From the NCBI RefSeq assembly GCF_009936045.1, contig NZ_QWEQ01000027.1, positions 1 to 45,077 on the forward strand: a DNA stretch of 45,077 bases, written 5' to 3'. The notes beneath the pieces are model-generated. The model did no database searches. It was not told the origin of the DNA and was given only the letters and a program-made list of their open reading frames with translations. The translations under genes were made by a program, and so were the position numbers. Below are positions 1 through 45,077 of the stretch, in pieces. The first letter of the stretch is position 1, and each line of letters starts with the position of its first letter. The DNA is from Emergencia sp. 1XD21-10 (lineage in GTDB: Bacteria > Bacillota > Clostridia > Peptostreptococcales > Anaerovoracaceae).

Positions 1-10
1 ACGGAGGAGT

Positions 11-160
11 GAGCGAAGCGAGCGTTGCCGGTTAAAAAAGAAAAGACAGTCGTATGGCTGTCTCTTCTTTTTTAGCGCAGCGTACAAAACGGGACAGCGG
101 AGAGAGTAATCCGATTTTAGGATTACGACCGGAGAAGGGAGCGGAGCGAGTGTTGCCGGT
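11..160. repeat. Two copies of a GAGCG-rich leader unit preceding terminators
   Basis: A 23-base unit beginning GAGCGAAGCGAGCGTTGCCG at 11-33 recurs, with two or three changes, as GAGCGGAGCGAGTGTTGCCG at about 140-162. Each copy is followed within a few bases by a terminator hairpin, and the two hairpins are in turn followed by AAACGGGACA (87-95 and 220-229). The whole stretch is therefore an imperfect tandem duplication of about 130 bp. A perfect 7-bp stem, GTAATCC/GGATTAC, lies at 106-126 between the units. No gene is visible in 1-240. The stretch is probably the 3' end of an operon lying before the window. Confidence 0.6.
34..73 (+). terminator. Rho-independent terminator
   Basis: A 16-bp stem (34-49 with 58-73, one mismatch), an 8-nt loop and a run of six T at 68-73 form a strong intrinsic terminator. 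It is A-rich on the left arm, so it could also act on the opposite strand. Confidence 0.75.
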
Positions 161-166
161 TTCAGT

Positions 167-214
167 AAAAAGCAAGTTACGAAGTAGCTTGCTTTTTTAG
201 TGTCCGAAGGACAC
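167..214 (+). terminator. Rho-independent terminator plus small GAA-loop hairpin
   Basis: AAAAAGCAAGTTAC pairs with GTAGCTTGCTTTTT around a GAA loop (one G-T wobble) and runs into six T at 193-198. A second perfect hairpin, GTGTCC-GAA-GGACAC, follows at 200-214. It closes the second of two duplicated terminator modules. Confidence 0.75.
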
Positions 215-240
215 GTCTGAAACGGGACAACAACGGGTAA

Positions 241-577
241 GTTGAGTATGGGATTTTGGCTTGAGGTATGGGCGTAGTGCTGGTTTTGATAAATGTAACC
301 TGCAGCATGAAACGATTTTTTGCTTTGCAGAATTTTGCTGTACTTCTGTTCAAAAAAAGGAAAATGATATTTTTGTAGGTCTAAAACTAGAAAAGTGGGG
401 GTGCATATTCTATAGATAATGATATATATTATTGGATTTTTGTCATTTTTTTAATATATATGCCTATTTAAATCCAGGCGGCTGGGTATGGGAATGTGGA
501 TTTTCCTTTTTTTGCGAAAGTAAAGGGTAGGTTTCTGCAACTCTTATTTTGCCCAACTTTAAGACAGGAGGCGGGTA
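241..577. other. AT-rich intergenic stretch, no gene recognised
   Basis: I see no convincing coding frame, RNA gene or strong hairpin here. An AT-rich stretch at 400-470 could carry promoter activity, but no clear -35/-10 pair with proper spacing was found. Confidence 0.4.
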
Positions 578-649
578 GTGAAGATAGGGCAAATGGAAGG
601 TCATGAATCGCTGAATTTACAGTTTTTTACTCAGATAACAGGAAAGTCC

Positions 650-678
650 TTTATCTCAATGGAGATTTGTGATATACT
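650..678 (+). promoter_or_regulatory. Sigma-A promoter for the tmk cluster (extended -10)
   Basis: TATACT at 673-678 is preceded by TG at the extended -10 position. A weak -35 (TTTATC, 650-655) lies 17 bp upstream. Its place inside the longer 578-826 reading frame argues that translation of that frame begins at 719, not 578. Confidence 0.5.
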
Positions 679-718
679 TATTCTGTATATTTGGGCGAAC
701 AGAAAGGATGGTCAGACA

Positions 719-826
719 ATGTTATTTTTGAAAATTATATTCTGCATTCTGCTTTGCTGTCCGTTAGCTTATGGAATTGCACTTCTTTTTATGAAAATGG
801 TAGATGATGCAGTTAAGAAGCACTAG
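719..826 (+). CDS. Small single-pass membrane peptide, 35 aa
   Basis: This short hydrophobic peptide has one membrane segment (about residues 4-24, rich in F, I, L, C and A) and a charged tail ending in VKKH. I do not recognise a function. It lies directly before tmk and is probably co-transcribed. The frame is open back to a GTG at 578 with an AGGAGG six bases upstream, giving an 82-residue version. I prefer ATG 719 because a sigma-A-like extended -10 promoter lies at 650-678 and AAAGGA precedes 719. The longer form remains possible. Confidence 0.45.
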   Translation: MLFLKIIFCILLCCPLAYGIALLFMKMVDDAVKKH

Positions 827-835
827 GAGTAGGTT

Positions 836-1456
836 ATGAAACGAGGACTTTTTATTACGCTGGAGGGACCGGACGGTTCCGGGAAGTCGACACAAATAGA
901 GTTTTTAAAGGTATATTGTCAGGAAAGGGCTCTGCCATGCATATTTACCAGGGAGCCTGGAGGAACGGCCATCGGAGAGAAGCTCCGCAATATTATACTT
1001 GATAAAGAAAACCAGGAAATGTGTGATATGACAGAAGCTCTTCTTTATGCGGCGGCAAGAGCACAGCACGTGCAGCAGCTGATTAGACCGGCGTTAGATT
1101 CGGGAAGGATTGTAATTTGTGATCGTTTTATCGATTCCAGTATTGCTTATCAAGGCTATGGGAGAAATCTCGGTGATGTGGTGCGTGTCATCAATGAACT
1201 TGCTGTTGACGGGTGTATGCCCGATGTAACTTTTTTGATGGAACTTTCGCCGGAAATCGGAAAGTCCAGGATTAGTGAAGATAATCAGGACAGGCTGGAG
1301 CAGGAAAAGTTGGAATTTCACGACAAAGTGTATGCGGGATATAAGGAGATTGCGAAATTTTATCCAGACCGGTTTGTAGAGATTGACGCGGGAAAAGATA
1401 AAGAAACCATTCGCGATATTATGTTTTCACATCTTGATAGAATTTTGGAAGGCTAG
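836..1456 (+). CDS. tmk: Thymidylate kinase
   Basis: Thymidylate kinase phosphorylates dTMP to dTDP with ATP in the cytoplasm, a required step of dTTP synthesis. The 206-residue length is typical. Visible motifs are the P-loop GPDGSGKST (11-19), the TREPGGT motif (38-44) and DRFIDSS with SIAYQGYGR (96-110), which binds the thymidine nucleotide. The P-loop lacks an arginine while the LID region near residues 144-155 carries Arg residues, the arrangement of bacterial type II enzymes. The gene is followed after 5 bp by holB, as in Bacillus and many clostridia apart from genes missing between. AGGAG precedes the ATG. Confidence 0.96.
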   Translation: MKRGLFITLEGPDGSGKSTQIEFLKVYCQERALPCIFTREPGGTAIGEKLRNIILDKENQEMCDMTEALLYAAARAQHVQQLIRPALDSGRIVICDRFIDSSIAYQGYGRNLGDVVRVINELAVDGCMPDVTFLMELSPEIGKSRISEDNQDRLEQEKLEFHDKVYAGYKEIAKFYPDRFVEIDAGKDKETIRDIMFSHLDRILEG

Positions 1457-1461
1457 TTTAT

Positions 1462-2271
1462 ATGTCATTAAGAGAGTATAAGGAGTTCGGAAGGCTGCCG
1501 GAGAGAATCAGCAGAGCGATTTCCTGCGGGAATGTGTCCCACGCCTATATCATTGAGGGCGACAGCTGTGTTGATAAGCGGAAATTTGCCAAGGATTTTG
1601 TAAAGGCAATTTTGTGTTCTGAAGAGCCAGGATTTGGCTGCGATCAGTGTGTAGTTTGCCGGAAAATTGACCATGATAATTATGAGGACTTATATACGGC
1701 ACAGGCGGATGATCTTTCTGTAAAGGATGCCTCTATTTCGGCATTGCAGGAAAAACTTAAAAATAAACCGTCCGGTGGCATGAGAAATATAGCAATAATT
1801 GAGGATGCAGATACGATGACGGTGCGGGCACAGAATAGGCTTCTAAAGACGCTGGAAGAGCCTAATGACGGAACCGTAATTGTGCTTTTGTCTGAGAATA
1901 CAGAGAACCTGCTGCAGACCATTACATCAAGGTGTATAATCTACAGGCTGGGAAATTTTATAAATAGCAGTGAGAACTCTAATCTTTCCGGTGCAGAGGA
2001 AATCATGGAAATGATTTTTGCGGAGGCATACTTTTGTGACATAAAGGATCGTCTTGGAAAGATTGTCAAAGACCGAAAAGAGGCGTTTCAGCTTCTGGAT
2101 GGGCTGGAACGGCTTTATCGCAGATATTTGACGGCGGACGGTCCGCAGGCGGTGAGAAAAGAAAAGCTAATTGCGAACATTAAATATATAGAAGAGGCAA
2201 GGCGGGATTTGCTTGCCAATGTAAATTACAAATATGCAATCAGAAATCTGATATTGAAGCTTGGAGGGTAA
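1462..2271 (+). CDS. holB: DNA polymerase III delta-prime subunit
   Basis: This is a clamp-loader subunit, a non-ATPase AAA+ fold protein that helps load the beta clamp onto DNA. At 269 residues it is somewhat short against E. coli delta-prime (334). Visible are a four-cysteine zinc module (C52, C60, C63, C66), a degenerate P-loop (EGDSCVDKRKFA, lacking GxxGxGK), a Walker-B-like IIEDADTM with LLKTLEEP, and the SRC motif in TITSRCIIY. The lost P-loop with retained SRC separates delta-prime from DnaX. It starts 5 bp after tmk and its stop lies just before the ricT start, so the three genes look translationally coupled. Confidence 0.93.
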   Translation: MSLREYKEFGRLPERISRAISCGNVSHAYIIEGDSCVDKRKFAKDFVKAILCSEEPGFGCDQCVVCRKIDHDNYEDLYTAQADDLSVKDASISALQEKLKNKPSGGMRNIAIIEDADTMTVRAQNRLLKTLEEPNDGTVIVLLSENTENLLQTITSRCIIYRLGNFINSSENSNLSGAEEIMEMIFAEAYFCDIKDRLGKIVKDRKEAFQLLDGLERLYRRYLTADGPQAVRKEKLIANIKYIEEARRDLLANVNYKYAIRNLILKLGG

Positions 2272-2275
2272 GACT

Positions 2276-3202
2276 ATGATAAAAGTAGCTGGAGTTAGAT
2301 TTAAAAATGCCGGCAAAGTATATTATTTTGATCCGGACAATTTGGAAGTTGGTCTGGGCGATTCTGTCATCGTGGAGACTGCCAGGGGACTGGAGTTCGG
2401 TACAGTCACTATGGACATTACAGAAATCAAGGAAGAAGAAGTGGTGCAGCCACTAAAGAAAATTATTCGAATTGCAGGAGAAGAGGACATCAAGCGCCAC
2501 GAGGAAAACGAGAGAAAGAAAGCTAAGGCACTGAAACTCTGTCAGGACAAAATCGACAAGCACCATCTGGAGATGAAGCTGATCGATGTGGAATATACCT
2601 TTGATAACAATAAAATTATTTTTTACTTTACTGCCGATGGCAGAGTAGATTTCAGAGAACTGGTAAAGGATCTGGCAGGTGTGTTCAAAATGCGTATCGA
2701 GCTGCGTCAGATTGGCGTGCGTGATGAGGCTAAAATGCTGGGAGGTATTGGTTCTTGCGGGAAAAGTCTGTGCTGCAATACATGGCTTTCCGATTTTGAA
2801 CCGGTGTCTATTAAAATGGCGAAAGTACAGAATCTTTCGCTGAATCCGACGAAGATTTCCGGCATTTGTGGACGTCTGATGTGCTGCCTGAAGTATGAAA
2901 ATGATGTCTATATGGAACTTCGAAAAGGACTTCCTGATAACGGAGAGAAGGTGAAGACTCGCGACGGCATGGGAAAGGTTGTGGATACCAATATTTTGGA
3001 GAGCAAAGTGCGGGTTAGACTCTATACAGGGGAAAAAGATGACGATGGCGGTGAAAAACTGGGTACGGAAATCTTTACCTATAAAAAAGATGAAATTAAG
3101 AGACTAGGTCACAAGAAACATGGTGGTTCCCAGAACAATAATATTTTGGAGGACGTTGACGCTGAGTACATTGATGAACTGAAAGCTTTAATTAAGGAGT
3201 AG
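2276..3202 (+). CDS. ricT: PSP1 domain protein RicT (YaaT)
   Basis: In Bacillus, RicT works with RicA and RicF as an Fe-S complex that aids mRNA maturation by RNase Y and promotes sporulation and competence. The 308-residue protein carries the PSP1 domain with the cysteine pattern C161, C166, C167 and C198, C203, C204 (GGIGSCGKSLCC and ICGRLMCC), matching the cluster-ligand region of the family. I place the start at ATG 2276, not at the in-frame TTG 2261, because GGAGGG at 2263-2268 is spaced 7 bases before it. Position after holB matches Bacillus. RicA and RicF are not in the window. Confidence 0.92.
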   Translation: MIKVAGVRFKNAGKVYYFDPDNLEVGLGDSVIVETARGLEFGTVTMDITEIKEEEVVQPLKKIIRIAGEEDIKRHEENERKKAKALKLCQDKIDKHHLEMKLIDVEYTFDNNKIIFYFTADGRVDFRELVKDLAGVFKMRIELRQIGVRDEAKMLGGIGSCGKSLCCNTWLSDFEPVSIKMAKVQNLSLNPTKISGICGRLMCCLKYENDVYMELRKGLPDNGEKVKTRDGMGKVVDTNILESKVRVRLYTGEKDDDGGEKLGTEIFTYKKDEIKRLGHKKHGGSQNNNILEDVDAEYIDELKALIKE

Positions 3203-3205
3203 TTC

Positions 3206-3940
3206 ATGGGTCTTCGGCTGGATAGAACAGGTTTTGGAGAGTTAGAGATTTTTCAAAATCCTGAAGAGTTTTGTTACGGTGTAGACGCAGTGCTTCTTGC
3301 GGATTTTGCTGCCAGTGGCGCGATGCGGCGGAAGCAGGCGTGCAGAATTATGGATTTGGGCACGGGAACGGGGATTGTTCCGTTGATTCTCAGTCATAAA
3401 ACGCAGGCTGCATATATTGCTGGTATGGAAGTTCAAGAAAGCTCATGGGCTCTGGCAGAGAAAAACAGGCGGCACAATAGTTTGGAGCAGCGGCTGGAGT
3501 TTTTTCATCAGGATGTCAAGAATTTTGACAAATCTCAGTGCGGGACTTATGATGTAGTGACAACAAATCCACCCTACACCCAGGGAAGCTGCGGTATTGA
3601 AAGCAGCAATCGTGCAAAGGCAATCGCTCGCCATGAGACTACAGCCTCTTTGGATGATTTTGTAAAAACTGCTGCGGCGCTTTTGAAGGATAAAGGTGAT
3701 TTCTATATGGTGCATAGACCGGGGCGGCTTGTAGATATTTGTGAAAGCTGCAGAAGGCATGGGCTGGAGCCGAAGGAAATGCGCTTTGTTAGCGGTAGAC
3801 CTTTGGAAAAACCCAACATCATGCTGGTACATTGTATAAAAAACGGAAACAAGGAGCTGCGACTACTAGACCCCATGTATGTGCATTGTGCAGATGGCAG
3901 CTATTCGGAGGAAATATTAAAAATATATGAGAAAAAATAA
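3206..3940 (+). CDS. TrmN6/YabB-like tRNA1(Val) adenine-N6 methyltransferase
   Basis: This is a 244-residue class I SAM-dependent methyltransferase. Motif I is MDLGTGTGIVPL (49-60) and the N6-adenine/N-methylase signature is NPPY (121-124), following DVVTT. Family members with this architecture methylate A37 of tRNA1(Val). In Bacillus the orthologue yabB (trmN6) sits in the same tmk-holB-ricT-abrB neighbourhood, which supports the assignment beyond the generic fold. AAGGAG precedes ATG 3206, three bases after the ricT stop. Bacillus yabA, yazA and rsmI, which normally flank this gene, are absent. Confidence 0.8.
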   Translation: MGLRLDRTGFGELEIFQNPEEFCYGVDAVLLADFAASGAMRRKQACRIMDLGTGTGIVPLILSHKTQAAYIAGMEVQESSWALAEKNRRHNSLEQRLEFFHQDVKNFDKSQCGTYDVVTTNPPYTQGSCGIESSNRAKAIARHETTASLDDFVKTAAALLKDKGDFYMVHRPGRLVDICESCRRHGLEPKEMRFVSGRPLEKPNIMLVHCIKNGNKELRLLDPMYVHCADGSYSEEILKIYEKK

Positions 3941-3948
3941 GAAATAGG

Positions 3949-3977
3949 TTGCTATTTTATGGAAAAAACGGTATAAT
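3949..3977 (+). promoter_or_regulatory. Sigma-A promoter, TTGCTA-N17-TATAAT
   Basis: The -35 TTGCTA (3949-3954) and perfect -10 TATAAT (3972-3977) are 17 bp apart, just after the methyltransferase stop and about 30 bp before the next start codon. It would drive the small membrane protein and abrB. Confidence 0.75.
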
Positions 3978-4006
3978 AATCCATAGTCGGGATAAGGAGG
4001 TTTACT

Positions 4007-4360
4007 ATGGTAACAATTGACATTAAAGCTACGCTGGTTTATCTGCTTTTTGCAGCTTTGATTGTACTGGTGATATATTTGATTATCATTGCAAAGAATC
4101 TAGTGAAGACAATCAAGGAAACCAATAAGATTTTGAGAGATGCCTCAGTAATCTCCGGTATTGCTGCGGATAAGGCAGAGCAGCTGGATGAGATGGTTGG
4201 AGACGTCCAATCTGCTGTCGCTGATATTTCAAAAGCAGTGAAAGGTCAGCAGAATCTGGTAGGTGCTGTATCCAATATTGTGAAGGCTTTTGGTTCTCTT
4301 GCTGCGATTTTTAGGAAAGAAGACGGCGAGGAGAATAGCAATAATAAAAAAAGTAAGTAA
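4007..4360 (+). CDS. Membrane-anchored helical protein, DUF948-like
   Basis: This 117-residue protein has one N-terminal membrane segment (about 9-29, LVYLLFAALIVLVIYLIII). It is followed by a long amphipathic helical stretch with repeated small and charged residues and a charged tail rich in E, N and K. This matches the shape of DUF948/YtxG-type proteins, whose role is poorly known. It has its own promoter, and an AAGGAGG is spaced correctly before ATG 4007. It is probably co-transcribed with abrB, 23 bp downstream. The family call is by architecture only. Confidence 0.55.
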   Translation: MVTIDIKATLVYLLFAALIVLVIYLIIIAKNLVKTIKETNKILRDASVISGIAADKAEQLDEMVGDVQSAVADISKAVKGQQNLVGAVSNIVKAFGSLAAIFRKEDGEENSNNKKSK

Positions 4361-4383
4361 ATGCAAGACGGAAAGGAGTTTTT

Positions 4384-4626
4384 ATGAAAGCAACAGGGAT
4401 TGTAAGACCGGTAGACGCACTCGGCAGAGTCGTGATTCCGGTAGAATTGAGAAGAAATTTAAATATTAAGACAGAGGATTCTCTGGAAATTTTTGTTGAT
4501 GGTCAGTATATCATGTTGAAGAAATATGAGCCATCTTGTATTTTCTGCGGAGAAGTGGGAGATGTCAGATTAGTTCACGGTAAGACTGTGTGTGTTGACT
4601 GCATTGCAGAAATGAAAAAAATGTAG
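4384..4626 (+). CDS. abrB: AbrB/SpoVT-type transition regulator with Cys4 tail
   Basis: This 80-residue DNA-binding regulator has the swapped-hairpin AbrB domain at residues 1-50: KATGIVRPVDALGRVVIPVE is the family signature. AbrB-type proteins repress stationary-phase and sporulation genes in Bacillus. The C-terminal part holds CIFC and CVDC, a CxxC-CxxC pair that would form a small zinc knuckle. That form is common in clostridial AbrB proteins but absent from Bacillus AbrB. GGAAAGGAG lies before ATG 4384. A strong terminator follows, so this gene ends the tmk-abrB cluster. Confidence 0.85.
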   Translation: MKATGIVRPVDALGRVVIPVELRRNLNIKTEDSLEIFVDGQYIMLKKYEPSCIFCGEVGDVRLVHGKTVCVDCIAEMKKM

Positions 4627-4649
4627 CTGCATGGAATAGAACATCTGCT

Positions 4650-4678
4650 AAAAGTCTGCTTCGGCAGACTTTTTTTTC
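4650..4678 (+). terminator. UUCG-tetraloop terminator after abrB
   Basis: A perfect 10-bp stem AAAAGTCTGC/GCAGACTTTT (4650-4659 with 4664-4673) is closed by a TTCG loop and followed by a long T run. This is a textbook intrinsic terminator. Confidence 0.93.
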
Positions 4679-4695
4679 ATTTTTTTCATCTTTAG

Positions 4696-4724
4696 TTGAA
4701 AAAAAGGGGAATCATTAGTATACT
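4696..4724 (+). promoter_or_regulatory. Sigma-A promoter of murA, TTGAAA-N17-TATACT
   Basis: The -35 TTGAAA lies at 4696-4701 and the -10 TATACT at 4719-4724, with ideal spacing. The promoter covers the first codons of the longest possible murA frame (TTG 4696) and so rules that start out. Confidence 0.8.
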
Positions 4725-4806
4725 AATAGTATATACCTTTGATTGCGGGGAGAAAATAACCTCGCTGGTTAAGGGAAGTGCTAATAACAATTTGTGGAGG
4801 ATAGAT

Positions 4807-6072
4807 GTGGCGAAATTTTTAGTTCAGAAGAGCGAGCCATTAAATGGAGAAGTAGTAATCAGCGGAGCAAAAAATGCAGTGCTGCCGCTGATGGCATCTG
4901 CTATTTTGGCAGAAGAAAAATGTATAATCCGGGACGTACCGGCACTTCGAGATGTGGATGTGATGAAGGATATTTTGCGTTCCCTGGGTTCAGAGATAAA
5001 CGAACTGGAAGAATCCATTATTGAGATAAATACAGAGAAAATTTTAAAGTGTGAAGCAGAGTTTGACTTAGTCAGCAAAATGCGGGCATCATTTCTTGTC
5101 ATGGGTCCGCTTCTTGCAAGAGTGGGAAGAGCCAAGGTGCACATGCCGGGGGGCTGCAGCATTGGAGCAAGACCTATTGATTTGCACCTGAAAGGATTTG
5201 AGGCACTCGGTGCGGAGATTATCGTAAAGGATAATTACGTGGAAGCAATTGCAGGTCCACAGGGGCTTGTGGGAAACAGCATTTATCTGGACTTTCCAAG
5301 TGTAGGCGCTACAGAGAACATTATGTCTGCTGCAGTTCTTGCCAAAGGCACCACTTATATTGAAAATGCGGCAGAAGAACCGGAGATTGTCGATCAGGCA
5401 AACTTCCTCAACAAGATGGGCGCAAAGATTAAGGGTGCAGGAACTGATACTATCAAGATTGAGGGGGTTGAAAGCCTCCACGGCGCGCAGCATACAGTCA
5501 TTCCGGATAGAATCGAAACGGGAACTTTTATGCTGGCTGCAGCTATCACTCATGGACAGATTCTGATTAAGAATGTGGTACCTGACCATGTAAAGCCGAT
5601 TACCGCAAAGCTTCGTGAGTGCGGTGTCACTGTAGAAATGGGAGATGAGGGCATGTACGTTATTGCGGATAATCCTGATTTGGTTGCAACGGATTTGAAG
5701 ACCCTGCCTTATCCAGGATTCCCTACGGATATTCAGTCGCCTTTTATGGCATTTTTGACTACGGTAAACGGCGCTAGTACGGTAATTGAAACTGTCTTTG
5801 AGAATCGATTTATGCACGTTGCGGAACTGAATCGAATGGGCGCCAACATCAAGACTGACGGTAACCGTGCCATGATTCAGGGAGCAAAGCAGCTGGAAGG
5901 TGCGCAAGTAATCGCAACGGATTTGCGCGGTGGTGCAGCGCTGGTTCTGGCAGGACTTGTGGCGCAGGGAACGACAGAGATTTCAGAGATTTATCATATT
6001 GAGCGTGGATACGAAAAGTTTACTGACAAGTTCAGAGGGCTGGGCGCCAATATATTCCGTATCGAAGATTAA
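4807..6072 (+). CDS. murA: UDP-N-acetylglucosamine 1-carboxyvinyltransferase
   Basis: MurA performs the first committed step of peptidoglycan synthesis, adding enolpyruvate from PEP to UDP-GlcNAc. From GTG 4807 the protein is 421 residues, the usual length. K22-N23 and the active-site loop cysteine C117 (GGCSIGARP) are present; the cysteine predicts the common fosfomycin-sensitive form. The GTG is chosen because GGAGG (4796-4800) lies six bases upstream and the longer frame overlaps the promoter. In Bacillus a murA gene also lies beside spoIID, but there the two are parallel; here they converge. Confidence 0.95.
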   Translation: MAKFLVQKSEPLNGEVVISGAKNAVLPLMASAILAEEKCIIRDVPALRDVDVMKDILRSLGSEINELEESIIEINTEKILKCEAEFDLVSKMRASFLVMGPLLARVGRAKVHMPGGCSIGARPIDLHLKGFEALGAEIIVKDNYVEAIAGPQGLVGNSIYLDFPSVGATENIMSAAVLAKGTTYIENAAEEPEIVDQANFLNKMGAKIKGAGTDTIKIEGVESLHGAQHTVIPDRIETGTFMLAAAITHGQILIKNVVPDHVKPITAKLRECGVTVEMGDEGMYVIADNPDLVATDLKTLPYPGFPTDIQSPFMAFLTTVNGASTVIETVFENRFMHVAELNRMGANIKTDGNRAMIQGAKQLEGAQVIATDLRGGAALVLAGLVAQGTTEISEIYHIERGYEKFTDKFRGLGANIFRIED

Positions 6073-6097
6073 ATAGAATATTGTTTACAAAAGAGAT

Positions 6098-6140
6098 AAT
6101 CCCAGAGCAAAATCTATATTTGCACCGGGATTTCCTTTTT
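6098..6140 (+). terminator. Terminator between murA and spoIID
   Basis: AATCCC (6098-6103) pairs with GGGATT (6127-6132), with inner pairing GCAAA/TTTGC, followed by five T at 6136-6140. It ends murA transcription before the convergent spoIID. Confidence 0.6.
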
Positions 6141-6167
6141 CGCAGGGGTTTCCCATAGAGCAAGTCG

Positions 6168-7118
6168 TCATTTGCTTTCTCCTGTGCTGACAGAAGTTCC
6201 TCGGTAATAGTGGGAAAGTATTTTTTTATAGGTCTTTCCTTTCTTTGCCAGACCATTGGCGCCGTACTGACTCATGCCGACGCCGTGACCGGAGCCTGCG
6301 GTGGTGATAGTGATTTTCGTATTTCCTGAAAAGGATATCTCAAAGCGGGTCGAGTAAAGGCTTAGGGCAGTGCGGATATCGCTGCCGGTGATGGTTTCTT
6401 TGCCGACTTTTGCAGTTGCAACTCGGCCTCCTTCTGAACGAGACTTGATTTTGATATTGGATTTTTTGATGGTGCCGAAGTTCTTTTCGGGAAAAGCCTT
6501 TTTGATCGCCTTTGAAAAGGCGGAAATCGTCATGGTAGTTTTCTCTTTCTTATGGGTAGCGCCGGGCTCGTAGGAGCTGTCAACGCTGACCAGATAGGCG
6601 TAGGTGCCGGAGAAGACATCTTGTGAGTTTTCTGTGGGTCCTGCGCTGGAAGCGAAATAAAGAGCATGTGCGGCAAGTTTTCCTTTATATAAAAGAACCT
6701 GACCACAGGTTTCCTCTACCGCTTTGCTGACCTTTTCATCAATGTTGTCGCTGCGATAGACTTGACAGTGGACGGAGTCACAGATTTCGGTTCCGGCAAG
6801 GATTCTGCCGAGGGCATAGGTTCTGCTTGCTACAGCTTGCGCCTTTAAAGCTTCGTACTCAAAGGAGGCGGGCATTTCTGAGGCTACGACGCCTTCTATG
6901 TAATCTTCGAAAGCGATGGTTTCGTATTTATCCTCTTTTGTCAGGTAAATTCTTACAGTGTCGGGGATTTCTCCATCATAAGTGGAAGTTTCAGGCAGGT
7001 CTTTTACCAGAGCCGGAAACAGTTTTATAGAGAGATAGGGCAGGACTACCATGAGGATAACCATGGAGACAAAATAAATGACAGCGTGCTGCCTGTTCAG
7101 TTTTCCGTGATGAAACAT
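6168..7118 (-). CDS. spoIID: Stage II sporulation protein D, peptidoglycan transglycosylase
   Basis: SpoIID is a membrane-anchored lytic transglycosylase acting with SpoIIP and SpoIIM to move the mother-cell membrane around the forespore. The 316-residue protein has an N-terminal membrane anchor (about 13-35), the family signature EGVVASEMPASFEYEALKAQ with the probable catalytic glutamate E81, AVASRTYAL just after it, and the C-terminal GHGVGMSQYGAN motif. GCAGAAGGAG precedes the start on the minus strand. A mother-cell sigma-E promoter is expected; only a weak CATAAACT-like -10 is visible upstream. Its presence argues that the organism can form spores or recently could. Confidence 0.92.
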   Translation of the reverse strand: MFHHGKLNRQHAVIYFVSMVILMVVLPYLSIKLFPALVKDLPETSTYDGEIPDTVRIYLTKEDKYETIAFEDYIEGVVASEMPASFEYEALKAQAVASRTYALGRILAGTEICDSVHCQVYRSDNIDEKVSKAVEETCGQVLLYKGKLAAHALYFASSAGPTENSQDVFSGTYAYLVSVDSSYEPGATHKKEKTTMTISAFSKAIKKAFPEKNFGTIKKSNIKIKSRSEGGRVATAKVGKETITGSDIRTALSLYSTRFEISFSGNTKITITTAGSGHGVGMSQYGANGLAKKGKTYKKILSHYYRGTSVSTGESK

Positions 7119-7155
7119 TGTACAAATTCTCCTTCTGCTTAAGTTTATGCTGATG

Positions 7156-7184
7156 TGGACAAAATAGACGTGAAAGTATATAAT
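7156..7184 (+). promoter_or_regulatory. Sigma-A promoter of fbp, TGGACA-N17-TATAAT
   Basis: The -35 TGGACA (7156-7161, five of six consensus bases) and perfect -10 TATAAT (7179-7184) are 17 bp apart, with the predicted start about 35 bp before the fbp ATG. Confidence 0.8.
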
Positions 7185-7225
7185 AAATAGGACAACAGTT
7201 AAAATATAATTGAAAGGAATCTGAT

Positions 7226-9175
7226 ATGCCTGACATTAAATTCCTGGAGCTGCTTTCGAAGGATTATCCCAATATTAAAGCAGCTACAGCAGAAATCATC
7301 AACCTGAGTGCGATTTTGGCGCTGCCAAAGGGAACGGAGTATTTCCTGAGCGATCTTCATGGTGAGCACGAGGCTTTTATTCACATGCTCAAAAGTGCCT
7401 CCGGCACCATCAAGACCAAAATTGATGAGCACTACGGCGGCGTTCTCAGCGACAGCGACAGAGAGGATCTGGCGGCGCTGATTTACAATCCGCAGGCTGA
7501 GCTGGCGCGGAGAAGGAAGAACGAAGCCGATTTTAATAAGTGGTGTATGACTGTGCTGCATCGTTTAGTTACGATTTGTCAGTCGGTATCTACCAAATAC
7601 ACGCGTTCGAAGGTTCGCCGCATGCTGCCGAAGTATCTGGACTACGCTATGGACGAACTGCTTCACGCAGACGATGAAGAGAACCGTCTCCATTACTATA
7701 ACGCAATTATCAAAACGATTGTTGAAAGCGGAATTGCAGATGACTTTATCATAGAAATGGCGGACGCTATCAGTAATCTAGCTGTGGATCATTTACATAT
7801 TATTGGGGATATCTTTGACAGAGGTGCGCACCCTGATACGATTTTAGATTTTCTGATGGATTACCACGATGTGGATTTTCAGTGGGGCAATCACGATATC
7901 GTATGGATGGGCGCTGCTACGGGAAACTGGGCATGTATAGCCAATATTCTTCGTATGAATATTAGCTATAATAATTTTGATATGCTGGAGTACGGATATG
8001 GTATCAACTTGAGACCGCTCGCTTCCTTTGCGGAGAAGGTGTACGGCGACGATCCGTGCCAGTTCTTCCAGCCGCATATTTTGGAGAAGAACGAGTACGA
8101 CCAGATTGAGGAGCCTCTGGCGGCAAAAATGCACAAGGCTATCGCCATCTGCCAGTTTAAGGTGGAAGGGCAGCGTATTAAGGCGCACCCTGAATACCAT
8201 CTGGAAAACCGTCTGATTCTGGATAAAATTAACTGGGAAAACGGCACTGTGGAAATTGACGGTACTGTATATGAACTGAGAGATACCAACTTCCCTACTG
8301 TAGATCCGGAAAATCCGTATGCGCTGACGGAAGAAGAAGAGGAAATGATGAATGCACTGGAAGCTTCTGTCCTGAATTCGGAGAAGCTGCAGAAGCACAT
8401 TAGATTTCTTTACAGCCATGGTGCGCTATATAAACGGGTCAACGGCAATCTGCTCTACCACGGCTGCATTCCGATGACGGAAGACGGAGATTTTGAGCTT
8501 GTGGAGCTCAACGGTGAAGCTTTTAAGGGAAAGGCGTTGATGGATTATCTGGACAGCGAAGTGCGTAATGCGTATTTTTCTCCTGATGAGTCCGGAGAAG
8601 TGGGGCGTATGGGCGACCTGATGTGGTATCTGTGGCTGGGGGGTAATTCGCCATTGTTTGGGAAAGCCAAGATGACAACCTTTGAGCGGCTGTTCATCGC
8701 AGATAAAGCAGCGCACAAGGAGCCGACCAGACCGTACTATAAGTTGATTAAGGAAAGAGGTCCTTGCGAGAAAATTCTTATGGAGTTTGGACTGGATCCG
8801 CACCGCTCAAAGATTTTGAATGGTCACGTGCCAGTAAAAATCAAGGACGGGGAAAGCCCAATTAAGGGTGGCGGTCTTCTATATGTCATCGACGGCGGTA
8901 TTTCTAAGGCCTATCAGAAGCAGACCGGTATTGCGGGCTACACCTTCATCTTCAACTCCAGATTTATGGCGTTGGCGCAGCACAAGCCGTATCAGCCGCT
9001 GCAGCCTGACGGGACGCAGGAGTTCCAGTCGCCGGAGGTGAAAACTGTAGAGGTGCTTCCGGAACGTATGATGGTCATTGATACAGATCAGGGAAGGGAG
9101 TTGACAGAACAAGTAGAAAACATGAAGCGTCTGGTGGAGGCATACCGAAAAGGTATTCTGAAAGAGAGATATTAA
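7226..9175 (+). CDS. fbp: Fructose-1,6-bisphosphatase class III
   Basis: This enzyme hydrolyses fructose-1,6-bisphosphate to fructose-6-phosphate in gluconeogenesis. Class III is the Firmicute type, a calcineurin-like metallophosphatase unrelated to the E. coli enzyme. The 649-residue length is typical. Metal-binding motifs are SDLHGEHE (42-49), GDIFDRG (194-200), GNHD (221-224) and a later NGHVPVK. GAAAGGA precedes ATG 7226. It is monocistronic, between its own promoter and a terminator, and diverges from spoIID. Confidence 0.95.
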   Translation: MPDIKFLELLSKDYPNIKAATAEIINLSAILALPKGTEYFLSDLHGEHEAFIHMLKSASGTIKTKIDEHYGGVLSDSDREDLAALIYNPQAELARRRKNEADFNKWCMTVLHRLVTICQSVSTKYTRSKVRRMLPKYLDYAMDELLHADDEENRLHYYNAIIKTIVESGIADDFIIEMADAISNLAVDHLHIIGDIFDRGAHPDTILDFLMDYHDVDFQWGNHDIVWMGAATGNWACIANILRMNISYNNFDMLEYGYGINLRPLASFAEKVYGDDPCQFFQPHILEKNEYDQIEEPLAAKMHKAIAICQFKVEGQRIKAHPEYHLENRLILDKINWENGTVEIDGTVYELRDTNFPTVDPENPYALTEEEEEMMNALEASVLNSEKLQKHIRFLYSHGALYKRVNGNLLYHGCIPMTEDGDFELVELNGEAFKGKALMDYLDSEVRNAYFSPDESGEVGRMGDLMWYLWLGGNSPLFGKAKMTTFERLFIADKAAHKEPTRPYYKLIKERGPCEKILMEFGLDPHRSKILNGHVPVKIKDGESPIKGGGLLYVIDGGISKAYQKQTGIAGYTFIFNSRFMALAQHKPYQPLQPDGTQEFQSPEVKTVEVLPERMMVIDTDQGRELTEQVENMKRLVEAYRKGILKERY

Positions 9176-9190
9176 ATATAGTTTTTAGTA

Positions 9191-9227
9191 GCAGTACAGT
9201 TTTGTAGACTGTACTGTTATTATTTTT
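9191..9227 (+). terminator. Terminator after fbp
   Basis: A perfect 8-bp stem CAGTACAG/CTGTACTG (9192-9199 with 9209-9216) is followed by a T-rich tail at 9217-9227. Confidence 0.8.
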
Positions 9228-9294
9228 GCAAAATTCCCACATGATGCGGTGAAATCAGGAGAATTGTTCCTATTAAAAAATATAAAAGTGTCTA

Positions 9295-9323
9295 TTTTAA
9301 ACGGTGCAGATTTCTTCTATAAT
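9295..9323 (+). promoter_or_regulatory. Probable sigma-A promoter before the ECF S-component
   Basis: A perfect TATAAT lies at 9318-9323 with a weak TTTTAA at the -35 position 17 bp upstream. The predicted start is about 35 bp before ATG 9364. Confidence 0.5.
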
Positions 9324-9363
9324 ACTAGATGATCGAAGAAGAACTGATAAGGGGGCTATCGTT

Positions 9364-9885
9364 ATGGAAGATAAGAAAACGAAGACTTTGGTTATGACAG
9401 CGTTGATGGCGGCAATTGTGTTTGTTGCTACATATCTGATTAAGATTCCAAATCCAGCAACTGGCGGATACAGTCACATGGGCGACTGTATGATTTTTCT
9501 GGCTGTTTTGATGTTAGGCAGGAAAAACGGTGCTATTGCAGCGGCTCTTGGCGGTGCGCTTTCAGATTTGCTTGCTGGTGCTGCAGTATGGATTTTACCA
9601 ACGCTGGTGATTAAATATATCATGGCTTATATCATGGGCACTGTGATAAAAAGCAATCCACAGGCTCACAAGCTGCAGTTAGCAGGCTCTATAATTGGTG
9701 GTATATTTCAGATTATCGCTTATACGCTTGTAAAGATAGTAATGCTTGGAATAGCGCCGGCTGTTGCATCGATACCTAATGTTACCATTCAGACGACTGT
9801 AGGCGTGGTGATTTTTATGGTGCTTTCTGGAGTACTATCCGGTAGAATTGTAAATTTGGCAGAGAGAGGAGATGCAGCAAAATGA
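9364..9885 (+). CDS. ECF transporter S-component (substrate-binding membrane protein)
   Basis: This 173-residue, strongly hydrophobic protein has five or six membrane segments and the ECF S-component pattern: a short basic N-terminus, MTALMAAIVFVATY, GGYSHMGD, then LGGALSDLL. S-components capture a vitamin or metabolite and pair with a shared EcfAAT energising module, which is not in the window. It resembles the riboflavin-transporter-like ECF group, but the substrate cannot be told. Start ATG 9364 follows AAGGGGG; the longer GTG 9304 frame would begin inside the promoter. Its last 4 bases overlap the next gene (ATGA), implying a functional link with that amidohydrolase. Confidence 0.75.
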   Translation: MEDKKTKTLVMTALMAAIVFVATYLIKIPNPATGGYSHMGDCMIFLAVLMLGRKNGAIAAALGGALSDLLAGAAVWILPTLVIKYIMAYIMGTVIKSNPQAHKLQLAGSIIGGIFQIIAYTLVKIVMLGIAPAVASIPNVTIQTTVGVVIFMVLSGVLSGRIVNLAERGDAAK

Positions 9886-10592
9886 AAATCATAGATGGGC
9901 ATGCGCATATCGGATATATTGGAGGCTGGGCAGACGTAGGTATTACAGGTGAGCAGCTCATCGCGCAGATGGATCGCTTCGGCATTGAGAAAACCGTTCT
10001 CTGTCACGAGGACAATGAGGTTACTTTGGATATGATGCGGAAATATCCGGGGCGTATTATAGGCGCAGTTTATGTGAATCCACTTAATCAGAGTACCGTG
10101 GATTCCATGGAAAACTATTTTGAAAAAGGGTTTAAGGCAGTCAAGCTAAACCCGCTGCGTCATGCTTATTGCGCGGACAGCGAGGCTCTGGATCCGGTCC
10201 TTCATAAAGCAGAAAAAGCCGGCATTCCTGTTTGCATTCACAGTGGTCATCCGCCTTATTCCTTGCCTTGGCAAATTGGGCTTCTGGCTGAGCGCCATCC
10301 TGATGTAAAGGTAATGATGATTCATATGGGACATGGTCATGGTGTTTATATTGACGCGGCACTGAAAATGGCACGTCGCTATCCGAATCTTTTTCTGGAA
10401 ATGAGCGGAATGCCGATGCCGTCAAAAATACGTGAAGCTTATGAGACTGTTGGCAATGACAGAATTATGTTTGGTACAGACACACCTTTTCATGATCCAT
10501 CGGTGGAACTGCAGAAGGTGCTTGTCAGTGGCGTAGATGAGACAGGCATTAGAAGAATCCTTTATGATAATGCAGCGGCGTTTTTTGCATAA
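9882..10592 (+). CDS. Metal-dependent amidohydrolase (amidohydrolase_2 type)
   Basis: This is a 236-residue TIM-barrel hydrolase. Metal-ligand candidates are H7 and H9 (DGHAHIG), H120 (CIHSGH), H148 (IHMGHGHG) and D200 (FGTDTPFHDP), the order expected for the PF04909 family of hydrolases and decarboxylases. The substrate is unknown. Translational coupling to an ECF S-component (ATGA overlap) suggests that it may process the compound brought in by that transporter, which is inference only. It is shorter than typical family members (about 280-330 residues). Confidence 0.75.
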   Translation: MKIIDGHAHIGYIGGWADVGITGEQLIAQMDRFGIEKTVLCHEDNEVTLDMMRKYPGRIIGAVYVNPLNQSTVDSMENYFEKGFKAVKLNPLRHAYCADSEALDPVLHKAEKAGIPVCIHSGHPPYSLPWQIGLLAERHPDVKVMMIHMGHGHGVYIDAALKMARRYPNLFLEMSGMPMPSKIREAYETVGNDRIMFGTDTPFHDPSVELQKVLVSGVDETGIRRILYDNAAAFFA

Positions 10593-10622
10593 ACAAAAAA
10601 GAAAGCCAGATAACTGTTTTTG

Positions 10623-10631
10623 TGTTAAAAT
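10623..10631 (+). promoter_or_regulatory. Extended -10 promoter abutting the radical SAM start codon
   Basis: TGTTAAAAT at 10623-10631 is an extended -10 (TG-N-TAAAAT). The A of ATG 10638 lies seven bases past the hexamer, where transcription would begin. No -35 is visible and no Shine-Dalgarno sequence precedes the ATG. Confidence 0.45.
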
Positions 10632-10637
10632 AAAGCT

Positions 10638-11507
10638 ATGCATTATGTAACGGTAAAGGGGATATTTTCTAAAGACAATGGTATGAATTTGTACCGCGGT
10701 TGCTCTCATGGCTGTATTTACTGCGATTCCAGGAGTAAGTGCTATCAGATGAAACACGATTTTGAGGATATTGAAGTAAAATCTAACGCCATAGAGCTTT
10801 TGGGACGCGCCCTATCTCGAAAACGAAAAAAATGTATGGTAGGTATGGGCTCCATGACTGATCCGTACGTCCCTTTAGAGCTGGAATTGCAGCATACGCG
10901 AAAGGCACTGGAAACGATTTATGCTTATGGACATGGCGTAACGCTGATTACCAAGTCTGACAGGGTGCTGAGGGATATCGATCTGTTAAAGGCGATTCAC
11001 GAAAGGTCTAAATGCGTGATACAGATGACTTTAACGACCTTTGATGAAGGACTGTGTCGAAAAATAGAGCCGGGGGTTTGTACTACAGCAAGGCGCGTAG
11101 AGGTGCTGATGCAGTTGAAAGAAGCAGGGATTCCTACAGTTGTCTGGCTCTGCCCAATTTTACCTTTCATCAATGATACGGAAGAAAATCTGAGAGGAAT
11201 TTTGCGTGGGTGCAGACAAAGCGGCGTGTATGGTATATTGAACTTTGGAATGGGCGTTACTATGCGTGAAGGGAACCGCGAGTATTTTTTCCAACAGCTG
11301 GATTTACAGTTTCCTGGAATGAAGCAGCGATATATGGAGTACTACGGAAATCAATATGTGCTGGAAAGTCCACGCAGCAGGAAGCTAATGGAAATTTTTG
11401 TATCTACTTGCAAAGCGTATGGAATTGCTTATGAAAGGGAAAAGGTTTTTCAGTTTTTGCAAACTTTAGATAGTAAGGAGCAGGGAGAGCAGCTAAGCCT
11501 TTTTTAG
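10638..11507 (+). CDS. SPL-family radical SAM protein with C-terminal clamp-type peptide
   Basis: This 289-residue radical SAM enzyme binds a 4Fe-4S cluster through the CxxxCxxC motif CSHGCIYC (22-29). Its layout (NLYRGCSHGCIYCDSR, then GMGSMTDPYVPLE, then LITKSDRVLRD) is that of the spore-photoproduct-lyase-like group (COG1533), many members of which have no known substrate. It is not a canonical SplB, which is longer (about 340 residues). The last residues, EQLSLF, match the bacterial beta-clamp-binding consensus QL(S/D)LF. No Shine-Dalgarno sequence precedes ATG 10638, and an extended -10 sits at leaderless spacing. Confidence 0.8.
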   Translation: MHYVTVKGIFSKDNGMNLYRGCSHGCIYCDSRSKCYQMKHDFEDIEVKSNAIELLGRALSRKRKKCMVGMGSMTDPYVPLELELQHTRKALETIYAYGHGVTLITKSDRVLRDIDLLKAIHERSKCVIQMTLTTFDEGLCRKIEPGVCTTARRVEVLMQLKEAGIPTVVWLCPILPFINDTEENLRGILRGCRQSGVYGILNFGMGVTMREGNREYFFQQLDLQFPGMKQRYMEYYGNQYVLESPRSRKLMEIFVSTCKAYGIAYEREKVFQFLQTLDSKEQGEQLSLF

Positions 11508-11565
11508 TATAAGGGCATAACGAGCACGGCAAACCCACGAAAACGTTTAGTGATTTTCTGGAACA

Positions 11566-11742
11566 GACAAAGCTGACAGCTTTTTAGAGTTTTGTCAGCT
11601 TTGTCAGTGTTTCTATCAAAAATCCTGACAGAACTGACAATTATTTTTGATTTTGTCAGCTTTGTCAGGATTTCAGGCGTATTAAGATAGGATTCTTTAC
11701 AATTTGCTGACAAAATCCTGCATGCTGGTATCATTTTGTCAG
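11566..11742. repeat. Array of nine TGTCAG/CTGACA words forming three hairpins
   Basis: The word TGTCAG occurs five times and its complement CTGACA four times within 180 bp. They make three inverted repeats: a perfect 13-bp one (11566-11578 with 11593-11605), a 21-bp one with two imperfect pairs (11620-11640 with 11653-11673), and a perfect 10-bp one (11707-11716 with 11733-11742). Within arms of the first two the word is tandem with a 9-base period. There is no convincing coding frame and no T run typical of a terminator. Function unknown. Confidence 0.85.
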
Positions 11743-11881
11743 TATTTATGGTTCAGAATACTTTTCATGCATTTGCCGTGAATAACGGGTTGTAATTATT
11801 GACGGAGCGACATTTCGCTGGCGGAAGTGAGGGAAGATACCGGAAAGTATATAGAAAACAATTGAAAAAATAAATCATAAC

Positions 11882-11924
11882 AGCAGGTACGAACCAGTAT
11901 CAAATGGATTCGTACCTGCTTTTT
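11882..11924 (+). terminator. Strong terminator upstream of rpoB
   Basis: A perfect 12-bp stem AGCAGGTACGAA/TTCGTACCTGCT (11882-11893 with 11909-11920) is followed by TTTT. It isolates rpoB from upstream transcription, or acts as an attenuator if transcripts enter from above. Confidence 0.8.
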
Positions 11925-11999
11925 CTGCGAAAATGCGCGCTTGGTTGGAGGAAAGGGACTGTGAGATTTTGCAAATGCGCAAATTTTTCCATGATTAGC

Positions 12000-12028
12000 T
12001 TGACTATTTGACAAGAATATGGTATCAT
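12000..12028 (+). promoter_or_regulatory. rpoB promoter, TTGACT-N17-TATCAT
   Basis: TTGACT (12000-12005) and TATCAT (12023-12028) are each five of six consensus and are 17 bp apart. An overlapping second option, TTGACA (12008-12013) with TAGACT (12031-12036), also has 17-bp spacing, so two start sites 8 bp apart are possible. A/T tracts at 11981-11990 could serve as an UP element. Confidence 0.7.
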
Positions 12029-12078
12029 AATAGACTGCCACGCAAATGTAAACTGTGAAGATATAAGGAGTGATAAAT

Positions 12079-15000
12079 ATGCCAAAACCTATCAAAGTAG
12101 GTAGAAAAGACCGTATGACATTCTCAAAAATCAATGAAGTTGGTCAGATGCCAAATCTCATTGACATCCAGACCAGTTCATATGATGCTTTTATCAAAGA
12201 AGGTCTGAGAGAAGTTTTTGAGGACATCTCCCCGATTAGAGATTATGCGGATAATCTGATTTTAGAATTCATTGATTACTCCCTGAACGATCCTCCGAAG
12301 TATGAACAGGAGGAGTGTAAGGAGAGAGATGTAACATACGCAGCTCCGCTGAAAGTCAGAGTAAGACTCGTAAACAAAGAAACTGGAGAAGTAAAGGAAC
12401 AGGAAGTGTTCATGGGAGATTTCCCTCTGATGACAGAAAAGGGAACTTTCATTTACAATGGCGCTGAACGTGTCATCGTAACACAGCTGGTTCGTTCCCC
12501 GGGACCTTACTACGGTGTCGAAACTGACAAATCTAATAATAAACTTTATTCCACCCAGATTATTCCTAACAGAGGTGCATGGTTGGAATACGAGACAGAC
12601 TCCAACGAAATTATTTCCGTTCGAGTTGACAGAACCAGAAAGCAGCCGCTGACTACGCTGCTTCGTGCACTGGGTATCAGCTCCGACAGAGAAATTATTG
12701 ATATCTTCGGTGAAGACAGCAGACTGCTGAAGACCTTAGAGAAAGATACAACCAATGACTACGAAAGTGGTCTGAAGGAAATTTACCGCAGACTGAGACC
12801 TGGCGAGCCTCCTACAGTGGACAGCGCTAGATCCCTGCTGAATTCCCTATTCTTTGATCCAAAGAGATATGACCTTGCTAAAGTAGGAAGATATAAATAT
12901 AACAAGAAGTTAGGGCTGTCAAACAGACTGCCTGATGTTGTCGTTGCTGAGGACGTTATCGATCCGAACACTGGAGAAATCCTGGCGGAAGCTGGTCAGA
13001 AGATCAGCCGCGCTCTTGCAAAGGACATCGAAAATGCCGGTGTTGAATATGTAATGGCACGTGGAAAAGATGATGAAACACAGATTACAAAAGTAATCGG
13101 CAGCAGATTTGTCGAGCTGTCTCAGTATGTAGATTTTGACACGACAGATCTGAAAGTGGCAGATCAGGTATATTATCCTGTACTGATGGAAATTTTGGAA
13201 CAGTGCCAGGATGAGGATGAGATTAAACAGATGCTGGTGACAAGAAAGAATGACCTTTCTCCAAAGCATATTATTATGGAAGACATCATTGCATCTGTCA
13301 GCTATATTCTAAACCTGAATTATGGCATTGGAAGCACTGATGATATCGACCATCTGGGCAACAGAAGACTGAGAACTGTAGGAGAACTGCTCCAGAATCA
13401 GTTCCGCATCGGTCTTGCCAGAATGGAACGTGTGGTTAAGGAAAGAATGACCATTCAGGACATTGAGGTAACAACGCCGCAGGCGCTGATGAATATTAGA
13501 CCTGTTACGGCTGCAATCAAGGAATTTTTCGGAAGTTCTCAGCTGTCCCAGTTCATGGACCAGAACAATCCGCTGGCGGAGCTGACTCACAAGAGAAGAC
13601 TTTCCGCATTGGGACCTGGCGGTCTTTCCAGAGAAAGAGCCGGATTCGAAGTGCGTGACGTACACCACTCTCACTATGGAAGAATGTGTCCGATCGAGAC
13701 GCCAGAAGGTCCGAATATCGGTCTGATCGGTTCCTTGACGACCTATGGTATCGTAGATGAATATGGATTCATTGAGACTCCATATAGAGTAGTAGATAAA
13801 GAAACCGGTGTGGTTACAGAAGAAATCCGTTATATCACTGCAGACGAAGAAGAACTGCTGATTATCGCCCAGGCAAATGAGCCGCTGGACGAAGAGGGAC
13901 ACTTTGTCAATGCAAAGGTTGCTGCCAGAGGTGTCGGCGGCGAAATCGCTATGTTTGCAAGAGAAGTTGTAGACATGATGGACGTATCTCCGAAGCAGGT
14001 AGTATCCGTTGCAACTGCAATGATTCCGTTCCTGGAAAACGACGACGCCAACCGTGCCCTGATGGGTTCCAACATGCAGCGTCAGGCAGTGCCTCTTCTG
14101 GTGACAGAAGCGCCGTTTGTAGGAACTGGTATGGAATACAAGGCAGCCAGAGATTCCGGTGTTGTAATCCTCGCTAAGAATGCAGGTACTGTTGAGTTTG
14201 TTGACGCTGACAAAATCCGTATCAGAAGAGATGACAACAACGAATTAGATGAATATAAATTATTGAAGTTCAAGCGTTCCAACCAGGGAACCTGTATCAA
14301 CCAGAGACCGATTGTATCTCACGGTGAACACATTGAAGCCGGCGAAGTAATCGCTGACGGTCCTTCCACAGACCTAGGAGAAATTGCACTGGGCAAGAAC
14401 CTGCTCATCGGCTTCATGACCTGGGAAGGCTATAACTACGAGGACGCAATCATTCTGAACGAAAGACTTCTGATGAATGATGTGCTGACTTCCCTGCATA
14501 TCGTGGAATACGAAGCAGAAGCAAGAGACACCAAACTGGGACCTGAAGAAATCACCAGAGATATTCCTAACGTCGGCGATGAGGCGCTGAAGGATCTGGA
14601 TGAAGAGGGTATCATCAGAATCGGTGCAGAGGTTGACTCCACAGATATTCTGGTCGGTAAGGTAACGCCAAAGGGCGAGAACGACCTTTCCGCAGAGGAA
14701 AGACTGCTGCGCGCCATCTTCGGTGAGAAGGCAAGAGAAGTCAGAGATACTTCCCTGCGCGTGCCTCACGGTGAAACTGGTATCGTAGTAGACGTAAAAA
14801 TCTTCACAAGAGAAAATGGCGACGAACTGCCGCCAGGTGTCAATAAATTAGTAAGATGCTATATCGCAACTAAGAGAAAAATCAATGTAGGCGATAAGAT
14901 GGCAGGTCGTCACGGTAACAAGGGTGTAATTTCCCGTATCCTACCGGAAGAGGATATGCCATTTAAGGAAGACGGCGAGCCGCTGCAGGTTATGCTGAAC

Positions 15001-15744
15001 CCTCTGGGTGTACCTTCCCGTATGAACGTTGGTCAGGTGTTGGAAGTGCATCTGGGTCTTGCAGCAAAGACTAAGGGCTGGTATATTGCAACACCAGTAT
15101 TTGACGGTGCGACCGAAAAAGATATCCGTGAGCTTCTTGAGGACTGTGGTTTCTCAGAGACAGGTAAACTGAGACTGAGAGATGGCAGAACCGGTGAGTG
15201 GTTTGACAATCCTGTAACCGTAGGTTACATGTATATGCTCAAGCTTCACCATTTGGTAGACGATAAGATTCACGCAAGAAGTACTGGTCCGTACTCTCTG
15301 GTAACGCAGCAGCCTCTGGGCGGTAAAGCACAGTTCGGCGGACAGCGTTTTGGAGAGATGGAAGTTTGGGCGCTGGAAGCATACGGCGCAGCACACACAC
15401 TGCAGGAAATCCTCACCGTAAAATCCGATGATATCGTAGGTCGTGTACAGACTTATGAAGCAATTGTCAAAGGTGAAAATATTCCGGAACCGGGTATTCC
15501 TGAGTCCTTCAAGGTTCTCATCAAGGAGATGCAGTCACTGGCACTGGATGTAAGAGTGCTTACTGAGGACAACGAAGAAATTCAGATAAAGGAAGTATCC
15601 GAATACGATGACGTTTCCGGTATCGACGGCATTATGGACGTAGATACGGAATTGGAAAGTGAAGAAAAATTGTTTGCAGAGGGATTCACAGAAGAGACCC
15701 CCGACGACGATATGACTGGCAACTTTGCAGATGATGAGTTATAA
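12079..15744 (+). CDS. rpoB: RNA polymerase beta subunit
   Basis: This is the core RNA polymerase subunit of 1221 residues. The rifampicin-pocket region is present and of wild-type sequence around residues 485-520 ([29 protein letters not shown]), so the protein is predicted rifampicin-sensitive. The later [12 protein letters not shown] catalytic-region motif is clear. ATG 12079 is chosen because TAAGGAG lies eight bases before it; the in-frame GTG 12070 overlaps that site. Unusually, rplJ-rplL are not upstream: the gene follows a radical SAM gene and a hairpin array and has its own promoter. rpoC follows after 17 bp. Confidence 0.98.
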
Positions 15745-15761
15745 GAAAGGGGAGGAAATCT

Positions 15762-18700
15762 TTGACTGAGAATGTAAATAAGAACACAAACAATTTCGAA
15801 TTGAATAATTTCGAATCTTTACAGATTAAACTGGCTTCCACAGAAAAGATTCTGGAATGGTCTCACGGCGAAGTAACAAAGCCGGAGACAATCAACTACA
15901 GAACCCTGAAGCCGGAAAAAGACGGTCTGTTCTGCGAAAAGATTTTCGGACCTATGAAGGACTGGGAATGTCACTGCGGTAAGTACAAGAGAATCAGATA
16001 TAAAGGTATCGTCTGCGACCGCTGCGGTGTAGAAGTAACGAAAGCAAAGGTGAGAAGAGAGAGAATGGGGCACATCAAATTGGCTGCTCCGGTTTCTCAT
16101 ATCTGGTATTTCAAGGGAATCCCTTCCAGAATGGGACTGATTCTTGACATTACGCCAAGAAACCTGGAAAAAGTTCTCTACTTTGCGGCATATATCGTAA
16201 CCGATCCTGGCGATACAGGACTTGGCTACAAAGAAATTCTGACTGAAATGCAGTACAGAGAAGCCAAAGAAAAGTACGGAAATGACTTTAAAGCGGCTAT
16301 GGGTGCAGAGGCAGTTAGAGAACTGCTTTCTCAGATTGATCTGGAAGAGCTGTCTGCATCTCTCAGAGAAAAGCTGAAGGATGCCAGCGGTCAGAAGAAA
16401 ATCAGAATCGTAAGACGGCTTGAAGTTGTAGAGGCTCTCCGAATTTCTGGAAACAAGCCAGAATGGATGATTCTGGAAGTAATTCCGGTTATTCCGCCTG
16501 ATATCAGACCGATGGTACAGCTGGACGGCGGCAGATTTGCAACTTCTGACCTTAATGATTTATATAGAAGAGTAATCAACAGAAACAACAGACTGAACCG
16601 TCTGTTGGAACTGGGCGCACCTGACATTATCGTCAGAAATGAAAAGAGAATGCTGCAGGAAGCTGTAGACTCTCTGATTGACAACGGCAGAAGAGGAAGA
16701 CCTGTTACTGGTCCTGGCTCCAGACCGCTGAAATCTTTGTCCGACATGCTGAAGGGTAAGCAGGGACGTTTCAGACAGAACCTGCTGGGTAAGCGTGTTG
16801 ACTACTCCGGACGTTCTGTAATCGTAGTCGGACCGGAACTGAAATTCTATCAGTGCGGTCTGCCTAAGAAAATGGCGCTGGAGCTGTTCAAGCCTTTCAT
16901 CATGAAAGAACTGGTTGAACAGGGCTATGCCCACAATATTAAGAACGCCAAGAGAATGGTAGAAAAAGTAAGACCGGAAGTATGGGATGTATTAGAAGGT
17001 GTCATCAAAGAACACCCTGTAATGCTGAACCGTGCGCCGACACTGCATAGACTGGGTATCCAGGCATTTGAACCGGTACTGGTAGAAGGTAAGGCAATTA
17101 AGCTGCACCCGCTGGTATGTACAGCGTTCAATGCTGACTTTGACGGAGACCAGATGGCTGTGCACGTACCTCTTTCCGTAGAGGCACAGGCAGAAGCCAG
17201 ATTCTTGATGTTATCCATCAATAACATTCTGGCGCCGAAGGATGGTTCCCCAATCACTACGCCGACACAGGATATGATTCTGGGTGCGTACTATCTGACC
17301 TATCCGGGCACCTGCAAAAAGGTTGAAATCGTTGACGGCAAGGAAAAGGTTTCCTATGATAAAGACGAATTTAACGACAGAAAAGCTTCTGAAGCGCACA
17401 AGGCCGCAGGCTTTGAGCGTGTACCGGAAAAGGGCGACGGCAAAGTATTTACTGACCTTGATGAAATGCTGATGGCATATCAGGATGAAATCGTTGATAT
17501 CCACGCTAAGGTAAAGGTTAGAATGTACCTTGGCGAAAATGACCAGAGAGGACATCTGGTTGAATCCACTGTGGGAAGATTCATCTACAACCAGCAGATT
17601 CCGCAGGATCTCGGCTTTGTTGACAGAAATGTTGACCCGTATTCCTTGGAAGTTGACTTCCTTTGCGACAAGAAAAAGCTGGGTGCGATTATCGATAAGT
17701 GCTACAAAGCACATGGCAATACTGGAACTGTTATCATGCTTGACTATATCAAGGATATGGGATATCACTATTCCACAAAGGCTGCCGTTACAATCGGTAT
17801 CGACGATATGAAAATTCCTGACAACAAATGGGATATCGTAGCAGAATCTCAGAAAGAAGTTGACAAATACGAAAAAGCTTTCAGAATGGGTCTGATTTCA
17901 AACTCTGAAAGATACGATAAAGTTATTGAAATCTGGAACAAGACTACGGATGATGTAGCAGACGCACTGATGGAATCTTTGGATCCGCAGAACAATCTGA
18001 ACATCATGGCAACATCCGGAGCCAGAGGTAGTAAGAACCAGATCAGACAGGTCGGCGGTATGCGTGGTCTGATGGCGAACGCAACTGGTAAGACTGTAGA
18101 AATTCCAATTAAGGCGAACTTCCGTGAAGGGCTTTCAATCTTGGAATACTTCATTTCTTCCAACGGTGCTCGTAAAGGTCTTGCCGATACAGCGCTTCGT
18201 ACAGCCGACTCCGGTTATCTGACAAGAAGACTGGTTGACGTATCTCATAACGTTATCGTTAGGGAATTTGACTGCGGCACTGACGAGGGTGTGGAGGTTA
18301 GAGCCTTTACCGACGGTAAAGAAGTCATCGAACCTTTGAATCAGCGTATCGCAGGAAGAACTGCGCTTCTTGACATTGTAAATCCGCAGACCGGGGAAAT
18401 CATTGTTGAACAGGGCGAGGAAATCAGCGATGAACAGGCAATGGATGTTGTCAACGCAGGCATTGACTCCGTTGCAATCCGTTCCGTTATGACTTGTCAC
18501 TCCAGAACCGGTATTTGTGCAAAATGCTACGGAAGAAACCTGGCAACAGGTGAAGAGGTTAATATCGGTGAATCTGTCGGTATCACTGCGGCACAGTCCA
18601 TCGGTGAGCCGGGTACACAGCTGACTATGAGAACATTCCATACCGGTGGTGTTGCAGGTTCCGATATCACCCACGGTCTTCCGAGAGTAGAGGAATTGTT

Positions 18701-19586
18701 CGAGGCTAGAAAGCCAAAGGGTCTTGCAGAAATCTGCGAGGCAAACGGCAGAGTAATCGATATTCAGCCTAGAACTGACAATAAGACAGAGGTTATCGTA
18801 AGAAGCGATGACGGAGAAGATATGACTTACGTTGTGCCTTATGGCGCAAGACTTGCCGTAAAGAAGGACGATTATATCCTTGCCGGCGGTAACATCACCA
18901 GCGGTCCTTTGAACCCGCACGATATTTTGAGACTCAACGGTGTTGAGGGCGTATATCAGTACCTGCTCAAGGAAGTGCAGCGTGTATATAAGAACCAGGG
19001 TGTAGATATCAACGACAAGCACGTAGAGGTTATCGTAAGCCAGATGCTTTCCAAGTTCAAGATTGAAGACGCAGGCGATACGGATCTGCTTCCGGGTGGT
19101 CTGTACAGCAAGTTTGAAATCAAGGAAGCAAACGAAGCTGCCTTTGCAGCAGACGGCGAACCTGCAAAAGCGAAACAGATGTTGCTTGGTATTACCAAGG
19201 CTTCTCTGGCAACTAACTCCTTCTTGTCTGCAGCATCCTTCCAGGAAACCACCAGGGTTCTGACTGATGCCGCAATTAAGGGCAAGAACGATAAGCTGAT
19301 GGGTCTGAAGGAAAACGTTATCATCGGTAAGCTGATTCCTGCAGGAACCGGTATGAAGCGTTACAAAAATATTGACGTGGATTACGGTGTAAATGAGGAA
19401 TTCATGCGTGAATATACTCGTATGCAGGAAGAGGCCCTGTTAGAAGCTGAAGCTGACGTGGAAGCGATGGATGATGAAAGCGCAGAAGATTTGGATTTGA
19501 TGAGCATGCCTAACGAGGGTATTATGGAAATGGATACAGCATTGGTGCTGGAACCGGAAGAATCCGAGCTGATTGAATTAGAATAA
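15762..19586 (+). CDS. rpoC: RNA polymerase beta-prime subunit
   Basis: This is the 1274-residue catalytic subunit. It has the N-terminal zinc ribbon ([20 protein letters not shown]), the magnesium-binding loop [12 protein letters not shown] (starting near residue 457) and the second zinc site [16 protein letters not shown]. The start codon is the rare TTG at 15762, supported by AAGGGGAGG six bases upstream and by no better in-frame ATG. The C-terminal tail is long and acidic (many E and D). It ends at a hairpin terminator instead of running on to rpsL, which lies 21.7 kb away. Confidence 0.98.
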
Positions 19587-19601
19587 GAGACTGGATATTG
19601 T

Positions 19602-19659
19602 AAAGGGGCTACTTGTACGGTTGACCAATTAGGTTGATCTGAGGAGGTAGCTCCTTTTT
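19602..19659 (+). terminator. rpoBC terminator
   Basis: An 11-bp stem AAAGGGGCTAC/GTAGCTCCTTT (one G-T wobble; 19602-19612 with 19647-19657) has a 34-nt loop holding a weak inner hairpin and is followed by TTTTT. It lies 16 bp after the rpoC stop. Confidence 0.75.
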
Positions 19660-19682
19660 GTTAGTGCGTTCTGTGCCGCCTG

Positions 19683-19906
19683 TGCATATATTCGTAAAAA
19701 AGACCTAAAATATGCATAACGTCCTGAAGGAATCTGCATATTTTTGGCAATTTTTCCTCTCATATGCATTTTCGCCAATAAAATACTCTGAAATAGCAAC
19801 GCGATTACCGGTTCGCAGTGAAAAATATGCATATATAATGCAAAATCCCCGCAAATATGCAGACTGATGTGCATATTTGCGGGGATTTCTTTAAAAATAT
19901 GCATTT
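19683..19906. repeat. Array of nine ATATGCA/TGCATAT words with a 19-bp perfect hairpin
   Basis: The 7-mer ATATGCA and its complement TGCATAT occur nine times in about 225 bp (for example near 19683, 19710, 19735, 19762, 19825, 19855, 19870 and 19898). Two copies form part of a perfect 19-bp stem (19843-19861 with 19870-19888, 8-nt loop) that also contains CCCCGC/GCGGGG. No T run follows, so it is not an obvious terminator. The layout mirrors the TGTCAG array upstream of rpoB with a different word. Confidence 0.85.
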
Positions 19907-19966
19907 TGCCATGAGGAAGGAGTATCGTGGAATCATTAGCGTTAAATTGGGAGCCAGTCATTTTTA

Positions 19967-19995
19967 TTGACTTAATAGGAATTGTGCGATATATT
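19967..19995 (+). promoter_or_regulatory. Sigma-A promoter of the first GNAT gene, TTGACT-N17-TATATT
   Basis: TTGACT (19967-19972) and TATATT (19990-19995) are each five of six consensus with a 17-bp gap, about 50 bp upstream of ATG 20048. Confidence 0.75.
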
Positions 19996-20047
19996 GAAAT
20001 TAATTTAGGGAAAAGATTTGGCGGTGAATTCTGAAAGGAGAAAGGAT

Positions 20048-20587
20048 ATGAACCCGATTGAAACCAAAGATTTAATCATACGCGACAGCGTTTTTGAGGA
20101 TTTAAAGTATTTTGACCCATGGGAAAGGCAGCCTGCAGTAACGGAGTTTTTCAGCATTGCGGACGGGCAGAGTCTGGAGGATGTGACCAAGGCATATGTG
20201 AAATTTGATGAGGCTGCCGATATGCGCCAGTACACTATTTGTCTGCGCGAGAGCGGTGAGCCGGTGGGAAGAATTATTCTTGGCGATATCATAGAAGGCT
20301 GGAAGTGTGAAATTTGGCGGATTTACATTGCGGACACGGCACTTCGCGGCAAAGGCTACGGCAGACAGGCTATGGAAGCGACCATGAAACTGTGCTTTGA
20401 GGATTTTGGGATGAAACGGGTATATCTGGATCATTACACGGGAAATCCAGCGGCGCACCTGTATCTGAATCTGGGATTTCAGTACGAGGGCGTGCTGCGA
20501 AAGAACTGCCGGAAGAACGGCGTCCTCTATGATGTGCACCTGATGTCCATGCTGGCGGAGGAGTATTTTAGAAATAAGAACTTATAA
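20048..20587 (+). CDS. GNAT acetyltransferase, RimJ/RimL-like (copy 1 of 3)
   Basis: This 179-residue acetyl-CoA-dependent N-acetyltransferase is of the RimJ/RimL type. The acetyl-CoA-binding loop is RGKGYG (100-105), followed by the family's DHYTGNPAA and LYLNLGFQYEGVLR region (128-151). The substrate is unknown; relatives modify ribosomal protein N-termini, sugars or antibiotics. ATG 20048 is preceded by AAGGAG; a longer GTG frame (20018) lacks a site. It has its own promoter and terminator. A near-identical copy lies at 26778 (seven substitutions plus a different last five residues) and a 3' remnant at 34113. Confidence 0.85.
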   Translation: MNPIETKDLIIRDSVFEDLKYFDPWERQPAVTEFFSIADGQSLEDVTKAYVKFDEAADMRQYTICLRESGEPVGRIILGDIIEGWKCEIWRIYIADTALRGKGYGRQAMEATMKLCFEDFGMKRVYLDHYTGNPAAHLYLNLGFQYEGVLRKNCRKNGVLYDVHLMSMLAEEYFRNKNL

Positions 20588-20600
20588 GTATAGTGGTAAG

Positions 20601-20630
20601 AAAAAAAATTGACGTTGTCAATTTTTTTTT
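20601..20630 (+). terminator. Terminator after GNAT copy 1
   Basis: A perfect stem AAAAAAAATTGAC/GTCAATTTTTTTT around a GTT loop runs into the T tract. It separates the GNAT gene from the sigma-54 operon. Confidence 0.85.
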
Positions 20631-20647
20631 ATAAATGTGGAGAGTGA

Positions 20648-20660
20648 TTTTCGGCGAAAA
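20648..20660. promoter_or_regulatory. Palindrome TTTTCGGCGAAAA, candidate activator site
   Basis: A perfect 6-1-6 palindrome lies about 120 bp upstream of the sigma-54 promoter at 20776, with a related half, TTTCGGAAAAA, at 20670-20680. The distance suits a bacterial enhancer-binding protein site. It differs from the TTATC-N5-GATAA dyads of module C, so another activator may be involved. Confidence 0.35.
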
Positions 20661-20775
20661 CGAATTTTATTTCGGAAAAAGGGAAGAGGGTGACGGAGGT
20701 GAAAAGGGGGAGATTGCAGGGAATATGGCTTTTGTGTGGCGTGGTGAAGGCAGGAGGTCTGGCTGTTGCTTATCT

Positions 20776-20793
20776 TTGGCATGTGTTTTGCTT
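20776..20793 (+). promoter_or_regulatory. Sigma-54 promoter of module A
   Basis: TTGGCATGTGTTTTGCTT contains the -24 GG (20778-20779) and -12 GC (20790-20791) separated by exactly 10 bp. It matches the consensus TGGCACG-N4-TTGCW at all but one base. It lies about 50 bp upstream of the ald-like start codon, and no sigma-A promoter is visible there. An enhancer-binding activator would be required for transcription. Confidence 0.75.
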
Positions 20794-20839
20794 CTTTAAT
20801 AATAGTAAAAGGAACATGATGAAAAAAGGAGGAGGCAAA

Positions 20840-21958
20840 ATGATTATTAGTGTAATAAAAGAAATCAAACCTTATGAAAACAGAGTGGCAGCTACGCCAA
20901 CAACGGTGGGAGAGCTGGTGCGAAGAGGCCATGAAGTTTTGGTAGAAAGAGGTGCAGGTCTGGGAAGCCATTTTACTGATGGGGAATACGAGGCGGCAGG
21001 TGCTAAAATTGTAGCAAAAGAAGAAGCCTGGAATAAAGGAGAACTGATTTATAAAGTTAAAGAGATTTTTCCCGAAGAGTACCAATATATCAATGACAAA
21101 AAGATTATTTTTACTTATATACACTCCAATGCGCATTTGGATCAGACGCAGTATTTACTGGCATCAGGCTGCACCAGTATTGCATATGAGGATGTGATTG
21201 CATCGGATGGAACCTTCCCGCTTCTTGCACCGATGAGTGAGCTGGCAGGTAAGGGAGGTTTTTTGGCAGCGCTTCATTTTAGCCAGAGTGTGCATGGCGG
21301 ACAAGGGGTTTTGCTGAACAATGTATCTGGTGTAGAGAGTCCGGCTGTAACGATTATTGGGGCAGGAGTCAGTGGCATGGGTGCTGCAGAACTGGCGGCA
21401 GCATTTGGAAATCGGGTGCAGATTTTGGAAGTTAATTCTAAAATTATAGAAAATGCTAGAAACCGTTTACCATATAACGTAGAACTGCTGTACTCCAACA
21501 GAGCAAATTTAGAACGTTGTTTGAAGAACTCTGATGTTATTATCAACTGCATACTATGGGATAAGACCAGAAAAGACCATTTGATTTACAGGGAGGATTT
21601 AAAACTCATGAAATCAGGTGCGCTGATTGTAGATGTGGCCTGTGATGATAACGGGGCTATTGAAACTTGCAGAAGTACCAGTCATGCTGATCCGATATAT
21701 GTTGAAGAAGGTATTACGCATTACGCAGTTGACAATATTCCATCTGCTTTTGCGAAGACTGCATCGGTTACTTTGTCCAATGCAACTCTTGCATATGTCA
21801 TAGAAATTGCGCAAAAGGGTGTGGAACGGGCACTTAAAGAAAATGCAGGATTGCGTAGAGGACTTACAACTTATAAAGGACAGCTTACTTTGTTGGAAAC
21901 CGCAGAAAAATATGGCATTGAATTCATAAATCCGAATGAGCTTGTGGAAACTTTTTAA
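20840..21958 (+). CDS. ald: Alanine dehydrogenase-like NAD-dependent amino acid dehydrogenase
   Basis: The protein has 372 residues, the length of alanine dehydrogenase, which interconverts L-alanine and pyruvate plus ammonia with NAD. Landmarks align: KEIKPYENRVAATP with R15, KVKE with K74, YIHSNAH with H95, a Rossmann loop IIGAGVSGMGAAE (172-184), and VDVACDD around D269. The later segment reads DNIPSAFAKTASVTL where typical Ald has MPGAVPRTST, so substrate preference may differ. ATG 20840 follows AAGGAGGAGG; a longer frame back to 20690 would run through the sigma-54 promoter. It is the first gene of a four-gene group with an amidohydrolase, a MATE exporter and a racemase-like protein. Confidence 0.75.
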   Translation: MIISVIKEIKPYENRVAATPTTVGELVRRGHEVLVERGAGLGSHFTDGEYEAAGAKIVAKEEAWNKGELIYKVKEIFPEEYQYINDKKIIFTYIHSNAHLDQTQYLLASGCTSIAYEDVIASDGTFPLLAPMSELAGKGGFLAALHFSQSVHGGQGVLLNNVSGVESPAVTIIGAGVSGMGAAELAAAFGNRVQILEVNSKIIENARNRLPYNVELLYSNRANLERCLKNSDVIINCILWDKTRKDHLIYREDLKLMKSGALIVDVACDDNGAIETCRSTSHADPIYVEEGITHYAVDNIPSAFAKTASVTLSNATLAYVIEIAQKGVERALKENAGLRRGLTTYKGQLTLLETAEKYGIEFINPNELVETF

Positions 21959-21975
21959 ATCTGGGAGGGGCAGAA

Positions 21976-23613
21976 ATGAGAAGAGCACTCATCAATGGTC
22001 GCATACATTGTCTTGATGATAAAAGAACGGTAGCCGAGGCGATTGCAATAGATGGAAATCGCATATCGGAAGTAGGGACTAATGCGGAGATTTTGGCGCT
22101 GATGCACGAGGAAGAACTGGAGGCAGTGGTAGATTTAGAAGGTAAAGTGGTACTGCCTGGATTTAATGACAGCCATTTGCATTTGCTGAGTTATGGCTAT
22201 GGAAAAACCATTGCAGATTTGGAAGGAGTAGATTCTCGTGATAGCGTGAAGGAAATTATTCGCACCCATATTGAAAAGAATCAGATTCCACCAGGACAAT
22301 GGGTGGGAGCAGCCGGATGGAATAATGATAACTGGGATGACAGCAGAAATTTAACGAAAGAAGATTTGGACCAGATTTCAACAGAACATCCGATATATGC
22401 GGTTCGCATCTGCGGACATATTTCTGCGCTGAATACGAAAGCAATGGAAGTAATCGGTCTGAATCGGAATACGCCGCAGCCACATGATGGACATTATGAG
22501 GTGGATGAGATGGGTGAGCCGACAGGCAGTATTGCTGAGATGATGAATCTGGTCTACAATCAGATTGAAGAACCAGATATAGAGGCAATTAAATCAATGA
22601 TTTTAAGAACCTGTCAGGATGCGAGTCGGGTAGGGATTACATCTATGCAGACAGATGACTTTGATACGCTGCCGGGAAGAAATTTCCGAAATATCATCGC
22701 TGCTTACAGACAGCTGATTGCAGAAAATCAATTAAATGTAAGAGTGAGTGAGCAATGTGCGCTGGCAGATTTACGGCGTTTTGATGAATTTCTGGCAGCT
22801 GGGTTTCGGTTAGGAGAGGGGGACAACTTTTATAGACTTGATACAGTGAAACTATATATTGATGGCTCTTTAGGGTCCAGGACAGCGTGGCTTTTGGAAG
22901 ATTACAGTGATGATCCCGGTAATCAGGGATTTGCTGTTTATCGTGATGAGAGACGATTATTTGAAGTAGTGGAACGGGCACATAGAATGGGAACAGGTGT
23001 AGTGATGCATTGCATCGGCGATGCTGCTTGTGAACAGGCAATTTCTGCTGTTGAAGCAGCGCAGAAAAAATATCCTGGGATTAAACCGCGCCATGGATTG
23101 ATTCATGCCCAGATATTAAACGATGATTTATGTGAACGGATGATTGCAGCTGGAATATATGCATATATTCAGCCTATTTTCATTGAATACGATCTTCATA
23201 TGGCAGAAGAACGGGTGGGTGCTGAGCGTATCAAAACCAGTTACCATTGGCGAACAATGAAGGATATGGGGATAGAGATGTCAATGGGAACTGACTGCCC
23301 CGTTGAAAGCTTCAATCCAATGTTGAACATATATGCAGCTGTGACCCGAAAAGACTTGGATGAAGAACCGAAGGCTGGATGGTATCCGAAAGAGGCGCTT
23401 ACTGTTGAGGAAGCTGTCGATGGTTATACCTTTATGGCGGCACGAATGTCAGGGGAAGAGGATTGCAAGGGGAGACTGCTTCCTGGCATGCTGGCTGATC
23501 TGGTTGTGCTTGATGAGGATATTTTTTCAGTCTCCCCTGAAAGGATTAAGGAGATTTCCGTAGCAATGACGATAGTGGATGGAAGGATTGTATATGCAAA
23601 TGCAACATCTTAA
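21976..23613 (+). CDS. YtcJ-like amidohydrolase (amidohydrolase_3)
   Basis: This is a 545-residue TIM-barrel amidohydrolase. The metal motif HxH is in DSHLHL (H67, H69) after VVLPGFN, later histidines are in VVMHCIGDAA and GLIHAQI, and MGTDCPVES holds the conserved aspartate. This pattern is the YtcJ/NfdA group, whose characterised member removes formyl groups from N-substituted formamides; most substrates are unknown. It starts 17 bp after the ald-like gene behind GGGAGGGG and overlaps the MATE gene. In context it may release an amino acid or amine from an N-acylated or formylated precursor, which is inference. Confidence 0.8.
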   Translation: MRRALINGRIHCLDDKRTVAEAIAIDGNRISEVGTNAEILALMHEEELEAVVDLEGKVVLPGFNDSHLHLLSYGYGKTIADLEGVDSRDSVKEIIRTHIEKNQIPPGQWVGAAGWNNDNWDDSRNLTKEDLDQISTEHPIYAVRICGHISALNTKAMEVIGLNRNTPQPHDGHYEVDEMGEPTGSIAEMMNLVYNQIEEPDIEAIKSMILRTCQDASRVGITSMQTDDFDTLPGRNFRNIIAAYRQLIAENQLNVRVSEQCALADLRRFDEFLAAGFRLGEGDNFYRLDTVKLYIDGSLGSRTAWLLEDYSDDPGNQGFAVYRDERRLFEVVERAHRMGTGVVMHCIGDAACEQAISAVEAAQKKYPGIKPRHGLIHAQILNDDLCERMIAAGIYAYIQPIFIEYDLHMAEERVGAERIKTSYHWRTMKDMGIEMSMGTDCPVESFNPMLNIYAAVTRKDLDEEPKAGWYPKEALTVEEAVDGYTFMAARMSGEEDCKGRLLPGMLADLVVLDEDIFSVSPERIKEISVAMTIVDGRIVYANATS

Positions 23614-24961
23614 TTACGAGGAGGAAAAAAAGCAGTTTTACAGAAAAGTATTGATTATTGCGATTCCTGTAGTGATACAGCATTTAATCAGCATTGGTTT
23701 AAATTTGGTGGACACGCTGATGATTGGTCTGGTTGGAGAAGAGGCATTAGCGGCAGTTGGAGCGGCAAATCAAGTTTATTTTATCTTTTCTACGATGTGT
23801 TACGGACTGTACAGTGGTGCGGCAATTTATACAGCGCAGTACTTTGGCGCCGGGGATATCGGCCGCATCCGTAAAATTTTGGGAATGGATTATGTAGTGG
23901 GATTTGTAATTGCCTGTCTCTTTACCCTTTGTGGATTTTTTATGGCACCGCAGCTGATTTCAATTTTTGACAGCAGCCCAAAGGTGGTAGAATTGGGGAC
24001 GCAGTATTTACGGATTGCATGTTTTTCCTACTTGTTTGCTGCGCTGTCTTTTTCTATCAACTATAATTCCCGTGCGATTCAGGATTTACTGATGCCAACT
24101 GTAATCAACGGTGCAGCCTTGGCGATTAATACTAGCTTGAATTATCTGCTGATTTATGGATATATGGGGTTACCGCAGCTGGGTGTTAAAGGTGCAGCAA
24201 TTGCGACGGTCGCGGCGAGAGCTATGGAATGTACTACATTGTTTACGTATGTATACACAAAAAAGTCTCATGTTTTTAGAGCTGGGCCTATGGAACTATT
24301 CAATTTTAGACGATCGGAGTTTTTGACAGTTATGAAAACCGCTGTGCCGGTTGTAGTAACAGAGGGAGGCTGGGCAGTCTCAATGTCTGCGATTTTTTCT
24401 ATATATGGAAAGTTGGGAACATCGGCTTTGGCGGTAACACAGGTAGCAAATACCATCAGCGAATTTTTGCAGTCGGTTTACTTTGGTCTTGGCAATGCGA
24501 CGGCTGTGCTAGTGGGGAATGCCCTCGGTAGCGGAGAGACGGATAGAGCTTACAATCAGGCGAGAATTGCGATAAGACTTACTTGGTTTATCAATATAAT
24601 TATGGCGGTTATCTTGGTTCTTGCTCGAGGTCCGGCGGCGGCAGTGTATCAGTTTAATCCGGAAACGACCAAGCTTTTATGTGATGCCCTGTTGGCATGG
24701 ACGATTGCATTGGCGCCAAAGATGCTGGCATATATGTTGGTCTGTGGGGTTTTGCGCGCCGGTGGCGATACAGTTTTTTGCATGGTTATGGATTTTGCTT
24801 TTAATTTGGGTGCGCAGGTGACCATGGCGGCTGTGGCTGTATTGCTGTTTCAGTTGTCGCTGCCTTATGCGATGCTCATGGTAGCTATAGGGGATGTTCT
24901 GAAAGTGATTTGGTGCTATCGCAGATTTTATGGAAAGAAATGGATGAGAATAATGACATAA
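23594..24961 (+). CDS. MATE-family multidrug/metabolite exporter
   Basis: This 455-residue membrane protein has about 12 helices and MATE hallmarks: VIQHLISIGLNLVDTLMIG near the N-terminus, GEEALAAVGAANQVYF, and in the second half VTEGGWAVSMSAI and LGNATAVLVGNALGSG. MATE pumps export cationic drugs or metabolites using sodium or proton gradients. The start is placed at ATG 23594, with GGAAGGA just upstream; ATG 23579 would extend it by five residues. The start lies inside the end of the amidohydrolase gene (20-bp overlap), so the two are coupled. Confidence 0.88.
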   Translation: MQMQHLNYEEEKKQFYRKVLIIAIPVVIQHLISIGLNLVDTLMIGLVGEEALAAVGAANQVYFIFSTMCYGLYSGAAIYTAQYFGAGDIGRIRKILGMDYVVGFVIACLFTLCGFFMAPQLISIFDSSPKVVELGTQYLRIACFSYLFAALSFSINYNSRAIQDLLMPTVINGAALAINTSLNYLLIYGYMGLPQLGVKGAAIATVAARAMECTTLFTYVYTKKSHVFRAGPMELFNFRRSEFLTVMKTAVPVVVTEGGWAVSMSAIFSIYGKLGTSALAVTQVANTISEFLQSVYFGLGNATAVLVGNALGSGETDRAYNQARIAIRLTWFINIIMAVILVLARGPAAAVYQFNPETTKLLCDALLAWTIALAPKMLAYMLVCGVLRAGGDTVFCMVMDFAFNLGAQVTMAAVAVLLFQLSLPYAMLMVAIGDVLKVIWCYRRFYGKKWMRIMT

Positions 24962-25039
24962 TTCATTGTTACAATTTAGGACATGAGACAGTGAGCTGAA
25001 TTACAGGAAAGAGTAAAGAAAATAGAAGAGGTATCAGAA

Positions 25040-25786
25040 ATGAATGAAAAACCCAAAATTGCTATTTTACGATGGGAGGAAGGACGAGTACCCATGGGGT
25101 TGCTGCAGTTGGAAAATTTGCCAGGAAACAGTACTAATCCTGCGTCCTACCCCTTTGAGGTGCGAATGATTCATGTCGAGGGGGCCTGTACCGAAACAGT
25201 GATTACGAATCCCAGTCAGAAACTTTTGCAAGGCATGATTGAAATTGCAAGGCGCTTGGTGGAGGAGGAAGGGATTCAGGCAATTACTACAAGTTGTGGA
25301 TTTAATGCAGTGTTTCAAACTGAGCTTAGTAAAGCGGTGCCTGTGCCCGTATTTACCTCTGCGCTGCTGCAAATTCCATTTATCAAAAATTTGATTGGGG
25401 ATAGACCCATTGGTGTTTTGACAGCAAACGGAAAGGCTTTAACGCGGAAACACTTTACGGCATGTGGAGTTGATAAAGATACTGCTTTGCATGTGATGGG
25501 GCTTGAAGGAGCACCGCAATGGAATAAGATTTTTACCAATCCAGACGAGATGTTTGAGGCAGAACTGGTAGAGCAGGAAATTTTAGAGGAGGTAAAGCAA
25601 GGGGTGAAAAACTGCCCGAATATGGGGGCAATTCTTCTCGAATGTACGGATTTGCCGCCATTTAGAAGGAAAATTCAGGAAGCAACAGGGCTCCCTGTGT
25701 TTGATTTTAGTTCTATGATGAGTATGGTGGCTGCAGCACTGGGGGAAGTTTCGTTGGTAGAAATTTCTACTTTTATGGGCAGCTGA
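25040..25786 (+). CDS. Aspartate/glutamate racemase family protein
   Basis: This 248-residue protein has two-cysteine racemase geometry: C86 in TTSCGFNA and C202 in LLECTDLPPF, each in the place of the paired catalytic thiols of Asp/Glu/hydantoin racemases. The first half (VPVFTSALLQIPFI, then PIGVLTANG) fits the same superfamily. The exact reaction (racemase, isomerase or decarboxylase) is not decidable from sequence. It lies 78 bp after the MATE gene with no terminator between, so it is probably part of the sigma-54 operon. With an ald-like enzyme this suggests amino acid interconversion, including D-forms. Confidence 0.7.
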   Translation: MNEKPKIAILRWEEGRVPMGLLQLENLPGNSTNPASYPFEVRMIHVEGACTETVITNPSQKLLQGMIEIARRLVEEEGIQAITTSCGFNAVFQTELSKAVPVPVFTSALLQIPFIKNLIGDRPIGVLTANGKALTRKHFTACGVDKDTALHVMGLEGAPQWNKIFTNPDEMFEAELVEQEILEEVKQGVKNCPNMGAILLECTDLPPFRRKIQEATGLPVFDFSSMMSMVAAALGEVSLVEISTFMGS

Positions 25787-25864
25787 GGGATGAATACTTT
25801 ATAATCATAAAATAAGTACTGGAGCCAGTTTTAGACTAATCAGACCTGCAGATAGAGGCTTGCT

Positions 25865-25882
25865 TTTAGGTTTGCAGTATTT
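25865..25882. repeat. 18-bp direct repeat, left copy (possible att-like site)
   Basis: TTTAGGTTTGCAGTATTT here is identical to 29300-29317, which forms the last codons and stop of the XRE regulator gene. The 3.4 kb between holds IS and gene debris, the second GNAT, the cobalamin riboswitch and the NCS2 permease. A copy of a gene 3' end at each edge is the geometry of an integration site, but no integrase gene is present. Confidence 0.6.
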
Positions 25883-25938
25883 CAGGTTCAATGTAAAATG
25901 TTGGGGTGGAACGCAAAATAAAAAATTTAAGTGACTGA

Positions 25939-25968
25939 GGAGGCAGTGATAAAGCTGTCTCCTTTGGT
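25939..25968 (+). terminator. Terminator-like hairpin after module A
   Basis: GGAGGCAG/CTGTCTCC (25939-25946 with 25955-25962, one wobble) is followed by TTTGGTTT. It would end the racemase transcript and abuts the transposase remnant. Confidence 0.55.
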
Positions 25969-26649
25969 TTAATATTGAACCATAGTATGGAGAATTCTTT
26001 TCTTAAATCTTTCGTAGTTTCTCATGCCATAAGTGACTCTCTTGGTGACTTTGATTGGATTGTTGCAGCCTTCGGTATATCCGTTGGAAAATGGTACGTC
26101 AATTCTGTGTAGGCATAGGCAACTTTGTTGAACGGGCTAGGTTTGCTGCTTGTACCGCCATTTTAAAGGCTAGTAGTCTTTTCTTTGCGGTATAGATATC
26201 TGGGGAAGCAAATCGGTCATACGCCAGTTCTTTCAGGGCTAGTTCTTTGGATAGTGTGAGCATATTGGATACTTGTTCGAGTTCTTCTGGCTCCAGTTTC
26301 TCTTTGTGTTTGATGAGGAGTGTTCTGGCATGTTTAAAGTATTTTCTTCGTTTTGTGTGGAAGTTCTTTTGGACTTCTTTGCGAATTTGTTCTAACGCGT
26401 AAATGGCAAGTCTCAGGGCATGGAATCGGTCGGCGACGATTTCTGCTTTTGGAAATGCTGTTTTTACCACGCGCTTCTGAATAGTGTGCCTAAATCTATG
26501 ACGACGTATTTTACGTTGTTTCGGTTTGGATATCTTGCAAAGTATTGGTATAGGGCATCGGTTTTTCTGTTTGGCAGGATGTCCAGTACTTTCTTTTCTT
26601 TTGGGTTTGAAATATGCTGAAAGGAAGATAGTTGTTTGAGGAAATTCAT
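25969..26649 (-). pseudogene. Decayed ISL3-family transposase
   Basis: Three segments in different frames on the minus strand reconstruct the C-terminal part of an ISL3 transposase. The segment at about 26470-26649 contains KVLDILPNRKTDAL and VKYVVIDL. The segment at 26099 to about 26470 contains FPKAEIVADRFHALRLA and a helical stretch. The segment at 25969-26100 contains VPFSNGYTEGCNNPIK and YGMRNYERFKKRILH. The ID, AD and TEG residues correspond to the catalytic DDE set. The N-terminal half is missing and at least two frameshifts break the rest; the join near 26100 also looks internally deleted. No clear terminal inverted repeats were found. It cannot make an active transposase. Confidence 0.85.
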
Positions 26650-26776
26650 GGAAAAGAAAAATACAGGATGTAAGATAGCGTTTCTCTTTGGTGCCGGAGC
26701 GGAAGGAAATTATGATATGCCCGCAGGGATGGAGTATTTGATTAAGAGTGCACTGTCTCAACAAAAGGAAAATTGA
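26648..26776 (+). pseudogene. Truncated FGAGAE-type ORF (possible SIR2-like fragment)
   Basis: A 42-codon frame begins MEKKNTGCKIAFLFGAGAEG and continues NYDMPAGMEYLIKSAL before ending in TGA one base ahead of the second GNAT start. The FLFGAGAE followed by MP-G pattern resembles the nucleotide-binding N-terminus of SIR2-like and related proteins often found in defence loci. The rest of such a protein is absent. It looks like an N-terminal stump left by a deletion that joined it to the GNAT copy. The family call is tentative; the truncation is clear only if that call is right. Confidence 0.4.
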
Positions 26777-26777
26777 T

Positions 26778-27317
26778 ATGAACCCGATTGAAACCAAGGA
26801 CTTAATCATACGCGACAGCGTTTTTGAGGATTTAAAGTATTTTGACCCATGGGAAAGGCAGCCTGCAGTAACGGAGTTTTTCAGCATTGCTGATGGGCAA
26901 AGCTTTGAAGATGTGACCAAGGCTTATGTGAAGTTTGATGAAGTAGAGGATATGCGCCAGTACACTATTTGTCTGCGCAAGAGCGGTGAGCCGGTGGGAA
27001 GAATTATTCTTGGCGATATCATAGAAGGCTGGAAGTGTGAAATCTGGCGGATTTACATTGCGGATACGGCGCTTCGTGGAAAAGGCTACGGAAGGCAGGC
27101 GATGGAAGCGGCTATGAAGCTGTGCTTTGAGGAGTTTGGCATGAAGCGGGTTTATCTGGATCATTATACGGGAAATCCAGCGGCGCTTCTGTATCTGAAT
27201 CTGGGATTTCAGTACGAGGGCGTGCTGAGAAAGAATTGCAGGAAGAATGGAGTGCTTTACGACGTGCATCTGATGTCCATGCTGGCAGAGGAATACTTTG
27301 AGCGATATGGTAAATGA
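26778..27317 (+). CDS. GNAT acetyltransferase, RimJ/RimL-like (copy 2 of 3)
   Basis: It has 179 residues and differs from copy 1 at positions 43, 56, 57, 68, 112, 119 and 137 and in the last five residues (ERYGK instead of RNKNL). The acetyl-CoA loop RGKGYG is intact, so it should be active. At the DNA level the similarity is patchy: the first 110 bp and 26950-27065 are almost identical to copy 1, while the stretch near 26895-26945 carries many changes, as expected from partial gene conversion. There is no promoter like that of copy 1; the upstream sequence is unrelated debris, and the ribosome site is AAAAGGA at 26763-26769. Confidence 0.82.
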   Translation: MNPIETKDLIIRDSVFEDLKYFDPWERQPAVTEFFSIADGQSFEDVTKAYVKFDEVEDMRQYTICLRKSGEPVGRIILGDIIEGWKCEIWRIYIADTALRGKGYGRQAMEAAMKLCFEEFGMKRVYLDHYTGNPAALLYLNLGFQYEGVLRKNCRKNGVLYDVHLMSMLAEEYFERYGK

Positions 27318-27341
27318 ATGCAGTGAATAAGCTGGAAAAAC

Positions 27342-27384
27342 GCCAACACGCCGAAAAAAATTATGCCAACACGCCGAAAAAAAT
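27342..27384 (+). repeat. Perfect 20-bp tandem repeat, two copies
   Basis: GCCAACACGCCGAAAAAAAT occurs at 27342-27361 and 27365-27384, separated by 3 bp. It resembles in style the short-word arrays around rpoBC, being a repeated word with A-rich spacers, but has only two direct copies. Confidence 0.8.
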
Positions 27385-27397
27385 AGACACAGATAAA

Positions 27398-27502
27398 ATG
27401 AAAAAACCGGCTTTTTTAATGATTCTTATTGGCGTAGGTGATTATGCTTACCGAAGGCAGGATGGAATTTATGTAGTGCCGGTGGGATGTCTAAAGAATT
27501 AA
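27398..27502 (+). pseudogene. Possible C-terminal remnant of an ATPase-type protein
   Basis: The frame reads MKKPAFLMILIGVGDYAYRR, then QDGIYVVPVGCLKN and a stop. The ending YRR-DGIYVVPVGCLK is reminiscent of the C-terminus of COG1373/DUF4143-type ATP-binding proteins, but I cannot confirm this without a search. It is open upstream to ATG 27314 (62 residues), which overlaps the GNAT stop and runs through the 20-bp repeats, so a longer expressed peptide is possible. I read it as debris from a deleted gene. Confidence 0.35.
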
Positions 27503-27511
27503 GAATAATTA

Positions 27512-27543
27512 ACAGCCGCCTAGCGAAAAGGGCGGCTGTCTTT
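27512..27543 (+). terminator. Terminator after the remnant ORF
   Basis: A perfect 9-bp GC-rich stem ACAGCCGCC/GGCGGCTGT (27512-27520 with 27531-27539) is followed by CTTT. It closes transcription from the GNAT copy 2 region. Confidence 0.7.
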
Positions 27544-27710
27544 ATAAGTGGAGTTTGACAGGTTTACGGCGTTTCCTTTTGTACACTCTTCAAGAGATTT
27601 TTCCGTCAGTCTGAGAACGGTTTCTGATGTTGACAAAAATAAAAGAATCACGAATATTTGTCACATTTCTTTTTTCATGCCTTTGCCCTGTTTGAAGACA
27701 TGCAAAAGTC

Positions 27711-27738
27711 TTGCATTTTCGCTCAAATTGTGTATAAT
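27711..27738 (+). promoter_or_regulatory. Promoter of the cobalamin riboswitch transcript
   Basis: A perfect TATAAT lies at 27733-27738, with TTGCAT 16 bp upstream. The start would be near 27745, just before the aptamer. Confidence 0.6.
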
Positions 27739-27752
27739 GATATATGAAAATT

Positions 27753-27916
27753 GAAAAGAGCTTGCCAGTACCCGAAAGGGTTTAAAGGAAAACAGGTGAA
27801 ATTCCTGTACGCCGCCAACGCTGTAACAGAGGAGTCTTCTTCACGATGTCACTGGGAAACCGGGAAGGCGAAGAAAGATGCTGATACTGGAGTCAGAACA
27901 CCAGCTGGGGAGCAGC
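27753..27916 (+). promoter_or_regulatory. Cobalamin (B12) riboswitch aptamer
   Basis: The B12-box layout is present in order: AAAGGAAAACAGGTGAAATT with CCTGTACGCCGCCAACGCTG (27784-27822, the GGTGAAA-TCC and CGC-ACTG-like core), then TCACTGGGAAACCGGGAAGG (27849-27868), then the receptor-like tail AGTCAGAACACCAGC (27891-27905). Spacing and order match the AdoCbl-type riboswitch class, including the conserved ACTGGG...CCGGGAAGGCG arm. The edges are approximate. A terminator with a T run follows directly, so B12 should switch off the downstream permease by premature termination. Confidence 0.88.
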
Positions 27917-27919
27917 GCA

Positions 27920-27974
27920 AACGCATTGGAGAGATATGATGCGAAAGTATCTCTGCCGGATGCGTTATTTTTTT
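27920..27974 (+). terminator. Riboswitch expression-platform terminator
   Basis: Outer stem AACGCAT/ATGCGTT (27920-27926 with 27960-27966) and inner stem AGAGATA/TATCTCT (27930-27936 with 27948-27954) are followed by seven T at 27968-27974. It lies between the cobalamin aptamer and the GGAGGG of the permease gene, as expected for transcriptional control. Confidence 0.85.
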
Positions 27975-27989
27975 ATATGGAGGGCACTA

Positions 27990-29297
27990 ATGAAAAAACT
28001 ATTTAAACTGGAAGAAAATCACACCACTGTCAGACAGGAAGTACGCGCCGGTCTGACAACCTTTTTTGCCATGGCGTATATCATTTTTCTGAACCCGGTA
28101 TTTCTGTCATCTACAGGCATGAGTTCCGGCGGCGTTATGGTTGCTACATGTCTTTCTGCCGCAGCAGGCACGCTGCTGTGTGCATTTTTGAGCAATAAGC
28201 CTTTTGCGATGGCGCCGGGTATGGGGATGAATGCCTTTTTTGCGTATACCCTATGCGGAATTTACGGATATTCATGGCAGCAGGCGCTGGCACTTACCTT
28301 CCTTTCCGGAATCCTATTTTTTCTAATTGTTATCTCGCCTCTGAGAGATAAGATAATCAATGCAGTACCTGTAAATCTGAAATACGCTATAAGCGCCGGC
28401 GTGGGTCTGTTTATAGCGCTCATTGGTCTTCTGGATACAGGGATTATATCTTTAGCAAGCGGAATGCCTGCTCTCGGGGATCTCAGTTCGCCTACAGTTC
28501 TGATTGCATTGCTTGGAGTGGCAATCACAGCTGTTTTGGTGGTATTGAACATAAATGGAAGTTTGATTATCGGTATGGTGATAACGATTGTACTGAGTCT
28601 GGCGGCAGGACAGACAGCGATGCCCGACCACCTTGCAGAGTTTCCGGGCGCAATAGCGGACGTGGCTTTTAAGCTTGATTTTTCCGGATTGATTTCAGGA
28701 AAAGCGGGCTTGTCCGGTATCCTGTCACTTATTGCGCTTATTATCTCATTGACCATGGTTGATATGTTTGATACCCTTGGTTTTTTAATCGGCACCAGCT
28801 CCAGGGCGGGAATGACTGATGAAAAGGGAACCATGCCGGGAAGCGGGTCGATTTTAATTGCTGATGCGGCAGGTTCTGTGATGGGCGCTTTATTTGGAAC
28901 CTCTACCGTTACATGCTATGCGGAATCGGTTTCCGGGATTGCGGCAGGCGGAAAAACCGGTCTGACTGCTGTAACAACTGCTTTGTGCTTCTTGCTGGCG
29001 GTTGTGTTCTCGCCTCTGACAGGGGTGATGACAAGTGCTGTAACTGCACCGGCTTTGATTATCGTGGGAATGTATCTTCTCATGGAAGTGAAAAAAGTTG
29101 ATTTTGGTCGTCTGGATGACGCCATTCCTGCATTTATTACCATAGTGGCGATGCCTATGACATACTCCATTACGACAGGAATTGCTGCGGGATTTATTTT
29201 TTATCTGATTTGCAAAATTGCCGCTGGCAGAAGAAATGAGGTGAATCTGCCTGTTGTGGCGCTGGCTATGGTATTTTTTCTTTATTTCTGCCTGTAA
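27990..29297 (+). CDS. AzgA/NCS2-type nucleobase permease under B12 riboswitch control
   Basis: This 435-residue membrane protein has 12 or more helices and the AzgA signature: VRQEVRAGLTTFFAMAYIIF, LNPVFL, PFAMAPGMGMNAFFAY, then FDTLGFLIGTSSRAGM and GTSTVTCYAESVSGIAAGGKTG. Known relatives carry adenine, guanine and hypoxanthine by proton symport. ATG 27990 is preceded by GGAGGG; an upstream ATG at 27936 lies inside the terminator hairpin. The only visible regulation is a cobalamin riboswitch, not a purine riboswitch. That suggests a role in supplying a cobalamin-related base such as adenine or a benzimidazole lower ligand, which is inference. It converges with the XRE gene, 3 bp apart. Confidence 0.85.
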   Translation: MKKLFKLEENHTTVRQEVRAGLTTFFAMAYIIFLNPVFLSSTGMSSGGVMVATCLSAAAGTLLCAFLSNKPFAMAPGMGMNAFFAYTLCGIYGYSWQQALALTFLSGILFFLIVISPLRDKIINAVPVNLKYAISAGVGLFIALIGLLDTGIISLASGMPALGDLSSPTVLIALLGVAITAVLVVLNINGSLIIGMVITIVLSLAAGQTAMPDHLAEFPGAIADVAFKLDFSGLISGKAGLSGILSLIALIISLTMVDMFDTLGFLIGTSSRAGMTDEKGTMPGSGSILIADAAGSVMGALFGTSTVTCYAESVSGIAAGGKTGLTAVTTALCFLLAVVFSPLTGVMTSAVTAPALIIVGMYLLMEVKKVDFGRLDDAIPAFITIVAMPMTYSITTGIAAGFIFYLICKIAAGRRNEVNLPVVALAMVFFLYFCL

Positions 29298-29299
29298 AA

Positions 29300-29317
29300 T
29301 TTAGGTTTGCAGTATTT
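29300..29317. repeat. 18-bp direct repeat, right copy
   Basis: This copy is identical to 25865-25882. It overlaps the last codons and stop codon of the XRE regulator gene on the minus strand (ILQT-stop). Confidence 0.6.
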
Positions 29318-30002
29318 TGAATATATGCCTTTTCTTTAGCTGGTTCAATTCATCACGTGTTGGAGCTGTGAGTGCAGTGGCTTCGGTGAGGTCGGTAAGA
29401 GGATTCTCGGTAGCGATACATTTGCTGACAAAGGAATCGTATCGACCAAGGGAAAGACTGCAGAACAGACCAACGATAATTGAAGATGTACCAAAATTGC
29501 TGGTAAGATCCAGAACCAGCAAATCATTTTTATTTGCAGTATTTGCGAGGAAAATCCTCTGGGATGAATCGAAAGTCTGCACTGTTCCTGTGTAATAATA
29601 GGTGCACTTAGCAAAATCGGTGGGGTCGACTACACGCCCATAAAAGGAAGCTTTTTCTTGATTTATGGTCAAGATGTTGACCTCTTTGTTTTTTTTCTGT
29701 ATGAGAGAGGGTACGTACACATAATAGATTTTTCCTGGTTGTGAAGAACCGGGTGTTTCTTGTGATAAATTCTCAGTTGGAAGTAAATAGTCCATGTCAA
29801 GAAGCTGTGAAATATGAACATCAAGATTCTTTGCAATAATAATGAGTGTTTCCACATCAATTGATACTTCTCCACGCTCATATTTTGAAAGGGAAGATTT
29901 ACTTTTGTTAATGAGTAGAGCAAATTCTGCCAAACTGTAATGTTTTTGTTTCCTGTAGTGACGAATGCGCTGACCAAGTATACTGCGTATTGTTTCTTCC
30001 AT
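29301..30002 (-). CDS. XRE-family transcriptional regulator
   Basis: The protein has 233 residues. An N-terminal XRE helix-turn-helix spans about residues 10-68 (LGQRIRHYRKQKHYSLAEFA, SKSSLSKYERGEVSIDVETL). The roughly 150-residue C-terminal part is unrecognised and may sense a ligand. ATG 30002 follows GGAGG on the minus strand; the 241-residue frame start at 30026 lacks a site. It diverges from the MFS / amidohydrolase / symporter operon and is its most likely regulator. A GCATA-N3-TATGC palindrome lies between its own -35 and -10, suggesting autoregulation. Confidence 0.85.
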   Translation of the reverse strand: MEETIRSILGQRIRHYRKQKHYSLAEFALLINKSKSSLSKYERGEVSIDVETLIIIAKNLDVHISQLLDMDYLLPTENLSQETPGSSQPGKIYYVYVPSLIQKKNKEVNILTINQEKASFYGRVVDPTDFAKCTYYYTGTVQTFDSSQRIFLANTANKNDLLVLDLTSNFGTSSIIVGLFCSLSLGRYDSFVSKCIATENPLTDLTEATALTAPTRDELNQLKKRHIFKILQT

Positions 30003-30076
30003 GCTGTACCTCCGCAAAGATTTCATATAATTGCTTTTTTCTCTGAAATAAAGTAAAACTTGTAAAGTTTTTTATT

Positions 30077-30106
30077 AGTATAGCATATTTTATGCAAAAA
30101 ATCCAA
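30077..30106 (-). promoter_or_regulatory. XRE gene promoter with internal palindromic operator
   Basis: On the minus strand, TTGGAT (30106-30101), 18 bp and TATACT (30082-30077) with an upstream TG form a promoter. The spacer holds GCATATTTTATGC (30083-30095), a 5-3-5 inverted repeat placed where a bound repressor would block RNA polymerase. Confidence 0.55.
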
Positions 30107-30157
30107 TGTCGTTGGAAAAAAGTGCAGAAAATAGTCGTAGAATGAAAATACCGTTTT

Positions 30158-30186
30158 TTGAAAAGGAAAAGGAAGTTCTTTATAAT
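30158..30186 (+). promoter_or_regulatory. Sigma-A promoter of the MFS operon, TTGAAA-N17-TATAAT
   Basis: Near-consensus TTGAAA (30158-30163) and perfect TATAAT (30181-30186) are 17 bp apart, about 30 bp before the MFS start. The match is strong enough that repression, perhaps by the divergent XRE protein, is the likely mode of control. Confidence 0.8.
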
Positions 30187-30217
30187 GATAGAAAATTTAT
30201 TATAAGGAGTGATTATT

Positions 30218-31453
30218 TTGAAAGATCGAAGAAAGTATTTCATTGTGTTTTTATTGACCCTGTCTACTTTGTGCTATAATTTGCCCTATTTAAGTTCGAC
30301 TTTTTATACGCAATTTTTGGAGGCATTTCATTTATCTAATCAGCAGGCGGGGATGCTACTGACGATGTTTTCTTTTACAGCAACGCCGGGATATCTGCTG
30401 GGTGGTATTTTAGCAGATAGATTTTCACCGAAGAAGCTGGTTGTAATTTCACAGCTTTTGACAGCAGGTCTGGGCATCCTTATGACCTTTGCACCTAACT
30501 ACTTGGTGTTAATTGGCTGCTATTTGGGATTCGGCGTATCGACAACCTTCATTCACTGGTCGGCATATTTGAAATTGGTTCGTGCACAGGCAGATGAAAA
30601 CGAAGAAGGAAAGATGTTTGGATTCTTTGAAATGTGTGCAGCAATTGTAGGTGCAATTATGAGTTACGGTGTGCTGGCGGCACTGTCACAGTTTGCAGAA
30701 AGCATGGGATTCAGATATGTAACGACAATTTTTGCCGTTGTAATTGCGATTGTGGCTATTTTAATTATGGTGCTGGTGAAGGATGTAAAGGGCTTAGAGT
30801 CTAACGATGATTTCAAGTTTTCTATGCTTGGAAGAGCGCTGGCGCATCCGGTGACCTGGTTGAACGGGTTTATTGTTATGGGGTTGTTTATTGTGATCTC
30901 TGGTGCAACATATCTCAACCCGTTTTTATCTGGCTTGTTCGGTGTATCTGTGACTTTCAGTACAGCTTTTGCAATTGCAAATCGTTCGGTGGTAAGAATC
31001 ATCCTCTCGCCGCTGGGAGGGCTTCTTCTGGATAAGTGCCGCACGCCTAAATTCTTGATTCTGGTTTGTATCGCTATAGGTATTACGATTGTGGGTCTGC
31101 TGTTTGTTCCGCATCAGGAATCCAGCAAAACAATTGCGGTGATTTTGAGTATTGTACTTATCAGTGTAATTGCGCTGAGCCGTTCCGGCCTATATACTCC
31201 GATTCCTGAAGCGAAGGTTCCTTTTGAAATTACCGGAACTTCTATGGGGATTGCTTCAGCAGTAGGCTATTCAACTGACCTGTGGCTGTATAATTTATGT
31301 GGAAAATGGCTGGATACAAAAGGCGCAGATGGATATAACAACATTTTTATTTTGCTGATAGTTGGTCTTGGAATTGTAGTGGTTTGTGCAGTGTTGCTGC
31401 ATTTATATGAAAAGAAAAATCACTGCTTTGAATCTGAGCGGGCAGTGATGTAA
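30218..31453 (+). CDS. MFS transporter
   Basis: This 411-residue protein has 12 predicted helices and the MFS loop motif GGILADRFSPKK between helices 2 and 3. The substrate is unknown. The start is set at TTG 30218, eight bases after AAGGAG; the in-frame GTG 30209 overlaps that site. It is first in an operon with an amidohydrolase (20 bp downstream) and a sodium:solute symporter, so it probably imports the amidohydrolase substrate or exports its product. Confidence 0.82.
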   Translation: MKDRRKYFIVFLLTLSTLCYNLPYLSSTFYTQFLEAFHLSNQQAGMLLTMFSFTATPGYLLGGILADRFSPKKLVVISQLLTAGLGILMTFAPNYLVLIGCYLGFGVSTTFIHWSAYLKLVRAQADENEEGKMFGFFEMCAAIVGAIMSYGVLAALSQFAESMGFRYVTTIFAVVIAIVAILIMVLVKDVKGLESNDDFKFSMLGRALAHPVTWLNGFIVMGLFIVISGATYLNPFLSGLFGVSVTFSTAFAIANRSVVRIILSPLGGLLLDKCRTPKFLILVCIAIGITIVGLLFVPHQESSKTIAVILSIVLISVIALSRSGLYTPIPEAKVPFEITGTSMGIASAVGYSTDLWLYNLCGKWLDTKGADGYNNIFILLIVGLGIVVVCAVLLHLYEKKNHCFESERAVM

Positions 31454-31473
31454 AGATTTGGAGGGAATGTAAT

Positions 31474-32679
31474 ATGAAAACTTTAGTTTTGAAAAATTGC
31501 AGACTGATTCCCTATTTGACTGAGGGATTTGTGGTTCAAGAAAATCAACTGGCAGATGTTGTGATTGAAGACAAGAGAATTAAGACGATTCTTCCGGCGG
31601 GAACTGCCTTTGAGGGGGATGTTGACATACTGGATGTCAAAGGAGATACTCTCATGCCGGGTATGTTGGATTTACATATGCATTTTGATTTTACAACGAT
31701 GGACGTTTTGCAGATTAAATATCGCAGTGCGGTAAAAGAACTAGTGGAAGGAATTGAATATGGCTTTGATTATCTGCGCAGCGGTTATACTACGGTTAGG
31801 GACTGTGGCTCTGCATTTAATCTGGGCGTAACGCTGCGTGACATGTATGCTAAGGGAACTATCATGGGTCCGCGTGTGATTGCTTCCGGCCATTGTAACA
31901 CCCCGACTGCACCGGGCAATGCAGAATTCGGACCACTTTATAAAGTGTTTGACGATGTGGCTGACGCAAGAAAAATTGTGAGAGAAGATATTGAAGCTGG
32001 CTGTGATTTTGTCAAATATATGGCAACTGGTGCAGTTATGAACATCGGTGGGGATCCTGGAGCTATGATCTGCTCTTTTGAAGAACTGAAGGCACTTTCC
32101 GATGCGGCGAAAGAACAGGGAACTTATGTAGCGGCTCATTGTCATGGAAAAAAGGGCATTATGGCATGTGCGGAGGCAGAAATAGGCAGTATTGAGCATG
32201 CTTCCTACATTGATGATGCGTGTATCGAGACATTATTAGCGCATGGAAACCAGACTTTCATCGTTCCAACTGTGGAAATTGCATATTCCATGTTGAAGGA
32301 TTTGACGGGAAATACGCCTGCGTTCATGCATGAACGTTCTATAGAAATCATGGAGCATATTTCGGAGTATATGACAAAAGCCTATCGCGCCGGAATTAGG
32401 CTTGGTTGGGGTACGGATGCAGACAGAGTTACTTTTAATGAATTCCCTGGGTTGGAATTTATTGCCAGAAAGGCGGCGGGATTTTCTAACGAAGAGCTAC
32501 TGAAGATGGCGACGGTGGACAGTGCAGCTCTTGTAGGACTGCAGGAGAGTATTGGAACCGTAAAAGAAGGCAAATTGGCTGACTTAATCGTAATGGAAGG
32601 TGAGCCTGATATAAATATTGAGGACATGAAAAAACTACCCAAATATGTATTTAAGGAAGGTAAATTGTTTGTCGAGTAA
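31474..32679 (+). CDS. Amidohydrolase of the imidazolonepropionase/prolidase-like group
   Basis: This 401-residue binuclear-metal amidohydrolase has ligand candidates H68 and H70 (LDLHMHFD), K181 (FVKYMATGA, the likely carboxylated lysine), H222 (AAHCHG), H242 (IEHAS) and D315 (GWGTDADR). The full set fits the COG1228 group, which includes Xaa-Arg/Lys carboxypeptidase-like and prolidase-like enzymes acting on N-acyl amino acids and dipeptides. The substrate is not predictable. GGAGGGAATGTAAT precedes ATG 31474. The adjoining MFS and SSS transporters suggest a small peptide or N-substituted amino acid scavenging unit. Confidence 0.8.
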   Translation: MKTLVLKNCRLIPYLTEGFVVQENQLADVVIEDKRIKTILPAGTAFEGDVDILDVKGDTLMPGMLDLHMHFDFTTMDVLQIKYRSAVKELVEGIEYGFDYLRSGYTTVRDCGSAFNLGVTLRDMYAKGTIMGPRVIASGHCNTPTAPGNAEFGPLYKVFDDVADARKIVREDIEAGCDFVKYMATGAVMNIGGDPGAMICSFEELKALSDAAKEQGTYVAAHCHGKKGIMACAEAEIGSIEHASYIDDACIETLLAHGNQTFIVPTVEIAYSMLKDLTGNTPAFMHERSIEIMEHISEYMTKAYRAGIRLGWGTDADRVTFNEFPGLEFIARKAAGFSNEELLKMATVDSAALVGLQESIGTVKEGKLADLIVMEGEPDINIEDMKKLPKYVFKEGKLFVE

Positions 32680-32694
32680 AGAAGGCTGTGTAGA

Positions 32695-34092
32695 ATGATG
32701 AAGACGATAGACTATATTTTTATGGCTCTGCTACTTGCAGCTGTTTTAATTGTTGGTCACTGCTCCAATCGCAAACTTTCGGATTCAAGTGATTTTCTGA
32801 CGATGAATAAAGGCTTGAATAAGCTGCAAACCGGACTGTCTATGGCGGCGACGGATTTTGGCGGGAGCGGACTGGTTGGCGCAGTAGGGTACTGCTATCT
32901 GATGGGGATGGGCGGCATGTGGTGGAACCTTGCCGCTGCGCCAGGATTCTTACTGATAGGCTTTGTTTTGGCGAAAAGGCTCAACGGTTTGAACGGACTT
33001 ACTGTACCGGATTATTTGGGTAAACGATATGGATTGAGCGTAAAGTACATTACCAGTGTAATGCACATCTGTGCGTCTGTTGCTGCACTGTCGACACAGT
33101 TTACGGTTTCATCTGTAATGCTTAACACGTTGACTGGTTTAGACGTGCGAATTACACTGGTAATCGGAATGCTTATTACATTGTTTTTGACTAGCGGGGG
33201 TTTGAGAACTGTTGTTAATACAGACATTTTGCTGTTCTTTGTTATGGTGGCGGCTGTTTTTACGGCAGTACCTGTGACAATCAGTGCAGGTGGAGGCCTT
33301 GGAGAAATAACGAGGAGTTTGCCGGAAGGATTTATGTCGATCGGCAGTATAGGCATATGGACGCCGTTGTCCTGGGGGATTTTGTTTGGCATCTCTTATG
33401 GGACCAATCAGAATTATATACAACGAATTGTATCTGCAAAAGACGGCAGTACGGCAAGATTTGGGATGCTGTTTACTGCAGGATTTTATGTTGTGGTTTC
33501 GGCAGCAACGGGGTTAATTGGTGTAAGCGCTGTGTCGCTTCTTCCAGAGATAACAGACTCGAATATGGTGTTTTCGACGCTTCTTGTTAAAGTGCTGCCT
33601 GCAGGCTTTGCGGGGATTGCAGTTGCTGGTGTTTTCGCGGCGACGATTTCGACCAGTACTTCGGTATTGCATGCGGTTACAGTGCTTAGTGTAAGTGATG
33701 TTCTGATGCCGATCGTGGAAAAGAGAGAAATAGAGCTGAGTGACGTGAAACTATCGAGGGTTACGACAGTTGTTATAGCGCTGATAAGTCTTGCTATTTC
33801 GTTGGCTTTTGATAATATCATTGCGGTGCTATATACATCCGGTTTATTTTACAGTTCGGCAGTTTTCCTTCCGATGCTCTTGGGATTGTACACGGATTGG
33901 GCGACGAAGAAAGCGGCGATTGCCAGTGTGGCAGGCTCAATCATTTGCGGACTTGCATGGGAGTTTTTTGTCTTAGGCAAGGTGTCGATTCTTGGAAAAA
34001 TTCCATCGGTTTTAGTTAGCTTAGCTGTCAGTGGAATTTTGCTGTATGGTGTTTCGATGGTCTCAAAGGATAAGGCGTCGATAAGCAAGTAA
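32695..34092 (+). CDS. Sodium:solute symporter (SSS family)
   Basis: This 465-residue membrane protein has about 13 helices. It shows the SSS features SDSSDFLTMNKGLNKLQTGL near the N-terminus, GLSMAATDFGGSGLVGAVGY, and GVFAATISTSTSVLH in the region of the sodium-site helix 8. SSS members import sugars, proline, pantothenate or other organic acids with sodium; the substrate is unknown here. ATG 32695 is doubled (ATGATG), and only a weak AGAAGG lies upstream, suggesting coupling with the amidohydrolase gene that ends 15 bp before. Its stop lies 20 bp before the GNAT remnant, so its downstream neighbour was probably replaced by recombination. Confidence 0.85.
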   Translation: MMKTIDYIFMALLLAAVLIVGHCSNRKLSDSSDFLTMNKGLNKLQTGLSMAATDFGGSGLVGAVGYCYLMGMGGMWWNLAAAPGFLLIGFVLAKRLNGLNGLTVPDYLGKRYGLSVKYITSVMHICASVAALSTQFTVSSVMLNTLTGLDVRITLVIGMLITLFLTSGGLRTVVNTDILLFFVMVAAVFTAVPVTISAGGGLGEITRSLPEGFMSIGSIGIWTPLSWGILFGISYGTNQNYIQRIVSAKDGSTARFGMLFTAGFYVVVSAATGLIGVSAVSLLPEITDSNMVFSTLLVKVLPAGFAGIAVAGVFAATISTSTSVLHAVTVLSVSDVLMPIVEKREIELSDVKLSRVTTVVIALISLAISLAFDNIIAVLYTSGLFYSSAVFLPMLLGLYTDWATKKAAIASVAGSIICGLAWEFFVLGKVSILGKIPSVLVSLAVSGILLYGVSMVSKDKASISK

Positions 34093-34112
34093 AAAATTAC
34101 GCGATTTTGCAG

Positions 34113-34289
34113 CGAGTCTATCCGGATCATTACACGGGAAATCCGGCGGCGCACCTATATCTGAATCTTGGATTTCAGTATGAGGGTGTGCTTCGAAAAA
34201 ACTGCAGAAAAAACGGGGTACTTTATGATGTGCACTTGATGTCTATGTTGGCAGAGGAATATTTTGAGAAATATGGGAAATCGATATAA
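34113..34289 (+). pseudogene. 3' remnant of a third GNAT gene copy
   Basis: From 34113 the frame reads RVYPDHYTGNPAAHLYLNLG and continues to LAEEYFEKYGKSI before a stop. It matches residues 124-174 of the two intact copies with one change (L127P). The first 123 codons, including the acetyl-CoA loop, are missing, and no start codon or promoter for it is visible. The break lies 20 bp past the symporter stop, marking a recombination joint. Confidence 0.88.
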
Positions 34290-34416
34290 AAAGCGAATGA
34301 CATCATGAAATAGGAAGTCTAAGCCATGGTACGGCTTTGCGTCCAGAAGAAAATATCCCCGTACACCTAACCGGCACGGAAAGAATCTCGAGGCAGAAGT
34401 CTTGGGATTCTTTTTT
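34290..34416 (+). ncRNA. Candidate small RNA or 3' UTR element with terminator
   Basis: No coding frame is visible. AAGCC-ATGGTAC-GGCTT forms a small hairpin at 34321-34337, then comes unpaired sequence, then a strong terminator (13-bp stem AAAGAATCTCGAG/CTTGGGATTCTTT with two wobbles, 34380-34413, and a T run). I do not recognise a known RNA family and see no clear promoter of its own. It may simply be the 3' end of the symporter transcript. Confidence 0.3.
34380..34416 (+). terminator. Terminator closing module B
   Basis: A 13-bp stem with two wobble pairs (34380-34392 with 34401-34413) runs into six T at 34411-34416. Confidence 0.8.
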
Positions 34417-34446
34417 CGTTTTGGCCGAGAGGGAAACTCCCGTCAA

Positions 34447-34549
34447 TTATCAATATGATAAAAATGAATTAATATATTGAAATATTTATAAAAATTTATT
34501 AGAATGATAATTGAACCTTTCCTGATTATCAAAATGATAATCAGGAAAG
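34447..34549. promoter_or_regulatory. Two TTATC-N5-GATAA dyads, candidate enhancer sites
   Basis: TTATCAATATGATAA lies at 34447-34461 and TTATCAAAATGATAA at 34526-34540. The second is the core of a perfect 14-bp inverted repeat, CTTTCCTGATTATC/GATAATCAGGAAAG (34517-34549). Centres lie about 80 and 160 bp upstream of the sigma-54 promoter, the usual position for enhancer-binding activators. The likely binder is the Fis-type domain of the activator encoded three genes downstream. Confidence 0.6.
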
Positions 34550-34603
34550 ACAAAGAAAAAATCGATACGGAAGAAATCTTCGTTTTGTAAGGGTTCAAGG
34601 AGA

Positions 34604-34619
34604 TGGCACAATAATTGCT
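34604..34619 (+). promoter_or_regulatory. Sigma-54 promoter of module C
   Basis: TGGCACAATAATTGCT matches the consensus TGGCACG-N4-TTGCW except for one base; GG (34605-34606) and GC (34617-34618) are exactly 10 bp apart. The predicted start is about 48 bp before ATG 34678. A sigma-54 activator gene lies in the same operon. Confidence 0.85.
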
Positions 34620-34677
34620 TTATAAATAATAAAGGAACTTGTCTACAAAACAGCGCATAATCTTAAGGAGGAATGAA

Positions 34678-36081
34678 ATGGAAACTTTAAATGACAAGAA
34701 AAGCAGAGTTCCACATACGTATGTCATTATTTGCGGATTTGTAATCTTAATGGCAATTTTAACGTACGTTATCCCTGCGGGTAGTTACAGCACAGTGTTT
34801 AATGAGGAAATCGGGAAAGATGTCATTGATCCTAATTCGTTTGAATATGTGGAAAAATCACCGGTTTCGCTGCTTTCACTACTTACTTCTGTCACACTTG
34901 GAATGCAGGGCGTGGGAGACGTTATTTTCTTCGTATTTATCATTGGTGGATCCATGGAAATCATCAATGCAACCGGTGCAATTGAGCATGGTGTGGGAAC
35001 CTTAGCCAGAAACAAATTTATGGGCAAGTTTTTTATCCCAGTTTTCGCTTTTGTTTTTGGTCTGATGGGCGCAACATTCGGTGCATCTGATGAACTGGTG
35101 GTATTTGCACCTATTGGAGTAGCAGTAGCCCACGCTTTTGGATATGATGCCCTTACTGGTCTGTCAGCAGTTACCCTTGGTGCAGCATGCGGATTCAATG
35201 CAGGATTTTTAAATCCATTTTCTACAGGTGTTGCACAATCTATTGCTGAGTTACCAATGTACTCCGGCATCGAACTGAGAATTGTTGTTTTTGTGATCAT
35301 GTTTGCTGTGACAGTCTGGTATATCATGCGCTACGCAAAAAAGGTGAAGGCAGATCCGAAAGCCAGCATTGTCTACGGATGCAGATGTGAAACAGAAAAA
35401 GAAGATGTGGATATTTCTCAGATCGCGAAGATGGGAAAAAGAGATGTTGCAATTATGCTTCTGTTTGTAGCCGGAATCATATTCATGGTATACGGTGTAT
35501 TCAACTGGGAGTGGTACATTGATGAAATGTCAGGTATTTTCATTGCAGTTGGAGTGATTGCCGGAATCATCGGTGGATTGAATCTGAACAAAATTGCAAA
35601 TACTTTTGTTGAAGGTGCGGCATCACTGACTTTTGGCGCACTGGTAACAGGGTTTGCGAAAGCCATCGTAATTGTTATGGAAGAAGGTCAGATTATGGAT
35701 ACCATCATTCATGCCCTGAGTCAGGCTGTCATTGCGCTGCCTACAGGCATCTCTGTAGTCGGCATGTTTATTGTGCAGATTATAGTAAACTTTTTTATTC
35801 CATCTTCCACAGGGCAGGCGGCAACCATTATGCCGATTATGATTCCGCTTTCTGATATTGTGCAGGTTACAAGACAGACTGCAGTACTTTGCTTCCAGTT
35901 TGGAGACGGTTTCAGCAATTCTATTATTCCGACCTCCACAGTACTGATGTCCTATCTGGCAGTAACGAAGGTTCCGTACAATAAGTGGTTCAAATTTATC
36001 TGGCCGCTGATGCTGATCTGGATCTGCATAGGTGCAGTGATTCTGATTGCGGCAAATCTGATCAATTACGGACCGTTTTAA
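34678..36081 (+). CDS. YfcC-family (DcuC-like) transporter
   Basis: This 467-residue membrane protein has about 12 helices. It fits the YfcC/COG1288 group of the C4-dicarboxylate-type superfamily: HTYVIICGFVILMAILTYVI and PAGSY near the start, GLMGATFGASDELVVFAPI, and NFFIPSSTGQAATIMPIMIP in the second half. Members are annotated as basic amino acid or dicarboxylate transporters with little evidence. ATG 34678 follows AAGGAGG. It is the first gene under the sigma-54 promoter. The neighbouring cysteine desulfidase suggests a sulfur-containing amino acid as cargo, which is inference. Confidence 0.82.
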   Translation: METLNDKKSRVPHTYVIICGFVILMAILTYVIPAGSYSTVFNEEIGKDVIDPNSFEYVEKSPVSLLSLLTSVTLGMQGVGDVIFFVFIIGGSMEIINATGAIEHGVGTLARNKFMGKFFIPVFAFVFGLMGATFGASDELVVFAPIGVAVAHAFGYDALTGLSAVTLGAACGFNAGFLNPFSTGVAQSIAELPMYSGIELRIVVFVIMFAVTVWYIMRYAKKVKADPKASIVYGCRCETEKEDVDISQIAKMGKRDVAIMLLFVAGIIFMVYGVFNWEWYIDEMSGIFIAVGVIAGIIGGLNLNKIANTFVEGAASLTFGALVTGFAKAIVIVMEEGQIMDTIIHALSQAVIALPTGISVVGMFIVQIIVNFFIPSSTGQAATIMPIMIPLSDIVQVTRQTAVLCFQFGDGFSNSIIPTSTVLMSYLAVTKVPYNKWFKFIWPLMLIWICIGAVILIAANLINYGPF

Positions 36082-36093
36082 AGGAGGGACAAT

Positions 36094-37122
36094 ATGTGTA
36101 GCAGAACTATGACAAAAACAGAACGCGTCAAAGCGGCAGTCAACTTTCAAGAAGTAGATAGAATTCCTTTGGGGCTCTGGCCACATCACACGGATGTGGA
36201 TCAGGACTATGTGAAACTGGCCGATAAACAGTTTGCCTTTTACAGAGAAACAGATATTGATTTTGTAAAGCTGATGCCTTTTGGACTTTACACGGTAGAA
36301 GATTACGGATGTAAAATTGAAAAAATATGCCAGCCGGATCAGTGGCCACGAATCGTAGAAGCGTTTATAGAGACGCCGGAGGACTGGGAAAAAATCGTGC
36401 CTCTTGACGTGACAAAGGGCACCTACGGCAATCAGCTGAAATATGCGGAAAGAATGCTGCAGCTTATGAAAGAACACCAGGATGAGGCGCCGGTGATTCA
36501 CACCATTTTCAGTCCAATCACTACATTGTACAAGCTGTTGGGCGAAAAGAAACTCTTTGAGGAAATCGAAGCGCATCCGACACTGGTGCATCGTGCGCTG
36601 GAGCAGGTTACGGAAACTACAATTGCCTTTGTAAACGAAAACATCAAACTTGGCGTCAGCGGGTTTTTCTTTGCAAGTCAGCTTGCAAACTACAGATTTA
36701 TGACGGACGAAATGTATGATGTATTTGGTGAGCAGTATGATTTGAAAGTCATCGGTGCATATGCAGACCGAACCTGGTTCAACGTAATTCACGTACATAG
36801 CTTTACACAGGAAAAAGAGAAGTCCATGTTTGAAAGACTTGCAAACTACCCGGGCACCTGTCTCAACTGGCATGACAGATGGGTGGGACCGAGTTTGGCA
36901 GAGGCTAGAAAATACACGGACAAATGTCTGATTGGAGGCATTAATGAAGAGCAGTATTTCAACAAAACTAGCTATCAAAACGTATATGGACATATTCGCG
37001 AGGCAGTAGAAATGGCAGGCAGAACTGGATTCATGCTGGGACCGGGGTGTACCATCTACGAGGATACACCACTTGAAAATTACCTGGCTGCGAGAATTGC
37101 GGCAACCAAGTACGGTAAATAA
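36094..37122 (+). CDS. Uroporphyrinogen decarboxylase-like putative methyltransferase
   Basis: This 342-residue protein has the UroD fold (PF01208). It is not HemE: the N-terminal porphyrin-binding RQAGRY motif is absent, replaced by [13 protein letters not shown]. It resembles the MtaA/MtbA/CmuA group, which transfers methyl groups using zinc held by His-x-Cys and a later Cys. Here the site reads HVH (233-235) with C319 in LGPGCTI, a His-x-His variant. No corrinoid protein gene is nearby. GGAGGG precedes ATG 36094, 12 bp after the transporter. In context it may demethylate or dealkylate an imported thio- or amino compound; this is inference. Confidence 0.72.
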
Positions 37123-37139
37123 TATGTAGGGGAAGACGT

Positions 37140-38915
37140 ATGACAGAGTTAATGCACATTAGAGAATATGCTTTCGCAACGGCGAAAACCATTGCATCTG
37201 TAATCAACGAAGAGGTAGTCATCTGTGATAATGAGATGAATCTTTTAGGTGACAGCAATTGCAGCAGTCCTTCGGAACTGACTGATATTTCTGTGACGAA
37301 ACAGTCAATTATGCTCAATGCAATGGCACATAAGACAACGATTGTCAGCGAGGATATTAAGCATTCTTTAAAGGGATGCAGCCTGTGCGCGAATTTCAGA
37401 ACCTGTGATATTCACTCTATCATAGCTTTTCCTTTATTGAAAAATGACGTTGTAATAGGGTGCATCGCACTTTATTCCAAAGAAAAAAGACTTTCCGGCG
37501 ATAAAAAAGAACGCGTAGATCAGTTGAAGAATTTTATTTCAAAGATGTCAGAGCTGCTCATCAGTAAGCTGGACGAAAATCAGGAAAACTATGAACTGTC
37601 TGTTGTAAAAAAGCAGCTGCAGGCAGTTGTCGACCATATCGGCAGTGCAGTGGTATGTATTGATAACGATGAAAGAATTATTTATGGGAATCAGATGTTT
37701 AGGAAGCTTTTCGGCATCGGACCGAAGATGCCTGAAAGAATCACAGATATTCGCCAACTTGCAGAATGCAGCGAACTGATGAAGAGCCTATACCACGTAA
37801 ACGGAACCTTCAGCAAAGAGCTGTCCTTTTCGGACGGAAAAACTGAAATCAACCATGAAATGGTTACGGTTGTTTCCATCAACGATGAGGGCACACAGGT
37901 AGGCAGCGTGATTTATTTTCGGGACAGCGAAAAGTATTATGAGGAAATCAACCGAGTCACCAATGCATCTTCGGAAATGACATTTAAAGATTTGATCGGT
38001 AAAAGCAAACCGATTCAGAATCTGAAGATGCAGGCGCAGAAGATTGCCAACAGCTTATCGACCGTTCTGATTCAGGGAGAAAGCGGAACGGGAAAGGAAA
38101 TCATAGCAAGAGCGATACACAATGCAAGCAGAAGATCAGCGGGACCATTTATTTCTGTCAATTGTGCAGCAATTCCGGATAATCTTCTTGAAAGTGAACT
38201 GTTTGGGTATGAAGAGGGCGCATTCACCGGCGCGGCAAAGGGTGGGAGAATCGGCAAGTTTCAATTGGCAAACAAGGGAACTCTGCTTCTCGATGAAGTT
38301 GGAGAGATTCCGATTCATCTGCAGGCCAAGCTGCTTCGTGCCATTCAGGAAAAGAAAATACAGAGAATCGGTTCAAATGTTGATATCGCAACAGACATAA
38401 GAATTATTGCGGCAACCAATCGAAATCTTGAAGAGATGATTGTGTCCGGTGCATTCAGAGAAGATCTGTTTTACCGTCTTAATGTGATTCCGATTTATGT
38501 GCCGGCATTGCGGGAGCGGAAAAGTGACATTCCTTTTCTTGTGGATACCTTTATAAAAAAATACAATGAAGTGCTGAACAAAAATATCAGCAGATTTTCC
38601 AAAAAAGCGATGAAAATGCTGGAGACGTACGACTGGCCGGGGAATGTACGGGAACTGCAGAATGTTGTAGAATACTGCGTAAACATTTCCAATAGGAGGG
38701 TGATAGAGCCTGACAGTCTGCCTGCGCGTGTAAAATGTGAGAGAAAAGAATTTTCTATAGAGCATTCGGCAGAGATAAAGCCGCTGAAGGATGTAGAAAA
38801 GGCCTATATCGATGAGGCAATCCGTGTTTACGGTGATACTACCGAAGGCAAGCAGAAAGCTGCAGATGCGCTTGGCATCGGAATTGCGACATTGTATAGA
38901 AAACTGAAGGAGTGA
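37140..38915 (+). CDS. Sigma-54-dependent enhancer-binding activator
   Basis: This 591-residue activator has three parts: an N-terminal GAF-like sensor (about 1-145) with a cysteine cluster C80, C83, C89 ([10 protein letters not shown]); a PAS-like domain (about 155-265); and the AAA+ domain with Walker A GESGTGKE (313-320) and GAFTGA (360-365), the loop that contacts sigma-54. A Fis-type helix-turn-helix ends the protein ([18 protein letters not shown]). The cysteine cluster could bind iron-sulfur, metal or a thiol. It probably acts on the TTATC-N5-GATAA dyads before its own operon. GGGGAAG precedes ATG 37140. Confidence 0.93.
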
Positions 38916-38923
38916 ACAAACAT

Positions 38924-40180
38924 ATGAAAAATGCATATATTAGAATATTGGAAACGGAACTGATGCCCGCCATGGGGTGTACAGAACCTATTGCGATTGC
39001 ATATGCAGGGGCAGTCGCCAGAAAAGTACTGGGAAATGTTCCGGAGAAGGTGTTGGTTCGCTGCAGCGGAAATATCATCAAAAATGTGAAAGGCGTGATT
39101 GTGCCATCCACGAAAGATATGAGAGGCATAGAGACCAGCGCACTTTTGGGCGTACTGTGGGGAAACCCGGATGACAAGCTGGAGGTTCTGAAGGGCATTA
39201 CGGAAGAACAGGTTGCGACAATGGTTCAGTATCTCGAAAAGGGCATCTGTTCTGTAGAGTTGGCTGCGGGTGTTGAGAATCTGTACATTGATATGATTAT
39301 TTCTGACGGCACCCACTGTGCGGAGGTCGTGATTTCGCAATGGCATACAAACATTGTCAAAGTTGCCAGAGACGGACAGTCGATTCTCGAAAGCGAAAGT
39401 GAGTCCTTCCATGATTTCGAGGAAGAGGAAAAGATTATGGATCTGAAAGGAATCTATGATTTTGCCAGAGAAGGCGATATTGCGGAATTGATTCCATACA
39501 TAGACCGTCAGATTCAGTATAATAAAGCGATTTCTGAAGAGGGCATAAAGAATCGGTATGGTGCAAACGTGGGAAAAAGCATTCTGAAACACAGACACCA
39601 TGAGATTCGTGAAGTTGCAAAGGCATATGCGGCAGCAGGCTCTGATGCCAGAATGGCAGGTTGTGAACTGCCGGTAGTAATCAATTCAGGCAGCGGAAAC
39701 CAGGGGATCACCGTATCTGTTCCCGTTGTTAAGTACGCAGAATATTTAGGTGTATCGGATGAAAAGCTGTATCGCGCGCTGATTCTCAGCAATTTAGTAG
39801 CAATACATATCAAAAGAGGGATCGGAAAATTGTCAGCTTTTTGTGGCGTCGTGGGGGCTGCCTGCGGTGCGGGTGCTGGTATCAGTTTTCTGTATGACGA
39901 CTCTTTTGATGTGATTTCCAATGGTGTGATCAACACCCTGGGAAATGTTTCGGGTATCGTATGTGATGGTGCGAAAGCATCCTGTGCTGCAAAGATTGCA
40001 TCTGCCCTAGATGCGTCAATTATGGCCAGGGAACTTGCCATAGATGGCAGCAGATTTCAGGATGGAGAAGGGCTGGTTGAAGAATCCGCTGAGGAGACCA
40101 TTGAAAACATATGGAGACTGGGAAAAGAAGGGATGAAGAATACTGACACGGAAATATTGAATATGATGATTTCCAATTAA
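38924..40180 (+). CDS. cyuA: L-cysteine desulfidase (CyuA/UPF0597-type)
   Basis: This 418-residue iron-sulfur enzyme belongs to the family that breaks L-cysteine into pyruvate, ammonia and sulfide, related to the alpha part of iron-sulfur serine dehydratase. Cluster-ligand candidates are C19 (MGCTEP), C307 (FCGVVGAACG), C347 (IVCDG) and C354 (KASCAAK). ATG 38924 is 11 bases past GGAG; a GTG at 38912 overlaps that site. It lies just after the activator, so it is in the same sigma-54 operon. Relatives such as E. coli cyuA are induced by cysteine. Activity on serine or other thiols cannot be excluded. Confidence 0.85.
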   Translation: MKNAYIRILETELMPAMGCTEPIAIAYAGAVARKVLGNVPEKVLVRCSGNIIKNVKGVIVPSTKDMRGIETSALLGVLWGNPDDKLEVLKGITEEQVATMVQYLEKGICSVELAAGVENLYIDMIISDGTHCAEVVISQWHTNIVKVARDGQSILESESESFHDFEEEEKIMDLKGIYDFAREGDIAELIPYIDRQIQYNKAISEEGIKNRYGANVGKSILKHRHHEIREVAKAYAAAGSDARMAGCELPVVINSGSGNQGITVSVPVVKYAEYLGVSDEKLYRALILSNLVAIHIKRGIGKLSAFCGVVGAACGAGAGISFLYDDSFDVISNGVINTLGNVSGIVCDGAKASCAAKIASALDASIMARELAIDGSRFQDGEGLVEESAEETIENIWRLGKEGMKNTDTEILNMMISN

Positions 40181-40199
40181 TTTTGAGGAGCTGAAAAGT

Positions 40200-41093
40200 A
40201 TGGAATATAAAAAAGATGACGCCAAACAAGTAATCATTCGTGTTTCCAATGTGAGTCTTGTATGGAATATTTTGTTGGCGTCAGTCAAGCTGGTGGCTGG
40301 AGTCATTGCCAATTCCCATGCTATGATTTCTGATGCAATCCATTCCGGTTCAGACGTTTTGGGCACAGGTCTGGTGATTTTAGGCGCACATCTTTCTGGA
40401 AAAAAGGCAGATAAGGAGCATCCTTACGGTCATGAAAGAATGGAATGTGTCATTGCGCTGCTTCTTGCAAATATACTTGTGCTGGCTGGCATTGCAATTG
40501 GATATGCAGGGATAAAAACGGTGCTTTCTATCAGAGCTGGGGCAACTGTTGCAGCGCCCGGAACCCTTGCGCTTGCAGCGGCGGTGGTGTCCATCCTTGT
40601 AAAGGAAGGTATGTACTGGTATACGATTATTGCAGCCAGGAAAATCAATTCGGTTTCTCTGAAAGCGGAAGCCTGGCACCACAGATCTGATGCATTCTCC
40701 TCTGTGGGCAGTTTGATTGGAATTGCCGGCGCTCGTATGGGATTTGCAGTTCTGGATCCTATTGCAAGTATTGTAATTTGTATTTTTATTATCAAGATTG
40801 CTGTAGATATTTTCCTTGAGACTGTGGATAAAATGGTGGATAAAAGCTGCGATGACAGCATCATACAGAACATGGAGCAGGAAATTAAAAATGTGCAGGG
40901 TGTGATCGATATTGATGATATCAAGACGAGACAATTTGGTGCGAAAATGTATGTAGATGTGGAAATTCAGGTAGATGGCGAACTGAGCCTTAAGAATGCG
41001 CATACGATTGCAGAAGACGTCCATGCGACGATTGAGCGCAGTGATGAGAATATCAAGCATTGTATGGTTCATGTAAATCCTTCTTTGAACTGA
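40200..41093 (+). CDS. Cation diffusion facilitator metal exporter
   Basis: This 297-residue CDF protein has six helices. Its metal-site motifs are HxxxD in DAIHSGSD (H48, D52) on helix 2 and HxxxD in EAWHHRSDAF on helix 5, with the HPYGHERME loop after helix 2 and a C-terminal cytoplasmic domain ending in CMVHVNP. It exports zinc, iron or manganese; the ion is uncertain. GAGGAG precedes ATG 40200, 19 bp after cyuA, so it is probably the last gene of the sigma-54 operon. An exporter next to a sulfide-releasing iron-sulfur enzyme may serve metal balance. Confidence 0.88.
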   Translation: MEYKKDDAKQVIIRVSNVSLVWNILLASVKLVAGVIANSHAMISDAIHSGSDVLGTGLVILGAHLSGKKADKEHPYGHERMECVIALLLANILVLAGIAIGYAGIKTVLSIRAGATVAAPGTLALAAAVVSILVKEGMYWYTIIAARKINSVSLKAEAWHHRSDAFSSVGSLIGIAGARMGFAVLDPIASIVICIFIIKIAVDIFLETVDKMVDKSCDDSIIQNMEQEIKNVQGVIDIDDIKTRQFGAKMYVDVEIQVDGELSLKNAHTIAEDVHATIERSDENIKHCMVHVNPSLN

Positions 41094-41338
41094 AGGTGGA
41101 TGGCATTATATACTTTTTAGGGGTTTCACCTGTGTGTCTAAACGGAATAGAGATTTTTAGAAGTCAAAGATTGTTCCCACACCTTCGGCTAAATTTACAG
41201 CAAAATCAGGAATAATTTCCTTGCACTTGGAAAAAATATGTGATAAAATATTAGAGCGTTTCGAATGAAATTGACCCTAGAAGTGATTTAGGGTCAGTTT
41301 GATTGTGAAAATAAAGTTTAAAAAGAAAGGAGAAACGA
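41094..41338 (+). promoter_or_regulatory. str operon promoter and leader hairpin
   Basis: The gap before rpsL holds TTGCAC (41221-41226) and TAAAAT (41244-41249) with 17-bp spacing and an upstream TG, an extended -10 promoter. A perfect 8-bp hairpin, TGACCCTA/TAGGGTCA (41272-41279 with 41289-41296), lies in the leader and lacks a T run, so it is more likely a regulatory or stability element than a terminator. I see no clear terminator for the CDF gene. Confidence 0.6.
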
Positions 41339-41755
41339 ATGCCTACTATTAACCAATTAGTACGTCAGGGCAGAACCAGTTCTGTTAAGAAGTCAACCGC
41401 TCCTGCTCTCGGTAAGGGTATGAACTCTTTAAGAAGAGTAGCAACTAACACCAACTCACCACAGAAGAGAGGCGTGTGCACTTCAGTTAAGACTGTAACC
41501 CCTAAGAAGCCGAATTCCGCTCTTAGAAAGGTTGCCAGAGTACGTCTGTCCAACGGTATCGAAGTAACCGCTTATATTCCTGGTATCGGTCACAACCTGC
41601 AGGAACACAGCGTAGTGCTGATTAGAGGCGGAAGAGTTAAGGACCTCCCAGGTGTGCGTTATCACATCATCAGAGGTACACTGGACACTGCCGGCGTAAA
41701 CAACAGAAATCAGGCTCGTTCCAAGTACGGTGCTAAGAGACCTAAGAAGAAATAA
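41339..41755 (+). CDS. rpsL: 30S ribosomal protein S12
   Basis: Ribosomal protein S12 (138 residues) sits at the decoding centre. The streptomycin-relevant loop [11 protein letters not shown] is of wild-type sequence, as is the later [10 protein letters not shown] loop, so streptomycin sensitivity is predicted from this gene. AAAGGAG precedes ATG 41339. It is the first gene of the str operon but is separated from rpsG by 456 bp, much more than usual. Confidence 0.98.
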
Positions 41756-42211
41756 GAATATTTCTTACAAGTAAAGAATGAATCGGGAATAGAAAGAGCC
41801 CTTAATATATATAATATTGATGCTGGCAGGATGTACAGCCTCTGGCATGGTACGACAGGATATTAAGTGCGCTCGCGGCTCCTTGGAAGGAAGTCGAGTA
41901 CCCCCGTAAGACTGGACGCCTATTTAATTGCAGGGCGATTCCAGAGTAATCCTGCGCTTTTGCGTATGGGTGAAGAGAATGTGCAATTAGAAAATCAGTT
42001 AGAACAATTGTGCAGGTAATTTCAATGATAAGGCAAGCCTTATAGAAAGAGGAGTGGCATGAGAGAAGAGCATACTCTCGCGCCGATAATTTCGCATAAG
42101 GCTAGGCGCGCAGGAGGAGCATGAAGCGCCGCGTACTTAAGTACGGTAGCGAATGCGACGAGTGCAGCAACAACGCCTTATGCGAAATTATCAAGCGAGG
42201 AGGGAAGAGAA
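41756..42211 (+). other. Long structured rpsL-rpsG intercistronic region
   Basis: This 456-bp gap has no credible gene. The first part (41800-41970) holds several short pairings, for example GCAGG/CCTGC around 41933-41957. The second part is dominated by a perfect 18-bp inverted repeat, GATAATTTCGCATAAGGC with its complement (42085-42102 and 42175-42192), bracketed by an outer CTCGC/GCGAG (42077-42081, 42195-42199). Inside are GGCGC/GCGCC (42105-42109, 42126-42130) and the palindrome GTACTTAAGTAC (42133-42144). The outer right arm touches the rpsG ribosome binding site. It could be a translational control element or a mobile palindromic repeat. Confidence 0.7.
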
Positions 42212-42682
42212 GTGCCAAGAAAAGGTAACACACCAAAACGTGAAGTACTTCCAGATCCAGTATACGGCAGTGTTGTTGTAGCAAAACTGATCAACAGCAT
42301 CATGCTTGACGGAAAGAAAGGTACAGCACAGTCGATTGTATATTCCGCCTTCGATAGAATCAAGGAAGCAACCGGCGAAGAACCTTTGGAAGTATTCGAA
42401 AAGGCAATGAACAATATCATGCCTGTTTTAGAAGTAAAAGCAAGAAGAATCGGTGGTGCAAACTATCAGGTTCCTATTGAAGTAAGACCGGAAAGAAGAC
42501 AGACTTTAGGTTTGAGATGGCTGACGAAGTACACCAGACTTAGAGGCGAAAAGACTATGTCTGAAAGACTGGCAAAAGAATTAATGGATGCAGCAAATAA
42601 CACTGGCGCATCTGTAAAGAAGAAAGAAGATACACATAAGATGGCAGAAGCTAACAAGGCATTTGCACACTTCAGATGGTAA
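42212..42682 (+). CDS. rpsG: 30S ribosomal protein S7
   Basis: Ribosomal protein S7 (156 residues) nucleates assembly of the 30S head. It starts with GTG ([19 protein letters not shown]) after GAGGAGGG (42197-42203). In E. coli S7 represses its own operon by binding the rpsL-rpsG gap; the strong hairpin just upstream here could serve a similar purpose, though no homology to the E. coli site is visible. Confidence 0.98.
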
Positions 42683-42723
42683 TTTCACTTTCTTCAATTT
42701 CATAAAAAAATGGAGGAAATGTA

Positions 42724-44793
42724 ATGGCTGGTAGACAGTTTTCACTTGAGAAAACAAGAAACATTGGTATCATGGCGCACATCGACGCCGGAAAGACCAC
42801 TACCACGGAGCGTATCCTTTTCTATACAGGAAGAACCCATAAGATTGGCGAAACCCACGACGGTGCAGCTACAATGGACTGGATGGAACAGGAACAGGAA
42901 CGTGGTATTACAATTACCTCTGCAGCAACTACAGCACAGTGGAAGAACCATAGAATCAACATCATCGATACCCCGGGTCACGTTGACTTTACAGTAGAAG
43001 TAGAACGTTCCCTGAGAGTACTGGATGGAGCAGTAACTGTACTTTGTGCAAAGGGCGGTGTTGAACCGCAGTCCGAAACAGTTTGGAGACAGGCTGAAAA
43101 GTACGGTGTTCCTAGAATGATTTTTGTAAACAAAATGGACATTTTAGGAGCAAACTACTTCAGAGTAGTTGACATGGTTAAGGACAGACTGAAAGCAAAT
43201 GCAGTGCCTGTTCAGCTTCCTATCGGTGCGGAAGATAGTTTCGTTGGAATTATCGACCTGGTAGAAATGAAAGCAGAGATTTACAAAGATGAACTAGGAC
43301 AGGAATTTGAAATCACTGAGATTCCTGACGATATGAAGGAACTTGCCGCAGAATGGAGAGAAAAATTAGTAGAATCCGTTGCTGAATGTGACGAAGAACT
43401 GATGATGAAATTCCTGGAAGGCGAGGAACTGACCGTAAAAGAAATGAAAGATACCATCAGAAAGCAGACGATTGCCTGCGAAATGGTTCCGATGCTTTGC
43501 GGCAGTGCATATAGAAACAAGGGCGTACAGATGATGCTGGACGCAGTCATCGACTATATGCCGTCCCCAGTTGATATTCCGCCTATTAAGGGTGTTAACC
43601 CAGATACTGGAGAAGAAGACGTAAGACACGCTGATGATAACGAACCGTTCTCAGCACTTGCATTTAAGATTATGGCTGACCCGTTTGTTGGTAAGCTGGC
43701 ATTCTTCCGTGTTTACTCCGGTACACTGGATTCCGGTTCCTATATCTACAACTCTACAAAGGGTAAGAAGGGCAGAATCGGAAGAATCCTGCAGATGCAT
43801 GCAAACAAGAGAGAGGAAATCGACAAGGTTTACTCCGGAGATATTGCTGCTGCAGTAGGTTTGAAAGATACTACAACTGGTGATACACTTTGCGATGAAA
43901 AACATGAGATCATTCTGGAATCCATGGAATTCCCAGATCCAGTAATCGAAATCGCAATCGAGCCTAAGACCAAGGCAGGTCAGGAAAAGATGGGCATTGC
44001 GCTGGCTAAGCTGGCAGAAGAAGACCCAACTTTCAAGACCTATACAAACGAAGATACCGGACAGACAATCATTGCCGGCATGGGAGAACTTCACTTGGAA
44101 ATCATCGTAGACAGACTGTTGCGTGAATTTAAGGTAGAAGCAAACGTAGGTAAACCTCAGGTATCCTACAAAGAAACCATTTCTTCCAACGCTGATGTTG
44201 ACCACAAGTATGCTAAACAGTCCGGTGGTCACGGTCAGTATGGTCATGTTAAAATCAAGGTTTATCCGAGAGAACCGGGTGCAGGCTTTGAATTTGTCAA
44301 CAATATCGTCGGTGGTGCAATTCCTAAGGAATACATCCCTAAGATTGAAGACGGTATCAAAGAAGCGATGGAAAACGGTCCTATTGCAGGATATCAGGTA
44401 GTAGACGTTGGTGTAGAACTGTACGATGGTTCCTATCACGAAGTCGACTCCTCTGAAATGGCATTTAAGGTTGCCGCTTCCATGGCATTCAGAGAAGCAG
44501 CTAAGAAGGCAAAACCAGTTCTTCTGGAGCCAATCTTCAAAGTTGAAGTTACAGTTCCTGAAGAATATATGGGTGATGTAATCGGCGATATCTCCTCCAG
44601 AAGAGGAAGAATCGAAGGTTCTGACATGAACAACGGCGTTGTTGCAGTAAGAGGTATGGTACCTCTGTCCGAAATGTTCGGCTATGCAACCGACCTGCGT
44701 TCCAAGACTCAGGGTCGTGGTGTATATGTAATGCAGATGGACCACTTCGAAAAATTGCCTGACAGCTTAGTTGAAAAAATTGGAAATAAATAA
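42724..44793 (+). CDS. fusA: Elongation factor G
   Basis: EF-G (689 residues) is the translocation GTPase. The G-domain motifs are [10 protein letters not shown] (P-loop), RGITI, DTPGH and NKMD, with domain IV containing [10 protein letters not shown]. The length and order are standard. AAATGGAGG precedes ATG 42724. It is co-transcribed with rpsG and followed by tuf. Confidence 0.98.
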
Positions 44794-44811
44794 AATTATA
44801 AATTAACCTTT

Positions 44812-44849
44812 AGCGGTCTGTCCTTTCGGACTAGCGACTGGGGCAGACC
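44812..44849 (+). promoter_or_regulatory. Hairpin in the fusA-tuf gap
   Basis: GGTCTG (44814-44819) pairs with CAGACC (44843-44848) around an inner GTCC-TTTC-GGAC hairpin. No T run follows, so it may tune tuf expression or be a processing site. Confidence 0.4.
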
Positions 44850-44871
44850 TATCATTAGGAGGAAAACAAAA

Positions 44872-45077
44872 ATGGCAAAAGCAAAATTTGAGAGAACCAA
44901 ACCGCATATCAATATCGGAACCATTGGCCACGTAGACCATGGTAAGACAACGCTGACAGCAGCAATCACAACCACCCTGTATCAGAGATATCAGCTTGGA
45001 GAAAAGGTAGCATTCGACCAGATCGATAAGGCACCAGAAGAAAAAGAAAGAGGAATCACCATTTCTACAGCACACGT
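44872..45077 (+). CDS. tuf: Elongation factor Tu (partial, runs off the window)
   Basis: Only the first 68 codons are in the window: [20 protein letters not shown], then the P-loop [13 protein letters not shown], and [11 protein letters not shown] at the edge. EF-Tu delivers aminoacyl-tRNA to the ribosome. AGGAGG (44857-44862) lies nine bases before ATG 44872. This is the usual fourth gene of the str operon. Confidence 0.97.

Follow-up and report, generated by a model that had tools for sequence, protein, structure and literature searches.

Why would a permease of a purine-carrying family stand under the control of a vitamin B12 riboswitch? The question is raised by a short transcription unit of Emergencia sp. 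1XD21-10, lying within the 45,077-nucleotide stretch of DNA that we analyzed (hereafter the window). An earlier note, based on the letters of this DNA alone, had described a promoter, a cobalamin aptamer, a terminator with seven T and a lone AzgA/NCS2 permease, and our searches confirmed this observation. The aptamer extends over positions 27749-27923 of the forward strand and matches the cobalamin riboswitch model RF00174 in full length (model positions 1-189 of 189). With a score of 69.4 bits (E-value 3.4e-15), compared to a gathering score of 31.5, it passes the covariance check that the note had proposed. It is also the sole Rfam match in the window at the gathering threshold, and the Rfam scan returned no purine riboswitch (RF00167) in the window. 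The permease, a protein of 435 amino acids encoded at 27990-29297 on the forward strand, matches PF00860 with 115 bits (cut-off 27). Its best relatives of solved structure are AZG1 (8irl, E-value 8.4e-62) and AZG2, both in the PDB, and it has no NCBIfam family match. On these matches, the protein can be assigned to the NCS2/AzgA-like permeases. Since the next gene (29301-30026) lies on the opposite strand, the permease appears to be the sole gene of its unit.

By reading the sequence upstream of the aptamer, we recognized two promoter-like boxes on the forward strand, TTGCAT (27711-27716) and TATAAT (27733-27738), separated by a 16-nt spacer. TATAAT is invariant in the three species compared below. 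The boxes are absent from the output of a consensus promoter scan because TTGCAT agrees at only three of six positions. At the other end of the aptamer lies a terminator-like hairpin (27920-27966, forward strand), with a seven-T tract at 27968-27974. The hairpin has a predicted energy of -20.7 kcal/mol and a z-score of -4.25, and none of 200 shuffled sequences was equally stable. It was missed by a terminator scan because its predicted loop of 9 nt exceeds the limit of 8 nt used by the scan. A ribosome binding site, also read from the sequence (GGAGGG, 27979-27984, forward strand) and invariant in the three species, precedes the ATG start codon of the permease at 27990. A longer open reading frame from 27936 would have its start within the hairpin.

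An aptamer followed by a hairpin with a U tract is usually read as a device by which cobalamin halts transcription. The predicted direction is the same for this leader, with B12 likely turning the permease gene off. In the predicted fold, the terminator is able to form next to a largely folded aptamer. Cobalamin riboswitches also feature a kissing loop between L5 and L13, or a switching partner in the expression platform. No clear partner for L5 was found downstream of the aptamer, the longest exact L5 complement being 4 nt. Nor was a clear antiterminator found among the predicted helices of the leader; an alternative 7-bp hairpin in the helix list (CGCAUUG/UGAUGCG, 27922-27943, forward strand), which has its 5' arm in common with the terminator, may be a candidate for this role. 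We also considered a damaged aptamer, as L5 has an A where two relatives have a C, and ruled it out because A is common at this position in other riboswitches of the genus.

The closest relatives of the protein come from an Emergencia MAG (locus L020, 95% identical) and an 'Eubacterium' MAG (L021, 91%), and in both of them the riboswitch is present upstream of the permease. Among the window, L020 and L021, identity reaches 94-96% in the aptamer, 96.5-98.2% in the terminator region (27920-27976) and 100% in the stretch of the ribosome binding site. The whole stretch from promoter to start codon is 79-85% identical, whereas the upstream flank (27640-27715) is only 34-47% identical. The aptamer and hairpin are thus 94-98% identical against a diverged flank, and the permease genes have a dS of 0.60-0.85 with a dN/dS of 0.04-0.06. 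Purifying selection seems to act on all three, the aptamer, the hairpin and the protein.

Downstream of the permease, the window carries a gene block (29301-34092) with members of the HTH, MFS, amidohydrolase and SSF symporter types. In L020 this block lies upstream of the permease, and the 11.6 kb of L021 that we examined did not reveal it. An rpsL-like gene directly follows the permease in both L020 and L021 and starts at 41339 in the window. A URO-D-type gene of the window (36094-37122) is weakly similar to MtaA-type corrinoid methyltransferases, below cut-offs, and is possibly corrinoid-linked. Two GNAT acetyltransferase genes (20018-20587 and 26748-27317) are identical at 167 of 179 residues after the first ten, within a duplicated stretch of 536 bp that has 90.5% DNA identity.

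Within the genus, the permease occurs in three of 13 genomes, or in three of the eight with a completeness of 90% or more and a contamination of 5% or less. All other matches in the genus are at most 46% identical, save a 53-residue fragment at 57%. The genus scan took 19 of the 20 loci outside the genome of the window, leaving out fragment L076, and neither cobalamin nor purine riboswitches were found at 17 other genus loci and at the paralogue on contig C17. A sample of the class gave permease matches at E ≤ 1e-105 in 38 of 391 genomes, and the best of those from outside the genus is 57% identical. This sample yielded 40 matches, of which 29 besides that of the window were fetched and scanned, and 10 were left out. 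The Rfam scan detected a cobalamin riboswitch before none of these 29 relatives and a purine riboswitch upstream of four; at locus L091, a guanidine-I match just above threshold overlaps the purine riboswitch. In the set of closest relatives, for which 31 of 36 loci were scanned (L050, L051 and L053-L055 were left out), two loci have a cobalamin riboswitch, namely L020 and L021, and one has a purine riboswitch. The sets of 31 and 29 loci share some records. Most scanned relatives have no Rfam element upstream. Among those outside the genus, none has a cobalamin riboswitch and five carry purine riboswitches. The view of the earlier note that NCS2 permeases are usually under purine control thus holds for some relatives (1/31 and 4/29 in the overlapping sets) but not for most of them.

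We compared 61 genomes of the family by eye on the coordinates of their PF00860 and RF00174 matches, the latter listed to about E 2.4e-10. Among the matches listed, the two adjoin only in the window, and the next nearest are at least 7 kb apart. Neither the scans nor the matches listed for these 61 genomes revealed a wider set of NCS2 genes under B12 control. In what was sampled, the pairing of riboswitch and permease is confined to one lineage. The protein tree was built from an 80-row alignment that leaves out partial loci as well as L057 and L058, which are copies of L020 and L021; 10 near-duplicate or partial rows were then removed. In this tree, the three proteins under B12 control group together (100/100), and L022/L079 is their sister. 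Their branch is long and far from the other AzgA copies of the genus, and relatives with purine riboswitches sit in nearby branches.

The residues around the predicted substrate pocket bear on what the permease may carry. According to excerpts of a study on AzgA (PMC11527162), N131, D339 and E394 are direct contacts, D342 is a translocation residue, G129 and V393 are among the docking contacts, and F335 is a stacking residue. We matched residues to AzgA by spacing, AzgA itself being absent from the alignment. The permease keeps G79, N81, D258, D261 and E312 (AzgA G129, N131, D339, D342 and E394, respectively) and is changed at L254 (AzgA F335) and A311 (AzgA V393). It also has F at 265 and C at 309, two positions where T is usual in relatives. 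All five relatives with purine riboswitches have F254, V or I at 311, T265 and T309. An aromatic residue is missing at 254 not only in the B12-controlled clade, since L254 occurs in 23 of 75 other relatives; A311 occurs in three of 75. The sister L022/L079, which has no riboswitch, differs there too (S254, F265 and S311), and so changes in the pocket do not go hand in hand with the riboswitch. Retention of N81, D258, D261 and E312 favors a base-like substrate, and the changed pocket suggests a different base. We propose, tentatively and at somewhat below an even chance, that an AzgA permease has been re-tuned to benzimidazoles or modified purines through loss of the stacking F and of the bulky residue beside the key glutamate.

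The genome carries eight cobalamin riboswitches, including the one in the window, and five of the other seven precede genes that resemble CbiR or genes for making corrin or for taking up cobalt or corrinoids. These genes, named mostly by eye and partly with NCBIfam, are an unnamed 361-aa protein followed by a CbiK-type chelatase (254 bits, cut-off 400), a cbiD-type operon, a CbiM-type protein, an ECF-like transporter whose first gene has no NCBIfam match, and a CbiR-like enzyme (L014:16112-16879; best match CbiR, 42.4 bits, cut-off 105). No tie to B12 could be made for the remaining two targets, a 986-aa secreted-looking protein without NCBIfam match (L016:537-3497, riboswitch of 104 bits) and a radical SAM protein (L017:8222-9592, riboswitch at 9727-9918 on the reverse strand, 69 bits), whose best match, NirJ2, is far under its cut-off. 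The 986-aa protein is possibly a surface corrinoid binder. CbiR-like genes of the AP-endonuclease-2 type lie behind a strong cobalamin riboswitch in five genomes of the genus (L014, L108, L113, L117 and L122), four of them matched by eye only. Since the copy of the present genome reaches 42 bits against a cut-off of 105, it may be a divergent remodelling branch.

The other 12 genomes of the genus have 70 B12 riboswitch matches elsewhere than before the permease, including four that score under the family cut-off, and we read 34 of the 70. By eye, their nameable first genes are of the same kinds or encode a BtuF-like binding protein; none of the 34 has an NCS2 permease as first gene, and several first genes are without name. 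A B12-supply role of most regulon neighbours is supported by resemblance.

On contig C28, the genome has one cobT match above cut-off (378 bits), grouped with a cobU-like gene (68 bits, cut-off 161), a cobS-like gene (82 bits, cut-off 110), both named after their best matches, and a gene that looks cobC-like by eye. The RF00174 search of the genome placed no B12 riboswitch on cobT. BluB was not found above cut-off (best 63 bits compared to 150), and neither was a BzaB-type ThiC, the single ThiC-family match being the canonical ThiC (649 bits; 499 bits with the BzaB model, cut-off 700). The genome searched is 98.7% complete. CobT is present with no first-step benzimidazole gene detected in the BluB and ThiC/BzaB searches, as would suit a genome that imports its lower ligand. 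The earlier note had pointed to co-occurrence with cobT and cobS and no bza genes, and in this genome the combination is supported as far as the first-step genes searched, with cobS represented by the cobS-like gene below its cut-off. With corrin genes, cobT and the cobS-like and cobU-like genes, this genome probably has the means to make corrin and to join a base to it.

Taken together, we infer that the permease is repressed by B12 and imports a base used as lower ligand of cobamides, a reading that we consider about evenly balanced between right and wrong. The leader RNA would sense cobalamin-type cofactors and, at high supply, stop transcription. At low supply, the AzgA-type nucleobase symporter would be made and would import a flat nitrogen base (a benzimidazole, adenine or a modified purine) to serve as lower ligand. 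CobT would then activate the base and CobS would attach it to a corrin, which may be made de novo or stripped from cobamides by the CbiR-like enzyme. The lower-ligand substrate was an inference of the earlier note, and it gains some added support from the regulon and weaker support from the pocket residues. Against it, the permease does not track CobT across genomes: cobT is present in all 13 genomes of the genus and the permease in three, which makes the co-occurrence that the note had suggested a weak one. In addition, the other NCS2 loci that were tested do not lie by cob genes, as no homologue of nine cob/cbi proteins of this genome was found near them. The lack of the riboswitch in scanned relatives outside the genus and before cobT itself also speaks against this reading. 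In excerpts of a study on Salmonella, about 2-3 mM DMB arrests growth (PMC10468695), which suggests that such bases can enter at high dose without a dedicated importer.

The main rival of lower-ligand import is purine uptake under B12 scarcity, which we regard as unlikely. Shortage of B12 would switch on a normal purine importer and the riboswitch would act as an alarm for nucleotide need, the rationale being that low B12 stalls methionine synthase and, through the methyl-folate trap, slows purine synthesis. The trap has been demonstrated in bacteria, but thymine abolishes sulfa-induced death according to the same source, as excerpted (PMC5070874). The protein does belong to a purine family (PF00860, AZG1/AZG2), it retains the charged and polar contact residues and it has purine-riboswitch relatives in nearby branches, although L254 and A311 are changes at two residues matching reported purine contacts. 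This rival also gains from the genome having no purine riboswitch match at E ≤ 0.001, with 150 of 316 first-look candidates scored. However, other NCS2 genes are present, two full ones on C19, the AzgA paralogue on C17 and a broken copy on C59, and ordinary base uptake may therefore be served elsewhere by those on C19 and C17. Moreover, the nameable regulon neighbours appear to supply B12 instead of repairing its loss. The broken AzgA-type copy lies in pieces at about 4937-6117 of L019 (C59); amidohydrolase and MFS genes located within a few kb of it are ~35% identical to those of the window.

A little less probable again is that the permease carries no lower-ligand base but a different corrinoid precursor, or else a compound from a pathway that depends on B12. 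The long branch and the altered pocket residues would agree with such a cargo, as would the several further B12-controlled genes that look like uptake genes, but the retained N81, D258, D261 and E312 argue for a base-like substrate. We consider it improbable that the gene simply landed behind a B12 riboswitch with little adaptive meaning, or that B12 turns it on. The restriction of the pairing to one lineage among the sampled genomes and the lack of a clear antiterminator point this way, yet the leader is strongly conserved at a dS of up to 0.85, with a dN/dS of 0.04-0.06 in the gene. Nor is the aptamer a recent copy of another riboswitch, which we ruled out because the nearest of the 41 others that were compared, 34 from the genus and seven from its own genome, is 61.5% identical to it.

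Importer of a lower-ligand base or not, the unit shares parts with several known systems. Its aptamer family is that of the RF00174 regulons described by Sun et al. 2013 (PMC3766115), where transporters of B12 and its precursors are established targets. Excerpts of that paper name B12 synthesis, transport of B12 and precursors, cobalt transport and isozymes, but not a nucleobase-type permease, and the word 'permease' is absent from its main text. The AzgA-like NCS2 proteins (A. nidulans AzgA, Arabidopsis AZG1/AZG2, E. coli PurP/YicO/YjcD/YgfQ) are of the same family and, by spacing, have the same charged and polar contacts. However, they have a purine riboswitch or no Rfam element upstream, whereas here there is a B12 riboswitch and the equivalents of F335 and V393 are L and A. 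Salvage of alpha-ribazole by CblT/CblS likewise brings a lower-ligand precursor from outside, in the form of an activated base as the excerpted text has it (PMC6461909), whereas the permease would carry the free base. Remodelling of cobamides by CbiR (PMC7733943, in excerpts) has a possible counterpart in the CbiR-like gene under a B12 riboswitch in this genome, but CbiR is an enzyme and not a transporter, and the CbiR-like score stays under the NCBIfam cut-off. Among the titles and abstract openings listed from the open-licence PMC literature, none deals with an NCS2 or purine permease under a cobalamin riboswitch.

In the excerpted parts of Shelton et al. (PMC6461909), 42% of predicted cobamide producers are without known genes for benzimidazole synthesis or phenolic attachment. 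Purinyl cobamides may be the product of such bacteria, and uptake of lower ligands from the environment by bacteria is reported as well; no transporter for a free lower-ligand base was seen named in these parts. The NCS2 permease under B12 riboswitch control offers a concrete and testable candidate for this transporter, and its Emergencia-like hosts would allow the cobamide that they make to be measured. If the proposal of a re-tuned AzgA permease is true, which we place somewhat below an even chance, the protein would be a transporter dedicated to a free lower-ligand base of cobamides and repressed by B12. It would then account for the import step lacking so far in cobamide producers without genes for lower-ligand synthesis.
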